From contig CAMWME010000002.1 in NCBI GenBank assembly GCA_947175325.1, forward strand, positions 62,001-126,000: DNA of 64,000 nt, in the 5' to 3' direction. The DNA is from an uncultured Clostridia bacterium. Its GTDB lineage: Bacteria; Bacillota; Clostridia; Christensenellales; Borkfalkiaceae. Shown here piece after piece: positions 1-64,000 of this stretch; within the stretch, counting starts at the first letter, position 1; every line of letters starts with the position of its first letter. A program made the translations under genes and the position numbers. The notes below the pieces were generated by a model. That model did not search any database. It was not told the origin of the DNA and saw nothing but the letters and a program-made list of their open reading frames with translations.

Positions 1-405
1 AAGCTGCTTGGGTTTTTTGTTGAGCTGAGATTTCAAGTCGAGAATTTCAGCCGCCGCCATAACCTTTCTGTGAATTACTTCTTTATTCTCCTTGCGGAGC
101 GTCAACGAGAACGCCATGTTCTCGTAAATAGTCATGTGTCCGTACAGAGCGTAGTTTTGGAAAACCATCGCTATATCTCTGTCCTTGGGCGGAAGACGGG
201 TACAGTCCTTGCCGTCGATTATAAGCTGGCCGTTGGTGATATCTTCAAGCCCCGCTACCATTCTTAGCGTCGTGGACTTGCCGCAGCCCGAGGGGCCTAC
301 GAGGACTATAAACTCGCCGTCGGCGATATCGAGGTTGAAGTCGTAAACCGCTTGTACGCCGCCGTCATAAATTTTGTCAATGTGTTGCAAATTTACGTCA
401 GGCAT
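1..405 (-). CDS. Carbohydrate ABC transporter ATP-binding protein (MsmX/UgpC-like), truncated by window edge
   Basis: Reverse translation from ATG at 405 reads [61 protein letters not shown]..., with Walker [10 protein letters not shown]. Confidence 0.9.
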
Positions 406-1045
406 CTACTTCACCCCCTACGTTTTCTTCCTTTTTGAGTTCGGCGTTTAAATCTACTTCGCCGGCTTCTACCTTTTTAACGAAGTCTTCAACGGACTTA
501 GCACGGATATAGCCGATTATTGCAGACGCGATTATGCACGCGCCCGAAGCCGCAAGACAAACCGTCATAAAAATGAACGTGCCCGTCGTGATAGCCGCGC
601 CGCCGAATTCAACTCCTACGATGTGGCAGTAAGCCGTTTCGGTTATGCCCGCAAGAGGCAACCAGAAAATTCTTACAATCTGCATTCCGCCTATGATAAG
701 CTGGAACGGGAACATTTTTCTGTTATAATTCTTTACTTGTTCCGAGAAAAGGAACACGAACAGAAGGAAGAAAAGATTGTAAATAACGTCGATGGCAATA
801 GGCCATTTATAATAGAAGTTGTTGTTTTTAACTTGCGCGTACAAAACGAGGAAGTAAAGACAGCCCAGCGCAAGCCCCAAAAGGGCAAGGTTGGCGCCAA
901 ACTTATTCTTTTTATAGCGCATTATATCGTTTTGAATAACGGGGTTTTTAGGCTGTTTAACCTTTTTGGTTTCTGCCACTGCAACCTCGTCGGTGTTTAC
1001 AATTTCAACGTTTTCGATTTCTACGGGGTCGATATTGTTCGTCAT
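398..1045 (-). CDS. Multi-pass membrane protein, unknown function, in sugar ABC transporter operon
   Basis: 215 aa ORF with hydrophobic segments; overlaps neighbours at both ends. Confidence 0.75.
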
Positions 1046-1662
1046 ACCGTTTCACCTCCCGCAACTACGCCGTTTGAAAGGAGCTGTTTCTCTCCCTTCA
1101 TAAGCATTATTTTCCAAACCATATTTAATACGAGTATGATTGAAGCCACGATGACAATCGCGTATACTGCAAACCCGATATCAAACCATAAGGTAGATTC
1201 GGAGTAATGAGGTTCAATCAACGGGTCGTCCAAAAGTACTTTCCAAGCCGCAAAGTCGACTTTTAAGAACTCGCTGCGCCAGTGAATGTTCATTATAATA
1301 CAAACGACTGACATAACGATATTGCCGCCCGCGCACAAGCCGGTTGCAACGTAGTTGGAAACGTAATAGTTTCTTCTTTTATTGCACGCCGTGATATATA
1401 AAAGGACTGCAAGCAAAATCATTGCTATGCCGAAATACATCATCATCGTGTTGAAGGGCTGCATTTCGTCGTACAAAAGAGCGTCGTTTAAACCGTCATC
1501 CGCCGGAAACTTGGACTCGCGACCGCTAAGCTTTATGTTTATACTTTGACCAAGCTCGGAAAGCGAACCCGTCATATAGCAGAAAGCGTACAAAAGCGCC
1601 AATGCGCCCACGATAATCATTACGAGGCACATCCACTTTTGAAATTTCATCTGAGCTTTCAT
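1042..1662 (-). CDS. Multi-pass membrane protein, unknown function, in sugar ABC transporter operon
   Basis: 206 aa ORF with four hydrophobic segments; stop overlaps next start by 4 bp. Confidence 0.75.
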   Translation of the reverse strand: MKAQMKFQKWMCLVMIIVGALALLYAFCYMTGSLSELGQSINIKLSGRESKFPADDGLNDALLYDEMQPFNTMMMYFGIAMILLAVLLYITACNKRRNYYVSNYVATGLCAGGNIVMSVVCIIMNIHWRSEFLKVDFAAWKVLLDDPLIEPHYSESTLWFDIGFAVYAIVIVASIILVLNMVWKIMLMKGEKQLLSNGVVAGGETV

Positions 1663-1761
1663 ATCTCATTCTCCCCGAAAGTTTTAAATTGCGCCCGCAC
1701 CCGAACGGCACGGGCGCAACTTTGACTTTTAAACTGTTAAATTATTTTTACAAAACCCAAA

Positions 1762-4362
1762 TTAGTTAGCGGATTTAAGATAATTCCAATACTTCTGAGC
1801 GTTTTGCCAGCCGCGAGCGTAAACGTCCTCTCTCGTCTGAGCTTTCTTCGTAGAAGACATATATTCTACAAGCGCGTCAACGGTAGAGAAGTTGTAAGTG
1901 ATATCTTGCTGGAAGTGCTGATTAGGATGCTCTGCATCAACGCCTTCCTTAACGCCTTGAAGAATTACGGAGTTGAAGATGCTGAGGAATTCCTTATCGC
2001 CGGACTTTTTAGCTTCGCCCGAGAGATACTTGATATCCATCATATCGGAAGCGTTAAGCGTGCTGACGTAGCTTGCGGGGGTAGGAAGTCCGGTAGGAAC
2101 GCAGGTGTACCACCAGTTGTTTTCGTCCATCTTCAAAGACATTCCTCTTACAACGGTGTAGCCGCTTTCGGTCTTGTTGGAAAGAGCCGCCGCAACCTTT
2201 GCGGAACCTGCCTTACCACATGCGGAAGTAAGCTGGTCTTCGAACGCTTGGCTCTTTACGCCTACGGGAAGGGTTGAACCGATAAGGAAACGAGCGTAGT
2301 TGGTGAAGTTGAGTTTTGCACCGTTTACGTTCTTGGGAAGGTCTGCAGTTGAACCGGTAACGCCCGCCTTACCTTTGAACGACTCGTAAACGGTGTCCGT
2401 AATTTTAGGAGCAACCGTGCCCTTATAGTCGTAACCTTGATACTTAACGCCCTTATAGGTGAAGTAGTTTTCGGGAACGTCTTTGCCGTTTTCGTCCTTC
2501 TTCGTCTTGGGGTCGGTCTGTACGTCACCGTACCAGAAGCCGTTCTTGCCCGCTGCGTTCTCTGCCATAGGGCCGAAGGTGGAAACGATTTGTCCGTCCT
2601 CGGAATACAAGTAGTCAACGAACTGTAAAGCAGCCTTAAGCTTAGCTTTGTCGGAAGTAAGGTTGCCGTTTAATGCAAGACCGGAGGTCTTGGTTGAACG
2701 CCAGCTTTCGGTGAAGCGGAAGTATTCGTCCGCATCGGTTTTGCCGTTTGCGTTTACGTCCCACTGCGATACGGGGGTAAGGATGGGTGCGAAGTTATAA
2801 TCGTCGGGAATGTTCTTACCCGTTGCGCCTTGGCCGTAGAAACCGTTAAGAGTCTGCGTCTGGCAGTAGTCGTACATCATAAAGGTTTCGGTACTCTTGT
2901 AGCCCGTATCGTCATCGAACTTACCGATACCCGAATAATCTTCAACCAAGCCTTCTTCCGTAAGCTTGCTGAACTTGTTAAGTGCTTCGTAGAAAGCCTT
3001 ATCGTTTCTTCCGTCCTGCAAGTTGCCGGCTGCGTCTATATAGGTGTATTCCAAACGGGAATCTGCGCCGCGTGCGCCGTAGAGCTGGCAAGCAAGACGA
3101 ACCATATCGGGGGTTCTGTCGTTTTTACCGGTACGGGGAGCGATGCCGTAAAGTCTGGTTGCACCGCTTACGTCCTTAGAAAGAAGGCTGCTCTGGTTGG
3201 TCATCGCGCAACGGAGAATTGCAACGAGGTCGTCAACGTCCCAAGCTGCGTCGTAGCCGTTGAAGAGGTTGGAACGCTTATCAGCCGCGTAGTAAGATTC
3301 TGCGCCGATTTCACCGGTCTTGGTGTAGCAAGCGTCAACGTATGCGCGGAACAGAGCCACGAGCTTGTCGCCCGTAACGGAAGGGTTAGCCGTCATAGCG
3401 TCGTTCATAATATCGATTATGTTGCCGCTTGCAAGGTTTGCGCTCGCCTTGCCGGAAGCTGCAAGATATGCGGAGTTAAGATTGGAGCCCGCCTTGTTGA
3501 CTTCCGTCTTTGCGTTGTCGTAGTTCTTATATACTTTGCCAACGGTCTTGTAGGTGCCGTCCTCTACGGTAACGGGTATTTCAAGTGCGCCGGTCTTGGG
3601 CATGAATGCGTCAACCGCTACGCTCTTGCCAAGCGCCGTGCTGCCTTCCAAAACGGTATCGCCGTTGAGGAGTTTGTCAGCCATGTCTTGACGGATGATG
3701 CAATATCTTTCGATATCGTCGTTACCGTCGAAGTAAGGCGCAATGTAAAGGGCCTTGCCCTTGCCGTTCGTCGTGCTCATACCGTCTTGCAAAAGCGAGA
3801 GGTAAACGACGGGGTTTTCTTTAAGGAAGTTATTGAAGTTGGGCATATATTCAAGGTAGTCCGCAAGGTTCAAAATATTTGTACCCGCAGCAGCCTTTTC
3901 AACCGCTTTCGAAAGGTCGGTCGTGAACATATCCGTCTGAGCGTAAGGCAATTTACCTTCGCCGTTGATAAGTGCTCCAAGGTTATCGCTGGTCTTCTTG
4001 GGCGCTTCTGCGAAACAGTCGTTCCATTTAATTTGAAGGTCTTTACCCATCTGTGCCCAAGCGGGTTTCATATCGCCGCCTTGATAGGTGTTGCCGTCTG
4101 CAAGCGAGTAGGTTGAACCCGATGCAAACGCCGTTGCGTGAACGTCCTTTTCGTGACCGATTGCGATATTGAGGGTTACTTGGGAATCTCTGTTATACGC
4201 CGAGTAATCAAGGTTGCCGTTCGCGTCGAACACGTTCCACTTTTCAAGGTCTACCTTGCCGTTATTGGGGTCGTCTTTATTACAAGCCGCAAGGGGAACT
4301 ACCATTGCTCCTGCCATAACGGTTGCAATCACCGCCATAGCGATTTTTTTGTTTTTGTTCAT
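1762..4362 (-). CDS. Extracellular solute-binding lipoprotein of a carbohydrate ABC transporter (unusually long, 866 aa)
   Basis: Signal peptide plus lipobox (MAGAMVVPLAAC); directly upstream of the partner membrane genes and downstream of two LplB/LplC-type permeases. Confidence 0.85.
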   Translation of the reverse strand: MNKNKKIAMAVIATVMAGAMVVPLAACNKDDPNNGKVDLEKWNVFDANGNLDYSAYNRDSQVTLNIAIGHEKDVHATAFASGSTYSLADGNTYQGGDMKPAWAQMGKDLQIKWNDCFAEAPKKTSDNLGALINGEGKLPYAQTDMFTTDLSKAVEKAAAGTNILNLADYLEYMPNFNNFLKENPVVYLSLLQDGMSTTNGKGKALYIAPYFDGNDDIERYCIIRQDMADKLLNGDTVLEGSTALGKSVAVDAFMPKTGALEIPVTVEDGTYKTVGKVYKNYDNAKTEVNKAGSNLNSAYLAASGKASANLASGNIIDIMNDAMTANPSVTGDKLVALFRAYVDACYTKTGEIGAESYYAADKRSNLFNGYDAAWDVDDLVAILRCAMTNQSSLLSKDVSGATRLYGIAPRTGKNDRTPDMVRLACQLYGARGADSRLEYTYIDAAGNLQDGRNDKAFYEALNKFSKLTEEGLVEDYSGIGKFDDDTGYKSTETFMMYDYCQTQTLNGFYGQGATGKNIPDDYNFAPILTPVSQWDVNANGKTDADEYFRFTESWRSTKTSGLALNGNLTSDKAKLKAALQFVDYLYSEDGQIVSTFGPMAENAAGKNGFWYGDVQTDPKTKKDENGKDVPENYFTYKGVKYQGYDYKGTVAPKITDTVYESFKGKAGVTGSTADLPKNVNGAKLNFTNYARFLIGSTLPVGVKSQAFEDQLTSACGKAGSAKVAAALSNKTESGYTVVRGMSLKMDENNWWYTCVPTGLPTPASYVSTLNASDMMDIKYLSGEAKKSGDKEFLSIFNSVILQGVKEGVDAEHPNQHFQQDITYNFSTVDALVEYMSSTKKAQTREDVYARGWQNAQKYWNYLKSAN

Positions 4363-4421
4363 CTTTTTTCTCCTTATATTTTTGTTTTAGACGGGTCTTG
4401 CCCGTAGAAACCTGATTGAAA

Positions 4422-5342
4422 TTATTCCTTTACGCCGCCCATATTTACGCCCTTTGCAAAGTACTTTTGTATGAAGGGGTAAATTGCAAGAATGGGAATT
4501 ACCGCGCAAACTACCATCGAATATACTACTGAAATAGCTGAGAAGTTGGGGTACAAATCCGACCAGTTGCCCATATAGAGCTCGTCACCCTTACCGGAAA
4601 TGGTCGTGTATTTATCGATATAGTCTCTGATATAAACTTGAATGGGCCATGAATACTGCTGACCGGTCATTACCTTGTACGACCAGAAGTAGCCGTTCCA
4701 ACGGGAAATACCGAAAAACAACGCTACGGTTGCGATGGTCGCTTTGCTCATAGGAAGGTAAACTTTGGTAAGTATCTGCATTTCGGTTGCGCCGTCTATT
4801 CTTGCCGCCTCCTCTATTTCGGAGGGAACGCCCTCGAAGGAGTTTCTAAGTAAGATTATGTTGGTCGCGTTCATACCCATCGCAAGAACGACCGTCCACT
4901 TTAAGTCGTGTATGCCGATAGAGTCGAAAATCGAAATCGTGTTTTGGTAGTTGGTGAACTGGGGAATGATACCCGCCGAGAACCACATCGTGAATACGAG
5001 GAAGAAGTTCCAGCCGCGTCTGCCCAAAAGTCTTTTCTTCGAGAGTGCGTACGCACCGAGTATGGAATAACCCAAAGCCCAAATGGTACCTAAGAAGGTT
5101 ACGAAAAGGGTGTTGGAGTAGTTAAGCCAGAACATGTTGTCCTTTAAAACCGAAACGAAAGCTTCGCCTTGAACTTCAACGGGCCACAAAATAACCTTAC
5201 CGCTGTTTACCGCGTCAGAGGAGCTGAAAGCCGACGAAAGCGCGTAAATTAAGGGGTATACGCAAAGAAGGGCGAAAACTATAAGTACGAAGTAAGCTAC
5301 TATTTTGAATATAAGCTCTGAAACTTCTGTTTTTCTTTTCAT
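4422..5342 (-). CDS. Carbohydrate ABC transporter permease (LplC/YtcP-like)
   Basis: MKRKTEVSELIFKIVAYFVL start; EAARIDGATEMQILTKVYLPMSKATIATV matches the permease EAA motif; start trimmed from ORF end 5486. Confidence 0.88.
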   Translation of the reverse strand: MKRKTEVSELIFKIVAYFVLIVFALLCVYPLIYALSSAFSSSDAVNSGKVILWPVEVQGEAFVSVLKDNMFWLNYSNTLFVTFLGTIWALGYSILGAYALSKKRLLGRRGWNFFLVFTMWFSAGIIPQFTNYQNTISIFDSIGIHDLKWTVVLAMGMNATNIILLRNSFEGVPSEIEEAARIDGATEMQILTKVYLPMSKATIATVALFFGISRWNGYFWSYKVMTGQQYSWPIQVYIRDYIDKYTTISGKGDELYMGNWSDLYPNFSAISVVYSMVVCAVIPILAIYPFIQKYFAKGVNMGGVKE

Positions 5343-5356
5343 TACTTTTATCCCCC

Positions 5357-6448
5357 TTAGTACAGCGAAACGTCCGAAGCCGTTCTTGCAATTTTGTTCG
5401 CGCCGATAACCAAAATCATACCGATTAAGTTGTTCAACATTTCTGCCGCCGTACCCATTGCCTTTCTGTCTTGCTGGTTCGACCACTCGTTTGCGAGGGT
5501 TGAAACGGTGTGCGCCACTTCGTAGTTCGCGTCTTTACCCTCGATTGCGGGGCCTTCACCTAACAAGAGGTAAATCTTTTCGTAGCCTACGGAAAGGAGC
5601 GAGCCGATTTTCATTATAAGCATAATTACGACGGTTGAAAGGATGCTGGGGATAACTACGTAACGCATCTGCGCCATCTTGCCCGCGCCGTCGATTTGCG
5701 CCGCCTCGTACGAGGTGGGCGAAACCGCAATAACCGCCGCGAAGAATACTATACTGTCGTAGCCTGCGTGCTCCCACAAGTCGGTTATAATGTATATCGC
5801 CCTATAATATTTGGTGGTATATACGAGGCCGTTGCTGACCAAGCTGTCGCTTGCGCCGAACCATTGGAAAACTTTCGATACGATACCGACCGATTGCTCG
5901 TCGGGTGAACCGCCGTTGCCTCTGAAAAGCATTAAAACGAGCGAGGTTACGATAACGGTCGAGAGGAACTTGGGAAGGTAAACGCAAACTTGCATTATAC
6001 TTCTTACAACGTTCGATTTAACTTCGTTAAAGAACAGCGCCAAAATTATAGGCATAGGGAAGCCGAACAAAAGCCCGTAGAACGCAGTCGTAAACGTGTT
6101 TCTGAACGCGCGCCAGAACTGCCAACTGTACGTCGGGTCGCTGAACAGCTGTTCGAAGTACCGTAAACCCGTCCAAGACATTGACGCAACGGTACCGTGC
6201 TCGTTCGCCGTAGTGGGGTTTTTAAAGCAGCCCATAAGCTCGTACATGGGCATATACTTCCAAAGGAAATATACGAGTACCATAGGTACGAGCATAATGT
6301 AGAGTCGCCAATCCTTTAAAATCGTCCACCCCGTATTCTTCCATCTGTTCCGCTCAGTTTCGTCCCTTACCTTCTGTTCGTCCGCCATCGAATAGGTGCC
6401 GGTTTCTTCATTGTAGATAAGGAAGTCATCACATTTGAGTTTGAACAT
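5357..6448 (-). CDS. Carbohydrate ABC transporter permease (LplB/YteP-like)
   Basis: YEAAQIDGAGKMAQMRYVVIPSI EAA motif; adjacent to second permease. Confidence 0.88.
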   Translation of the reverse strand: MFKLKCDDFLIYNEETGTYSMADEQKVRDETERNRWKNTGWTILKDWRLYIMLVPMVLVYFLWKYMPMYELMGCFKNPTTANEHGTVASMSWTGLRYFEQLFSDPTYSWQFWRAFRNTFTTAFYGLLFGFPMPIILALFFNEVKSNVVRSIMQVCVYLPKFLSTVIVTSLVLMLFRGNGGSPDEQSVGIVSKVFQWFGASDSLVSNGLVYTTKYYRAIYIITDLWEHAGYDSIVFFAAVIAVSPTSYEAAQIDGAGKMAQMRYVVIPSILSTVVIMLIMKIGSLLSVGYEKIYLLLGEGPAIEGKDANYEVAHTVSTLANEWSNQQDRKAMGTAAEMLNNLIGMILVIGANKIARTASDVSLY

Positions 6449-6514
6449 TGAAAATTTTCCTCCATATCACTTAAAATTAAGTAAATATACAAAAAGCCAA
6501 AGCTTTAATTGCCG

Positions 6515-7255
6515 TTATCTGCTTTCGGGCGGGTATTCGTCGCGTAGGTCAATACCATCGCCCTCTTCTTCTTTGCCGCTGTAATCGTGAAGCTTTTTCA
6601 ACTCTTCCTCGTCAAGCTCGGTATAGCCCGCCCAAACTTCGTCCTTGGGGGTCTTTGCCTCTTCCTTTTGGCGCGCAACGCGTTTTAAGTAAGTTTTTTG
6701 GTCCTCAAGCATTCCGTCGACACGGCGCAATATGAGTAGCGCGATTATTGCAAAAACTATGTTTAAGCTTTCGGTAAAGAAGTAAGAACCTATCGCTTCC
6801 ACGAAGCCCGTGCCGAAGCACATTGCCGCGAACGTCCTTCCGAAAAGAACCAAAACGAACGCGACGGCGGGGTAAATCAAAGTTAAATACCACTTGGAAA
6901 AAAGTTTTTCCTTGGGAATAAGCTTGAATAAAAACCAGCTTAAAAGCAAAAACGAATTGCCGACCGAGTAAATTATATATTCTTCATACCCCACGGTTTG
7001 GAAAACGCTTAAAAACGCACAGTACAGCACGCCGTGCAATACGGGGAATATCGCCGCAAGGAAGTTCCAACGAACCAAAACTATCAGCGAAACCGTAAAC
7101 ATTAACGAAACCGCAAACAGCATATCGGGGAACCATTTCTTTATGGCAAATACGTTCACCGCCTCCAACGCCGCCATAATCACCATAAACAACAGAATAT
7201 CGACCAGTTTATATTGATTATATGAAACGACGCCGGTAATGTTTGATTTTTTCAT
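6515..7255 (-). CDS. Hypothetical multi-pass membrane protein
   Basis: 246 aa ORF, several hydrophobic helices and charged C-terminal tail. Confidence 0.7.
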   Translation of the reverse strand: MKKSNITGVVSYNQYKLVDILLFMVIMAALEAVNVFAIKKWFPDMLFAVSLMFTVSLIVLVRWNFLAAIFPVLHGVLYCAFLSVFQTVGYEEYIIYSVGNSFLLLSWFLFKLIPKEKLFSKWYLTLIYPAVAFVLVLFGRTFAAMCFGTGFVEAIGSYFFTESLNIVFAIIALLILRRVDGMLEDQKTYLKRVARQKEEAKTPKDEVWAGYTELDEEELKKLHDYSGKEEEGDGIDLRDEYPPESR

Positions 7256-7359
7256 AAAAATTTAGTAAGAAACAATACGAAAGGGTAAAAAAGTATAGAA
7301 TTTCACATTTAGCTAACTAATTATAACATGCAAGGTTTTAAATTGCAATACTTTTTTTA

Positions 7360-7387
7360 TTGTTTCACGAAAAATTTGTGATATAAT
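7360..7387 (+). promoter_or_regulatory. Candidate sigma70-type promoter for pectinesterase
   Basis: ttgttt - 16 bp - tataat about 50 bp upstream of the GTG start at 7438. Confidence 0.5.
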
Positions 7388-7437
7388 AGATATCGTAAAA
7401 CCATACTAAACCCGTAAAAATTTTAAGGAGCAGCCGA

Positions 7438-8376
7438 GTGAAAATTCTCCGTTTAACCCCGAAAGACGATTTACAATACATATTGGATACGCTCACCGAG
7501 CCGACCACCATATATCTTGCATCGGGAACGTACAAGCAGAAAATACTAGTCGCCGCAAGCGACGTTACGATTATTGGCGAGGGCCGTGAAACAACGGTTA
7601 TTACCTACGACGATTACGCCAAGAAAATACACGCCGACGGCAAGGAATACGTTACCTTCCGCACCTACACCTTGTGCGTTACGGGCGAAAGAGTTCGGCT
7701 TGAAAATCTGACGGTGGAAAATTCCAATACCGACCCCGCAACCGTCGGACAGTGCGTTGCGCTTTCGGTAAACGCGAAGTCCTTCTACGCGAAAAATATC
7801 GACTTGAAGTCCACGCAAGACACGCTTTTTACGTACCCCTTCCCCGACGATTTGGTGGTGCGCTACCAAGGGTTTATTCCCGATAAGCAGCTTTACGCCG
7901 AAGGGCACTCCTTGCATATTTTCGAGGACTGCCGCATCTACGGCACGGTGGACTTTATTTTCGGCTGTGCGGAGGCGTACTTTAAAAACTGCAAGATAAT
8001 TTCAATTCACGATAGCCGTGAAATAGGCTTCGTTGCCGCGCCCGCCCACCCCCTTGCGGAAGAACACGGGTTTATATTTTTAGACTGCGAAATTCTTTCG
8101 GACGGAGCGAAGAAGGCAACCAACTTCCTTGCAAGACCTTGGCGCGACTTCGGCAAATGCACTTTTATAAACTGCAAGGTTGACGGGCATATCAACCCCG
8201 AACTTTTCGATAAATGGAACGACACCGAGCGCGACAAAACGGCGAGATTTGCGTACTATAATTTGAATTGCGACTTCACCCCCGCCCCCGTAAAATGGAG
8301 CAAGGAGCTTAGCGAGTACGAGGTAAAACAAATTATATCGCGCTTTGATACGAAAATTAAAGAATATATTAAATAA
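7438..8376 (+). CDS. Pectinesterase (CE8-like)
   Basis: IYLASGTYKQKI...VTIIGEGRETTVITYDD...GTVDFIFGCAEAYFKNCKI...FLARPWRDFGKCTFINC, conserved CE8 motifs; GTG start. Confidence 0.92.
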   Translation: MKILRLTPKDDLQYILDTLTEPTTIYLASGTYKQKILVAASDVTIIGEGRETTVITYDDYAKKIHADGKEYVTFRTYTLCVTGERVRLENLTVENSNTDPATVGQCVALSVNAKSFYAKNIDLKSTQDTLFTYPFPDDLVVRYQGFIPDKQLYAEGHSLHIFEDCRIYGTVDFIFGCAEAYFKNCKIISIHDSREIGFVAAPAHPLAEEHGFIFLDCEILSDGAKKATNFLARPWRDFGKCTFINCKVDGHINPELFDKWNDTERDKTARFAYYNLNCDFTPAPVKWSKELSEYEVKQIISRFDTKIKEYIK

Positions 8377-8396
8377 TTTTGTAGAATGTTGTAACG

Positions 8397-8434
8397 AAAA
8401 AAGCGGGAGCGCAAACGCGCCCCGCTTTATTTTT
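8397..8434. terminator. Bidirectional hairpin terminator between convergent genes
   Basis: aaagcgggagcgc aaac gcgccccgcttt with flanking A and T tracts. Confidence 0.7.
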
Positions 8435-8440
8435 ATTTAA

Positions 8441-9748
8441 TTAAAACCGCAATTGTTCAACCGGTTCTTCCGCCTTCGCTTTTTTATTGCCGAGCACCTT
8501 TAAAACTATCGTCCCCGCCAAAACGATAACCGACAAGACGAGCACGGCTATCGGCATAGCGTAAGAAACCGTATATTCCGTTTCGTAAACGGCGCTTAAA
8601 ACGTTTACTAAAACTACCGCAACAGTTAATTGTGCAACGGATAATACCGTATTGGTTATAGCAAACCCCAAAGTTTTGCCCTTTATGCCTTCCGCCGCAA
8701 ACTTTGCCGAAGAGTACAACACCTTGACTGTAAAAACCAGCAACAGTATTTGGATAACGAAGCCCACCACACCGAGGCTCGCGGTTAATGCGGCACGCCC
8801 GTCATGGTAATATCTGTACGCGCCGACTACGAAAGTTAAAAAGCCGGCAGCGTCGGTAACCGACGAACTTCCCGCATAACCTACCGAACAAACGGGCGAA
8901 ACCAGCAAAGCGGCAACCGCGATTGAAAGAACGCCTATCACCAAAGCTATCGACGAATTGACGATAACTTTCGGATTCTTATATTCACCTATTCTTACGA
9001 CGAATTTGCAAACGAAATAACAGCCTACCGCTATACCGCCCAAAATCAACCCGAGCAAAGTTGCCGCACTGAACCCAACGGTTGACAAGGTAATCGAGCT
9101 CGTATACGGGTCGTAATACTTATAAGCGTTGCCGGCAAGAAAAGCCGAAGCAAATAGAGCAAACGAAAGATAAGTCAGTAAAGCGGGCTTAACAAAGTTC
9201 ACGCCCTCTTTTTTATGGGCAAATTGCTTAACGCATTTTACAATCGTAATTATCGCAAATACAACACCGCATATTAACGCGGCAGCAGAAATGCCCATTT
9301 TAATCCAGACGGGCAGCCACTCGTAAATGGTTTTCGACGTCATATCCTCGTACACGCCGAAGAAATAATAGTATAAGGTGTTAGTATTACTGTCATACAG
9401 TATATTGTTTACGTATAACCTACCGGTTACTCCTATACAGAAAGTGAAAATAAAACCTATTAGCGCGGCAAAACCGGCAAAGCCGAAGCTAACGTAATTT
9501 ACGATTTTCTTCCAGTCGTATGCTTTTGCGGGCGTAGTCTGCCGTGCGTCGGGTTCTGCGGCAACCGTTTTTTCGGGAACCGCGTTTATACCGTTGACGC
9601 TTTTACCGCAAACGCCGCAAAACTTGGCGTCTTCGTCCAGCTCCGCACCGCAAGAGGTGCAAATTTTTTTGCCGTCCAATCTACTGCCGCAGCTTTGGCA
9701 AAACTTGAAATTTTCGGGGTTTTCCGCCCCGCACTTTTTACAAATCAT
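8441..9748 (-). CDS. Zinc-ribbon membrane protein
   Basis: N-terminal double zinc ribbon MICKKCGAENPENFKFCQSCGSR...CTSCGAELDEDAKFCGVCGK followed by hydrophobic helices. Confidence 0.8.
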   Translation of the reverse strand: MICKKCGAENPENFKFCQSCGSRLDGKKICTSCGAELDEDAKFCGVCGKSVNGINAVPEKTVAAEPDARQTTPAKAYDWKKIVNYVSFGFAGFAALIGFIFTFCIGVTGRLYVNNILYDSNTNTLYYYFFGVYEDMTSKTIYEWLPVWIKMGISAAALICGVVFAIITIVKCVKQFAHKKEGVNFVKPALLTYLSFALFASAFLAGNAYKYYDPYTSSITLSTVGFSAATLLGLILGGIAVGCYFVCKFVVRIGEYKNPKVIVNSSIALVIGVLSIAVAALLVSPVCSVGYAGSSSVTDAAGFLTFVVGAYRYYHDGRAALTASLGVVGFVIQILLLVFTVKVLYSSAKFAAEGIKGKTLGFAITNTVLSVAQLTVAVVLVNVLSAVYETEYTVSYAMPIAVLVLSVIVLAGTIVLKVLGNKKAKAEEPVEQLRF

Positions 9749-9805
9749 TTTTATATCCTTAGTTAATTGCGCGCGGCTTTCACCGCGCGCAATATTCATT
9801 TTTAA

Positions 9806-11218
9806 TTAAAAACCGAAAAATTCCGCTGCGTTGTTATAGCAAACGTCCTCAACGATTTTGCCGAGGCGGGGAAGCTCTTCCGCGGGGTATTGCCCGCTTT
9901 CAACCAAACGACCGAGCATTTGGCAGAGTATTCTTCTGTAATACTCGTGGCGGGGATATGCAAGGAACGAACGGCTGTCCGTAAGCATACCGACGGACTG
10001 AGCAACCAAGCCCACTTGCATAAGCGTTTCAAGGTTTTGGCGCATACCGTCTTGCTGGTCTAAGAACCACCAAGCCGTGCCGACTTGTACTCTACCCTTT
10101 ACGCCTTCCTTTTGGAAGCAGCCCGCAAGCACCGTCAAAGCGTAATTGTCGCGGGGGTTGAGGCAGTACAGAATGGTCTTGGGCATATTGCCGTCTTTAT
10201 CCAGCTCGCCCATAAGCGCGGACAGCTTTTCCATATATACCGCGTCCTCGATAGCGTCGTAGCCCGTGTCGGGTCCGATTTTTTCAAGCATCGACTTGGA
10301 GTTGTTGCGGAGTGCGCCGATGTGGTACTGCTGAACCCAGCCGTACTTTGCGTATTCCTTGCCGAGGAACACGAGGATATAGCCCTTGTACTTGTCTTGC
10401 TCCTCTTCGGAAATTTTTCCGCCCTTCATACCCTTCAAGAAAATCTTGTTGGCTTCCGCGTAGGTTGCGGGTGCGTAGTGAACTACGTCCAAAGCGTGGT
10501 CGGAAAGTTTAGAACCCATTTCGTCAAAGAATTTTATTCTTTGGGCAAGCGCGTCGCACAAGTCTTGCAAGGATTTGATGGGTTTGCCGACTACGCCCGC
10601 AAGCTGATTTACCCAGCTTGCGAACCAAGAAAGTTCAACGTTGATTGCCTTGTCGGGACGGAACGCGGGGCGAACCTTTACCTTTAAAGTTTCGTCGGCG
10701 TTCATTTTTTTGTGCCACTCCAAGCTGTCAACGGGGTCGTCCGTGGTGCAGACGGTTTTTACGTTGAACTTGTACATCATTTCACGCGCGGTCAATTTCT
10801 CCAAAACCTTGTTGGCTTTGTCCCAAATAACCTTTGCGTTCTCTTCGTTGATAATTTCGTCAATGCCGAAGTACCTTCTCATTTCAAGGTGCGACCAGTG
10901 GTACAACGGGTTGCCCACGAAGTAAGGCATACTCTCGACGAACTGCATATATTTTTTGTAGTCGTCGTCGGGGCCCGAAATGCTGTCCTCTGCATATCCC
11001 CTTGCACGGAGTGCGCGCCACTTGTAGTGGTCGCCGTATCTGTCGCCCGCACCGAGCCAAACCTCGGCAAGGTTGCGGAATTTTTTATCTTCGTAAATTT
11101 CCTTGGGCTGCAAGTGGCAGTGATAGTCTATAATAGGCATCTTCTCGGCGTGCTCGTGATAGAGCGTCTTCGCCGTTTCGGTATCGAGAAGAAAGTCCTT
11201 ATCCATGAATTTTTGCAT
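9806..11218 (-). CDS. uxaC: Glucuronate isomerase
   Basis: MPIIDYHCHLQPKEIYEDK, VCTTDDPVDSLEWHKKM, GTAWWFLDQQDGMRQ; neighbouring uxaA/uxaB. Confidence 0.95.
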   Translation of the reverse strand: MQKFMDKDFLLDTETAKTLYHEHAEKMPIIDYHCHLQPKEIYEDKKFRNLAEVWLGAGDRYGDHYKWRALRARGYAEDSISGPDDDYKKYMQFVESMPYFVGNPLYHWSHLEMRRYFGIDEIINEENAKVIWDKANKVLEKLTAREMMYKFNVKTVCTTDDPVDSLEWHKKMNADETLKVKVRPAFRPDKAINVELSWFASWVNQLAGVVGKPIKSLQDLCDALAQRIKFFDEMGSKLSDHALDVVHYAPATYAEANKIFLKGMKGGKISEEEQDKYKGYILVFLGKEYAKYGWVQQYHIGALRNNSKSMLEKIGPDTGYDAIEDAVYMEKLSALMGELDKDGNMPKTILYCLNPRDNYALTVLAGCFQKEGVKGRVQVGTAWWFLDQQDGMRQNLETLMQVGLVAQSVGMLTDSRSFLAYPRHEYYRRILCQMLGRLVESGQYPAEELPRLGKIVEDVCYNNAAEFFGF

Positions 11219-12690
11219 TATAAAGTAACTCCCGTTTTAAAGATTGCAATTTCTTTGGTTTCGTTAATCTCGTTCTTGGCAAGCTTGCCGTTTGCCGTGT
11301 CGACGATTAAGTCGATTAATTTTTCAAGCTGGGTTTCAAAATCGCTGTCCAAAACCGCGCCCGCGTTGAAGTCAATCCAGTTGGATTTATTCTTCGCAAG
11401 CTCGTTGTTGGTGGCGATTTTTAAGGTAGGCACAAACCCGCCGAAGGGCGTGCCTCTGCCCGTCGTAAACAGCACGAGGTGGCAGCCCGCCGCCGCAATG
11501 TTGGTTACGGCGCACATATCGTTGCCGGGGCCGTTCAAAAGGTTCAAGCCCTTGTGGGTTACGAAGCCGTCGTCAAACACTACGTCCTCGACGGGGCCCG
11601 CGCCCGATTTTTGGGTGCAGCCCAAAGACTTATCCTCAAGCGTGGTTATGCCGCCCGCCTTATTGCCGGGTGAAGGGTTTTCGTAAACGGTCTGCCCGTT
11701 GCGGCGGAAGTAATCCTTGAAGTCGTTGATAAGCTTAACGACCTTTTTAAAAGTAGCCTCGTCCTTTGCGCGGTTCATAAGTAGCTGTTCCGCGCCGAAC
11801 ATTTCGGGAACTTCGGATAAAACGGTCGTGCCGCCCGCCGCCACGATATAGTCCGAAAACAAACCTACGAGCGGGTTTGCGGTTATGCCCGAAAGCCCGT
11901 CCGAGCCGCCGCATTTAAGCCCGACTTTGAGGCAAGAGATATCCCTCTCTTCCCTCTTATCCTTTTTAACCACTTCGGAAATTTCCTTCAAAAGCTTTAC
12001 GCCCGCCCCGATTTCGTCCTCGACCTCTTGGCAGATTAAAAACTTGATACGGCTCTCGTCAACCTTGCCCAAGCCCTCTTTGAAGGCAGACATTTGGTTG
12101 TTTTCACAGCCGAGGCCCAAAACGAGCACACCGCCCGCGTTGGGGTGCTTTACGATTTTTTGTAAAATGAGTTTGGTCCTCTCGTGGTCGTCGCCGAGCT
12201 GAGAGCAACCGTAGGGGTGCGTGTAGGTGAACACGCCGTCGTAGCCCTTTACGCCGTACTTCGCCTTGAACTGCTCAACGATAAGCTTTGCTTGACCGTT
12301 GACGCAGCCGACGATGGGAATAACCCAAATTTCGTTCCTTATGCCGACGTCGCCGTTAGCGCGCGCATAAACCTTTATCTTACGCCCCTTGACGGGTTTG
12401 ATATCGGTGGGAACCTTGTTGTAGGTGTATTCCAAATTTTCCGAAAGGTTGGTATGCACGTTGTGCGTATGAACGTGCGCGCCTTTTTGAATATCCGCCG
12501 TAGCGCATGCGATAGGGTTGCCGTACTTAATAATATTTTCACCCTTTTTAATTTCACGCAAGGTGAACTTGTGCCCTTTGGTGATGTCCTCGGCAAGTGT
12601 TACCCCCTCGTGAACTTCACCATTCTTTAAATCGGTAAGGGCAACCGCAACGTTATCCAGCGGGTTTATTATTATAGTTTTTTTAGACAT
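11218..12690 (-). CDS. uxaA: Altronate dehydratase
   Basis: YTHPYGCSQLGDDHERT, LGLGCENNQ, LKCGGSDGLSGITANPLVG, GRGTPFG; start chosen at MSKKTIIINP. Confidence 0.94.
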   Translation of the reverse strand: MSKKTIIINPLDNVAVALTDLKNGEVHEGVTLAEDITKGHKFTLREIKKGENIIKYGNPIACATADIQKGAHVHTHNVHTNLSENLEYTYNKVPTDIKPVKGRKIKVYARANGDVGIRNEIWVIPIVGCVNGQAKLIVEQFKAKYGVKGYDGVFTYTHPYGCSQLGDDHERTKLILQKIVKHPNAGGVLVLGLGCENNQMSAFKEGLGKVDESRIKFLICQEVEDEIGAGVKLLKEISEVVKKDKREERDISCLKVGLKCGGSDGLSGITANPLVGLFSDYIVAAGGTTVLSEVPEMFGAEQLLMNRAKDEATFKKVVKLINDFKDYFRRNGQTVYENPSPGNKAGGITTLEDKSLGCTQKSGAGPVEDVVFDDGFVTHKGLNLLNGPGNDMCAVTNIAAAGCHLVLFTTGRGTPFGGFVPTLKIATNNELAKNKSNWIDFNAGAVLDSDFETQLEKLIDLIVDTANGKLAKNEINETKEIAIFKTGVTL

Positions 12691-12714
12691 ATAAACCTCT
12701 AATTTATAAGCTGT

Positions 12715-12839
12715 CAAAAACACAGAGAAGCGAGCAAGACAAGGAAAGTGCGGATTTGCCGACGGGAGTTTACTTATGCGTAAATGACCGAGGCAAAACG
12801 CAAACTTGACACAGTATTGCGACGCTTATATGCGTTTTA
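12715..12839. repeat. Interspersed structured repeat, copy 1
   Basis: gagaagcgagcaagacaagg...gagTTTACttatgcGTAAAtgac...agtattgcgacgcttatatgcgtttta; shares ends and central hairpin with copies at 15478 and 25951. Confidence 0.85.
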
Positions 12840-14303
12840 CTTGCACTCGCCCGTGCAGCCGCCGACGAAACAATCTACGGCAGCTCTCATACCCTTAGTA
12901 TCCATTGCCTTCAAGAAGGTTGCAACGGTTTGGGTTAAGTCGGGGTGAATACCGTTCATATCCATACCCCACGCCTCGGTCCAGCCCAAAGCGTTCTTTG
13001 CAAGGGTGAGGTAATCGCCCTTGAAATTATCCCAAAGCTCCTTCCACTTTGCAAGGTATGCGGGGTCGTCGTTGAGTTTGATTTCCTCGTCGCCCCTCTT
13101 GCCCTTGTGGAATAATACGAGCGCGGAATATGCAAACACGAGGTGTTTGGGAAGCTCGCCTTTAATTTTAACGTAGTCCAAAAGCGTGGGCAAAAGCCTC
13201 GTTTTGAACTTCGTCGTAGAGTTGAGCGCGATAGACATTAACTCGTGACGAATGAACGGGTTTTGGTATCTTTCGATAACGCTGTTTGCAAACGCCGTCA
13301 TTTGGTCCGCGGGAAGGTCGATGGTCGGGTTGACTTCGTCAAACACGAAGTCGCGCACGAACTGCCCTATCGTGGGGTCGTTCACCGCCTCGCCGACGGT
13401 GTCGATTCCGGCAAGATATGCAATAGGCACCATTGCCGTGTGCGAGCCGTTGAGAATTTTAACCTTTCTCTGCTTATAGGGCTTTATATCGTCCGCGAAA
13501 ATTACGTTTAAGCCCGTGCTGTCCGCGGGGAATACTTCTTGTATTTTCGGCTCCTTCTTCAAAACCCAAAGGTGGAAAATTTCACCCTTTACTACATTGT
13601 TGTCGATGTAGCCCGTTTCCTTTTGGATATCCTCGATTTCGTTGCGGGGATAGCCGGGCACGATACGGTCAACGAGGGTCGAAGTGAAGTGGTTTGCCGT
13701 CTTTATCCACTCGATAAACTTTTTATCCATCTTGTTGATAGTTGCAAGCTCTACGAGGCAACGGTACAATTCGTCGCCGTTGTTGTCGATAAGCTCGCAA
13801 GGGATAATGCAAAGTCCCTTGTCCTTCGCGCCCTTGAATTTATCGTAACGCCTTTTAAGTAAAGCCAAAAGCTTGCCGGGGTAGGACTTGGGGCAAACCG
13901 AGAAATCGGTGTCCGTGGGGTCGACCGCAATGCCCGCTTCCGTGGTGTTTGAAATTATAACTTCCAAATCCTCGCTTTCGCCGTACTTTAAAAACTTTTC
14001 GTAATCGGTGAAAGGATTGAGGCAGTCGCCAACCACGTTTATAACTTGGCTGTTCTTTATCTTTTTACCGCCGTCGATACCCTCTAACCTTAAAGTGTAA
14101 AGTCCGTCTTGCTCGCCGAGTTCCTTCACTCTGCCGAAGGGCATGGGCTGAACGAGAACGACGTCCGCCTCTATTGCCTTCTTGTCGTTCAAGTCTTGTA
14201 TAATCCATTCAACGAAAGCCCTTAAAAAGTTACCCTCGCCGAACTGCATAATCTTTATCTTTCTTTCGGGTTTATTAAACAGTTTTTTACTGATTAATTC
14301 CAT
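12837..14303 (-). CDS. uxaB: Tagaturonate reductase (altronate oxidoreductase)
   Basis: IMQFGEGNFLRAFVEWIIQDLND, VKILNGSHTAMVPIAYLAG; mannitol dehydrogenase superfamily next to uxaA/uxaC. Confidence 0.93.
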   Translation of the reverse strand: MELISKKLFNKPERKIKIMQFGEGNFLRAFVEWIIQDLNDKKAIEADVVLVQPMPFGRVKELGEQDGLYTLRLEGIDGGKKIKNSQVINVVGDCLNPFTDYEKFLKYGESEDLEVIISNTTEAGIAVDPTDTDFSVCPKSYPGKLLALLKRRYDKFKGAKDKGLCIIPCELIDNNGDELYRCLVELATINKMDKKFIEWIKTANHFTSTLVDRIVPGYPRNEIEDIQKETGYIDNNVVKGEIFHLWVLKKEPKIQEVFPADSTGLNVIFADDIKPYKQRKVKILNGSHTAMVPIAYLAGIDTVGEAVNDPTIGQFVRDFVFDEVNPTIDLPADQMTAFANSVIERYQNPFIRHELMSIALNSTTKFKTRLLPTLLDYVKIKGELPKHLVFAYSALVLFHKGKRGDEEIKLNDDPAYLAKWKELWDNFKGDYLTLAKNALGWTEAWGMDMNGIHPDLTQTVATFLKAMDTKGMRAAVDCFVGGCTGECK

Positions 14304-14318
14304 AGTAAGCCTCCTTAA

Positions 14319-15428
14319 TTAGTGCCTCTTCAAATCACTCTCTACTGCAAGCTCCGTTTCACAGTCAAACACATATGCTGCGGAGTAGGGCACGAAGAAT
14401 TTGAAGTGTGCACCCATCTCGGGCGTGTGGTGAGGGTTGACTTTTAAAATAACGTTCACGTTGCCTACGTTTGCGTACACGTTGGTCATATCGCCCAAAA
14501 GCTCGGTAAGGTCAACGACGGAGTCAAGCTCGTAGCCGCCCTCTTTGCCCTTTGCGGGGGTCTGAACCTTGATAGCTTCGGGTCTGAACGCGAACACGAC
14601 CTCTTTGCCTTCAAGCGCCTTTACGTCCTTTACGACGGGGGTTAAGTCAAGCTCCAACTCGCCCGCCTTAATTTTGCCGCCCGAAACTACGGACTTAATA
14701 AAGTTCATAGGAGGCTCGCCGATGAACCCTGCAACGAAAAGGTTGCGGGGGTGGAAATACAGCTCGTACGGCGTGCCTATCTGCTGAACGTAGCCGCCCG
14801 ACTTCATAACGACTATTCTGTCGGACATGGTCATTGCCTCGGTCTGGTCGTGGGTAACGTAGATAGTCGTTGCGCCGACGGAGCGGTGAATCTGCTTAAT
14901 TTCCGAACGCATCGTAACGCGCTGTTTTGCGTCGAGGTTTGAAAGCGGTTCGTCCATAAGGAAGATATTAACCTTTCTTATGAGCGCACGACCTACAGCG
15001 ACACGCTGACACTGACCGCCCGATAAGTTACGGGGGAATCTTTCAAGATACTCCGTAAGTCCGAGGATTTTTGCGGTCTGCTTAACCTTTTCGTCGATGA
15101 CGTCTGCGTCGATGCCTTCAAGCGTCAAGCCGAAGCCCAAGTTTTCGTACACGGTCAAATGAGGGTAAAGCGCGTAGGACTGGAATACCATCGCAATTCC
15201 CCTCTCCCTTGACGACATTTGGTTTGCAAGCTCGCCGTCGATATAGAACTCGCCCGAGGTGATTTCTTCAAGGCCGGCAATCATACGAAGGGTCGTCGAC
15301 TTACCGCAGCCCGAGTCGCCTACGAGGCAGATAAATTCGCCGTCTTTGATTTCCATATTGAAGTCGTGCACGGCGTGGTATCCGTTAGGATAAACTTTGT
15401 TTACGTCTTTAAATAAAAGATGTGCCAT
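14319..15428 (-). CDS. Carbohydrate ABC transporter ATP-binding protein (UgpC/MsmK-like)
   Basis: [49 protein letters not shown]-terminal TOBE-like region. Confidence 0.92.
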   Translation of the reverse strand: MAHLLFKDVNKVYPNGYHAVHDFNMEIKDGEFICLVGDSGCGKSTTLRMIAGLEEITSGEFYIDGELANQMSSRERGIAMVFQSYALYPHLTVYENLGFGLTLEGIDADVIDEKVKQTAKILGLTEYLERFPRNLSGGQCQRVAVGRALIRKVNIFLMDEPLSNLDAKQRVTMRSEIKQIHRSVGATTIYVTHDQTEAMTMSDRIVVMKSGGYVQQIGTPYELYFHPRNLFVAGFIGEPPMNFIKSVVSGGKIKAGELELDLTPVVKDVKALEGKEVVFAFRPEAIKVQTPAKGKEGGYELDSVVDLTELLGDMTNVYANVGNVNVILKVNPHHTPEMGAHFKFFVPYSAAYVFDCETELAVESDLKRH

Positions 15429-15477
15429 TTTATTTTTCCCCTAAATTATAATTTCATATTTAATAGTATTCAAGATT

Positions 15478-15582
15478 TAAAAGAAACAAGCAAGACAAGG
15501 AGCGCGAGGAAAACCCGAAGGAGCTTACTAAGGCGTAAGTGACTGAGGGTTGCCGCAGCGCGACGCCGTATTGCGCCGTTTA
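15478..15582. repeat. Interspersed structured repeat, copy 2
   Basis: acaagcaagacaaggagcgcgaggaaaacccgaaggagCTTACtaaggcGTAAGtgactgagggttgccgcagcgcgac...; aligns with copy 3 almost throughout the core. Confidence 0.85.
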
Positions 15583-16449
15583 TTTTAAATCGGAAGTTGC
15601 GATGTTGTCCATATCGTCATAGGCCTGGTTCTCACCGCACATACCCCAAATAAAGGTGTAGTTGTGCGTGCCTACGCCGCTGTGAATCGACCAGCTGGGC
15701 GAGATAACCGCTTGCTCGTTGTGCATAATGATGTGGCGGGTTTCGTCGGGCTTGCCCATTAAATGAATAACAGCTTGGTCGGAAGGAACTTCGAAGTACA
15801 TATATACTTCCATTCTTCTTTCGTGGGTGTGGCTGGGAAGAGTGTTCCAAGCACTGCCCTCCGCAAGCTCGGTCATGCCCATTGCAAGCTGACAGCTTTC
15901 GCAAACGTCGCCGATAATGAACTGGTTGATGGTGCGCTTGTTAATTCCTTCAAGCGTGCCGAGGTGGCGCTGTACGCAGTACTTTACGCCCTCGGGTGCG
16001 GGAACTCCCTCTACGGGTTTAACGATTTTAACCGTGGGATAGGTCTTGTGCGCGGGGCTGGAATTTATATAGAACTTGGCGGGCTCTTTGTCGTTCTTCG
16101 ACGAGAACTCGACTTGCTTCGTGCCCATTCCGATATAGATTCCCTCTTTAAAGCCTATATCGTACTTTTTGCCGTCCAGCGTGATAACGCCCGCGCCGCC
16201 GATATTGATAACGCCCATTTCGCGGCGCTCTAAGAAGTAGTTGGTTGCAAGCTCCTTAAAGGTACCGAGGGACAAAGTCTTTTTAACGGGCATTGCGCCG
16301 CCCGCGATAATTCTGTCTTGGTGCGAATAGGTAAGAAGAATATCGTCAGCCTCGAAAAGCTTTTCGATTAAATATTTTTCCCGAAGCTCCGCAGTGTCAT
16401 ACTTTTTGGAATCGTCGGGGTGATTTGCATAGCGAATGTCAAATTTCAT
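15580..16449 (-). CDS. kduI: 5-keto-4-deoxyuronate isomerase
   Basis: MKFDIRYANHPDDSKKYDTAELREKYLIEKLF, LPSHTHERRMEVYMYFEVP. Confidence 0.95.
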   Translation of the reverse strand: MKFDIRYANHPDDSKKYDTAELREKYLIEKLFEADDILLTYSHQDRIIAGGAMPVKKTLSLGTFKELATNYFLERREMGVINIGGAGVITLDGKKYDIGFKEGIYIGMGTKQVEFSSKNDKEPAKFYINSSPAHKTYPTVKIVKPVEGVPAPEGVKYCVQRHLGTLEGINKRTINQFIIGDVCESCQLAMGMTELAEGSAWNTLPSHTHERRMEVYMYFEVPSDQAVIHLMGKPDETRHIIMHNEQAVISPSWSIHSGVGTHNYTFIWGMCGENQAYDDMDNIATSDLK

Positions 16450-16451
16450 AA

Positions 16452-17288
16452 CTAAACTTCACTCCATTTCTTATTTATAAATTGTATACAAGGGACGATG
16501 TCTTCCCCCGTGGTGCCCTCCAAAACGAGGTAGGCGTTTTTATCGTACGCCTTGATTTTGGAAAGGATTTTATCGAAGTCAAACATACCTTTGCCGGGGG
16601 CAACTTGTTTTAGCTTGCCGACCTCGAACACGCAGTCCTTTATGTGGAAAACTACAATATTTTTAAAGGTCTTTAAACCCTCGTCCAAAATTTCGAGATA
16701 GCTATTATAGTTGGACGCGTCAAGGTAGTTGTAGATATCGAAGATAACTTTGATATTGTCGGCGTTTATTTCGTCTATCGCGCGCTTTAAGGTTGCAACG
16801 TTCCAGCAAACGTGCCCCGCCGCGCCCTCCATTCCGACGAACGCGCCGACTTCCTTTGCGTAAGCGGCAAGTTCTTTAAAGGTTGAAATTACCGTTTGCA
16901 AAGCTTCCTCGGTGCGGTTAAGTGGATTGTACGTCCACTTGTCGTCGTTGAACGAGCCCGTTTCCGAGCCGACTATATTACAGCCCAAGTTCTTAGAATA
17001 CTTTAAATAGTCCTTGAAAACCGCTTTGCAGTTTGCGACCTTTTCTTTGTTGGAATGTACGGGGTTGAAGTACGCGCCTATAAGCGGAACGGAAATTCCC
17101 GCGGTTTTAAGCGCGTTGCCTATTGCCGCGGAGTTAGTTTCGTTCAAAGCGTCGGGGGCGTATTTTATTTCGTCCATAAACTTGTACGCAACCAGCTGCA
17201 CCGCGGATATGCCGCAAGCGTTCGCCTTATCTATTGCGTTCTCAAGCCCCCTTACGCCGAGGTCGTGTGTTCTAAACGCGATTTGCAT
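16452..17288 (-). CDS. Sugar phosphate isomerase/epimerase (xylose isomerase-like TIM barrel)
   Basis: Sequence pattern GMEGAAGHVCWNV, VIFDIYNYLD, VVFHIKDC, LVLEGTTGE. Confidence 0.82.
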   Translation of the reverse strand: MQIAFRTHDLGVRGLENAIDKANACGISAVQLVAYKFMDEIKYAPDALNETNSAAIGNALKTAGISVPLIGAYFNPVHSNKEKVANCKAVFKDYLKYSKNLGCNIVGSETGSFNDDKWTYNPLNRTEEALQTVISTFKELAAYAKEVGAFVGMEGAAGHVCWNVATLKRAIDEINADNIKVIFDIYNYLDASNYNSYLEILDEGLKTFKNIVVFHIKDCVFEVGKLKQVAPGKGMFDFDKILSKIKAYDKNAYLVLEGTTGEDIVPCIQFINKKWSEV

Positions 17289-18319
17289 TATCTCTGAACT
17301 CTGCCGCTGCCGTCGCCGCCCGCGAGAGCCTCTACCTCTTTACGGGATACGAGGTTGAAGTCGCCGGGGATGGTGTGCTTTAATGCGGAAGCCGCAACGC
17401 CGAATTCGAGAGCGGACTTGAAGTCTTTACCGTCAAGGAAGCCGGTGATAACGCCGCCCGCAAAGCTGTCGCCGCCGCCTACGCGGTCAACGATGGGATG
17501 CAAGGAATAAGTTTTGGAATGATAGAATTCCTTGGTTTCAGCGCAGTAAATGCAAGCCGACCAGCCGTTATCGGACGCCGAGTGGCTTACGCGAAGGGAA
17601 GAAATTGCGTACTTGAAGCCGAGGTCTTTGCACATTCTTTCGAAGATGTCTTGATAGCCCGCAAGCTCCAAATCGCCCTTGGTTACGTCGGTTTCGCCGG
17701 GCTTGTAGCCGAGAACGAGGTCAGCGTCCTCTTCGTTGCCGATGCACACGTCAACGTACTGCATAAGGTTGGTCATAACCTTTTTAGCCTTTGCGCTGTT
17801 CCATAATTTTTTACGGAAGTTCAAGTCGCAAGAAACGGTAACGCCGTGGCGTTTAGCCGCCTTTAAAGCTTCCTCGGTTAAAACTGCCGCGGTGTTGGAA
17901 ACTGCGGGTGTAATGCCCGTGAAGTGGAACCAGTCTGCGCCCTCGAAGATTGCGTCGAAGTCGAAGTCCTCGGGCTTAGCCGTGGATATGGAAGAGTGCG
18001 CTCTGTCGTAAACGACCTTGGAAGGACGAACGGAAGCACCCGTTTCAAGATAGTAGATACCAAGGCGCTCGCCGCACTTTGCAACGTGGCTTACGTCAAC
18101 GCCGTACTTTCTTAAAGAAGCAACTGCACACTCGCCGATTTCGTTATCGGGAACTGCCGTTACGAACTCAGCCTTATGTCCGTAGTTTGCACAAGATACC
18201 GCAACGTTAGCTTCGCCGCCGCCGTAGTTGATGTCAAACTCGTCAGCTTGAATAAACTTTTCGTTGTTGGGGGTGGAAAGACGAAGCATAATTTCGCCCA
18301 TGGTTACAATCTTTTTCAT
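17288..18319 (-). CDS. kdgK: 2-keto-3-deoxygluconate kinase (PfkB family)
   Basis: GEIMLRLSTPNNEKF, NYGGGEANVAVSCANYG, DRVGGGDSFAGGVITGFL. Confidence 0.9.
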   Translation of the reverse strand: MKKIVTMGEIMLRLSTPNNEKFIQADEFDINYGGGEANVAVSCANYGHKAEFVTAVPDNEIGECAVASLRKYGVDVSHVAKCGERLGIYYLETGASVRPSKVVYDRAHSSISTAKPEDFDFDAIFEGADWFHFTGITPAVSNTAAVLTEEALKAAKRHGVTVSCDLNFRKKLWNSAKAKKVMTNLMQYVDVCIGNEEDADLVLGYKPGETDVTKGDLELAGYQDIFERMCKDLGFKYAISSLRVSHSASDNGWSACIYCAETKEFYHSKTYSLHPIVDRVGGGDSFAGGVITGFLDGKDFKSALEFGVAASALKHTIPGDFNLVSRKEVEALAGGDGSGRVQR

Positions 18320-18355
18320 TTTTTATTTCTCCTTAAATTTTTAAAATTTAATTTT

Positions 18356-18985
18356 TTACTTTTTTAATACGAGGTGTACGGCAAAGCCGCCGAACTCGTG
18401 TTTGAGATACGCCACGTTCATTACGCCTTCCGCGTTGTATTTAATCGAAGTTTCGTCGACCTCGTAACCGCGAAGTCCAAGATGATACAGCGCGCACTTT
18501 ACCGAGGTGGTTGCAATGGCAATGTGCCCGTGAGTGCCTTTAAAGGGCTTTTTCATCATTTCCATATAGGTTGCGGCGAAAACCGAGCTGTTGCCCACCT
18601 TTTTGGTAAAACCGAAAGCCGTGTCGAACTCGTCCGCGACGGCTTCCGCCTCTTCGGGGTTTGCACAGTTCAAGCCGACGTGCACCATAGTAAAGCCGAG
18701 CATTTTATCGACGGACTCGCGGCAAAACTTCGTTATGCCCGCCCAGTCTTCCGATTTAATAAGTTCTTCGGGGATTATAAGCTTTTGGCAGTCAAGTCCT
18801 TTTAAATCGGGATTTAAAAGCATTTTCGGATGTTTTTCCGCTATTTCTTTTGCAACTTTCAAAGGAACGACGGCGCAGTTAAGCCCGCCGCCGATTAGTG
18901 CTTTTGCAAGTTTTTCCGCATTATTAACTTCGTTAAGTTCTATTACGGGGATTATACCTACGTTTTCAAGTTCGCAAGTTGTCAT
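18356..18985 (-). CDS. Truncated KDPG/KHG aldolase-like N-terminus fused to VOC-like domain
   Basis: IIPVIELNEVNNAEKLAKALIGGGLN start resembles KDPG aldolase; C-terminal MLGFTMVHVGLNCANPEEA...FGGFAVHLVLKK resembles the VOC-like tail of clostridial KDPG aldolases; the central barrel is absent (209 aa). Confidence 0.75.
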   Translation of the reverse strand: MTTCELENVGIIPVIELNEVNNAEKLAKALIGGGLNCAVVPLKVAKEIAEKHPKMLLNPDLKGLDCQKLIIPEELIKSEDWAGITKFCRESVDKMLGFTMVHVGLNCANPEEAEAVADEFDTAFGFTKKVGNSSVFAATYMEMMKKPFKGTHGHIAIATTSVKCALYHLGLRGYEVDETSIKYNAEGVMNVAYLKHEFGGFAVHLVLKK

Positions 18986-19040
18986 TACTTCACCTCATTA
19001 TACAGATTAATTATATCACTATGCTTTTTTAATTCTATAC

Positions 19041-19074
19041 ACAAAACGGATATGTTTATGTACAAAACGGATAT
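19041..19074 (-). promoter_or_regulatory. Tandem operator: two ATATCCGTTTTGT direct repeats 21 bp apart, upstream of the uronate operon
   Basis: acaaaacggatat at 19041 and again at 19062 (plus strand); minus-strand TATAAT follows toward the start at 18985. Confidence 0.6.
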
Positions 19075-19141
19075 TTGAAACTATTGAAAATTTACCCGAA
19101 ACGGCGGCTTTTATAGTAATTTTCTTTTGTTTTTAAACAAA

Positions 19142-19164
19142 TAGCCCGCCATGTCGGCGGGCTA
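19142..19164 (-). terminator. Hairpin terminator downstream of SMI1/KNR4-like gene
   Basis: tagcccgcc atgtc ggcgggcta just past the stop codon at 19174. Confidence 0.55.
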
Positions 19165-19173
19165 AACTTTTAA

Positions 19174-20406
19174 TTAGGTATTGAGGATTTCGGCTAAAAA
19201 CTTTTCGAAGCTTTCGTAGGTGAAGATATAAGGGTCCTCGTACGAAAAGTTGTAAACCTTTTTATCGTCGGGATTTCTTGAAAAGGCGTAATAACCGTCG
19301 CCACTGTCAACTGCGATAAAATAATAATCGTTCACGTTATAATCATCGTGTTCGGCAAGTACGTCTTGCATAAATTTTACTGCGCTGTCACCCAAATTGG
19401 TCGGCGTTTTATTGTCGAAGCCTATATCAATCCAGTCCATATCGGCAAACCCGACTTTGCTTAAAAATTCGATATAGCTTTCGGGCAAAAACGGATGGGC
19501 TCGCTTTATTGCCGCAACCTCTTCCGCGCTTACTTCTATGACGTTGTACCGTTTCCACTTTATTCTGTTTATAAGAGATTGAATATCTTGAGCGTCTTCG
19601 CCCACTTCTTTTTTAAGTTCGACAACCCCTTCGACGGTATCGCAAAGCCCACAAGATACGTTCAATGAAAAGCGTATCGTCAATACGTCCTTTTCGCACT
19701 TTAATATCTTCACGAAACCGTAATCTATTTCGTCGCCGTCTGCCGTCCATACGTAAGCGACGTAGCCGCTATCCGGTTTAAGCGTTACCGTTTTTCCGAC
19801 GGAATCTTCCGGCGCGTCTTTAAGTATCACGCCGTTGTCGTTTGCGTACTTTTCCAAGGCTTCGCCGTCGTGATAGCCTATCGTTATATAAACACCGTTG
19901 CTCTCGTAATCGCAAACGTCGTCGTAGTCTTCGGGTTTATGCTTTAATCTTGTGCTCCTTATCTCGAAAGCGAGGTGATGACCAGATACGCCTTTGAAAT
20001 CCTTTTCGCATACGTACCTACCCTCGGCATAAAATTCCATACCCGCATCAACAAGTTTAACGGTGTCGGTTTGGTGGATATCGGTAGCGCTTTCGAACTT
20101 ATTTAAGGCGATGCTAATTTGCTTTTCGCTTTCTCTCCGTTTAGCCCGCGCTTGCTCTTCACGTTCTTTCTCTTTGGTACGCGCTTGCTTTTCGGATTCA
20201 CGTTTTTCTTGGTTCACCGACCGCAAAGCGATAACGCGCATCAACCACATGAGAAAGAAATAAGCACCCAAACATATACACGCATAGCCGAACATGGCAA
20301 GACGGCTGCTGTCGGGGATGACGACGAGCAGAACGCCCGCAACCGCAAAAACGATTGCTGCTATTATTAAAGCCAAATTAACATAGAACTTTTTGTCTTT
20401 TTTCAA
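19174..20406 (-). CDS. SMI1/KNR4-domain protein with N-terminal membrane anchor
   Basis: Two N-terminal hydrophobic helices, charged coiled segment, C-terminal HPFLPESYIEFLSKVGFADMDWIDI...GYYAFSRNPDDKKVYNFSYE. Confidence 0.75.
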   Translation of the reverse strand: MKKDKKFYVNLALIIAAIVFAVAGVLLVVIPDSSRLAMFGYACICLGAYFFLMWLMRVIALRSVNQEKRESEKQARTKEKEREEQARAKRRESEKQISIALNKFESATDIHQTDTVKLVDAGMEFYAEGRYVCEKDFKGVSGHHLAFEIRSTRLKHKPEDYDDVCDYESNGVYITIGYHDGEALEKYANDNGVILKDAPEDSVGKTVTLKPDSGYVAYVWTADGDEIDYGFVKILKCEKDVLTIRFSLNVSCGLCDTVEGVVELKKEVGEDAQDIQSLINRIKWKRYNVIEVSAEEVAAIKRAHPFLPESYIEFLSKVGFADMDWIDIGFDNKTPTNLGDSAVKFMQDVLAEHDDYNVNDYYFIAVDSGDGYYAFSRNPDDKKVYNFSYEDPYIFTYESFEKFLAEILNT

Positions 20407-20465
20407 AACGGGTTCCTCGTTTATAAATTACAAATTATCGGATAGTCATTATAAAAATTCAAGCA

Positions 20466-20495
20466 AAAGCGCAATGATTTTCGTCATTGCGCTTT
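20466..20495 (-). terminator. Hairpin terminator downstream of pectate lyase
   Basis: aaagcgcaatga ttttcg tcattgcgcttt perfect inverted repeat. Confidence 0.65.
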
Positions 20496-20530
20496 CCCTA
20501 CGGAATACACCGTAACCGGGTTTTGCCGTT

Positions 20531-22726
20531 TTAGTTTAAAAGAACGTATTCCAATTCCATTGAATCGCCCTTTTCGATGGTGAGCGTTTCGCCGGCTTTG
20601 ACGGTTATTTGACATTCGCCGTTGCTATCGAGCTTAACTTTCTCGCCGTTGAGTAAAATGCCCTTGCCCGAAGCGCCCGTAGTGTGAACGGTAACGACCG
20701 TATCCTTATCAACCTTAACGGTTACCTTAGTGGCGGATTCCATTTTAAGATAATTCGTGCCTGACTTATAGTTGCCGCTGACGGTTATGCCGGCGGGATA
20801 CTTGCCGTCGTTATCTCTAATGAACTCAACCTTGCTTACGCCCTCGGGCACGGTTGCGCCCGTGTCGCCGCCACCGGTTTCATCGCCGCCGTCGCCGCCT
20901 TCAGTGGTGCCGCCCGTGGTCGTGCCGCTGCCGACTGCTTCGCCGCCGATTTTAACCAAGTCCGACTTGTAAGCCGAAAGAGCCGCCCTGAGCTCGGGAA
21001 TTACGTTGTAATTGCCGTCCTCTGCCTCGTCGTCAAACTCCCACTTGAAGTCGCCGCCGCCTACTCTGCCCGCGTAAAGCTCTACCTTTTCCTTAGCGAC
21101 CTCGGGGGAGTCTACGGTGTACTTATAGAAGTCGGAAGCCGTGTCGAAGTTGCTGTAAGCCGTGCTGCCCGCTTTGGCCGTATATTCTGCGGATACCGTT
21201 TCTTCCCTTGAAGTTGCGAGGTAGCAGTCAAGGTTGGTTTTATCCGCCGTGTCGTTTTGGGTTATCAACTTGTAATTGCCGACGAAGGTGTTGTTGTAGG
21301 CTTTAATCATACCGCCAGCTTCGCCCGAGAAGGTGCCGTCGCCCAAAGCGTCGGTGCCTTGGTTTGACGAAAGCATGGGGTGCATAGTTGATGTTGAACG
21401 GAAGTAATTGTTTTCTACGAATGCGCTGGCGCCCATAGTTACGCCTACGCCGTATTTTGCGTTGCCGTCGAAATAGTTATTGTAGATATGAACGGTACAC
21501 GTTCTTATTCTGGGGTGGCGCGAATCCGAGTGGTCGTACCAGTTGTGGTGGTAAGTGATATAGTTGGTCGTCTTTTCGCTCTTCATACCTTGCAAGTTGC
21601 ACTTGCCGCTGTCCCAGAAATGATTGTAAGAGTGGGTTACATAGGTAGAACCTTTAGTATCGAGCGCACCGTCGCCCTTCTTCTGGTCGCCGCCGAAATC
21701 CTTGCCGTAGAACATATCGCAGTTGTGTACCCAGATGTGGTCGTTTTCGGTTTCTATGCCGATATTGTCCTTAGTGTTGCCCTCGGCGTTCATAAAGCCG
21801 ATATTGCGTACCTCTACGTTGGAGCTTTTAATAATCCGCAAGCCCCAGCCGTTTGCCGTTGCGTCGCTTCCTATGCCTTCAAAGGTTACGCCCGCCTTAG
21901 TTTCTTTTATGGTGAAATCTCCGCTGTCGGACTTGGTAGCATCCAGCTTGCCTATATTACCTATTACGCGAACGGAAAGAGGCTTGGTTTCTTTTTTGTA
22001 TGCAACGAGGATATCGTTTAACCCGACGCACTCGACTCCCGCGACGGTCATTTTAACCGAGTACTTATTGGCGTCGGTTATATAGAGTACTTGGGCGTCC
22101 GCCTTTAAGGTGCCGTCCTCGTTATACGCGCCCGAAGAAGTGCCGTTTACGAAGGCGTAACCCGAACGCTCGTGAGCAAGCACGGTTATATCCGTTGCGG
22201 TTGCCGCCTTGTCGGCGTCCTCGGTAAGCTCGGCGCCGCCCGTGGGAACGACCTTTAAAGTATATTTGCCCGCTTTGAGCCCGACTGCGTCCGCACGGCA
22301 ATAAGTTTTATATTCGCGCACTAAGGGTGCGTCAAGCTTGACGAACTCGCCGCCGTCTATTTTGCAATAGACGTTGTAGCCCATTGCACCCTCTACCTTA
22401 TCCCAAACCACGTAAGCCGACTCTAAATCGCCCGCCGCCTTGGTGATTTTAACCGCGCCCGCGGGAACGGTAGGTATTACGGGAGGATTGGGTTTAACGA
22501 CGGGGTCCTTGTCGCCGCCGTTGGGGTCCTTGTCTTTATCCTTGTCTTTATCCGTGTCCTTATCGGTATCCTTGTCCGTGTCGGTGGTACCGCTATCAAT
22601 AGTGCCCGAATTTTCGGTGCCCGTGCCGGCAGTTTCGCCGCCGTCGGTATCACACGCCGCGAAGGCGAACACGCTTGCGCTTGCAAGTAAAACCGCAAGT
22701 ATTCTGCCGATTAATTTCTTACTCAT
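20531..22726 (-). CDS. Secreted pectate lyase lipoprotein (PL1-like) with N-terminal FN3-like region and C-terminal extra domain
   Basis: Lipobox VFAFAAC; NDHIWVHNCDMFYG...GALDTKGSTYVTHSYNHFWDSGK...YHHNWYDHSDSRHPRIR; Asp/Lys/Thr-rich linker DKDTDKDTDKDKDKDKDP. Confidence 0.9.
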   Translation of the reverse strand: MSKKLIGRILAVLLASASVFAFAACDTDGGETAGTGTENSGTIDSGTTDTDKDTDKDTDKDKDKDKDPNGGDKDPVVKPNPPVIPTVPAGAVKITKAAGDLESAYVVWDKVEGAMGYNVYCKIDGGEFVKLDAPLVREYKTYCRADAVGLKAGKYTLKVVPTGGAELTEDADKAATATDITVLAHERSGYAFVNGTSSGAYNEDGTLKADAQVLYITDANKYSVKMTVAGVECVGLNDILVAYKKETKPLSVRVIGNIGKLDATKSDSGDFTIKETKAGVTFEGIGSDATANGWGLRIIKSSNVEVRNIGFMNAEGNTKDNIGIETENDHIWVHNCDMFYGKDFGGDQKKGDGALDTKGSTYVTHSYNHFWDSGKCNLQGMKSEKTTNYITYHHNWYDHSDSRHPRIRTCTVHIYNNYFDGNAKYGVGVTMGASAFVENNYFRSTSTMHPMLSSNQGTDALGDGTFSGEAGGMIKAYNNTFVGNYKLITQNDTADKTNLDCYLATSREETVSAEYTAKAGSTAYSNFDTASDFYKYTVDSPEVAKEKVELYAGRVGGGDFKWEFDDEAEDGNYNVIPELRAALSAYKSDLVKIGGEAVGSGTTTGGTTEGGDGGDETGGGDTGATVPEGVSKVEFIRDNDGKYPAGITVSGNYKSGTNYLKMESATKVTVKVDKDTVVTVHTTGASGKGILLNGEKVKLDSNGECQITVKAGETLTIEKGDSMELEYVLLN

Positions 22727-22756
22727 TATTTTTCCCTCTTTATATAATATATGTTT

Positions 22757-23509
22757 TTATCTACCGAGCCAGCCGCCATCGACTGCCAAAGTAAATCCAT
22801 TAATGTAATCCGAAGCTGACGAGGCGAGGAACACTGCCGCGCCTTGTAAATCTTCGGGCGTGCCCCATCTGCCGGCGGGGATACGCGACAAAATGTCCGC
22901 GCTACGCTCGCCGTCTTGGCGCAAAGCCTCGGTATTGTTGGTTGCCATATAGCCCGGCGCAATGCCGTTTATATTTATTCCGTACTTTGCCCACTCGTTG
23001 GCAAGGGTCATGGTTACGCCCTTGATTGCCGACTTGGAAGCCGTGTACGAAGGCACCCTTACCCCGCCTTGATAGGAAAGCATTGAGGCGATGTTTATTA
23101 TTTTACCACCCGTGCCTTGGCTTATAAACTGCTTTGCGACGGCTTGGGTCAAGAAGAACACCGTTTTTAAGTTCACGTTTAAAACGCTGTCCCAGTTCTC
23201 TTCCGAAAACTCGATGCTGTCTTGGCGCTTTATAACCCCCGCGTTGTTGACGAGGATATCTATTTTGCCGTACTTTTCAAGCGTCTTTTGGATTATCTCC
23301 GGAATTACGGATATATCGCTTAAATCCGCAATGACGTTGTAGAAGTTTTTGCCGCAGAGCTCGGCGGTTTCGTCACTGGGGCGGCGGGATACTCCCACTA
23401 CCTTTGCGCCCGCCTCGGTATAGGCTTTGCAAATGCCTTGACCGAGACCCGTGTTGCTGCCGGTAACTATTGCGACTTTGTCCTTTAAACTGAATTTATC
23501 TAAAATCAT
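22757..23509 (-). CDS. kduD: 2-deoxy-D-gluconate 3-dehydrogenase-like SDR
   Basis: VAIVTGSNTGLGQGIC (TGxxxGxG), VNNAGVIKR, SYTASKSAIKGVT; uronate context with kduI. Confidence 0.88.
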   Translation of the reverse strand: MILDKFSLKDKVAIVTGSNTGLGQGICKAYTEAGAKVVGVSRRPSDETAELCGKNFYNVIADLSDISVIPEIIQKTLEKYGKIDILVNNAGVIKRQDSIEFSEENWDSVLNVNLKTVFFLTQAVAKQFISQGTGGKIINIASMLSYQGGVRVPSYTASKSAIKGVTMTLANEWAKYGININGIAPGYMATNNTEALRQDGERSADILSRIPAGRWGTPEDLQGAAVFLASSASDYINGFTLAVDGGWLGR

Positions 23510-23552
23510 AAATTTATTATACACCCTTTAACCGAATTTTGCAAGGGGTGAG

Positions 23553-24413
23553 TTAATTCCCGTTTTCAAAGACTATTTCGCCGCCCGCGGGGATTTTGTA
23601 GACCTTACTCCTTATCTCTATAAACACGGGGGTGTGCGAAGGGTTGAAAACCCGTTCGCCGTCCAAAGAAAATACGAGGCTGTTATACGCTTGAACGTAG
23701 TCGTAGATTTCGCCGTTCGTTGCAAACCAAATATCTTTTTTGTGCTTTGAAAGCTCGGCGCAAGCGTTTTCGATTATGTTCCAGTTATTGTTATCGTCGA
23801 ACTCGTAGCTGTGCCCCCAAATATAGAAAAGCCAAGGCTCGCGGTGCTTGAAGTCGTCCGCGGGCGCGCCGCTTAAAAACTTGTTTAAAAGCTCGGGGAA
23901 TTTCGGGTCGTTGTGATGGCAAGTGGGTTTAAGCCTAAGCCAGTCCGAAGGGATTGCGAAGGAATGCGACGGCTCGGTCGTGCGGGCGTAGGTTACGCCC
24001 AAACTTTTAAGCGCGGATACGATTTCGTCATTGTAGCCGTTGTAGGCGTAAGCCATTCCGCGCACTATTTTGCCGAATTTGTTTTCGAGGTAAAGGCGGT
24101 TTTGCACCACCTCGTTTATAGCCTCGGGCAAGGGTACCTTGCTCATATAGATATGGCGCGCGCCGTGAATAGCCACCTCGTGCGCGGTGCCCGAAAAGGC
24201 GGCAAAGGTTTCCTCCTCGTTCATTCTGTCGTGCCAGTTTTGGCAGTCGAAGAGAAGGTTGTTTAAATTGAAGGTTGCCTTTACGCCGTACGCGTTGAAA
24301 ATTTCCAAAAGCTTTAAGTCGGCTTTTACTCCGTCGTCGTAGCTGAAGGTTACCGCCTTTTGCTTGCCGCCGGGGAAGCGCATATATTTTTCCTCAAACA
24401 TTTGTCTGAACAT
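23553..24413 (-). CDS. Polysaccharide deacetylase family protein (NodB-like)
   Basis: KQKAVTFSYDDGVKADLKLLEIFNAYGVKATFNLNN, HEVAIHGARH; start trimmed to MFRQMFEEKYMRFPGG. Confidence 0.82.
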   Translation of the reverse strand: MFRQMFEEKYMRFPGGKQKAVTFSYDDGVKADLKLLEIFNAYGVKATFNLNNLLFDCQNWHDRMNEEETFAAFSGTAHEVAIHGARHIYMSKVPLPEAINEVVQNRLYLENKFGKIVRGMAYAYNGYNDEIVSALKSLGVTYARTTEPSHSFAIPSDWLRLKPTCHHNDPKFPELLNKFLSGAPADDFKHREPWLFYIWGHSYEFDDNNNWNIIENACAELSKHKKDIWFATNGEIYDYVQAYNSLVFSLDGERVFNPSHTPVFIEIRSKVYKIPAGGEIVFENGN

Positions 24414-25917
24414 CGTTATCCTCCTTGGTTTCTTGTTCGGTATTCGCGGGCGCGGGCGCGGGTGCGCCGTCGGGTGCGGACGCGAGCGCGGGCACGGGTA
24501 CGGGTGCGAGCGCGGGCTCGTCACGAAGAAGCCCCGAGGATTTTTTCCATTTGCCCGAAAGAAGGCGCGAGCCGAATAATATTCCGCGGAAGCCCCAGTC
24601 CGCGACCATGCCTATCCAAAGCCCTACTGCGCCCATGTGCGCGCCGACCCAGTCGCAAGTTAGAATATAGCACAGCCCCACGCGCATTATAAGCATTGAG
24701 GCTATTGCGGCTATCATTACGAACTTCATATCCGAGTTGGCTTTTAAAACCGCGGGTAGCCCGAACGATAAGGGATAAGTTACGAATTGCAGCGATAGGC
24801 ACATTATGAGGCACTGCCAAGCAATGTCGCGTGCGTCGCCCGAAATGTTGTAGAAGTTTAAAAGCACGGGCGAAAGCGCGAAGGTAACCCCCACGCAAGC
24901 GGCGTTGCCGACGTAGGATATGAGTAGCATTTTTTTAATGTAGTACTTGACTTGACCGATATCGCCTTTGCCGACCGCTTGGCCTATGACGGTGAGTATC
25001 GAGGTGTTTATGCCGTTGCCGACTATCGAGCTTATCATATTGATATTGTAGGCAACGGAGTTTGCCGCCGAATGGATATTCAAGCCGTTTATTTGATAAC
25101 TTTCAATGGTGATAAAGGCAATGACGAGAATTTTGCCGAGCTGGAAAAGGCTGTTTTCTATGCCGCTGGGTACGCCGAGCTTTAATATCTTTTTAACTTG
25201 CCCGCCGTTGAAACGGAATTTTTCGAATATGTTTATTCTGACGAGGTTGCCCTTGCGCGTCATTAAAAACAGTGTGAAGAACGCGGGGAAAATTCTTGCA
25301 ATGAGCGTGCCGAGCGCAACGCCGGCTATACCGAGGTCGCACGCATAGATAAACAGCGCGTTGAAGCCGATATTCAAGAAGAAACTGATTACGCCCGAGA
25401 GCATGGTGTTCATACTCTTTCTCTGCGCCCTTAAAAGCGCGGCGCAAGAATTGAACACCGCCACGAACGGGAACGACGCCGAGATGATATAAAAATAAGT
25501 GTACGCGTGACCGAGCGTTTCGTCGCCCGCCGAACCGAAGGTTAAATTTAATATGGGCTTATTCAAGCCGAGGCAAAGGCCCGTTACGGCGAGCGCGGCA
25601 AGCAGCATAATTACGACGAGCTGTTTCGCGCTTTTGTTTGCCTCCTCCGTTTTGCCCGCGCCGAGAAACTGCGAGGTTATCACCGCGCCGCCCACGCTGA
25701 ATGCGGTAAACAGCTGAGTTATAAGGTTTGCTATCTGGTCAACGCCCGTAATCGCGGTAAGGATATTGTCGCCCGCGCCGCTCTTGGCGTAGGAAGCCAT
25801 AAGCCCGTCTATCATTCCGAGGGACATCGAAAGCGCGGACTCGACCACGATGGGGATAATTAAAAAGGCGAGGGCTTTGTTGGTAAAAAGCGAATATTGA
25901 GTTTTACTTTTCGTCAT
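24394..25917 (-). CDS. MATE family efflux transporter with Pro/Ala-rich C-terminal tail
   Basis: 12-TM-like protein; MIDGLMASYAKSGAG...QFLGAGKTEEANKSAKQL; start trimmed to MTKSKTQYSLF. Confidence 0.88.
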   Translation of the reverse strand: MTKSKTQYSLFTNKALAFLIIPIVVESALSMSLGMIDGLMASYAKSGAGDNILTAITGVDQIANLITQLFTAFSVGGAVITSQFLGAGKTEEANKSAKQLVVIMLLAALAVTGLCLGLNKPILNLTFGSAGDETLGHAYTYFYIISASFPFVAVFNSCAALLRAQRKSMNTMLSGVISFFLNIGFNALFIYACDLGIAGVALGTLIARIFPAFFTLFLMTRKGNLVRINIFEKFRFNGGQVKKILKLGVPSGIENSLFQLGKILVIAFITIESYQINGLNIHSAANSVAYNINMISSIVGNGINTSILTVIGQAVGKGDIGQVKYYIKKMLLISYVGNAACVGVTFALSPVLLNFYNISGDARDIAWQCLIMCLSLQFVTYPLSFGLPAVLKANSDMKFVMIAAIASMLIMRVGLCYILTCDWVGAHMGAVGLWIGMVADWGFRGILFGSRLLSGKWKKSSGLLRDEPALAPVPVPALASAPDGAPAPAPANTEQETKEDNDVQTNV

Positions 25918-25950
25918 ACCGTGCCCCTCCTTTTTATTTATAGTTTGTCT

Positions 25951-26071
25951 AAAACGCAGAGAAGCAAGCAAGACAAGGCGCGCGAGGAAAACCCGAAGGA
26001 GTTTACTAAACCGTAAATGACTGAGGGTTGCCACAGCGCAACGAAGTATTGCGAAGCTTATGTGCGTTTTA
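25951..26071. repeat. Interspersed structured repeat, copy 3
   Basis: aaaacgcagagaagcaagcaagacaagg...ggagTTTACtaaaccGTAAAtgactgagggtt...gcgaagcttatgtgcgtttta; terminal inverted repeat AAAACGCA...TGCGTTTT. Confidence 0.88.
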
Positions 26072-27565
26072 TTTAATGCGGTTGTCCGTGCAAGTTACTC
26101 TGAAATATTTGAACGTGACACTGCCCTTGCTCGGTTCTGCACTGCGGGCGTAGATACCGATTTTCGCGCCCGTCCACGCGCCCGCTTCGGCGTAGAATAT
26201 ATGGGTGAACGCACTGCCGCCGAACGAGAATTTGTAAGCCAAACGGTTGGGACTTTCGAACTTGGCGGACAGCTTGAAGGTAACGCTGCCTTCGTCGTAG
26301 GGCTGGCTTTTGGCGAGAGTTTCGTCCTCCTCGCCGCCGATTTCGCCCTTGCGGATTTCAAGAAAGTTTTGCCCGTCGCGGCGGACTACGCAGCAGTAGG
26401 CGTACTTTTTGCCGAACACTGTGAAGCCCACTTCGTCGCCGTCGTTGACAAGGTTTAGTTTGCACTTGCTGTTTACGGCGAAGTTTTTGTACTGCACCTT
26501 TTGCATCACGAGCTGGGGAAGGTCGGAGAGGGCGGGTTTTTCAAAGGGTATGCAGTTGAGTTTTAAGCCGCGCTTGAAGGAGTACCACTCCGCTTGGGGA
26601 TTGGCGGGGGTCTGCCAAACTAGGGAAAGCTTGTCGCTTTCGAACTCGTCGGACGGGTCGATTTTTGCGCCGGTTATAACCTCGACGGGGTAATCGCCGT
26701 TCGCGACGGGCGTGCCCGCAAGTCCGTCTTCGGAGTTGCCCAAGAGTATCCAATCGTTTTCCCAAACGGCGGGCTGCAAGTGCACGACGCGGCCGTACGC
26801 GCCCATGTCTTGGAAGTGCATAAACGCCCACTTTTCGCCCGAGTCGTCCAAGTCGATAAGCGCGCCTTGGTGGGGGCCGTTGACGGCGGTGTCGCCTTGA
26901 ATCATTACGATTTTGGTTTCCCAGTCTCCGTAAATTTCTTTACTTCTGAGGGCGACTTGCCAACCCGTTTTGACTCCGCCCGCGGGGGCGAGGATATAGA
27001 AGTACTTGCCGTGCTCGTAGATTTTGGGGCCCTCTATCTTCGGGGCGAGGTCGCGGCCGTCGTAGATAATTTTGTAATCGCCCTTGACGGCTTTCAAGTC
27101 CTCGTCCGCCTCGATTACGGCAAGGCGGGAATTGAAGCCTATGCGGCTTTTGACGAAGGCGAACACGATATAGCACTTGCCGTCCACCCATATGGGACAA
27201 GGGTCCTCGTAGCCCGCGCCCGTTAAAAGGGGACGAAGTAGCGACCACTTGCCGTAGGGGTCGGTTGCCTCTGCGACGAAGATTCCTTCGTCGGGGAAGG
27301 GAATCAGGCAATAGAATTTGCCGTTGTGGTATCTGAGCGAGGGCGCCCACGCGCCGTTGCCGTGTTGGACCTCGTTGAACTTTTCAAAGGGAAGTTCGTC
27401 CAAGACGTAGTTGATGATTTCCCACTCCACTAAGTTTTTGGAGTGCAGAACGGGCACGCCCGGCACGTGGTTGAAGCTGGACGCAACCATATAAAAATCG
27501 TCCCCCACCCTAATTACGTCGGGGTCGGAATAGTCGGAAAACAAAACGGGATTTTCGTATTTCAT
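26069..27565 (-). CDS. Glycoside hydrolase family 43-type (beta-xylosidase/arabinofuranosidase-like)
   Basis: MKYENPVLFSDYSDPDVIRVGDDFYMVASSFNHVPGVPVLHSKNLVEWE, GNGAWAPSLRYHNGKFY, IEGPKIYEHGKYFYILAPAGG. Confidence 0.93.
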   Translation of the reverse strand: MKYENPVLFSDYSDPDVIRVGDDFYMVASSFNHVPGVPVLHSKNLVEWEIINYVLDELPFEKFNEVQHGNGAWAPSLRYHNGKFYCLIPFPDEGIFVAEATDPYGKWSLLRPLLTGAGYEDPCPIWVDGKCYIVFAFVKSRIGFNSRLAVIEADEDLKAVKGDYKIIYDGRDLAPKIEGPKIYEHGKYFYILAPAGGVKTGWQVALRSKEIYGDWETKIVMIQGDTAVNGPHQGALIDLDDSGEKWAFMHFQDMGAYGRVVHLQPAVWENDWILLGNSEDGLAGTPVANGDYPVEVITGAKIDPSDEFESDKLSLVWQTPANPQAEWYSFKRGLKLNCIPFEKPALSDLPQLVMQKVQYKNFAVNSKCKLNLVNDGDEVGFTVFGKKYAYCCVVRRDGQNFLEIRKGEIGGEEDETLAKSQPYDEGSVTFKLSAKFESPNRLAYKFSFGGSAFTHIFYAEAGAWTGAKIGIYARSAEPSKGSVTFKYFRVTCTDNRIK

Positions 27566-29700
27566 TTAGTCACCTTTTTCTTGGGCATTTTGAAATGTTT
27601 GAAAATATTTCTGAAATTTTCCACTGTATCTTTGGAAAAGGTGTCAAGCGAATCGATTTCGGCAATTTGCTTATCGTCTATTTTCCCCTTTTCATTGAAG
27701 AACGTTTTCCCGACATCGCTTGCGAAAAGCGATTCGAGGCAGCCCTTTCTGCCGTCGCCGACGAAATAACAAATATCGGGGGCGGCCTCCATTTCTTTTA
27801 TTATGTTTGAATACTCGGGGTGGTTTTCAAGATACGATTTAGCTTTATGCTTGTTGTCGTTATCGGCGACCATTATAAACTTAATGCGGTATTGTCTGCA
27901 AAGGTGAAAAAGAAGAATGATTGCAGAACCGTCGCAGACGCGGATTTGATATCTTGATAAATCGTAGTTTAAAAGACTTGCGAATTTTTCGATACATACC
28001 CTATCACTTGTTCCCTCGACGAAGAAAGCTATTTTGGGGAGATTGAAAAGTATGTCCGCAGTATGGAAGCCTATAAGCTCCTTATGAATTTGCTCGCAGA
28101 GGGCATCGGGACTGCCGAAGCTTTCCACAACCGTACCGTTTTCACCCATAGTGAAGTTGTAAACACTTTGCCAAGTCGGGGGGATTAAATAGGGGCTGTG
28201 GGTTGATACGAATACGTTTATTCCCTTTTTGCTTAAATTTTTAAGGTCCTTCAAAACTTCGGCTTGCGCTTGCGGGTGTAAAAAGGCGGCGGGCTCGTCG
28301 ATTAAAAGATAATCGCCCTCGTTTAAAAGATTTTTAACGAAGATATAGCTTAAATACCATCTGCGCCCTAAGCTGGTTGAGTTGAACGGGACCTCGACAC
28401 CGTCCTTTTCGACAACGAAAAGCTGCATACGCCCGTCGATTATTTCCAGAGTATAGCTTACTTCATCATCAAACTTGGGCTTGAATTTTTTCAAGAACCG
28501 TTCGTTGAGTATTTCTACTAGCTCTTCTAATCTGCCGCCTTCTAATTTTTCGTCGGAAAAAATAGATTCCTTTTCTTTATAAGCGTTGATTGATTTTAGG
28601 AAATTGTCAAACGCCTGCAGAATGGGGCTGTACGTATTTAAATAGTTTTTGCGGGTATCCGACCTTGAATAAGCATCGTCGTAATCGCTGTTGTTATAGA
28701 AAAGAAGGGATACTTCGTTATCGAGCAAATATACCTTGGGAAAAATCGTTTGTTTGAGCTTGTCCCTAAACGAACGCTGACGGTTAATAAGCTCTTCCCG
28801 CCCGCTGTAATATTCGTCCTCTTTGCTAGTGTAAATATCGAAAATTTCCTTTTGGATAAGGTAAAACTCTTTTAATATGCCGTTTACCTTTTCGCGGTCG
28901 TCTTTAATCCTATTATTGAAATCCTTACAAATGCGAGCTAACTCCTCGTTGGCTTGCTGTAATTTTTCTTTATCCACGTTAAGAACTTGCGCGGTAAGCC
29001 CGCCCATTTTTATCGAGCCGAGCTCTACCTCGTAAAGCTGTAGTTCGCCAAAACGGTTATAATAGCTGCGGAAAGAATAGTCACTGTTGTAGTCAATTGT
29101 CAAAGCTTCTTTTTCAAACTGATTTAAAAACCCGGATAGCTCTTGCACTTGTTCTTTAAACCGTTCACGTATGCCCCTTATGTGCATGTTGAAAACCGTA
29201 TAATGACTTCCGTGCCCGTCCTCTTTTACTTGAAGGTCGGTAAAATCGTCGTAGCCGTAATTGCTGCCCTCGAATTCTTCGACGATATTTGCGTAGGCGT
29301 CGGCGGCGACTTTGAATTCTTCAAGCAGCTGCTGTAAACGGATTTTGTATTCTTTGACGGATATTTCTATAGCGGGATATCTGAGCCATCTGATACTTGG
29401 CTCTGCACCGTTGAAGTCCACTTTTATTTCACGGCTTGTGCACTTGTCCTCTGTTATCTGAAAATATTCGTCATACTCTTCGTCGGTCAATGTAAAAACG
29501 TAAGACGCCGTTAAACCCTCTTCGTCCTCGTCGCGATAGGACAATCTGCCCGACAGCGCAATTTTAAGTGCCTTTAAAACATTGGTTTTGCCGCTTCCGT
29601 TTTTGCCTATAAAGGTATGTAAGTGACTGTCGGTCAAATCTATCTTAACGGGATTTTTTATTGATTTGTAATTGGAAATTTCTATGCTTTTGAGTTTCAT
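27562..29700 (-). CDS. OLD-family-like ATP-dependent endonuclease (ABC-type ATPase plus TOPRIM)
   Basis: IEISNYKSIKNPVKIDL...FIGKNGSGKTNVLKAL (Walker A), DYLLIDEPAAFLHPQAQ (Walker B), VSTHSPYLI, C-terminal FFVEGTSDRVCIEKF...FIMVADND. Confidence 0.88.
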   Translation of the reverse strand: MKLKSIEISNYKSIKNPVKIDLTDSHLHTFIGKNGSGKTNVLKALKIALSGRLSYRDEDEEGLTASYVFTLTDEEYDEYFQITEDKCTSREIKVDFNGAEPSIRWLRYPAIEISVKEYKIRLQQLLEEFKVAADAYANIVEEFEGSNYGYDDFTDLQVKEDGHGSHYTVFNMHIRGIRERFKEQVQELSGFLNQFEKEALTIDYNSDYSFRSYYNRFGELQLYEVELGSIKMGGLTAQVLNVDKEKLQQANEELARICKDFNNRIKDDREKVNGILKEFYLIQKEIFDIYTSKEDEYYSGREELINRQRSFRDKLKQTIFPKVYLLDNEVSLLFYNNSDYDDAYSRSDTRKNYLNTYSPILQAFDNFLKSINAYKEKESIFSDEKLEGGRLEELVEILNERFLKKFKPKFDDEVSYTLEIIDGRMQLFVVEKDGVEVPFNSTSLGRRWYLSYIFVKNLLNEGDYLLIDEPAAFLHPQAQAEVLKDLKNLSKKGINVFVSTHSPYLIPPTWQSVYNFTMGENGTVVESFGSPDALCEQIHKELIGFHTADILFNLPKIAFFVEGTSDRVCIEKFASLLNYDLSRYQIRVCDGSAIILLFHLCRQYRIKFIMVADNDNKHKAKSYLENHPEYSNIIKEMEAAPDICYFVGDGRKGCLESLFASDVGKTFFNEKGKIDDKQIAEIDSLDTFSKDTVENFRNIFKHFKMPKKKVTK

Positions 29701-29704
29701 AAAT

Positions 29705-30127
29705 TTAACCTTTTTTGAGCGCGGAGAGGGTTTGCTTTAAAAGGGCGTACGCCTCTTCGGGATTAGCCGTGTTTGCAACGGCTTTTTCCATGGGGCAAGT
29801 ATCCGTGCCCGCGCGGTTTATAATTTTTTCCGTCAAGGTTTGGTAGGTTACGGGTACGCCGTTATCCCCCAAAACTTTTTTGCCGCCTTCCGAGAGGGTT
29901 TTTGCGTACACTTCCTTTATACCGCTTTTGACGAAAAGCAATGCCGCCGCCTTGCCGACGATTAAATCCGCGACCGAATAACCGGCAAGGTCAACGCCGT
30001 CGGCAATGAAGTTCATCATTGGCGAAATGCCGCGGCTTTCACTGTAAAGGCACTTGCCGCCTTTGCAAAGACAAATCGTGTGCCCTTCGAGGTTTTTAAC
30101 TGCAATTTGTAAATCAGTCATTTTCAA
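29705..30127 (-). CDS. DUF1893-type protein
   Basis: MTDLQIAVKNLEGHTICLCKGGKCLYSESRGISPMMNFIADG...GKAAALLF. Confidence 0.75.
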   Translation of the reverse strand: MKMTDLQIAVKNLEGHTICLCKGGKCLYSESRGISPMMNFIADGVDLAGYSVADLIVGKAAALLFVKSGIKEVYAKTLSEGGKKVLGDNGVPVTYQTLTEKIINRAGTDTCPMEKAVANTANPEEAYALLKQTLSALKKG

Positions 30128-31226
30128 ATTCCTTGGCTACGCTCGTTAAAAGTTCGCGTATGGGTAAGTGTTGGGGGCAAGCCTTTTCGCACTTGCCGCA
30201 CTTCACGCACTCCGAAGCCTTGCCGCGGTTCTTCGTATGTACCTCGCTGTAATAGTAATTTGCGTTCCAGTCGTGGTAAATGTTTTTGGTGTTCATACAC
30301 GCGAACAAATCGGGAATGGAAATCTTTTTGGGACAGCCGTCCGTGCAATAGCGGCAAGCGGTGCAAGCGATTAAATTCATTTTCTTGAATACTTCGCACA
30401 CGCCGTTTACGGCTTGAAGCTCCTTTTTGTTGAGGGGCTTGAAGTCCTTCATATACGAAAGGTTGTCGGTCATTTGCGCTAAGTCGCTCATACCGGACAG
30501 CACCATAAACACGCCCTTGCAGCCCGCGGCAAAGCGGATTGCGTAGCTTGCGGGTCTTGCGGTGCCGAGCTCTTCGAAATACTTTTTGGCGTCCTCGGGA
30601 AGGTTGACGAGGTTGCCGCCCTTGACGGGCTCCATTACGATTACGGGTTTACGATGCTTGTTGCAAACTTCGAGGCACTTTTGGGACTGTACGGCTGGGT
30701 CGTCGTAGTCTACGTAGTTGAGCTGGATTTGCACCACCTCGATTTGCGGGTACTCGGTTAAAATTTGGTCAAGTACTTCCGCCGTGTCGTGGAAGGATAT
30801 GCCGAAATGCTTGATTTTGCCCTCCGCTTTAAATTCGAGCGCTTGCTCGTAGGCGCGGCATTTTTTGAAGTGGGCGAAAATTTCTTTGGACTGTGCGTGC
30901 ATTAAATAAAAATCGAAATAGTCCACGCCGCAGATTTTTAATTGACTTTCAAAGAAGGGGCGAACCTCCGCCTCCGTATTGAAATAAGGCTGAGTTAGCT
31001 TGTTGGTGAGGATAAACTTATCGCGAGGGTAACGCGATACGAGGCAGTCGCGCAAAGCCGTTTCGCTTTTGCCCGAAAGATAGCCGTGCGCCGTGTCGAA
31101 GTAGTTGAAGCCGTTTTCGATAAAGGTGTCAATCATTTTATTGAACTCGGCGTAGTCGACCTCGTCGCCGTTCATAGGTAAGCGCATACAGCCGAAGCCG
31201 AAATTCTTTTTTACTTCTTGAAACAT
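30114..31226 (-). CDS. Aldo/keto reductase with C-terminal 4Fe-4S cluster region
   Basis: GFGCMRLPMNGDEVDYAEFNKMIDTFIENGFNYFDTAHGYL; CTACRYCTDGCP and CVKCGKCEKACP. Confidence 0.92.
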   Translation of the reverse strand: MFQEVKKNFGFGCMRLPMNGDEVDYAEFNKMIDTFIENGFNYFDTAHGYLSGKSETALRDCLVSRYPRDKFILTNKLTQPYFNTEAEVRPFFESQLKICGVDYFDFYLMHAQSKEIFAHFKKCRAYEQALEFKAEGKIKHFGISFHDTAEVLDQILTEYPQIEVVQIQLNYVDYDDPAVQSQKCLEVCNKHRKPVIVMEPVKGGNLVNLPEDAKKYFEELGTARPASYAIRFAAGCKGVFMVLSGMSDLAQMTDNLSYMKDFKPLNKKELQAVNGVCEVFKKMNLIACTACRYCTDGCPKKISIPDLFACMNTKNIYHDWNANYYYSEVHTKNRGKASECVKCGKCEKACPQHLPIRELLTSVAKEFEND

Positions 31227-31227
31227 A

Positions 31228-31641
31228 TTAACCCTCTAACTCGTCGTATTCTGCGTCAAGGACGGGCTCGCACCACTCGGTTTTGCCGTTCTCGGCGGGG
31301 ACCTCTATTGCGAGGTGCTGGAAATAGCCGTCCTTTGCCGCGCCGTGCCAGTGCTTTACGCCCGCGGGGATATTGACTACGTCGCCCGCCTTTAACGCGC
31401 GGGGTGCTTTGCCCCACTCTTGATACCAGCCTTTGCCCGCGGTAACGAGTAAAATCTGACCGCCGCCCTTATCGGCGTGGTGGATATGCCAGTTGTTGCG
31501 GCAACGGGGTTCGAAGGTTACGTTGGCTATTCCGACTTGCTCGGTGGAAAGCATCTTGAGGTAGCTTTGACCTATGAAATACTTTGCGAACGCGTCGTTT
31601 TTATTGCCTACGGGGAATACGCTTAAATTTTCTTTATCCAT
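31228..31641 (-). CDS. Cupin domain protein
   Basis: NWHIHHADKGGGQILLVTAGKGWYQEWGKAPRALKAGDVVNIPAGVKHWHGA. Confidence 0.88.
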   Translation of the reverse strand: MDKENLSVFPVGNKNDAFAKYFIGQSYLKMLSTEQVGIANVTFEPRCRNNWHIHHADKGGGQILLVTAGKGWYQEWGKAPRALKAGDVVNIPAGVKHWHGAAKDGYFQHLAIEVPAENGKTEWCEPVLDAEYDELEG

Positions 31642-31660
31642 ATAAACTCCTTTTTAGAGA

Positions 31661-31687
31661 ACTACTAAGGTTTCACACCATTTGGTT
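31661..31687. repeat. Direct repeat (candidate displaced attR): remnant of rumA/rlmCD-like 3' end
   Basis: actactaaggtttcAcaccatttggtt; 26/27 identical to 45543-45569; minus-strand reading gives ..TKWCETLVVL*. Confidence 0.8.
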
Positions 31688-31697
31688 GTTTTACATA

Positions 31698-33917
31698 TCA
31701 GAACACGCTTTTCAACGGCACCCAATGTTCGTCCGCTAGGTCTTCGGCGAACTCGGTATTGTTTATATAAAGCGAGCAATCTTTATCGCGAACAAAGCCC
31801 CAACGCAAATTATGCTCGGCGGCATATTGTTTGAAAGCGTTGAATTTGTTTGCGATTTGCTTATCTATATTTTTGTCCTTACCTTTACTTTCGCCGCCCT
31901 TCGTTTCTATAATCCAAACCGTACCGTCTTTCTTTTTCACGATATAGTCAGCGTAAAAAAGTCTTTGCTTGCCAGCTCCTTGCCAATAAACTATTGAAAA
32001 ATACTGTTGTCCCGAATCACCGTTTTTATATACCCAATCGATGTCGTCTTGTTCCTCACAATACTTTTCAAACAGCGTTTCACTCGTACTACGCACCACA
32101 CTCGTAGCGAAGCCGGATGTATATCCTTCGTAAGCGTTACTTAAATAATCAATCTCCCCCTTCACCATAGGGTCATACTTGTAAAAATCTTGTTCGGGGA
32201 TTTTAAAAGTAACTGTTTGCGGTTTGATTTTATAAGACAACTGCTCGGTCATTTTCGCCATAGCCGTGTCCAAATCATTTTTGATTATATGCTCGTTGTT
32301 TACGATAAAGGCAAGATACTCTTTTGTATCCAAAGCAACGAGTTTATGCGGTGATACTATATGCTTTCTGAACAGCCGTTCCAAAATTACCTTCATGCTG
32401 TCCCTTTGCATTAAAATAGCCTTAGATATATTTTCAAGACTGTGCAAAAGATAAATTCTATGGTTACGCTTGTCCGCATCCTTATAAACCTTACGATACT
32501 CTTCGCTGTCCTGCAAAGACTCGGTAATTACATATACGCCACCCATGAACTTATTGATTATCTTATCGCCGAACACGTACCCGCCAAGCTCGTGGAGCAA
32601 TTTTTGGTTCTGTTCCTTGTCCTTTCCCAAATGATATTTTGAAGTATAATAATCGTATATCTTTTGCAATACATCGCGGTCGCCTAATCCGCCGTACTGC
32701 AAATTTTGTACTTCTTTTTCCAGATGGAAAGTCTTACACTTCTCTTTTAAGAACAAACGGCGCGGAATATAAGCATGGTCTTCTTCTCGCAACATGCCCG
32801 CCTTGAACTTTTCATCAAATGTATAGACGTAACAAAAATCAAGCAAATCGTCTTCGTACTGTTTTGCTTCTGGCATTCTGCGAATTCTACCAATCGTTTG
32901 AATTTGGAAATTCTCGCTCATACCCTCGCGCAATTTGACAAGGATTTTTGCGCGTGGACAATCCCACCCCGTACTGATTGCTTGTTTCATAAGCAAGAAA
33001 ACGGGAATACCGTCATTTTCTGTTAAGTTTTTAGGCAAGTCGCGCTTGTCCTCGCTCATCCATTTTGACACCATGCCGTTTTCGTAGGTGTAGCCCATAT
33101 CGGCGAGTTTCTTTTCAACCACCTCTATCGTTTCGGGCTGTCCGTTAGGGAACTGAATCAAAACGAGCGGACGAATTACTTTATCCTTTACCGTCTGCTT
33201 ATATCTTTCGGCAATCGCCTTGCGCTTTTGGTCGGCAAGCTCTAAAAGACAATCGTAATCGTCTTTAATTTCCATACCGTCTTCTACGCCTTCGTTCACA
33301 TAGATTGCCTTAGTAATAAGTCCTTCGCTAATGACATCCGTTTCGTCTATTTCAAAATACTCGAAACGGTTATTTTGCGTTGCCGTTGCGCTTACACGTA
33401 CGATATGTTTCGGCACGAACGCATTGATAATCGTATTTGCTTTTGCGGTATTATTGCTGTGCTCTTCATCGATAATTACGATGAAATTAATGCCGGCACG
33501 GTGTGCCTCCGCTATTCTGTCAAAAAGGTTTTTCTTTTCGCCGTCTGTGATAGCTCTATTGCCAGATTTAGTAACTAATTCCCAGTTAACAAACGTTGTG
33601 CTTTCTGCGGAAAATCCGTTCAACAACGCATCAAATAAATTTTGCGTTCTGCGCTGCGCCCCGTATTTATCCATCTTCTTTCGGCTCTGCTCTTCCAAAT
33701 CACCTTTGCCGGGGCAAAGCCAAACGAATGCCGTTTTGTTATCTACAGAGTTTAAATACTCGTCTATGTAGTCTATGAGAATAAGAGTCTTACCCGAACC
33801 CGTGGGCGATTTCATAACAACGGTCTGTTTAGAATGCCTATCCGATGTTAAATCAAGTAATTTTAACGATGCCTCTTTTTGAAACGGAAATAATCCGTTC
33901 GGCAAATTAATTATCAT
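31698..33917 (-). CDS. Type III restriction-modification system endonuclease/helicase subunit (Res)
   Basis: VVMKSPTGSGKTLILIDYIDEYL, FIVIIDEEHSN, VSATATQNNRFEYFEIDE, IQTIGRIRRMPEA; adjacent Mod gene. Confidence 0.92.
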   Translation of the reverse strand: MIINLPNGLFPFQKEASLKLLDLTSDRHSKQTVVMKSPTGSGKTLILIDYIDEYLNSVDNKTAFVWLCPGKGDLEEQSRKKMDKYGAQRRTQNLFDALLNGFSAESTTFVNWELVTKSGNRAITDGEKKNLFDRIAEAHRAGINFIVIIDEEHSNNTAKANTIINAFVPKHIVRVSATATQNNRFEYFEIDETDVISEGLITKAIYVNEGVEDGMEIKDDYDCLLELADQKRKAIAERYKQTVKDKVIRPLVLIQFPNGQPETIEVVEKKLADMGYTYENGMVSKWMSEDKRDLPKNLTENDGIPVFLLMKQAISTGWDCPRAKILVKLREGMSENFQIQTIGRIRRMPEAKQYEDDLLDFCYVYTFDEKFKAGMLREEDHAYIPRRLFLKEKCKTFHLEKEVQNLQYGGLGDRDVLQKIYDYYTSKYHLGKDKEQNQKLLHELGGYVFGDKIINKFMGGVYVITESLQDSEEYRKVYKDADKRNHRIYLLHSLENISKAILMQRDSMKVILERLFRKHIVSPHKLVALDTKEYLAFIVNNEHIIKNDLDTAMAKMTEQLSYKIKPQTVTFKIPEQDFYKYDPMVKGEIDYLSNAYEGYTSGFATSVVRSTSETLFEKYCEEQDDIDWVYKNGDSGQQYFSIVYWQGAGKQRLFYADYIVKKKDGTVWIIETKGGESKGKDKNIDKQIANKFNAFKQYAAEHNLRWGFVRDKDCSLYINNTEFAEDLADEHWVPLKSVF

Positions 33918-35548
33918 AACTGTACCTCCTCTCTGAGTTCGAATAAGAAATAATCATCGGGAATAATATGAATTTCCTTACCTCTCAATTTTTCTCTTTG
34001 TTCTGTCGTCAATAACACGTTTTTGGATATGTATAGCACTTTAATCTTCGCAAGTTCGTCCACGTCATTCAAAAGAGAATCCGATTCTTCATCGCTCATA
34101 ATCATACGGTACCCGCTACCGTCGATTTTTACGCCGTGTTCTAATTGTATCATTTCGGCAATATGTTCCAAAAGCGCGTCGGACAAAAATTCCTCGTCAC
34201 GGGCAACAAAATCTGTACGGTAATATTTAAGATTTGCGGGGGTACCATCCGAATATGTACTGCCGTCTGCTCTTTTACCCGTTATTACGGTTTTAATGCG
34301 CGGATAGGCAATCTCTGAGCAAATACTGTTTTCATTGTTAGTACATAAAATAAATCTTCTGTTGCCGCCGTAATCTTTATTGGCTTCTAATACAGCTTGA
34401 GCTGTTGTAGCTGAACCTGCAAAAAAATCAAGAATAACGGAATCGTTAGACGTTGCTTGAAAAACAATTTCTTCAATCATTTGAATTGGTTTAACCGTTT
34501 CAAATTCATGTTCTTTTGTACCCAAGGTATTTGACAATTCAGCTTTTGCAGATTCGGCAGTTCCATATTGATTTGCATTAAATAATGCCCAAAAAGGTTT
34601 AATATTATCTTGAGTCTCATCGGTAGGCCGGATTTTCCTATAAACCTTTTCACCTTGAACAAACAAATCTCCGCGTTCAATGAATTCATTAACCGTTTCC
34701 TTACCGATTTTCCATTGATTTCCGGTTTTAGGCATAACTCCTAAAATATCAAAAATCATACTTCCTCTGCCTCTTATGCCGCTTGCGCCCATCTGTCCTA
34801 TTTCTTCTTGCCGATATCGTCCTTTATCATCCGACAGCGGATATTCTTTCAAACCGATAGTGTGGCAGTTAAATTCCGCCCTTTCATCGAAATTTTTATA
34901 AACTAAAATATATTCTATTCTAGGCTGCAACATTCTTCTTGCTGTTTTTGTGTTTTGACACTTTGTCCTCTTTTCCCAGCCTATCGTGGTTAAAAACCGA
35001 GATTCGCCAAAAATAGAATCGCATAACAGTCTCATTACCGACAATTCCTTATCATCGATTGAAATAAAGATATAGCCCTTAGGCGATAAAAGTTTTTTAG
35101 CTATTAATAAACGTTTTTCTATAAATGAAGCCCACTTGCTATGCTTATAACTGTCCTCGTCTCCGACTATATAATCATCGTAAATAAAACTATTACCGGT
35201 ATTATACGGCGGGTCTATATATATTAAATCTATTGAGCCTTTATGCGTTTTTTCAAGAAGATATAAGCTATGAAGATTATCACCTTCAAGTAAGAAATTG
35301 TAAGGTTTTTCCGGCGCGGCAGAAATCTCCCGTTTTTTTACTTCGGTAAAAACGGGAATGTGCGTCCGCATTTGAACGTCAACCTTTTCTTCATGTTCTT
35401 CCCACACAAGACCGTATTTTTTTGAATTAAGCTCGTTTTCAATCTCGCCCAAAGCTATAAGCGTTTCATCATCATTCTTGTGTTCTTCTTTTATTTTATC
35501 CAAAAACTCAAGCATGCGCTTGCGCTTTATTTGTGAAAGATTAGGCAT
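33914..35548 (-). CDS. Type III restriction-modification system DNA methyltransferase (Mod)
   Basis: LIYIDPPYNTGNSFIYDD (DPPY), ILDFFAGSATTAQAVLEAN (FxGxG-type); start trimmed to MPNLSQIKRKRML; 4-bp overlap with Res. Confidence 0.93.
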   Translation of the reverse strand: MPNLSQIKRKRMLEFLDKIKEEHKNDDETLIALGEIENELNSKKYGLVWEEHEEKVDVQMRTHIPVFTEVKKREISAAPEKPYNFLLEGDNLHSLYLLEKTHKGSIDLIYIDPPYNTGNSFIYDDYIVGDEDSYKHSKWASFIEKRLLIAKKLLSPKGYIFISIDDKELSVMRLLCDSIFGESRFLTTIGWEKRTKCQNTKTARRMLQPRIEYILVYKNFDERAEFNCHTIGLKEYPLSDDKGRYRQEEIGQMGASGIRGRGSMIFDILGVMPKTGNQWKIGKETVNEFIERGDLFVQGEKVYRKIRPTDETQDNIKPFWALFNANQYGTAESAKAELSNTLGTKEHEFETVKPIQMIEEIVFQATSNDSVILDFFAGSATTAQAVLEANKDYGGNRRFILCTNNENSICSEIAYPRIKTVITGKRADGSTYSDGTPANLKYYRTDFVARDEEFLSDALLEHIAEMIQLEHGVKIDGSGYRMIMSDEESDSLLNDVDELAKIKVLYISKNVLLTTEQREKLRGKEIHIIPDDYFLFELREEVQL

Positions 35549-35561
35549 TAGCTTTCTCCTT

Positions 35562-35587
35562 AATATAATTCTCCAATATAATTCTCC
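35562..35587. repeat. Two tandem 13-bp copies of aatataattctcc directly upstream of mod
   Basis: aatataattctcc at 35562-35574 and 35575-35587. Confidence 0.85.
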
Positions 35588-35664
35588 AAAAGTTTGAGAC
35601 AAATGGATTGCCGCCCTAAATTACATAATTCCTATGCACATTATCCATAGTCATCATTTTTAAT

Positions 35665-36300
35665 TTATCCATTGTCTTGTACCTCAGATTCATATTCTTC
35701 AATAAAGTTTTCACTAAATTGGAATTCTTTCCCTAATTCAAATTTAGATTGTTTCATCAAAGATAATAAATTAGTACTTAATTTATCGCTCTCTTTTATT
35801 AAATTGTCAAAATGTTTATTTATAACATCAATTTTCGGATTTGCAGATGAAATATAGTCTTCTAGTTTATATAGATTTTTATAATATTCGAAAGCTTGAT
35901 TATTAACAAAATCATTAAATAATTTGTTTTCGAAAAATAATCCTTTGTTATAACAAATCAAGTTTGATTTTAACTTTAATAAGCATGTTCTTGATGACTT
36001 AATTATTCTTGATATTATTTGTCTATTCATACTATTGTCGGAATTCAGCTCTGTCAACAAAAAATTACCAATTTCAAAACTACTATTTTCTAAAATGTTT
36101 CTTTGAAGACTCTTTTTCTCTATAAAATACCCTATCCAAGATATTACCACTACAAATACAGCACTACTTAAAATAGCTAACGAGATATCTTTTAAAATAT
36201 CATTTCTAGTAAATTGTAAAAATACAGAAATAAAATAGGTTATTAAAGAGATAATGCTTGTAAGCGCTGATACAATAAGTGCTATTTTTTGCTGTTTCAT
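35665..36300 (-). CDS. Two-TM protein of unknown function inside the RM cassette
   Basis: 211 aa ORF, N-terminal two hydrophobic helices and long charged helical C-terminus; AT-rich. Confidence 0.75.
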   Translation of the reverse strand: MKQQKIALIVSALTSIISLITYFISVFLQFTRNDILKDISLAILSSAVFVVVISWIGYFIEKKSLQRNILENSSFEIGNFLLTELNSDNSMNRQIISRIIKSSRTCLLKLKSNLICYNKGLFFENKLFNDFVNNQAFEYYKNLYKLEDYISSANPKIDVINKHFDNLIKESDKLSTNLLSLMKQSKFELGKEFQFSENFIEEYESEVQDNG

Positions 36301-36345
36301 TTTAAACTTTCTAACTCCTTTTTCTTTTGTGTCAATTCTTCCATA

Positions 36346-36549
36346 TTAGTCCCCCACAACTTCCATAATATCTGAAATATCGCACTGTAATACATTGCAG
36401 ATTTTAAGCAATACCGAAGTATTTACATCCTCGTTTTTACCGAGCTTCGCCATGGCGGTTGTTGTGATCCCAGCCGCTTTGCGTAAATCTTCCTTTTTCA
36501 TTTCTTTATCAATCAGTAGTTTCCACAACTTTTTATAGCTCGCCGCCAT
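36346..36549 (-). CDS. XRE/Cro-type HTH regulator
   Basis: 67 aa; KEDLRKAAGITTTAMAKLGKNEDVNTSVLLKICNVLQCDISDIMEV. Confidence 0.9.
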   Translation of the reverse strand: MAASYKKLWKLLIDKEMKKEDLRKAAGITTTAMAKLGKNEDVNTSVLLKICNVLQCDISDIMEVVGD

Positions 36550-36612
36550 ACTAAAATCTCCTACCTTTTATTAAACAATTTTACTATACCATAAAATAAG
36601 AATATCCGCAAG

Positions 36613-36637
36613 ATTTTCTCTAAAAATTGGAGAAAAT
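36613..36637. promoter_or_regulatory. Inverted repeat upstream of XRE gene (candidate operator)
   Basis: ATTTTCTC taaaaattg GAGAAAAT, perfect 8-bp arms. Confidence 0.55.
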
Positions 36638-36708
36638 ATTTAAAACACAAAAACGGCTCTACACTTTTGTATTCAGATATTTTATAAGCGAGTTTTGCGG
36701 CGTAAAAG

Positions 36709-36737
36709 AAAAACCCGACGGATTTCGTCGGGTTTTT
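36709..36737 (-). terminator. Hairpin terminator downstream of ABC operon
   Basis: aaaaacccgacg gattt cgtcgggttttt; the 3' end of the minus-strand operon is at 36746. Confidence 0.8.
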
Positions 36738-36745
36738 GAGTTTTA

Positions 36746-37507
36746 TTATACTAAGCTGGTTTTATTGAGTATTAAGTTTGATACTGCGCCGAGGGCTACG
36801 GCGAAGATTGCGCCGCCGGCAAGAGTCATAACGACGTGAATGAAGGTTGCGTTGAGGGGGGTCATCATAGGTATCATCATAAACATAAACGCGCCTACGC
36901 CGATTGAGAGAAGTATAGAAAGCCAAGTGCGCTGTTTTGCTACGACTGCAAAGGTCAAGAATATTGCGACGAACACCGCAACGAGGAATATTTTGGCGAA
37001 CAGACAAGCAATTATTCCGCCGGCGTTGAAGCCTTCCGTTGTGAACGGAAGCCCCGCGATTGCACCGCCGAGCATTGCGCCGATAAAATACGCAAGTATC
37101 ATTATTGCGCCGCCCGTAAAGCAAACGAGAGATTTTGAGAAAACGTAGTCGACCTTTTTAGCGCGGACGGTAAATAAGTTTTTTGCGTAGCCGCTGCGGA
37201 AATCTTCGGCGGTGAATACGCACACGAGTACGGCAATTAAAAAGTACATTAAATTCATATTGCACATTGTAGTCAAGTCCATTGACATACCAGCACTTTC
37301 GCCGCCCGAAACCGAGCTGATTGCTTGCCAAACGTTAGTGAACATTGCAGCGCCGTCTTCCGACCCGCCCATCATGGAAGTCATTACCAAGATTAGGATA
37401 GGCATTGCAAGGCTTACGCCCGCCATTATATAGACGAGCGGCATAGTGAACATTCTTTTAAAGTCCACTTTGAGCATGGTTTTAAGTTTGTTTAAGAAGT
37501 TTTGCAT
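36746..37507 (-). CDS. ABC-2 type transporter permease
   Basis: 253 aa, six hydrophobic segments, adjacent ATPase. Confidence 0.82.
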   Translation of the reverse strand: MQNFLNKLKTMLKVDFKRMFTMPLVYIMAGVSLAMPILILVMTSMMGGSEDGAAMFTNVWQAISSVSGGESAGMSMDLTTMCNMNLMYFLIAVLVCVFTAEDFRSGYAKNLFTVRAKKVDYVFSKSLVCFTGGAIMILAYFIGAMLGGAIAGLPFTTEGFNAGGIIACLFAKIFLVAVFVAIFLTFAVVAKQRTWLSILLSIGVGAFMFMMIPMMTPLNATFIHVVMTLAGGAIFAVALGAVSNLILNKTSLV

Positions 37508-37508
37508 T

Positions 37509-38411
37509 TTAGCGCCCCTCCTTCATTAAGTCGATGTAGTATTCTTCCAAACCTATTTTGTTGGTTTTGATTTCCGTAACGGCGATATTCAGTCCGTTAT
37601 ACAGATAGGATACGACTTCCTCCGCCTTTACTCCGTCGTAAATTCGGATATAGCCCTCTTCGTCCGTTTCGACGCGGGAATATTTGCGTTCGAGCGCGGC
37701 TTTTGCGGTAGCCGTATCTTTGGCTTTAAGCGCAACGAAAGTAGGGCAGTTTGCGTTGAGTTCTTCGGCGGTCATTTCCGCAATCATTTTGCCGCCGCGT
37801 ACTATGCCGTAGTGGGTTGCTATTTTTTCGAGTTCGCCCAAAATGTGCGAGGAAATTACGACCGTGCAGTTATAATTTTTGGTAACGCCCGTAAGCACTT
37901 CACGCATGATACGCATACCGTCCGCGTCGAGTCCGTTTATGGGTTCGTCGAGAATTAAAAGCGCGGGGTTGCCCAAAAGCGCAAACGCTATGCCGATACG
38001 CTGTTTCATACCGAGCGAGCAGTTCTTGTACTTGTTGCTTGCCGAGCCTTCCATATGAACGACTTGTAAAACCTTGCGTACCTCTTCTTCGGCGTTCGCT
38101 ATGCCGAGGTTTGCAGCTTGAAGCATCATATTGTTCCATACGCTGTAATTTGGGAAACAGCCGGGGGATTCGATAAGTACGCCTATTTTGGAACGCACCT
38201 CGGCGTCCTTATAGTCCTTGCCGAAAAGCTTTACTTCACCGCCGCTTGGGTGGATAAGTCCGCAAATGATTTTTTCGGTGGTGGATTTGCCCGAACCGTT
38301 TTCGCCGATAAAGCCGTAAATCGCGCCTTGCGGGACGGTCATATTAAGTCCGTTAAGGGCTTGCTTTTGCCCGAAGTTTTTAGTTAAATTTCTTATTTCT
38401 ATTGCGTTCAT
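37509..38411 (-). CDS. ABC transporter ATP-binding protein (BcrA-like)
   Basis: MNAIEIRNLTKNFGQKQALNGLNMTVPQGAIYGFIGENGSGKSTTEKIICG, LGMKQRIGIAFALLGNPALLILDEPINGLD. Confidence 0.92.
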   Translation of the reverse strand: MNAIEIRNLTKNFGQKQALNGLNMTVPQGAIYGFIGENGSGKSTTEKIICGLIHPSGGEVKLFGKDYKDAEVRSKIGVLIESPGCFPNYSVWNNMMLQAANLGIANAEEEVRKVLQVVHMEGSASNKYKNCSLGMKQRIGIAFALLGNPALLILDEPINGLDADGMRIMREVLTGVTKNYNCTVVISSHILGELEKIATHYGIVRGGKMIAEMTAEELNANCPTFVALKAKDTATAKAALERKYSRVETDEEGYIRIYDGVKAEEVVSYLYNGLNIAVTEIKTNKIGLEEYYIDLMKEGR

Positions 38412-38422
38412 TTTGCACCCCC

Positions 38423-39244
38423 TTAGTAACAGTCGCGCTTGTTGAGAATTAACGTTCCCAAAACGTTGTAGACAACCGCCCATACGACCGAGTTCATAAG
38501 ACAGATAATAATGCTAACGAAGTTTGACGAGAGGCAAGCGTACACAGACGAGCCGTAAAGGAATATATTGAGTGCGGGCGTGTTGCCGACGACTGCCGCC
38601 GCGCCGATTACGGGGATACCCGTGCCGAGCACGAAGCAAAGGGCAATAGAGATGCCGAACTTGGAGCGGAAGATTATATTGATAAAGGTGTACAAGCTCG
38701 CCCAGCCTAAACTCATAATCATTTTGCCGAGGATAGCGCAGATAAGCGAGCCGGCGTTGACGGTGAACGGCAAGCCCGTTCCGGCTGCCGAAATCATACC
38801 GCCGATTAAATAGGTTACGCACATACACGCCATGGAGAACGCGCCGAGCAAGGTTTTACTTATCATATAGTCTTGCTTTTTTGCGTGGGTGGTGAAAAGC
38901 TGTTTGACGTAGCCGCTTTTGTAGTCGTGCCCTATGAATATGGAAATCATAATACCGCCGAAAATGAATACCATATTCATATTCGCGTATTCGCCTATAT
39001 CGCTTACGACGTACAAGGGACTGTTTGCGGCGATAATCTGCCAAGCGTTAGTGAACATACCGGAGGCTTCGCCTTCTCCGCCCATTGCACCCATTGATAC
39101 GAGCGCGGGAATTAATGCGGCAATACATAAGAATACGTAAAGTAGCGGGGTGTGGAAAAGACGGTAAAAGTCAACGCCGAGCATGCCTTTTAAGCGTTTG
39201 AAAAAACTCGGCTTATCGAATTGAAGCATAGCTGTGTTTTCCAT
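38423..39244 (-). CDS. ABC-2 type transporter permease (paralogue of 36746-37507)
   Basis: LKGMLGVDFYRLFHTPLLYVFLCIAALIPALVS... parallels LKTMLKVDFKRMFTMPLVYIMAGVSLAMPILI... Confidence 0.84.
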   Translation of the reverse strand: MENTAMLQFDKPSFFKRLKGMLGVDFYRLFHTPLLYVFLCIAALIPALVSMGAMGGEGEASGMFTNAWQIIAANSPLYVVSDIGEYANMNMVFIFGGIMISIFIGHDYKSGYVKQLFTTHAKKQDYMISKTLLGAFSMACMCVTYLIGGMISAAGTGLPFTVNAGSLICAILGKMIMSLGWASLYTFINIIFRSKFGISIALCFVLGTGIPVIGAAAVVGNTPALNIFLYGSSVYACLSSNFVSIIICLMNSVVWAVVYNVLGTLILNKRDCY

Positions 39245-40147
39245 TTACTTATCCTCCTTTTTACTCATAAGGTCGATGTAGTATTCTTCCAAGCCGACTT
39301 TGTTTTTTGCGATTTCGCTTACCTTGTGTCCGTTGTCAAGCAAGTGTTTTACTATTGCCTCGGTATCGTCTACGTCGTACACGCGGATATAATCTTCTTC
39401 GAGCTTTGCGTTGCCGAATTTCCGTTTCAAAAGAGCCAACGCGCCGTTCGTATCTTTTGTTTTAAGGGACACGAACACGCGGGAACGGGCGTCCATTTCT
39501 TGCGCGGACATTTCTTGAATAAGTTTGCCTTGACGGATAATGCCGTAGTGGGTGGCGATTTTTTCAAGCTCGCCCAAAATGTGCGACGAGATAAGCACGG
39601 TGCAGTTATAGTTTTGCGTTATGTCGACCAAGATTTCACGCATTATTCTCATACCGTCGGTATCCAGTCCGTTGATAGGCTCGTCAAGAATTAAAAGCGC
39701 GGGGTTGCCGAGTAAAGCCATTGCTATGCCGATGCGCTGTTTCATACCGAGGGAACAGCTTTTGAATTTGATTTTTGCGCTGTCCTCCATACGGACGATT
39801 TTCAAAACGCGGTTAATCTCTTCCTCGCGGTTGGTTATGCCGAGGTTAAGTGCTTGCATCATTAGGTTTGCGCGGACGCTGGAATTGGGGAAGCAGCCCG
39901 CGCTTTCTATGAGTGCCCCTACTCTTGCCCTTACGCCCGCGTCCGAATAGTCCTTGCCGAAAAGTTTTATTTCGCCGCCGTCGGGGACGAGGTGTCCGCA
40001 GATAAGTTTTTCGGTGGTGGATTTGCCCGAACCGTTTTCGCCGATAAAGCCGTAAATTGCGCCGACGGGTACGGTCATGTTGAGGTTATCCACCGCGTAC
40101 ATTCCGCGGAAGCTCTTGGATAGATTTCTGATTTCTATTGCGTTCAT
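39245..40147 (-). CDS. ABC transporter ATP-binding protein (paralogue of 37509-38411)
   Basis: MNAIEIRNLSKSFRGMYAVDNLNMTVPVGAIYGFIGENGSGKSTTEKLICG, LGMKQRIGIAMALLGNPALLILDEPINGLD. Confidence 0.92.
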   Translation of the reverse strand: MNAIEIRNLSKSFRGMYAVDNLNMTVPVGAIYGFIGENGSGKSTTEKLICGHLVPDGGEIKLFGKDYSDAGVRARVGALIESAGCFPNSSVRANLMMQALNLGITNREEEINRVLKIVRMEDSAKIKFKSCSLGMKQRIGIAMALLGNPALLILDEPINGLDTDGMRIMREILVDITQNYNCTVLISSHILGELEKIATHYGIIRQGKLIQEMSAQEMDARSRVFVSLKTKDTNGALALLKRKFGNAKLEEDYIRVYDVDDTEAIVKHLLDNGHKVSEIAKNKVGLEEYYIDLMSKKEDK

Positions 40148-40148
40148 A

Positions 40149-40877
40149 TTATTCTCTTTGCTGATTTTTTAAATTTGCTTCGTAGTTTATTTTTGTTATT
40201 TCGCTCTTGCCGCCGACTATCATAAACACGCCCATAACGACGGTTAAAAGGCATACGACTGCACCCGTTACCGCGTTGAATATACCGGTGTTGAAATCCG
40301 CCGAGAACGAATGGAACATTGCCGTCTGCAATGCGAGAACCGAAACGAGCATATCCGCAAGGTTTATGCAGCGAACCGTCTTTACCGTCATATCGGTCGA
40401 CTTCCTTGCCTTGACCATATGCCTTATCGTCATTACGACCTTATAGAAGGTGTAAGTTGCGGAAACGTAAATCATGAGCCCCGCGTGGGAAAAAGTCGCT
40501 TTTTCCGCAACCATTAAAAGTATTGCGATTGACAAAGGCAACGTGAGAAAACAGATAGTTATTCCGCAGCCCTTATAAATTTTTGCACGGCTGATTTGCT
40601 CTTTTTGCTCGTTCGTTTTTTCTGCGCGCTTGCGCTTTCTTCTGTGGTAGAAAACTACGACTGCCCGCATTACGACGAGCATTATATAGTAACAAGCAAG
40701 CATGCCGTACCAGGCGGAAAGCAAGGCGATACCGAGCATTGCGTAAAACGCGGCGTAGCCCGTAGTGATAACGAGAGATACGACGGTAAACACGACGGTG
40801 CTGAAGTCGTAGTCTAAAAACCTACGCGTGAACTTGTTTTGATTGAGTTTTGTTTTGAGTTTTTCTTTTAATTTCAT
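40149..40877 (-). CDS. Multi-pass membrane protein, first gene of the ABC operon
   Basis: Hydrophobic protein, start trimmed to MKLKEKLKTKLNQNKF. Confidence 0.72.
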   Translation of the reverse strand: MKLKEKLKTKLNQNKFTRRFLDYDFSTVVFTVVSLVITTGYAAFYAMLGIALLSAWYGMLACYYIMLVVMRAVVVFYHRRKRKRAEKTNEQKEQISRAKIYKGCGITICFLTLPLSIAILLMVAEKATFSHAGLMIYVSATYTFYKVVMTIRHMVKARKSTDMTVKTVRCINLADMLVSVLALQTAMFHSFSADFNTGIFNAVTGAVVCLLTVVMGVFMIVGGKSEITKINYEANLKNQQRE

Positions 40878-40938
40878 ACCGCCCGTAAAACGCTCCGCCG
40901 ATTGTTTACAACGATAGTATAAGCGTATTTCGGCATAT

Positions 40939-40975
40939 ACACCACAACACAAAAACCGAAAAACGTTGTTTTCTG
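40939..40975. promoter_or_regulatory. Candidate TetR operator copy A (ABC operon promoter)
   Basis: ACACCACAACACAAAAACCGAAAAACGTTGTTTTCTG, 34/37 identical to copy at 43264. Confidence 0.7.
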
Positions 40976-40986
40976 AAAAGTTTTTA

Positions 40987-42546
40987 TCAAAACAGCGGCG
41001 AAAATACTTTTACCATTGCACGAACGAATCTTTGCCATAAATTTTCTTTCAACGTGCCGCATCCGATTTGTATGGACTTTAATTGCGTATCGAGAAAATC
41101 CCGTTTTATATCTTCGATAACCTTGTGATTATATATCCACACACCGTTTTCAAAGTGATGCACGAGCGAACGGTAGTCCATATTTACCGTGCCGACGATA
41201 GCCGTTTCGTCGTCGGAAAGATAGGTTTTTGCGTGTACGAAACCTTTTTCGTATTCATAAATATTTACACCCGCTTTTAAAAGAAACGCATAGTGGCTGC
41301 GCGTCATGGAAAATACGAGTTTTTTGTCGGGTATATGCGGCGTTATTATACGAACGTCCACGCCGCGCATAGCGGTATTTTCAATAGCTTGAATAAGCTC
41401 GTTATCTATAATCAGATACGGCGTAGTAATGTATACATACCGCTTTGCTTGATTTAGCATATTGAGTATGGCGGTTTTTGCCACTTGCCTTTCGTATACG
41501 GGTTTAGGTCCGTCGCCGAACGGAATACAAAATCCGTCCCCTTTGCAAACCTCGTTCCCGTAATAATCGGCAAAGTCGTCTTCGGCTTTTTTGTCGTTTA
41601 AGCCGTAATCTATTAAAAACAAACGCGTAAGCTCGTTTACCGCTTCGCCTTGCAGACGCAAGCCTACGTCCTTCCAATGTCCGTGGCGTTCAATGCGGTT
41701 TATATATTCGTCGGCAATATTTACGCCGCCCGTGTAACCGACCTTGCCGTCGATAATCGTTATCTTTCTGTGACTGCGGTTGTTGAACTCGTTGTTGGCT
41801 TGCCCGCGAAGGCGGGAAAATGGAACGGCTTTTATTCCGAACTTCGCAAGCTTTTTATAGTAATTGCCGGGCAAAGTCATCATACAACCTATATCGTCGT
41901 AGACGACGCGAACCTCTACTCCGCTTGCCGCTTTTTCTTTTAGAATTTCTAAAACCGTGTTCCAAAACAAGCCGCCCTCTATGATAAAGTATTCCATAAA
42001 GACGAACCTTTCGGCTTTTTTTAAGTCCTCGACCATAGCGACGAACATTTCTTCGCCGAGCGGGAAATAACGTATATCTGTATTTGCATAAACGTGGGAA
42101 TCCGACAGCTTTTTTAAAATAGCGGCTTGAGAAACGGTTATTTCGTCTTGCAAGCTTATTTTTGCAAGCAGACCCGTATCGTCTTTTTTTATGCGTTGTT
42201 TGGTAAGCTCGTCTAATCTTTTTATCTGCTTTTTGTTAAGCTTGCGGGAATAGAACATAAAATAAAGCATAAACCCGACGATGGGGATAAGCATAACGAA
42301 AAACAGCCAAGGCAGCTTGTAGTCTGGGTTATCGTTGCGGTTTATGATTGCTATTGCAACGCCGAACTGCGTTAAAACTACGGCAAAGTAAAAGTACGGA
42401 ATATACACCGTAAGCAACGTCATTACCGCAATAACGGCAAGCGTTTCTATTGCGACGAGAAATATTGCAACGATATAGCGGAACGGGATATAATTTATTT
42501 CCCGTTCCGTATTTTTTATCGGGTCGACTACGACTTTCTTTTTCAT
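40987..42546 (-). CDS. cls: Cardiolipin synthase
   Basis: Two HKD motifs: NNRSHRKITIIDGKVGYTGGVNIADEY and FVHAKTYLSDDETAIVGTVNMDYRS. Confidence 0.94.
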   Translation of the reverse strand: MKKKVVVDPIKNTEREINYIPFRYIVAIFLVAIETLAVIAVMTLLTVYIPYFYFAVVLTQFGVAIAIINRNDNPDYKLPWLFFVMLIPIVGFMLYFMFYSRKLNKKQIKRLDELTKQRIKKDDTGLLAKISLQDEITVSQAAILKKLSDSHVYANTDIRYFPLGEEMFVAMVEDLKKAERFVFMEYFIIEGGLFWNTVLEILKEKAASGVEVRVVYDDIGCMMTLPGNYYKKLAKFGIKAVPFSRLRGQANNEFNNRSHRKITIIDGKVGYTGGVNIADEYINRIERHGHWKDVGLRLQGEAVNELTRLFLIDYGLNDKKAEDDFADYYGNEVCKGDGFCIPFGDGPKPVYERQVAKTAILNMLNQAKRYVYITTPYLIIDNELIQAIENTAMRGVDVRIITPHIPDKKLVFSMTRSHYAFLLKAGVNIYEYEKGFVHAKTYLSDDETAIVGTVNMDYRSLVHHFENGVWIYNHKVIEDIKRDFLDTQLKSIQIGCGTLKENLWQRFVRAMVKVFSPLF

Positions 42547-42572
42547 AGGTCTGATTACTTGTCTTTATCGTA

Positions 42573-43211
42573 TTAATCGTTATCTTCGCCGCCCGTAACT
42601 TCAACGGTGTAGCCGTCAAGTCCCTTTGCCTTTAAGAACTCGTTAAATTCGCGGGCAAGCTCGTCTGCGGAATATTCCGATGCGTCCTTCGTCTTTACGC
42701 CGTAACCGACCGTCGTTCTGTAAACGCCCGCTTGTGCGTTTGCGATATTTGCTTTCGTCTGCGCCGATACTCTGTCAATTGCCGCTGCCGTTTTTGCGGG
42801 GGCTTCCTTGCAACCCTTTTTAAGATTTGCGATAATTAGCTTTACTTTTGCCTTGAAGCCTTTGGTGTGCAAAAGCTCGGTAAATTCGGGGTTAGCTTCC
42901 GCCGACTTTCTCTTTACTTCTTCGAGTTGCGCCTTGTCTGCCTCCTTCTGTTTGCGGGTGTTTTCCGCCATTTGTGCAAATGCGACCTTGAATTTAGCCG
43001 CAATGCCTTTGGTGTGGCAAAATTCTTCAAACTGTTTGCTGATTTCCTCGTGATTCGTATTCTGTTCCATATTTTTTAATCTCCTTATCTGAATAATTTT
43101 TTTATTGCGTTCGGCGTGGGCAAGCAGAATGTTCCACTGCTGTTCGCCCGTTGCCGATAAAAACTCTTTTAAATCTTTTTCGGTCAAAACCGTGCTTTCA
43201 TTCTCTTTCAT
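42573..43211 (-). CDS. Hypothetical protein with internally repeated F..(H/K)(T/A)KG modules
   Basis: EEFCHTKGIAAKFKVAFAQM / TELLHTKGFKAKVKLIIANL / NEFLKAKGLDGYTVEV; ribosome-binding sites precede both M1 and M48. Confidence 0.7.
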   Translation of the reverse strand: MKENESTVLTEKDLKEFLSATGEQQWNILLAHAERNKKIIQIRRLKNMEQNTNHEEISKQFEEFCHTKGIAAKFKVAFAQMAENTRKQKEADKAQLEEVKRKSAEANPEFTELLHTKGFKAKVKLIIANLKKGCKEAPAKTAAAIDRVSAQTKANIANAQAGVYRTTVGYGVKTKDASEYSADELAREFNEFLKAKGLDGYTVEVTGGEDND

Positions 43212-43263
43212 TGATTGCGCTCCTAACTTATTACACTATTAGTTTAACCCGCGTTTTCCCAAA

Positions 43264-43300
43264 ACACCACAACACAAAAACCGAAAAGTGTTGGTTTCTG
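43264..43300. promoter_or_regulatory. Candidate TetR operator copy B (divergent promoter)
   Basis: ACACCACAACACAAAAACCGAAAAGTGTTGGTTTCTG containing CAACAC...GTGTTG inverted repeat; between divergent genes at 43211(-) and 43337(+). Confidence 0.72.
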
Positions 43301-43336
43301 GTTGATTTTTTGAGAAATTTTCGGTATAGTTTAAAT

Positions 43337-43933
43337 ATGAATAGGTCGGAATCGAAATTTCAGAATACCGCAGCCAAGATGGGCGGTGCGTTTATAACTT
43401 TGCTGGAAAGCAAAGAGTTTGCGGATATAAGCATTATGGACATATGCCAAAAAGCGGGCGTAAACCGTTCAACGTTTTACGCCCACTACGACAATACTTA
43501 CGACTTATTAAAACAAACTTTTGAAGGCTTAATTGCCAACTTTATAAATGAGTGCGAATTCGATAACCCCGTGGATTTATCGGATATGCGAAATTTGAGC
43601 AAGGAAGATTTGAATTTTATTTCACCTAAATACTTGCTGCCGTATCTTAAATACATTCAAAAGCATAAACGGCTTTTTAAAATTTACGCCGAAAACGCAC
43701 GCGTATTCGAGGCAAGCAAAATGGACGATTATATGATTGAAAATCTTTTCGCCCCTATTTACGCCAAGCACGGAGTAACCGACAAAAAACTTATTAACTA
43801 TATGCAAAAATACTTTCTTAAAGGTATTGACGCAATAATAAACGAATGGGTACGCAACGACTGCGAGGACGATATTTTGTTTATCTGCGAAATAATAACC
43901 TACTGCGTAAGACCTATGAGTTATAAAGATTAA
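43337..43933 (+). CDS. TetR/AcrR family regulator
   Basis: AFITLLESKEFADISIMDICQKAGVNRSTFYAHYDNTYDLLKQTFE; start trimmed to MNRSESKF. Confidence 0.92.
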   Translation: MNRSESKFQNTAAKMGGAFITLLESKEFADISIMDICQKAGVNRSTFYAHYDNTYDLLKQTFEGLIANFINECEFDNPVDLSDMRNLSKEDLNFISPKYLLPYLKYIQKHKRLFKIYAENARVFEASKMDDYMIENLFAPIYAKHGVTDKKLINYMQKYFLKGIDAIINEWVRNDCEDDILFICEIITYCVRPMSYKD

Positions 43934-43964
43934 AAGTGTTAATTAGGTATTTCTTTTACCATAG

Positions 43965-44000
43965 AAAAAGCCGTTCGGTTATCAAACCGAACGGCTTTTA
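43965..44000. terminator. Bidirectional terminator between convergent TetR and DegV genes
   Basis: aaaagccgttcggtt atca aaccgaacggctttt. Confidence 0.85.
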
Positions 44001-44007
44001 TTTATAA

Positions 44008-44880
44008 CTATACGTAATCGCAAACACAAATTCCTATACCCAGCGCGCCCGCACCAGTATGGCAAGCGACGCTTAAAGACAGCGGGTCAATATAGAGTAC
44101 CTTCATATTAGGGAATTCTTGCTCTATCTCGTTTGCAAATTTTAGGGCTTCGTCTTTATTCTTTGAGTAGGCAACCAAAAGCGCCATTTTGCCTTTTTCG
44201 TATTCGGCTTTGAATTCGGTATCCAGCTCGTTTTTAATTTTCTCTATCATCTTCTTTTTTGCTTGACCCATTGAAAGGGTAACGGCAAACTTATCGAAGC
44301 TTTGACCGCGGGACGAGAGTATCGGCTTCAATTTTAACATATCGCCGATGGCGGCTGCGGCGGGCGTTATTCTTCCGCCCTTCCTCAAATATTTAAGTAC
44401 GCTTACCGTAAGATATATCGAGTATTTACCCGTCGTGTTTACAAGACGTTCTAAAATTTCTTTAACGGTTTTGCCGCTTTGCACCATATGCAAAGCTTCG
44501 TATACGCTTATTTTTTGCGGTACGGAAATTCTTAAATTGTCAACGACGTGAACTCTGCCGTTGAACTTTTCCGCAAACCTTTTTGCGTTTTCGCAAGTTG
44601 CGCTTAGTCCGCTGGTCATAGGGATATAAATTATTTCTTCGTAGGAATTAAGCAAGTCTTGCCATAATTCTTCCAGATACGTTTGCGAAGGTTGTGAAGT
44701 AGTTACTTCCGCACCGTTTTCCAAAAGCTCGAAAAACTTTTCTTGCGTAATAGATATGTCTTCCAAATATTCCACGCCGTCAACGGTAAACGGCATAGGT
44801 ACTACGTATATCCCGAGATTCTTCCCTTCTTCTTGCGTGATGCCCGAATTCGAATCTGTTACTATCGCAATTTTTTCCAT
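44008..44880 (-). CDS. DegV family protein
   Basis: MEKIAIVTDSNSGITQEEGKNLGIYVVPMPFTVDGVEYLED, TSQPSQ. Confidence 0.93.
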   Translation of the reverse strand: MEKIAIVTDSNSGITQEEGKNLGIYVVPMPFTVDGVEYLEDISITQEKFFELLENGAEVTTSQPSQTYLEELWQDLLNSYEEIIYIPMTSGLSATCENAKRFAEKFNGRVHVVDNLRISVPQKISVYEALHMVQSGKTVKEILERLVNTTGKYSIYLTVSVLKYLRKGGRITPAAAAIGDMLKLKPILSSRGQSFDKFAVTLSMGQAKKKMIEKIKNELDTEFKAEYEKGKMALLVAYSKNKDEALKFANEIEQEFPNMKVLYIDPLSLSVACHTGAGALGIGICVCDYV

Positions 44881-44901
44881 TTTAATTTCTCCGTAGTTTT
44901 T

Positions 44902-45351
44902 TTATTCCTCGCTTTGAATTAGCTTTTGATAATACCCGATAAGGTTGTTTGATATTTCCAAAAGCGAATTATAGAAGAATTTTCGCTCTTCGTCGGTAAT
45001 GTTTGCACAACCCGCTTTAACTGCCGAGTTTATACGCTCGCTTATTATTGCGGAAAGCTTTTCGCCCTCTTTCGTAAGCTGCACTATTTCGTTTCTGCCT
45101 CTCGGTAAATACTTGACGATACCCTTTTCTTGCAAGGTTTTCAAAGCGCGGGAAATTGCGGCCTTGTCCTCCATTGCCAACTCACACAATTCCTTTGCCG
45201 TCAAGCCTTGCGGGTTTTTACTTAAATAGTACCCGCAAGAAACGTGAATAGGCTGCAAGCCGTATTTACTGATTTCATACGACTTAATTCTTTGCACGAG
45301 CTTATTGAGCCTAGTAATCGAAGCCGTAAAGTTTATATATAAATCTTCCAT
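44902..45351 (-). CDS. MarR family regulator
   Basis: GLTAKELCELAMEDKAAISRALKTLQEKGIVKYLPRGRNEIVQLTKEG. Confidence 0.9.
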   Translation of the reverse strand: MEDLYINFTASITRLNKLVQRIKSYEISKYGLQPIHVSCGYYLSKNPQGLTAKELCELAMEDKAAISRALKTLQEKGIVKYLPRGRNEIVQLTKEGEKLSAIISERINSAVKAGCANITDEERKFFYNSLLEISNNLIGYYQKLIQSEE

Positions 45352-45364
45352 AGTCTCTCCGTTC

Positions 45365-45440
45365 GGTTGACAAATCAACCGATTTGTATTTTAACATTCT
45401 TCTAGTGCCGATGTCAACGATTTAAGTTGACAAATCAACC
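45365..45440. promoter_or_regulatory. Two copies of palindrome (G)GTTGACAAATCAAC(C), candidate MarR operators
   Basis: ggttgacaaatcaacc at 45365-45380 and gttgacaaatcaacc at 45426-45440, flanking the likely MarR promoter. Confidence 0.72.
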
Positions 45441-45494
45441 GAAACTTAAATTATTAACCGTACAACACACCGTTTGTTTGCCTAAGGATAAATA

Positions 45495-45526
45495 AAAAGC
45501 CGATACGCTGTGTATCGGCTTTTTTA
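45495..45526 (-). terminator. Terminator downstream of RNA methyltransferase
   Basis: aaaaagccgatac gctgt gtatcggctttttt. Confidence 0.85.
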
Positions 45527-46912
45527 ATTTTTCTTTGTAAGTACTACTAAGGTTTCGCACCATTTGGTTTGGGGGAACATGTCGAACGGGGTTATGCTTT
45601 TGATTTCGTAGTCGGTGTTGTAGCTGCACGTTTTGTAGAGGGCACCGCTGAAATCTTCAAGCCCGCCTATTAAAAGCCCCAAGTCGCGGGCGAGGGTTGC
45701 GGGGTTGCAGCTTATCAAAATTATTTTATCCGCGCCGCTTTGCGCCACCGCCTTTACGACGCTTCTTTCCATACCCTTGCGGGGCGGGTCGCAGACGATT
45801 ATCCGCTTTTTACCTTCGGTAAGTTTGAACACGTTTTCGATTTCGTTTTCAACCGCGCCGCAGATATTGAACATTTTTCCGTTTAAGCCGTTTGCCTCTT
45901 TCAGCTCGTCGGCGAGGCGGGAAGCCTCCTCCACGATTTCGACACCGTAAGCTAAGCCGCACTTTTGGGCGAGCATTGCGGTGAGCATTCCGCCCCCGCT
46001 GTATAGGTCGAGAGCGACGGCACCTTCCTCCGCCTCCGCTAAGGCGCGGGCGTACAATTTTGCGCGCACGTCGTTATTAACTTGCACGAAGGTTTGCGCG
46101 CCGGCGCGGTATTTTATACCGCACTCCTCCGCCTCGAAATAGCCTAAGCCGCGCACGACTTGCCACTCGTTAGAGAAAATGGCGTTGCCTTGCGACGGGT
46201 TGATATTTAAAAGAAAAGTGAAGTCTTTGAACGTTTTTTCAAGCTCGGTAACTATCGGGGCGCAGTTTATTTTTTTTGCCGTAACGAGGGCGAAGATGAA
46301 CTTGCCGCCGATTTCGCGCACGACGATGCGGCGGAGCACGCCCTTGCGGGTTTCCTCGTTATAGCCTTGAACGCCGTGTTCCTTTGAAAACTTTTTTACG
46401 GCGGAAATGACCGACTTTACCCACTCTGCTTGAATGAGACAGTCGTCCGTTTCGACTATGCGGTGGCTGTGCGGGGCGTAAAAGCCGCAGACCGTTTCGC
46501 CCTTGGCGTTGACCCCTATGGGCAAGGCGAGCTTGTTGCGGTAGCGGTACTCACTGTCGCAAGGGACGATGTCGTCAACCTTTGCCTCGACGCCGCCGAT
46601 TTTCCACAGAGTTGACGCGACGGAATCCCTTTTAAATTTGAGCTGGGCGGCGTAGTTCATATGCTGGATATCGCAGCCGCCGCACTTATAAAAGACGGGG
46701 CAAGGCGGGTCTACGCGGTCAGCGGACTTCGTTTTTAAATTTTCAAGCTTGCCGTAGGCGATATTGTCCTTGACCTTTAAGGCTTTGAAGGTAACCTCTT
46801 CCCCGACAAGACAAAAAGGCACAAACGCCGTTGTGCCATCAATTTTTATTATTCCTTCGCCCTCGGAGCCGAGCGAAACTACTTGTCCTTGGTAAAGTGA
46901 GTTCTTTTCCAT
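45524..46912 (-). CDS. rlmCD: 23S rRNA (uracil-5-)-methyltransferase, RumA/RlmCD-like
   Basis: CPVFYKCGGCDIQHMNYAAQLKFKRDSV, LDLYSGGGMLTAMLA, CDPPRKGMERSVV, SCNPATLARDL. Confidence 0.93.
   Translation of the reverse strand: MEKNSLYQGQVVSLGSEGEGIIKIDGTTAFVPFCLVGEEVTFKALKVKDNIAYGKLENLKTKSADRVDPPCPVFYKCGGCDIQHMNYAAQLKFKRDSVASTLWKIGGVEAKVDDIVPCDSEYRYRNKLALPIGVNAKGETVCGFYAPHSHRIVETDDCLIQAEWVKSVISAVKKFSKEHGVQGYNEETRKGVLRRIVVREIGGKFIFALVTAKKINCAPIVTELEKTFKDFTFLLNINPSQGNAIFSNEWQVVRGLGYFEAEECGIKYRAGAQTFVQVNNDVRAKLYARALAEAEEGAVALDLYSGGGMLTAMLAQKCGLAYGVEIVEEASRLADELKEANGLNGKMFNICGAVENEIENVFKLTEGKKRIIVCDPPRKGMERSVVKAVAQSGADKIILISCNPATLARDLGLLIGGLEDFSGALYKTCSYNTDYEIKSITPFDMFPQTKWCETLVVLTKKN
45543..45569. 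repeat. Direct repeat (candidate attL) at 3' end of rumA-like gene
   Basis: actactaaggtttcGcaccatttggtt; 26/27 identical to 31661-31687. Confidence 0.8.
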
Positions 46913-47475
46913 TACTTTTTAATTTTGAAAACTATTTTGTTTATAAGTATCTGGCATTTGAATACTAAGAAGTCGTAGACGAAAAATCCGACCGTGCCCA
47001 CCGTGAAAATGAATAGGAAAATGTAGTGGTTTAAAACTTCATAGAAGTTTTCGGGCAAGAGCGTGCCGCCGAGCATTCCGCCGAAAACGAGGTAGTAGCC
47101 TACTATCAAAGTGCAGTCGAACCACACGGCTTTTATTGCGAAGGCAAGCCACCTATTTATTTTGAAGCGGATTTGAAGGGCGTTGGCAAGCGGGTGAAGC
47201 CCGAAGAAAATTGCAAACGGCACCAAGTCCCAAAACTTGACCGCCGCGCCCAAGACTACGGCGAGAATAACCGTGCCGAGGTACGCGAGGAAATCGCCGC
47301 GGAAAAACTGTTTTGAAAGGGGCACCATTAGGGCGATTACCGCGATTAGATACCCCGTTGCGGTGAGCGCGCCGAGACCCGTCATTATGCCGAGGGATAA
47401 GGCGAGCGCCGCGACCGCGCACGATATGCCCGATAAAGCTATTTCAAAGGTTGTGTTTTTATTGTTTTTCCCCAT
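46912..47475 (-). CDS. Hypothetical multi-pass membrane protein
   Basis: 187 aa, hydrophobic segments, overlaps methyltransferase start. Confidence 0.75.
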   Translation of the reverse strand: MGKNNKNTTFEIALSGISCAVAALALSLGIMTGLGALTATGYLIAVIALMVPLSKQFFRGDFLAYLGTVILAVVLGAAVKFWDLVPFAIFFGLHPLANALQIRFKINRWLAFAIKAVWFDCTLIVGYYLVFGGMLGGTLLPENFYEVLNHYIFLFIFTVGTVGFFVYDFLVFKCQILINKIVFKIKK

Positions 47476-47484
47476 CGTTTTGAA

Positions 47485-48111
47485 CTATCGGCAGCACGTA
47501 CCACATAAACAATTTATACACATATTGATATAACAGCACTCTATGCAGTTGGCGCAGAAGCTGCCGCCCATTTGAGCGTCCGACGCTGAGCTGTCCATAG
47601 TTTGTCCTTGGTAAGCGCCTTGCTGTGCTCCGCCTTGTTCGCCCGCGTTTGCTTGCGCGTCGATATTTATTTTGTCGTTGAGCTTGCGGTACGCTTCCTT
47701 ATACTTAGCGTTGTCGGGTTCGAGCTGGATTGCGATTTCAAGCTGTTTCTTGCTTTCGTTGACCCAATTTTTGCGGTAGAAAATTACGCTTTGAAGATAG
47801 TGCCACCTTGCGCCGCGCTCGTTAAAGCTGTCCAAAACGTGCTGAGCCTCGGTGTAGTTGCCGTCCTTCAAGTATTGCTCTACCTTTTCGAACAAGTCGC
47901 CGTCCTCGGAGCTGCTTTCTTTGAGCTCGGCTTCGAGTTCGGAATAAGCCGCCTCTAATTTGGTCAGCATTTTGGCGGCGTTGTTGCCCACTTCGCCGTC
48001 CTTAAACCTATCCTCTAAATATTTTTCCCTTAAAGAATCGTACGCCGCCTTTATCTCTTCAAGCGTCGCGCCTTCTTCAAGACCCAAAAGTTCAAGATTT
48101 TTCTTGTTCAT
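47485..48111 (-). CDS. J-domain-like/TPR-like protein with Cys-rich C-terminus
   Basis: MNKKNLELLGLEEGATLEEIKAAYDSLREKYLEDRF start; tail FCANCIECCYINMCINCLCGTCCR. Confidence 0.78.
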   Translation of the reverse strand: MNKKNLELLGLEEGATLEEIKAAYDSLREKYLEDRFKDGEVGNNAAKMLTKLEAAYSELEAELKESSSEDGDLFEKVEQYLKDGNYTEAQHVLDSFNERGARWHYLQSVIFYRKNWVNESKKQLEIAIQLEPDNAKYKEAYRKLNDKINIDAQANAGEQGGAQQGAYQGQTMDSSASDAQMGGSFCANCIECCYINMCINCLCGTCCR

Positions 48112-48967
48112 TATTCGCTCCTTTACAACCCTTACCGTAAAAAAGTGCTCTCGTTTTTAAGGGTATGCCGCGCAAGATAATATTATCCGTTAAATCGTGA
48201 TTAAAATAGAATTTGATATTCGCAAGACACTCGCGCATGTCCGCAAAGAGGCTGTTGAAGATAAACTTCCACTCCTCGCCTTGGGTTTTAATTGCCTCTT
48301 GCTTGCAAGAAATTTTGCAAGAATTGTAGAGGGCGTTGTAGCGGCCCTTTTTTACGTCCTTGTCGTAATCGTCCAACGCGTCGGCAAGGTAAACCCATTT
48401 GCCCAGCGCATAAAAGAGTTTTTGCGTGTGGGGCGTGGAATATTCGCCGAGCAAAACGGAAGATATTTCTTGCATCATAATTGCGGTGGGGGCCGCCGCC
48501 TCGTCGACGACGGCACAGCCCGATTTTTCAAGCTGTGATTGTCTTAAAGTTTCGCGTGAAACAATTTCCTTTATTTGAGGGTAGCGTTTCACCGCCTTCT
48601 TAAAACCCTTTTTATAGAGGTGGCGCAACACGCCCTTTTTGTCGCCGTCGGCTTTATCGTCGCAAAGCTTGTAGTAGGCAAGCACGGTGTTGACGCAACC
48701 CAAAGCAATCGTAGTTTCGTCCACGGCGGCTATGGGGCGGCGTTTAAGCCAATGAATGGCACAGTGCTTTTTTTCGATTTTGACGTCCTCGCCGCGGATA
48801 TTGTGAACGAGCGCGGAAGTAAAAGCCATATCGTAGGTGAGCGCGCTGCGCGCAGTCTGACCGCAGCCCGCGCCTATGCTTTTGCAAAGTCCGCAGTATA
48901 AAGCTTTATATAAAGTTTCGTCCTTTTTAAATAAATAGGGCGCGTCTGGATTGATGTAGCCGAACAT
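48092..48967 (-). CDS. DUF5685-type protein
   Basis: MFGYINPDAPYLFKKDETLYKALYCGLCKSIG; LADALDDYDKDVKKGRYNAL; overlaps J-domain gene by 20 bp. Confidence 0.7.
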   Translation of the reverse strand: MFGYINPDAPYLFKKDETLYKALYCGLCKSIGAGCGQTARSALTYDMAFTSALVHNIRGEDVKIEKKHCAIHWLKRRPIAAVDETTIALGCVNTVLAYYKLCDDKADGDKKGVLRHLYKKGFKKAVKRYPQIKEIVSRETLRQSQLEKSGCAVVDEAAAPTAIMMQEISSVLLGEYSTPHTQKLFYALGKWVYLADALDDYDKDVKKGRYNALYNSCKISCKQEAIKTQGEEWKFIFNSLFADMRECLANIKFYFNHDLTDNIILRGIPLKTRALFYGKGCKGANNEQEKS

Positions 48968-49965
48968 TAAAGTTGATAGAAACCTATTTTTTTATAGACT
49001 TTTGAAAGGGTCTTGTTGGCGGTGTGAGCGGCGCGTTCGGCACCCGAACGGAGAACGCCTTCAAGGTACGCTTTGTCCGCAAGCAGTTTTGCTTGTTCGG
49101 TTTGTATGGGAGCAAGCTTGTCCGCAACCGCCTCGCCTACGGCAAGTTTGAAATCTCCGTAGCCCTTGCCCTTAAAGTCCGCCTCCGCCTCGGCAATGGT
49201 TTTACCCGTGAACACGGAATAGATTGTCAAAAGGTTGCTTACGCCCGCTTTGTTTTCGGGGTCGAATTTAACTTCGTTGCCGCTGTCCGTTACCGCGCGT
49301 TTGAACTTGCGGATAACCGTGTCCTTATCGTCGGATAAAAATATCGAGCCGTTGGGGTTTTCCGCAGACTTTGACATCTTCTTTGCGGGGTTTTGCAAAT
49401 CGTTGATTTTCGCGCCGACCTTCATATACAGCGCTTCGGGAATTTTAAACGTGGGCGTGTAGATATTGTTAAAGCGTTGCGCGATGTCGCAAGCGATTTC
49501 CACGTGCTGGCGTTGGTCTAGCCCGACGGGCACCACGTCGGTTTGGTACAAAAGGATATCCGCCGCCATTAAAACGGGGTAATCCATAAGACCCATATTT
49601 ATATTTTCCGCATGGCGGGCAGATTTATCCTTGAACTGAGTCATTCTTTGCATTTCGCCGACGTAGGTGAAGGTGTTTAAAACCCAGCAAAGCTCGGCGT
49701 GCGCGGGCACGTGCGACTGAACGTACATAGTGCACTTTTCGGGGTCGATGCCGCAAGCTAAATACAAGGCGAGCATCGAAAGGGTTTTCTGCCTTAAATC
49801 GGCGGGGACTTGACGAACGGTTATTGCGTGCATATTCGCAATAGCAAAAAAGCAGTCGTAATCGTTTTGAAGGTTAGTCCAGTTCTTGATTGCGCCTATA
49901 AGGTTACCTATCGTTAAATTGTTGGTCGGCTGAATTGCCGAATAAAGTATTTTTCTTTCTTCCAT
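48967..49965 (-). CDS. trpS: Tryptophanyl-tRNA synthetase
   Basis: SAIQPTNNLTIGNLIGAIKNW (HIGH-like), KMSKSAENPNGSIFLSDD (KMSKS). Confidence 0.96.
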   Translation of the reverse strand: MEERKILYSAIQPTNNLTIGNLIGAIKNWTNLQNDYDCFFAIANMHAITVRQVPADLRQKTLSMLALYLACGIDPEKCTMYVQSHVPAHAELCWVLNTFTYVGEMQRMTQFKDKSARHAENINMGLMDYPVLMAADILLYQTDVVPVGLDQRQHVEIACDIAQRFNNIYTPTFKIPEALYMKVGAKINDLQNPAKKMSKSAENPNGSIFLSDDKDTVIRKFKRAVTDSGNEVKFDPENKAGVSNLLTIYSVFTGKTIAEAEADFKGKGYGDFKLAVGEAVADKLAPIQTEQAKLLADKAYLEGVLRSGAERAAHTANKTLSKVYKKIGFYQL

Positions 49966-49968
49966 ATA

Positions 49969-50892
49969 TTAAGAATCTTCTTCGTCCGCTTTTGCCTTGT
50001 CGATAGCTTTGATTATATCTTTGTTGGCTTTTTTGGAAACGTCGGTGGAATTGATATTGCTGATAACGCAAACGGATTCCACTTTGTAAGTATATTTAAA
50101 ATCGTAATTTCCCTTTTCGTACGCTCTTTCGGACACGTCGATATTCAAGCCTAAGCCTACGACGTAATCGTCCTTAATGCTTACGGAAACCTTGCACGCT
50201 ATCCTTTCGGAGGCTACGCCGCCTATATAAACGTCCATATAAAGGTTTGCGGTATATACGCCGCCCGAATAGGTGAACTTATCAAAGAGGCTGATAAGCC
50301 GGCTGGAATAGGCTGCGTCCTTGCTTTCGTAGAAAAATGAGTCGGCGATGGTAGAAGAACTCGTGTCGGAAATATAAGAAACTGCGATTGCTTTCCAATA
50401 GTATTCCTTAGAGGAAACGGATTCTATGGTTTTGCTTTCGTCTTTCAAGTAGCTTGCGCGCCAATAGGTTTTGGACGAACCTTCCTTTTCCTTGAGTTCG
50501 TAATAGGCTTTGCTGACGTCCGACGTCTTGGTATCAACTTCGTCTCCCAGTGAAGTACCCTTCTGCTCTCTGCTTTCAGTGCCTTCTATATAAGCCTTGT
50601 CGGTTTCCTCGTTGATAAGTATAAGACCGGATTTTGAACGCTTTTCGTCGTACTTGTGGGTTTGTTCCTTGTTTAAGTATCTTACGGTTCCGTCAACGGA
50701 TAAATCCATCGTGCTCGAAATTTCCATAGTGCAATTCGTTAATTCGTCGGTGCGGTCGAAAGCCATTTTCCACGCATCCGCGTCCGCCACTGCACTGCCC
50801 TTGGGAACGCTGAGTCCGCAAGCGGTAAAGCTCAATAATCCGGCTGACAAAACGGTGCCCGCAATTAAGGTTGCAATCAATTTCTTTTTCAT
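49969..50892 (-). CDS. Putative lipoprotein (family member 1)
   Basis: Signal peptide and lipobox LLSFTAC; similar architecture to 54267 and 55313 lipoproteins. Confidence 0.78.
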   Translation of the reverse strand: MKKKLIATLIAGTVLSAGLLSFTACGLSVPKGSAVADADAWKMAFDRTDELTNCTMEISSTMDLSVDGTVRYLNKEQTHKYDEKRSKSGLILINEETDKAYIEGTESREQKGTSLGDEVDTKTSDVSKAYYELKEKEGSSKTYWRASYLKDESKTIESVSSKEYYWKAIAVSYISDTSSSTIADSFFYESKDAAYSSRLISLFDKFTYSGGVYTANLYMDVYIGGVASERIACKVSVSIKDDYVVGLGLNIDVSERAYEKGNYDFKYTYKVESVCVISNINSTDVSKKANKDIIKAIDKAKADEEDS

Positions 50893-50907
50893 ATCCGTTC
50901 TCCTAAG

Positions 50908-52392
50908 TTATTTTTTAATAAATTCGAGTATTTCTTCGAAAAGCTTTTTGCCGTCGACCGTCTTTGAAAACCTTACGGGTTTATCGCGAAGCTCTAAAAG
51001 GCACTTAGGCACCGCCATTGCAGTTGCTGCATGCAAGCGTTTTATGCCTTTGAAGGAGTCCTTGACGTCGTTGCCGGTTACCGCATAAAGTACGTCTTGC
51101 GGGAATTTGTAGGGGTTGGCGGTTGATACGATTACCGTCTTGGTTTCGTCCTTTTTGTGCTTGTCGAACCAGTCCAAAACGACCTTCATTGCACAGCCCG
51201 TGTGCGTATCCATAGTGTAGCCGACGTCCTCGAAAACGCCGTACATTGCCTCAACGCTGGTTTCCTCGTCGGCGTAGCCGCCGTCGAAGGTTTCTTGGAT
51301 AGCCGTGAGCTCCTCGGGGGTAACTTCGTACTTGCCCTTTTCTTTGAGCTGAGCCATTCTCTGCGCGGTGAGCTTTGCGTTTCTGCCCGATACTTCGAAT
51401 AAAAGCCTTTCGAGGTTGGAAGAAACCAAGATATCCATTGAGGGCGCGGTGGTTTTGTAGAACTCGCGGTTCATATCGTAAACGCCCGTCGACAAGAAGT
51501 CTGCAACGACCTTATTCTCGTTAGAGGCGCAGTGAAGTCTGCGAACGGGCAAGCCCATTCTCTTTGCGTAGTACGCCGCAAGCACGTTGCCGAAGTTGCC
51601 AGTGGGTACGGCGAAGTCAATCTCCTCGCCCATTTCGATTTGACCCGAAGTTACGAGGTCGGCGTAAGCCGAAAAGTAGTAAGCTATTTGGGGAACGAGT
51701 CTGCCGAAGTTTATGGAGTTTGCCGAAGATAAAATTACGCCCTTTTCTTTAAGCTGTTCGGCGCAAGCTTCGCTTGCGAAAATTTCTTTTACGGCGGTTT
51801 GGCAGTCGTCGAAGTTGCCCTTTACCGCAACCACGTTGACGTTCTTCCCGTCTTGCGTTGCCATTTGCAGCTTCTGCATTTTGGAAACGCCCTCCGAGGG
51901 ATAGAAAACGCAAATTTTTACGCCGTCCGCGTCCTTGAAGCCTTCGAGCGCGGCTTTGCCCGTATCGCCCGAGGTGGCAACCAAAATTAAAATTTCTTCC
52001 TTGATGCCGCTAAGGTCGCAGCTCTTCCTTAATAAATAAGGTAAAAGCGTGAGCGCCATATCCTTGAACGCGCAAGTGGGGCCGTGCCAAAGCTCGAGCA
52101 TGAACACGCCGTCGTCTATTTTTACGAGGGGCGCGGGGTCGTTTCTTTCAAAACGGGAATACGCTTCCTCGCACGCCGACAAAAGCTCCTTTTCGTCGAA
52201 CTCGTCAAGATATTTGATTATCACCTTGGCGGCGCGTTCGGCGTAGCTCATTTCAAGCATGGCTTCAAGTTCTTCACGTGAAACGATAGGGAATTTTTCG
52301 GGAACGTAAAGTCCGCCGTTATCCGACAAGCCTTTAACTATTGCCCGCGCGCCCGTTACCTTTTCACCGCCGCGTGTTGATAGAAATTTCAT
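50908..52392 (-). CDS. thrC: Threonine synthase
   Basis: MKFLSTRGGEKVTGARAIVKGLSDNGGLYVPEKFP, ELWHGPTCAFKDMALTLLP, VATSGDTGKAALEGF. Confidence 0.96.
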   Translation of the reverse strand: MKFLSTRGGEKVTGARAIVKGLSDNGGLYVPEKFPIVSREELEAMLEMSYAERAAKVIIKYLDEFDEKELLSACEEAYSRFERNDPAPLVKIDDGVFMLELWHGPTCAFKDMALTLLPYLLRKSCDLSGIKEEILILVATSGDTGKAALEGFKDADGVKICVFYPSEGVSKMQKLQMATQDGKNVNVVAVKGNFDDCQTAVKEIFASEACAEQLKEKGVILSSANSINFGRLVPQIAYYFSAYADLVTSGQIEMGEEIDFAVPTGNFGNVLAAYYAKRMGLPVRRLHCASNENKVVADFLSTGVYDMNREFYKTTAPSMDILVSSNLERLLFEVSGRNAKLTAQRMAQLKEKGKYEVTPEELTAIQETFDGGYADEETSVEAMYGVFEDVGYTMDTHTGCAMKVVLDWFDKHKKDETKTVIVSTANPYKFPQDVLYAVTGNDVKDSFKGIKRLHAATAMAVPKCLLELRDKPVRFSKTVDGKKLFEEILEFIKK

Positions 52393-52398
52393 ATATAG

Positions 52399-52442
52399 CC
52401 CTCATCCGTCCCTTCGGGACACCTTCCCCACGGGGGGAAGGC
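52399..52442. repeat. Double-hairpin intergenic repeat-like element
   Basis: ccctcatccGTCCCttcGGGACaCCTTCCCCacgGGGGGAAGGc; two adjacent stem-loops. Confidence 0.7.
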
Positions 52443-52509
52443 TTAAACCGTAATAAACATAAATTCGGCGGCACGCCAAAACAGTGTGCCGCCGCAAGTT
52501 CAGTTTTTG

Positions 52510-52917
52510 TTAAACGTACTTTTTAACGAAGTCGGGAAGGTCCGCCTCGTCGCAACTGCAAGTAACCGTTATGGTTATATCGTTTTCGGCTGAAATCTTG
52601 TCAAGCATATAGAAGATGCCCGCAAGCTCTGAAAGCCCCTTGCCCGTGATGCGGGCAATTCCGTCTAAGTAGAGATATTCGTGGTCGCTGTTGCAAGCAG
52701 CAACGCCCTTTATAAAACCGCAAAGCGCTTCTTCGCCGGCTATCGCCCAATCCTTTACGTCGATAAAGCGAACGTTACGGTTTACGTCGTACATACATCT
52801 TTTATTGTCAGTAATGAATACGCTTAAACCTTTTGCGCTTTTTACGTCCTCGTTTGCGGCGTCGATAAGCTTTTTAGTCTTGCCGGTACCCTTTGCGCCG
52901 TAAATAATTTTAATCAT
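52510..52917 (-). CDS. Small P-loop protein, unknown function
   Basis: MIKIIYGAKGTGKTKKLID Walker A. Confidence 0.75.
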   Translation of the reverse strand: MIKIIYGAKGTGKTKKLIDAANEDVKSAKGLSVFITDNKRCMYDVNRNVRFIDVKDWAIAGEEALCGFIKGVAACNSDHEYLYLDGIARITGKGLSELAGIFYMLDKISAENDITITVTCSCDEADLPDFVKKYV

Positions 52918-53026
52918 TGAAAGTCCCTCCGAAAAGATTTGATAAGATATTATACTTATCTTTTTTATATTCTATCAGTTTTTAAACGGAATTTCAATAG
53001 GTAACGTAAAATTTCGCCAAAATTTC

Positions 53027-54229
53027 TTATTCGCATTCTTTGGCGAACTCTGCGATACGGGCAAGCCCTTCGAGCATATCCGCCGTAGATAACGCGTAGG
53101 ATAAGCGCACCGCGTCGTCGTCGCCGAAACAAACGCCGGGGGTTACGGCAACTTGTTTGTGGGTTAAAAGAAGGTCGGCAACCTCCATACTGCCCTTTAA
53201 CTTTACGCCTTTATAGTGTTTGCCGTAGAGGTTGTCGCATAAAAGCATTACGTAGAACGCACCGTCGGGCTTGACGTAGTCAAGGCCTAAGCTTTTCATT
53301 TCTTCGAGCTTTTCTATCATTTTTTCGCGCCGTCTGCCGAAAGCCGCTATCATGTCCTTCATGGGCTTATCGTCCCCTTCGAGGGCGGCAAGCGCGGCGT
53401 ACTGAGTCATGGTGTTGACGTTTGACGTCGAGTGGCTTTGGAAGGACGAGATTGCCTTTGCGACGTGGGGCGGGCAAGCAAGGTAGCCCAAGCGCCAGCC
53501 CGTCATTGCATAGCTTTTGGATACGCCGTTTACGACTATCGTCAAGTCCTTCATTTCGAGCGAGCACTGCGCGATTGAAAAGTGAGGCGCGTTGCCGTAG
53601 TTTAACTTTTCGTAAATTTCGTCCGCGAGAACTACTATGTTATGCTCCACGCAAACGTCGGCAATGGCGCGGATTTCCTTCTCGGTATACACTGCGCCCG
53701 TGGGATTGCTGGGGCTGTTGAAAATAAACATTTTCGTGCGGGGGGAAATTGCCGCCTCTAATTGTGCCGCAGTTATTTTGTAGCCGTGGCGGGGCTTTGA
53801 ATATATGTATTCGGGTATGCCGCCGCAAGCCTTGACGACTTCGGGGTAAGTAAGCCAGTAGGGCTTTGACATTAACACCTCGTCCCCTTCGTTGATAACG
53901 GCGAAGATTGCGTTGAAGATTGAGTGCTTCGCGCCGTTGGATACGATTATTTGCGAGGGGTCGTAGTCAAGCCCGTTTTCTTCTTTGAGTTTTTTTGCGA
54001 TGGCTTTTTTAAGCGCGGGAAGTCCCGCCGCCGCCACGTACTTGGTGTAGCCTTTATCAAGCGCGTCCTTCGCCGCGTCGCAAATGTGCTTGGGGGTGTT
54101 GAAGTCGGGCTCGCCGATGCCGAAATTTATTACCTTTACGCCTTGCGCCTTTAACTCGTTTGCCTTGGCGGAAATTGCCAAGGTCATCGAAGGTGCAATG
54201 GACGAAACCCGCTTGGATACTTCTATCAT
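53027..54229 (-). CDS. Pyridoxal phosphate-dependent aminotransferase (aspartate aminotransferase-like)
   Basis: INFGIGEPDFNTPKHICDAAKDAL, FNSPSNPTGAVYTEKEI, VNGVSKSYAMTGWRLGYLACP. Confidence 0.94.
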   Translation of the reverse strand: MIEVSKRVSSIAPSMTLAISAKANELKAQGVKVINFGIGEPDFNTPKHICDAAKDALDKGYTKYVAAAGLPALKKAIAKKLKEENGLDYDPSQIIVSNGAKHSIFNAIFAVINEGDEVLMSKPYWLTYPEVVKACGGIPEYIYSKPRHGYKITAAQLEAAISPRTKMFIFNSPSNPTGAVYTEKEIRAIADVCVEHNIVVLADEIYEKLNYGNAPHFSIAQCSLEMKDLTIVVNGVSKSYAMTGWRLGYLACPPHVAKAISSFQSHSTSNVNTMTQYAALAALEGDDKPMKDMIAAFGRRREKMIEKLEEMKSLGLDYVKPDGAFYVMLLCDNLYGKHYKGVKLKGSMEVADLLLTHKQVAVTPGVCFGDDDAVRLSYALSTADMLEGLARIAEFAKECE

Positions 54230-54266
54230 AAAAACCTCAATTTAATTTTAATTCGTGATTTGTTCG

Positions 54267-55127
54267 TCAAGCGTTTGCGGCTTTGTAGTCTTCTACCGCC
54301 TTTTTAGCGGCGTCCGAAGCGTTGACGGTGGAGCTGCCGAAGTTTGAGAAGTTGTAAACGACCTTCAAGCCATCGCTATGTGTATAGCCCTCGTATTCAT
54401 ATTCATAGAGGTATTCAGTAGAATAGCTAACGACGTAGCCGTCCTTAACGGAAACGGAAACCGCAGTTTCAACACCGTACTGCCACAAGGTTGCGGTATA
54501 AACGCCGTCCGCATAGGTGAAGGATTCGTAAAGGTCCGTTAAGGCTGCGTTTGCCGTGCCGTCCTTATCCGTTGCATAGGTTGAGTTTAATACGTCGATT
54601 GTACTACCGTCGATAGTATCAAGCGTAGAAACAGACCACTCGGCATCTTCTTCTTGGGTGCTGTAATATGCCGAGTAATAAGTTTCACCGTCTTTTGCGA
54701 TATAGCTTTCAATATCGTATTCTTGATTTTTATATTCCTTTTGCCAATCTTCGTCATCGGGTACGCCCGTAGCTACGACTTTAACTTTCGTCTTGCCGTA
54801 GGTATTACCGTCATAGTAAGCCGTGCCGTTGCGTGTATCAATTACGCTCAAATTTATTTCACCTAATTCATCGTCGGTGCCGCTTGCCTTATACGTGTCT
54901 TCCCTATATAATTTAACGGTGTAACTTTCTGCTGCGAGGGTAGCTTCGAATGCTTTCGCCCAGCCCTCTGCGTCTACTTGCACTCCTTTTACTACGGTGC
55001 TAAGGTCGTCACCGTCGTTGCCCCCGTTTTCGCTGCCGCCGCCGTTATCGTTGCAAGCGGTAAAGCCTATGATACTCGTTGCGGCAACTACGCCGACGAG
55101 TAGCGTTGCCAAAAACTTTTTGTTCAT
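54267..55127 (-). CDS. Putative lipoprotein (family member 2)
   Basis: MNKKFLATLLVGVVAATSIIGFTACNDN lipobox; start trimmed. Confidence 0.8.
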   Translation of the reverse strand: MNKKFLATLLVGVVAATSIIGFTACNDNGGGSENGGNDGDDLSTVVKGVQVDAEGWAKAFEATLAAESYTVKLYREDTYKASGTDDELGEINLSVIDTRNGTAYYDGNTYGKTKVKVVATGVPDDEDWQKEYKNQEYDIESYIAKDGETYYSAYYSTQEEDAEWSVSTLDTIDGSTIDVLNSTYATDKDGTANAALTDLYESFTYADGVYTATLWQYGVETAVSVSVKDGYVVSYSTEYLYEYEYEGYTHSDGLKVVYNFSNFGSSTVNASDAAKKAVEDYKAANA

Positions 55128-55206
55128 AATTTTATTTCCTACGGTTAATTTGAGATTATTATACATTAATAAATAACCGTTTGGCAAATATTTTTTATCA
55201 AATGAT

Positions 55207-55242
55207 AAAAAGCCCGCCGTGCGGTTTCGCGCGGCGGGCTTA
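55207..55242 (-). terminator. Hairpin terminator after lipoprotein 3
   Basis: aaaagcccgccgtgcggtttcgcgcggcgggctt. Confidence 0.75.
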
Positions 55243-55312
55243 TATTTAAGTTTGATTTGTGGTTAGTCGGTCAACCGTTTAAGCAAATAAGATACTTGAT
55301 TAAACGGAACGT

Positions 55313-56548
55313 TTACGCTTGCACGACGTAAATTAATTTTACGGTTACGCCGTTGCCGTAGTTGACACTCGTCGTCAACTTATTTTCCGATAAGGTAAAC
55401 GACTGAGGCGTGGCTGATCCTTGCATTGGTTCTCCGCCCATAGTTACGGGCGTGAGAGTGATTACGTTATCATTCTCGGTATAAGTTCCTGCGACGGTAT
55501 AATCTTGTTCTTGAACTGTCTGAGGCATAGTGAAGCCCCCGTTGTTGTTGAAAATTATCGTGGAGCCGTTATACCCCGCTTCCATCTCGGGCTTCATAGC
55601 TTCCATTTGCTTAATTTGTTCTTCGGATACGTTCGCGCCGTATTCGAAAACTATGCTATCGTATGCGAAAGTTTTGCCGGCTACTGCAGAATCTGCGGGT
55701 TCTTTGGGTGCATTTGCGGTTTTGTAATCCTCAACCGCTTTTTTAGCCGCGTCCGAAGGAGTAACGGTGGTGCTGCCGAAGTTCGAGAAGTTGTAAACGA
55801 GTTTATACTCTTCGCTCTCCTTGCCGTCCTCGTCCTCTTCTTCATAGAGACCGTCCGTCGAATAGCCCACTACGTAGCCGTCCTTAACGGAAACGGAAAC
55901 CTTAACTTCCGAATCGTACTGCCACAAGGTTGCGTTGTAAACGCCTTCTTCATAAGTGAAAGAGTCGTAGAGTTTATCCAAGGTTGAGGTTGTGCCCTTC
56001 GCCTCGGTTGCATAGTCCGTACCTAATACGTTGATTGCACTGCCGCCGATAGAATCAATCGTTTCAACCGTCCACTCGGCGTTTTCCTCTTTGGTGCTGT
56101 AATATGCGCTGTAATAAACGTCGCCGTCTTTAACGATATAGTCCTCAAACTCGTATTCACTGTTTTTGTATTTTTTTTGATACCGTTCGTCGTCGGGTAC
56201 GCCCGTAGCCACGGTTTTAACTTTCGTCGTGCCGTAGGTATTACCGTCGTAGTACGCCAAGCCGGTGCGTGTTTCGGTTACGCTCAAATCTATTTCGCCT
56301 ATTTCTTCGAGAGTGCCTTTTGCTTTATAGGTACTTTCCATATACGCTTTTATGGTGTAGCTTTTTGCTGCGAGGGTAGTTTCGAAAGCCTTTGCCCAGC
56401 CTTCCTTGTCTACTTGTACGCCCGCTACGACGGTGTCGGGGATGTTTTCTTCGCCGCCGTTATCACCGTTGTTACAAGCGGTAAGACCGATTATGCCCGT
56501 TGACAAAACTGCACTTGCAATTAAAGTTGCTATTAACTTCTTCTTCAT
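55313..56548 (-). CDS. Putative lipoprotein (family member 3) with extra C-terminal beta-rich domain
   Basis: MKKKLIATLIASAVLSTGIIGLTACNNG lipobox; body parallels 54267 lipoprotein, then additional AGKTFAYDSIVFEYGANVSEEQI...YVVQA. Confidence 0.8.
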   Translation of the reverse strand: MKKKLIATLIASAVLSTGIIGLTACNNGDNGGEENIPDTVVAGVQVDKEGWAKAFETTLAAKSYTIKAYMESTYKAKGTLEEIGEIDLSVTETRTGLAYYDGNTYGTTKVKTVATGVPDDERYQKKYKNSEYEFEDYIVKDGDVYYSAYYSTKEENAEWTVETIDSIGGSAINVLGTDYATEAKGTTSTLDKLYDSFTYEEGVYNATLWQYDSEVKVSVSVKDGYVVGYSTDGLYEEEDEDGKESEEYKLVYNFSNFGSTTVTPSDAAKKAVEDYKTANAPKEPADSAVAGKTFAYDSIVFEYGANVSEEQIKQMEAMKPEMEAGYNGSTIIFNNNGGFTMPQTVQEQDYTVAGTYTENDNVITLTPVTMGGEPMQGSATPQSFTLSENKLTTSVNYGNGVTVKLIYVVQA

Positions 56549-56585
56549 TTTTACTCCTTTTTTCAAAGGGCTATAAATGCGGACT

Positions 56586-56623
56586 GTGCTGTGGCGTGCC
56601 ACAGCACAGAGGGACGTCCCTCT
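56586..56623. repeat. Two abutting perfect palindromes
   Basis: GTGCTGTGGC gt GCCACAGCAC followed by AGAGGGACGTCCCTCT. Confidence 0.85.
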
Positions 56624-56701
56624 GAACTTACTTTATTTCATTGATTATATTATATCACTTTTTTGTGGAAAAATCAACCTTTTTTGTCAAATTTCGGCAG
56701 T

Positions 56702-57340
56702 TTATTTCGTGCCGAAAAGCCTATCGCCCGCGTCGCCTAAGCCGGGGAGAATATAGCCGTTTGCGTTGAGCTGTCTATCAAGCGTGGATACGTAGACGGC
56801 AACGTCGGGGTGGGTTTCCGCCACCTTCGATACGCCCTCGGGCGCGCCGATTATTGCCATAAATTTAATCTTTTTGCAGCCGCGTTTTTTAAGCGCCGCC
56901 AAGGCGTCGCAAGCCGAGCCGCCCGTCGCAAGCATGGGGTCGACGAGGAAAACCGTTTTATCCTCTATCCCGTCGGGGAGCTTGCAATAGTATTCTTGAG
57001 GTTCGAGCGTTTCTTCGTCGCGGTACATTCCTATGTGCCCCACCTTCGCCGTGGGGAAGACCTTGTGAACGCCGTTGACCATGCCGAGCCCCGCGCGCAA
57101 AATGGGCACGATGGCAATGCTTTCTTCGGGGACCTTGTACTGAGTGGTTACCTCCAAGGGGGTTTCGACTTGTACGGGAACGAGCTGTACGTCCCTCATA
57201 CTTTCGTAAGTCATCATGGTGGTGATTTCTTCAATGAGTTCACGGAATTCTTTCATGCCCGTGTTTTTGTCGCGCAAGATTGAGATTTTGTGCTTGATAA
57301 GCGGGTGGTCGAAAACGAACACGTTATTATACTTTTTCAT
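56702..57340 (-). CDS. upp: Uracil phosphoribosyltransferase
   Basis: [52 protein letters not shown]. Confidence 0.96.
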
Positions 57341-57500
57341 TGGCGTTCTCCCTTCGGTTGATTTGAACTTTTGATATTATATCACAGACTTGCCCGAATT
57401 GCAACCGACGGGAGAATAAACGGCAAAAATTAACTTGACAATTATTATTTCATTTGTTAATATAATTTAGCAAAAAACCTAATACCCGTTTAATAACCAC

Positions 57501-57587
57501 GCCCGAGTGGTGGAATAGGCAGACGCAAGGGACTTAAAATCCCTCGGTAGAAATACCGTGCCGGTTCAAGTCCGGCCTCGGGCACCA
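57501..57587 (+). tRNA. tRNA-Leu (anticodon UAA)
   Basis: gcccgag...agggacTTAAaatccct...ggttcaagtcc...ctcgggcacca; long variable arm, encoded CCA. Confidence 0.95.
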
Positions 57588-57594
57588 TTCAAGA

Positions 57595-57633
57595 AAAATA
57601 CGAACCGCTCAGAAAAACGGTTCGTATTTTTTT
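57595..57633 (+). terminator. Terminator of tRNA-Leu
   Basis: aaatacgaaccg ctcagaaaaa cggttcgtattttttt. Confidence 0.9.
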
Positions 57634-57813
57634 GTTGCAAATAATTATTTCGGGGTAAGATTTAAGTGGTAATTTCGCTATTTAAATTCTAATCTCGCAT
57701 TGTTGCGTTAAATGATTAGTGGCAGATTATAGTATTCTTTTGTTTTTATAGGATAATTTCTTATTATTTGCAAGTTAATTCTAATGGTCTTTCTTGCGAG
57801 GATCTCATACAAT

Positions 57814-58581
57814 TTAATTTCTATTGCAATAATTTTCTAAAATACGAATTTGATTTTTCTGCAAATCCAACCTATCTAATTCCATTGTAAGCCATTGACA
57901 ATTAGAAGATAATAACTCTTCCAACAATATTACTTCCTCTAATTCATTAGGACTTGAAAATGCTAAATGATTAGTTTTCTCATCTTCACTTAAATAGAGA
58001 TGACTATGAACGCATTTTTGACTCTCTAATAGATGTTTGTAGACTGATAATAATGCTTTGTCATTTTTAGTAGCAATTTTCGCATGCCCTATATCAAAGC
58101 TAAAAAACACATTATCAATTAGTAGAGCTTCTTTTAAAAAACTTATATTTGTAGTTAATCCCTTTATAAGGTTTTCAACACAAATTTTTATATTTAATGA
58201 TTTAGCAAATGAAGCTATTTCAGTTAATTTCTTAATGCCAACTTCAAAAATACTATTTTCTAAATATCCGACATGTAGTATAGCGTATTCTCCCCCCATA
58301 TTATGAATAAACTCCAAATAACTTTTAATAATCCTTACAGATAAATCACAAATTGTGCTATTGGGATGCGCTATTTCAATATACGAATGCGGTAAGTGAT
58401 ATCGTATTTGTAAATTGTTTTTTTTAATATCCGAAATAATTTGATTAGTGCGAATCTCACTAAGAGTGGGAGGAATAAAGTCAAAGTCCCATTCTATAGC
58501 CTTATATTTATTTTTTAATGCTGTTAATATCACATCATCTATATATTTACAGCATAAAGATGAATAAGCAAAAACTCTCAT
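57814..58581 (-). CDS. TIM-barrel sugar phosphate isomerase/endonuclease-IV-like protein
   Basis: YAILHVGYL, ICVENLIKG, FFSFDIGHAKIA, HSHLYLSED, WLTMELD pattern. Confidence 0.75.
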   Translation of the reverse strand: MRVFAYSSLCCKYIDDVILTALKNKYKAIEWDFDFIPPTLSEIRTNQIISDIKKNNLQIRYHLPHSYIEIAHPNSTICDLSVRIIKSYLEFIHNMGGEYAILHVGYLENSIFEVGIKKLTEIASFAKSLNIKICVENLIKGLTTNISFLKEALLIDNVFFSFDIGHAKIATKNDKALLSVYKHLLESQKCVHSHLYLSEDEKTNHLAFSSPNELEEVILLEELLSSNCQWLTMELDRLDLQKNQIRILENYCNRN

Positions 58582-59198
58582 AAAAGTTTTCTCGCAAACA
58601 ATTTTGCTTTACCATGATAATGTTTAGGACCATGTAGTTCATCCACTTTAATATATTCTGCATATTTTAGAATTTCAAAATCATCAAAAAATTTTTTCAA
58701 TTCGTTTTTCTTAAAATAGTGCTTAATAAATAAAGAACACTCGCTCGCATTATCTAAATCTTTTTTAAACCCAGGGTCATCTTCAGTAAAAACCATTATA
58801 TATACATACCCACCAGGTTTAATAATGCGCTTAATTTCATTGATTGTTTTACAAATGTAACCAAACTCCATATGGTCTAAAGATGTCAATGCAACTAAAA
58901 ACCCTATATCCGACAATTTCCCCGACGCGGATAAAAAATCATTATTAATAACAGTCAAAGGTATTCCACTTTCTTGTGCTCTAAGTTCTATTTTTTTTGC
59001 GCCAATCTTACTTGGTTCAATTGCTGTAACATTAAAACCAAGTGAAGCTAAAAACAAAGAATTACGTCCTTCCCCGGCACCCAAATCAACAGCAGAACAA
59101 GGATTAACCTTATACTCAATGAGACATTCCTCCATACCACCTGAATGTTCTTCACTAAAATATGAATATTTTCTTGAGTAAAAATCATCAAAATTCAT
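58578..59198 (-). CDS. Class I SAM-dependent methyltransferase (TehB-like)
   Basis: CSAVDLGAGEGRNSLFLASLGFNVTAIEPS, KPGGYVYIMVF; 4-bp overlaps on both sides. Confidence 0.87.
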   Translation of the reverse strand: MNFDDFYSRKYSYFSEEHSGGMEECLIEYKVNPCSAVDLGAGEGRNSLFLASLGFNVTAIEPSKIGAKKIELRAQESGIPLTVINNDFLSASGKLSDIGFLVALTSLDHMEFGYICKTINEIKRIIKPGGYVYIMVFTEDDPGFKKDLDNASECSLFIKHYFKKNELKKFFDDFEILKYAEYIKVDELHGPKHYHGKAKLFARKLL

Positions 59199-59701
59199 TT
59201 TTTCAAATCCTCGTATTGGCGAATAAGTTCATTAACATAATACCAAGCAGAACTAGATGAATCATGAGTGGCAATAAATTTTTTCATTAATAAATACTCT
59301 TCATTTTCCATCAATCCACCGACTATTTCAGGTATATTTTCCTTAATTCCTCTCATCTTATCAGCATAACAAACTCCACCATCCGGAAGAGCTGGCATAC
59401 CATACACAATTTTATCAACTCCACATTCAATAGCTGCACCTAGGCACATAATACAAGGTTCAAGTGTTGTATAGAGTACAAGTGGTCTTTCACAAGTGAA
59501 AACTTTTCTCTTTGCCTCCAATAAAACAAATAGCTCACCATGAGCGATTACACCGTTTTCTCGTACATTTGCTGTAACACCTCTGCCAATTTCTTTATCG
59601 TTAGCAACAAGAATAGTAGCTATAGGTAGTTCGCCATATTTTTTCATGCCTTCTTCTGCAAGCTTAATAGCTTCATTCATCCAAAATAAATCTTTATCCA
59701 T
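59195..59701 (-). CDS. Cytidine/guanine deaminase-like zinc-dependent nucleoside deaminase
   Basis: AHGELFVLLEA (HxE) and TLEPCIMCLGAAIECGVDKIVYG (PCxxC). Confidence 0.9.
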   Translation of the reverse strand: MDKDLFWMNEAIKLAEEGMKKYGELPIATILVANDKEIGRGVTANVRENGVIAHGELFVLLEAKRKVFTCERPLVLYTTLEPCIMCLGAAIECGVDKIVYGMPALPDGGVCYADKMRGIKENIPEIVGGLMENEEYLLMKKFIATHDSSSSAWYYVNELIRQYEDLKK

Positions 59702-59735
59702 TTTTTACACCTTCTATGTTGTTTTTATTTTTTTG

Positions 59736-61130
59736 CTACGATTTGTTTATTCGAGTTTTTATAGCTTCAATAATCCATTTACCGACAGTGCCTACGGCAT
59801 TAACACCTAAAGGTATAAAAATCGCAGTTACCCACCATCTCATGGCTTCAGTTAAAGGTTGTGTCGCAATGATAACTCCAAACAATATTATAGCGGCTGA
59901 TGAAACAAAAATAGAAAAAACCCTTGATAATATTAACGATATTTTATATCGTTTTAATTCAACTTTATTTGTAGCAATTAGCTCGTTAACTTTTGCGTCA
60001 TTTTCCTCTTTTTCTTTCTCAAGAATATTTTTTTGCTCCTCGAGCTCAATAAAATCATATTTCTCTAATGCACGCTCAAGGATCAGTAAAGCCTCTACGG
60101 TAGACCATGTCGTAACAGTGAATAAACTACTAAAGTTTAAATACCAAAATCCTTCTGCGGTCTGATTGTGTAAATATGCGTCCATAATATGCTTTAAATC
60201 AGAAGCATTGACTTCTAAACTTATAAGCGCATTAGCCATATCAAAGGGAGTGTTGTTGTTATACGCAGGAGCATAGTTACGAATATTTTCTACATGTAGT
60301 GTAATGTTACATGTAGTAAACAAATCCGGACATGCCAAAAGCAATTCCTTAAGCCCCTTTCTTGTTTCATCAACCATTTCTGCTTTCATTAATGTTAAGC
60401 CATTAATTATTCGGCAAAATGTTGAAGCGACTTTTGTATATTGGGTTTTTAACCCATCAAGTTCGGATCTGTATTTGCTTATAAAATATTCTGCTTGATT
60501 ATTAAAAAAACTAATGGTTTTTGCAATTAGCGAGCGATCTCTATCATTATCTTCAGGATAGCCTTTCGGATTTATTAGACCAAGCACCGCATAAAAAGTT
60601 GTAAATATATATTCCATTCTACTACTTTCGTTTTTATTAGGATCTACTTCTATCTTCTTTTGTGTCGGCTTAGCTTCCCAAAAAGCATATCCATCCTTTT
60701 CAGCGCAACTATGGCGTAGCCAGTCTTCACCACGTTTTATGGCATCCTTTAACTTTTCTGAATCCGCATAATTTCCTACAGCAGCTAACTTTAGTACATA
60801 CGTACAATGTCCTGTCGCAATTGCCGAAGGTTCTTTGTCCATTGAAATAGCCGTATTCCCTTTAGGTAAGACACTCCAGTACCCATCCTGCGCTTGTGCA
60901 TCTAAAAGGAACTTAATCATCGGTTCTACTTTTTTATAAATAGTTAAAGGTAGCGTCTTTGAAGTAAGAAAAAACTCAAGGGCTTCGGCTGTTACCCAAA
61001 TGCCACTAACACTCCCTTGTTCGCTATGATCTTGAAATTTGATTCCGCCATTGGAATTTTGCGACCGGATCAAATAATCAGCACCTCTACGAATTGACTT
61101 TTCGACAGTTTCTCTTCCGTATCTTTCCAT
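59736..61130 (-). CDS. Prenyltransferase/terpene-cyclase-like alpha/alpha toroid with C-terminal 2 TM anchor
   Basis: Repeats such as ADYLIRSQNSNGGI...GIWVTAEALEF, TAEGFWYLNFSSLFTVTTWSTVEALLIL; C-terminal hydrophobic pair. Confidence 0.72.
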   Translation of the reverse strand: MERYGRETVEKSIRRGADYLIRSQNSNGGIKFQDHSEQGSVSGIWVTAEALEFFLTSKTLPLTIYKKVEPMIKFLLDAQAQDGYWSVLPKGNTAISMDKEPSAIATGHCTYVLKLAAVGNYADSEKLKDAIKRGEDWLRHSCAEKDGYAFWEAKPTQKKIEVDPNKNESSRMEYIFTTFYAVLGLINPKGYPEDNDRDRSLIAKTISFFNNQAEYFISKYRSELDGLKTQYTKVASTFCRIINGLTLMKAEMVDETRKGLKELLLACPDLFTTCNITLHVENIRNYAPAYNNNTPFDMANALISLEVNASDLKHIMDAYLHNQTAEGFWYLNFSSLFTVTTWSTVEALLILERALEKYDFIELEEQKNILEKEKEENDAKVNELIATNKVELKRYKISLILSRVFSIFVSSAAIILFGVIIATQPLTEAMRWWVTAIFIPLGVNAVGTVGKWIIEAIKTRINKS

Positions 61131-61143
61131 ATGATTTCCCTAT

Positions 61144-61704
61144 TTACTGTTTAATAATATCCATAAACATTTCTTGCATTTTAAAGTCTTCAAACTCCCC
61201 CGAGAATAAAGTAGTGACAGTTGAAGCGTTTCTTCTTGTTATCCCTCGAATATTCATACAGAGATGCTTTGCTTCCAAATATATTGCAATTCCTTTAGGA
61301 TTTAAAGACTCTTGCATATCTTCCAAAATTTCTTTCGCTAACCGCTCTTGTAATTGCAAACATTTAGCATGCTTATCAACAATTCTTGCTAACTTACTTA
61401 TGCCGATAACTTCCTTGCCTGGAATATATGCAATATGCGCTTTACCGATAAACGGCATCAAATGATGCTCACACATTGACGAAAAATCTATGTCGCGAAC
61501 AAGAACTATTCCACCGTAATTGTTAGAATCGAAGACGGTATATTTCATATTTGCACGTTCTGGATTTAATAGTTCATCACACATATCGGCAACCCGTCTT
61601 GGCGTATCCACTAATCCTTCACGTTCCGGATTTTCACCTATAGCTATAAGGAATTCTCGCGATAGGAATTTAATTCGTTCTTTATCTATCATAAGTAATT
61701 TCAC
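61144..61704 (-). CDS. folE: GTP cyclohydrolase I
   Basis: GLVDTPRRVADMCDELL, DIDFSSMCEHHLMPFIGKAHIAYIPG, GISKLARIVD, AKHLCMNIRGITRRNASTVT. Confidence 0.95.
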   Translation of the reverse strand: MKLLMIDKERIKFLSREFLIAIGENPEREGLVDTPRRVADMCDELLNPERANMKYTVFDSNNYGGIVLVRDIDFSSMCEHHLMPFIGKAHIAYIPGKEVIGISKLARIVDKHAKCLQLQERLAKEILEDMQESLNPKGIAIYLEAKHLCMNIRGITRRNASTVTTLFSGEFEDFKMQEMFMDIIKQ

Positions 61705-61743
61705 TCCTTTGTGTTTTTCTTGTAAATGCTTTTTTGAAGTTTT

Positions 61744-63039
61744 TTATTTTTTTATAGCTCCACATATCGATATAATAGACGAAACGAAACCAACCAAGGC
61801 AACTATTGTGCTTATAATATTCCCAGCAGAATAATTTCCTTTTGATATTAATCCAACCAGAAAATATACTCCAACGCCCAATATACATATTAGTGTTAAA
61901 ACAGTTGTAATTATAAATCGCTTTTTATTGCTTTTAGGATTTGATATAACATCAGTAAATTTAACATATTTTTTTTGCACTTCATTAAAAGCTATTATAA
62001 CTTCTGCAGTTACCCACGTTGATTCTTCGGTTGTAACGCCGTCCTCTTTTTCTTTTTTAATTATCCACTCACCACGATCCCTTTGCTGAGTTTCAAAATG
62101 TCTAATTAACTTAATTATTTGGTTTTTAAACTGATACTCTTCAGAAGACACCAAAGTAATTAAAGCGATATACGGCAAATTATGTACGAAAGGATTCTTC
62201 TTATAATGATAATCTTTCGAGTCAATTAATCTCTTTATTACATACCAATTTTTTTTGATATATTTTAATATTTCATTTTTAAATTCTCTATCTGCTTCGG
62301 TAAGATATTTTGATTTTACCAAACACATGTATCCGTACATTAAATTTGCAATATCATTTTCCAAAATCAAATTATCATTTAAGGCTTTCTTTTGATTGTA
62401 GCTATAATTATTTTTACTGATAATTGTTTTTATAAAGTTTCTCACATAAGCACAAGCATTTCTAACAACGGTACTATTACTTGCATCTTTCCCATCAGCT
62501 TTGTAACCTTTTAAAACATAGTAAATAAATAGTGGTGAACTTGATTTTTCTATTGATTTAACTGAATCGCACCATCCACAATCAACTTGTTGATTTTTAT
62601 CTAACCAATAAATTCCTTTCTCTATACAAGTTTTAATCCTTTTCTCGATATCGCTTATACTAAATTCACCGTTAAGGCAAGTGAATTTTTCGATTGTAGA
62701 ACCAGTTAAAACATTATCATAAAAAAGTTTTAACGCATAAATTGTATGACCAGTTGACACTGTTGACGAACCACTTCCGTCTGCAGTTTCCCAGTAACCA
62801 CATTCATCGTCAACATCAATAAATTTGCTCAACAAAAACTGAACAGATTTAAATAATTTATCTAAAACGGTTAAATTTAAATCAATCGCATCAGTCAACA
62901 AGAGTGCCTCTAAAGACTCAGAAGTTGTCCATATGCCACTTTCATTTTTAAAGGCTTCGCCTCTCGGCATACCGCCATCTTCGTTTTGTATTCCTAATAT
63001 ATATGTTGTCCCTTTTCTAATAAGTTCGGAATAATTCAT
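61744..63039 (-). CDS. Prenyltransferase/terpene-cyclase-like alpha/alpha toroid with C-terminal 2 TM anchor (second copy)
   Basis: GTTYILGIQNEDGGMPRGEAFKNESGIWTTSESLEALL, DECGYWETADGSGSSTVSTGHTIYAL, ESTWVTAEVIIAF; C-terminal hydrophobic pair. Confidence 0.72.
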   Translation of the reverse strand: MNYSELIRKGTTYILGIQNEDGGMPRGEAFKNESGIWTTSESLEALLLTDAIDLNLTVLDKLFKSVQFLLSKFIDVDDECGYWETADGSGSSTVSTGHTIYALKLFYDNVLTGSTIEKFTCLNGEFSISDIEKRIKTCIEKGIYWLDKNQQVDCGWCDSVKSIEKSSSPLFIYYVLKGYKADGKDASNSTVVRNACAYVRNFIKTIISKNNYSYNQKKALNDNLILENDIANLMYGYMCLVKSKYLTEADREFKNEILKYIKKNWYVIKRLIDSKDYHYKKNPFVHNLPYIALITLVSSEEYQFKNQIIKLIRHFETQQRDRGEWIIKKEKEDGVTTEESTWVTAEVIIAFNEVQKKYVKFTDVISNPKSNKKRFIITTVLTLICILGVGVYFLVGLISKGNYSAGNIISTIVALVGFVSSIISICGAIKK

Positions 63040-63048
63040 ATTATCTTC

Positions 63049-63645
63049 TCAATTAAGTTCATTTTTTATATGATTAGCAAGTATACCCATTTCAAATTGT
63101 AATTCTTCAATAGTTTTAGGCTCAATTACTATCTTGGGAATTTTTACGGTACTAAAGTATTCTTGATATCTTTGGGATATTGCTGTTAATATTTGAGCAT
63201 TTTCTTCATCTTCAATATAATTTTTACGCTTTTTTATTCTTTCAACCGCAATTACTGGATCCACATCACAAAAAATATATAAATTAGGTTCAGGTAGGCT
63301 GTTATAAATAGAATCCATTATTTTCCGAGTTTGAAATGGAACATTATCAATCTCATTCAAGATTTGGTAACAAATAGAATATCTATCAGATAGTAAAACT
63401 TGTGGATGATAAGAAAATATTCTTTGATAATATTTTGCAAATTCAAACGCCATAGCAATACGTTTAATTTCAGTAGTTTTATCTTTTTCTAAATATTCCC
63501 AACCGCTATTCTTTAAAGTTTTTTTAGAAGAAAAAGGACATTTTGCAACTTTTACTTCTATTTCGGGAAGCAATATATTTTTTAATATATTTATAGATGT
63601 CGTTTTTCCTGCGCCATCAATCCCACAAAATGCAATATGGATCAT
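63049..63645 (-). CDS. Thymidylate kinase-like nucleotide kinase
   Basis: MIHIAFCGIDGAGKTTSINIL (P-loop), LLSDRYSICYQ (DRY/DRH-type motif). Confidence 0.85.
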   Translation of the reverse strand: MIHIAFCGIDGAGKTTSINILKNILLPEIEVKVAKCPFSSKKTLKNSGWEYLEKDKTTEIKRIAMAFEFAKYYQRIFSYHPQVLLSDRYSICYQILNEIDNVPFQTRKIMDSIYNSLPEPNLYIFCDVDPVIAVERIKKRKNYIEDEENAQILTAISQRYQEYFSTVKIPKIVIEPKTIEELQFEMGILANHIKNELN

Positions 63646-64000
63646 TATTTTCTCCTAAAATCGATACACAAAACTAAAATTTATTAAATTATAACATAAT
63701 TTGATATTTTGTGCAATTAAAACTTTATGGTTGGAAATCTTTAAATTTTTAACCTATATAGCAATCCTAAAAAATAACTAGTTTGAATATTAAAAAGTAT
63801 TCTAAACCGTTATAAACCCACTAATGATTGTTAGACGTGTGCCTATCTTCAGATGAAGCAAGCGTAAGTTTGCGCTTGTCACAGAGACATCTGCACGCTA
63901 AATCTAAAAAATTGAACAACCGAAAAGGAAGAAAAATAAATCACAAAACCAATGTTAAATTGAAAGATTTGGCAGATGGCAGATTTATGGTCGCTTGTCT

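Follow-up and report, generated by a model that had tools for sequence, protein, structure and literature searches.

Viperins make ddhNTPs that poison phage replication, and a viperin with an adjacent nucleotide kinase offers one likeness to the operon described here, where a TMK-like kinase likewise sits next to a nucleotide-altering enzyme. The operon differs in that it has no radical-SAM enzyme and in that FolE rearranges ribose. The likeness to CBASS TM effectors and SLATT 2TM proteins lies in a proposed layout only, in which enzymes make a small molecule to which a protein with a C-terminal TM hairpin responds; the operon contains no CD-NTase, cyclase or SLATT domain, and the metabolite proposed for it would resemble a pteridine, not a cyclic nucleotide. 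Pathways to preQ0 and 7-deazaguanine begin at GTP via FolE (PMC13329287), and their uses in phage DNA modification, QueC-family type IV CBASS and Qat share with this operon the FolE start and, on the reading proposed for it, nucleobase chemistry in bacteria-phage conflict. In the pseudoiodinine (psd) operon, which is proposed to act like that of toxoflavin (tox), genes for a GTP cyclohydrolase, a RibD-like deaminase and methyltransferases accompany one for a WD40 repeat protein, so that a cyclohydrolase, a deaminase, one or more SAM methyltransferases and a repeat-fold protein stand in a single operon, as they do here (PMC9911603). In contrast to the GTP cyclohydrolase II, WD40 and sulphatase-modifying-factor proteins of tox and psd, however, our operon has GTP cyclohydrolase I, toroid-2TM proteins, an isomerase-type TIM barrel and a TMK-like kinase. 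Although a methyltransferase is present, its type I cyclohydrolase and its deaminase, which is TadA-like and matches RibD weakly (2.7e-5), set it outside the toxoflavin type.

The operon comprises seven intact, closely packed open reading frames, all on the minus strand at positions 57814-63645 of the window, that is, the whole 64,000-nucleotide stretch of DNA that was analysed (Table 1). This agrees with an earlier note made from the sequence, and each reading frame is open at the coordinates it gave. Junctions measure -4, -4, +34, +13, +39 and +9 bp, the first two being the 4-bp overlaps already reported at 58578-58581 and 59195-59198, and Pfam profiles recover the enzyme domains that had been named there (PF02223, PF01227, dCMP_cyt_deam_1, TehB-like and xylose-isomerase-like). 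The AT-richness remarked on at the time is likewise apparent, with an operon GC content of 0.295-0.35 versus 0.44-0.50 across most of the window. A TATAAT-type promoter-like match lies ~40-70 nt upstream of the kinase gene (63715-63688), where the count of promoter-like matches at the operon is not above that in shuffles. Except for tRNA, no Rfam families or riboswitches were found at either this copy or the second copy described below.

Table 1. Features of the operon and its surroundings (positions in the window).
Feature	Position	Strand	Remarks
TMK-like P-loop nucleotide kinase	63049..63645	-	198 aa, first gene; PF02223 3.9e-14
TORA, alpha/alpha-toroid with two C-terminal TM helices (predicted)	61744..63039	-	431 aa; TORB paralogue; missing from second copy
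FolE, GTP cyclohydrolase I	61144..61692	-	182 aa from likely ATG; PF01227 1.1e-62
TORB, alpha/alpha toroid with long helical segment and C-terminal TM hairpin (predicted)	59736..61130	-	464 aa; common to both copies
TadA-like nucleoside/base deaminase	59195..59701	-	168 aa; PF00383 (dCMP_cyt_deam_1) 1.5e-18; HGE and PCIMC zinc motifs
TehB-like class I SAM methyltransferase	58578..59198	-	206 aa; PF03848 2.5e-21
Xylose-isomerase-like TIM barrel	57814..58581	-	255 aa; PF01261 6.7e-13
tRNA-Leu(taa)	57501..57587	+	at border of normal-GC sequence; probable island boundary
AT-rich island holding the operon	57600..64000, runs on beyond window	.	GC profile

A profile search (7e-88) recovered a second copy (locus L053) in a genome, G1104, from another family within the same order. 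Inspection of this locus reveals the order FolE, toroid-2TM, deaminase, methyltransferase, GT2 glycosyltransferase, TIM barrel and TMK-like kinase; that is to say, TORA is missing, a GT2 has been added and the kinase stands last instead of first. Identities between the two copies are 78% for FolE, 46% for the toroid, 82% for the deaminase, 67% for the methyltransferase, 32% for the TIM barrel and 35% for the kinase. Because FolE, deaminase and methyltransferase retain 67-82% protein identity despite only 25-43% identity at fourfold-degenerate sites, sequence comparison indicates that this set is under strong purifying selection. The recurrence of the FolE-toroid-deaminase-methyltransferase order shows that the seven-gene set is more than chance, and the genes of the window and of the second copy are one conserved unit, as had been claimed for the operon as a set. 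Independent assortment of the genes had been named as the outcome that would overturn this claim: the four core genes stay together, in keeping with a unit, whereas the periphery (TORA, GT2 and the position of the kinase) varies. The full instances known are these two.

The island around the operon has a GC content of about 30-35% versus 44-50%, lies next to tRNA-Leu and extends past the window to about position 131100 of the contig (window-equivalent about 69100). Divergent from the operon runs a 1597-aa gene on the plus strand that resembles Tiamat TmtA (5.5e-38) and Mokosh MkoA (6.6e-36); it is, however, a separate gene on the strand opposite to the operon, and none like it occurs in those flanks of the second copy that could be read, where the neighbour is instead a SLFN_AlbA_2/HATPase_c_4 protein. 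The island may have carried the Tiamat-like gene along independently of the operon. The second copy is also AT-rich and lies near a serine recombinase. No att repeat in the form of a second tRNA-Leu 3' end was found within the 20 kb searched, and a comparison with 13 same-genus loci, none of which keeps the upp-tRNA-Leu arrangement, did not show the tRNA-Leu to be an integration hotspot.

FolE belongs to the GTP cyclohydrolase I family, scoring 211 bits with PF01227, for which the cut-off is 27, and Cys78, His80, His81, Gln119, Glu120, His147 and Cys149 (186-aa numbering) are kept in both copies. The ATG at 61692, which yields 182 aa, is more likely to be its start than the GTG at 61704 of the open reading frame list, since AAGGAG lies ~10 nt upstream of the ATG and the second-copy FolE begins MIDKE at the equivalent position. 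As the active site is complete, a GTP-derived product, proposed in the earlier note, is plausible. A part in folate biosynthesis operons is another matter: the host genome has a separate folC-folE-folP-folBK cluster (contig C11, L008) with its own FolE, 46% identical to that of the operon, which strengthens the earlier observation that no folate operon context surrounds the latter. The deazapurine option raised alongside is not supported. PTPS/QueD (PF01242) has no match in the host genome (a 97% complete MAG), whereas 9 of the 14 control genomes match, and neither operon contains QueD, QueE, QueC or a TGT-like gene; the locus is therefore set apart from the 7-deazaguanine (preQ0) pathway. Given the separate folate operon with its FolE and the absence of PTPS/QueD, folate supply, 7-deazaguanine and biopterin routes all appear unlikely as roles of the operon. 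An accessory folate/pterin or nucleotide-salvage locus, in which a spare FolE, a tRNA deaminase and a dTMP kinase ride on the island, is highly improbable as well; each enzyme's family does include such housekeeping members, but the genome already has its folate cluster and another TadA-like deaminase, and a second family likewise has FolE, deaminase and methyltransferase conserved alongside a membrane toroid.

FolE, the deaminase, the methyltransferase, the isomerase-type TIM barrel and the kinase retain every catalytic residue that was checked. The deaminase is 29% identical to the sole other homologue found in the host genome, and the SAM motif of the methyltransferase, DxGAGEG, is kept in the second copy, as are the P-loop GIDGAGKTT and SDRY of the kinase (35% identity). 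In the TIM barrel, Glu136-Asp163-His194-Glu234 form the metal-site pattern of sugar isomerases/epimerases and are invariant in three homologues; this pattern places the protein, with putative metal binding and activity, among the xylose-isomerase-like sugar isomerases/epimerases, and the nearest solved chain is MJ1311 (3wqo, 1.4e-15). A distant relative of the kinase is encoded on a Geobacillus plasmid, in a cluster with thymidylate-synthase-like, PqqD-like and ABC-transporter genes. RNA is a frequent substrate of TadA-like deaminases and SAM methyltransferases, and FolE is the first step of the deazaguanine pathway, from which one could suppose that the cell's own RNA or DNA carries a base or nucleoside modification made or installed by these enzymes. 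We consider this very unlikely, as the deazaguanine genes and PTPS are missing as described, a profile search of the seven proteins found no nucleic-acid-binding domain and membrane proteins belong to the core.

TORA and TORB are paralogues with 26% identity. The toroid fold proposed for them in the earlier note is matched weakly by sequence (squalene-cyclase repeats at 6e-5 and 5e-4, under the Pfam cut-off) but is backed by structure prediction: an AlphaFold model of TORB (pTM 0.72) finds complement TED and type II terpene cyclases in Foldseek, in support of an alpha/alpha toroid with squalene-cyclase-like repeats. In contrast to these proteins, the toroids lack the GCGEQ thioester motif and a conserved DxDD, with none in TORB or the second-copy toroid and one non-conserved DVDD in TORA, and they add a C-terminal TM hairpin. 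TORB is thus similar in fold to type II terpene cyclases without belonging to them. The toroid accounts for 56 of the 58 invariant positions and the membrane tail for the other 2, and conserved W-x-T-x-E motifs of the toroid suggest a putative ligand pocket. The 2TM tail is modelled at low confidence (pLDDT < 50) and matches no known effector domain among Pfam and NCBIfam profiles; with no Pfam SLATT match over this region and an NCBIfam SLATT_1 E-value of 0.23, it is not assigned to the SLATT 2TM effectors.

Our best explanation, held tentatively, is that the operon arrived by horizontal transfer and encodes a self-contained small-molecule pathway that includes its own membrane receptor/effector; phage defence or another host-conflict role would be its most likely use. 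Its acquisition, which forms part of this tentative reading, is suggested by the AT-richness of both copies and by their positions, next to a tRNA in the window and close to a serine recombinase in the other genome. FolE would convert GTP to dihydroneopterin triphosphate (or its formamidopyrimidine intermediate), the TadA/RibD-like deaminase would remove an exocyclic amino group in lumazine-type chemistry, the methyltransferase would methylate a ring N or O, the TIM barrel would rearrange the sugar-derived side chain and the TMK-like kinase would set the phosphate state of that chain; in the second copy, GT2 may attach a sugar. We infer the chemical steps after FolE from fold families that accept many substrates, and the substrates, product and defence role are proposed in the same spirit. 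The product would stay inside the cell, as no exporter lies alongside, and bind the toroid cavity; ligand binding would then switch the C-terminal TM hairpin, which in the simplest case would act as an effector that disrupts or depolarises the membrane. A sensor or effector role for the toroid-2TM pair, and a possible part in conflict or defence, had been put forward in the earlier note. The AT-rich island, the Tiamat-like neighbour and the sporadic distribution possibly amount to a defence context. It is a doubtful further step to see here a new class of immune or conflict system, in which a GTP cyclohydrolase I pathway yields a pteridine-type signal sensed in the toroid cavity and the TM hairpin opens or disrupts the membrane. 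If true, bacterial immunity or competition would have a further currency in pterin/GTP-cyclohydrolase chemistry, next to cyclic nucleotides, ADP-ribose derivatives and deazaguanines, and a role as membrane sensor/effector would be added to the toroid fold. Read cautiously, the operon is an undescribed conserved pathway whose components either have intact catalytic sites or can be defined by structure, and its two diverged copies are available for cloning, so that the question of its product is directly open to LC-MS.

The operon might instead be a biosynthetic gene cluster whose bioactive product is secreted. By toxoflavin/pseudoiodinine logic, but with GTP cyclohydrolase I, it would turn GTP into a heterocycle that is deaminated, methylated and in some cases glycosylated, and the toroids would act as enzyme scaffolds or aids to membrane passage. 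The similar enzyme set and WD40 repeat protein of the pseudoiodinine operon (PMC9911603), the GT2 of the second copy and the ABC-transporter genes beside the distant Geobacillus kinase relative are consistent with such a cluster; nevertheless, neither copy has an exporter or self-resistance gene inside or adjoining it, the tox and psd operons rely on the type II enzyme rather than type I and a membrane toroid belongs to the conserved core, and we regard a secreted product as unlikely.

For the intracellular pathway that we prefer, searches of PADLOC, Pfam, NCBIfam, PHROGs and the literature yielded no match, in keeping with the initial failure to recognise a named system, and the papers searched describe no immune system built on pterins or on FolE with a toroid. 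Neither operon includes a known defence gene, and comparison with PADLOC-DB 2.0 gives partial similarities only (mad2 methyltransferase part 3.5e-12, PDC-M51B 1.1e-7, VakA 1.3e-4), with no recognised component set of a known defence system. The kinase weakly resembles the PDC-M51B and VakA models in both copies, FolE and kinase families act on nucleotides and a defence-like gene lies next door, all of which would suit a modified nucleotide that directly poisons phage replication, as viperin ddhNTPs do, with the kinase completing the triphosphate and the toroids serving as membrane anchors or regulators. This is improbable, however, as FolE rearranges the ribose of GTP and its product would not be a normal nucleotide, the toroid-2TM proteins would not be needed and the PADLOC similarities are weak (1e-7, 1e-4).

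The distribution of the operon is sporadic. Samples of the family (301 genomes), phylum (398) and class (388 and 243), in which a single-sequence search would detect a copy such as the second, held no other convincing member. Toroid matches in two genomes (G658 and G288) were rejected, one protein being a secreted toroid that carries SLH-like repeats and the other an unrelated membrane protein, and a TIM barrel match in a third (G827) sits in a cluster of the peptide/adenylation-domain type. Two contig scans with exact short peptide patterns, which have low sensitivity, returned only a distant, already known TIM barrel. No member was found in plasmids, phages or viral contigs, the last searched with toroids, FolE, kinase, TIM barrel and deaminase. 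Inspection of viral FolE matches covered two (L014 and L015) of a larger set that also includes L054, and both are QueD-QueE-FolE phage operons rather than members.

The operon reads as a pathway to a GTP-derived small molecule, joined to a membrane partner, in a form not described before in the literature and databases searched. All seven minus-strand reading frames of the earlier note were found at their coordinates, with its 4-bp overlaps, in the transcription order TMK-like kinase, TORA, FolE, TORB, deaminase, methyltransferase and TIM barrel, where the ATG at 61692 is the most likely FolE start. Its domain assignments agree with Pfam and NCBIfam matches. TORA and TORB, the toroid-2TM proteins, are paralogues by their sequences, with 26% identity, common SGIW-T-E and TGH motifs and a C-terminal TM hairpin in each. 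Catalytic competence of the enzymes is predicted from kept residues: FolE retains Cys78, His80, His81, Gln119, Glu120, His147 and Cys149, the deaminase HGE and PCxxC, the methyltransferase DxGAGEG, and the kinase its P-loop and SDRY, while Glu136, Asp163, His194 and Glu234 of the TIM barrel are kept across three homologues.

Single-sequence searches with different query proteins covered overlapping samples of 301, 398, 388, 398 and 243 related genomes; like the low-sensitivity scans of plasmid, phage and viral collections, they returned no convincing operon member. A profile of both toroids gave one toroid match in a different family of the order, at locus L053, where the genes run FolE (78% identical to the window protein), toroid-2TM (46%), deaminase (82%), methyltransferase (67%), GT2 glycosyltransferase, TIM barrel (32%) and TMK-like kinase (35%). 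Since TORB as a single query matches the L053 toroid at ~1e-109, the negative results above are due to rarity among the sampled genomes rather than to poor sensitivity; full instances number two only. The second copy has 32-36% GC between flanks of 43-51%, with a SLFN_AlbA_2/HATPase_c_4/HTH gene 24 bp ahead of it and a large serine recombinase ~2 kb past its end. A 140-aa protein follows its kinase; it has a single TM helix at the N-terminus, matches no family and may belong to this copy. Separately, a TIM-barrel protein of a Gracilibacteraceae MAG (L027/L031, JAAYQK010000098.1) is 28% identical to that of the operon over its full length; its gene adjoins two nucleotidyltransferase/HEPN-like pairs, as read from sequence, and the contig stops before further operon genes.

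Between the window and L053, fourfold-degenerate sites at conserved residues of FolE, deaminase and methyltransferase are 25-43% identical and second codon positions 88-92%, the signature of genes under strong purifying selection. The toroid, TIM barrel and kinase are less conserved than these three, which suggests that the chemistry at the core is fixed and the periphery varies.

The combination is absent from PADLOC systems, NCBIfam and PHROGs families and the literature searched, which bears out the view that it is no named system. Membership tests place the operon outside folate, preQ0, SLATT, terpene-cyclase and toxoflavin loci. The reported lack of folate context also stands, as the genome's folate cluster lies elsewhere with a separate FolE (46% identical to that of the operon); another TadA-like deaminase of the genome is 29% identical to the operon deaminase. 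The deazapurine-like product once considered is disfavored by the lack of any PTPS/QueD found in the 97% complete genome.

FolE chemistry is established. By analogy with toxoflavin and pseudoiodinine operons, it would be followed by deamination, methylation, side-chain isomerisation, phosphorylation and optional glycosylation. Those operons unite a type II GTP cyclohydrolase, a RibD-like deaminase and methyltransferases (PMC9911603). A cluster on Geobacillus plasmid pGeo12a (L029) encodes two thymidylate-synthase-like proteins, a QueA-like protein, two PqqD, NUDIX, a TMK-like kinase, CYTH and an ABC transporter. The plasmid is conjugative, and the cluster resembles an as yet undescribed pathway for a metabolite derived from a nucleoside.

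The AlphaFold model of the toroid (three-sequence input) has a pTM of 0.72, with pLDDT of 70-93 over most of residues 4-390 except loops and <50 in the membrane tail. Foldseek matches it to complement TED domains, alpha-2-macroglobulin, type II terpene cyclases and AprG (E 5e-6 to 5e-4, probability 1.00, target TM-score <=0.63), and to no viral protein at E <0.001. DxDD is absent from TORB and the L053 toroid, the thioester motif from all three toroids, and 56 of the 58 invariant positions lie within the toroid, which would bind a ligand rather than catalyze. Neither copy has an exporter gene beside it, which favors an intracellular product; a toroid-2TM protein would then be its natural receptor or effector, the role we propose.

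The source genome, in which the window is G000:C2:62001-126000, is a 1.54-Mb MAG of 25 contigs. The operon lies in an AT-rich region that reaches from a tRNA-Leu to ~5 kb past the window; searches revealed no integrase and no att repeat. A neighboring 1597-aa protein joins an N-terminal sacsin-type ATPase to a C-terminal SF1 helicase and matches PADLOC TmtA (Tiamat, 5.5e-38) and MkoA (Mokosh, 6.6e-36), but full-length neither; it is likely a defence gene combining features of both. This context hints at a possible use of the operon in phage defence; that it represents a new kind of immune signalling we consider rather unlikely.

Features of the operon's surroundings and related loci (L006 and L007 are stretches of G000:C2)
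Feature	Coordinates	Position
tRNA-Leu	window 57501-57587	left end of AT-rich region
1597-aa protein gene	L006:7230-12023 = G000:C2:126229-131022	just past window's right end, opposite strand to operon
C5-methyltransferase/HNH-like locus	G000:C2, L006:17615-19706 and L007:23-2355	~5 kb past AT-rich island
Lipoprotein-like pair	window 54267-55187 and 55313-56602	
Second AT-rich stretch	window 34001-36000	
140-aa protein gene	L053:6966-7388	immediately after kinase
Geobacillus plasmid cluster	NZ_CP020031.1, 27309-39922	

A probable restriction-modification locus consists of two C5-cytosine DNA methyltransferases in tandem and, after them, two proteins whose C-termini carry HNH-like motifs, as read from sequence only. 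The paralogous lipoprotein-like neighbors have similar N-terminal domains, the longer one with an additional C-terminal domain. Another AT-rich stretch has 34.5% GC and strong negative GC skew in surroundings of 41-51% GC.
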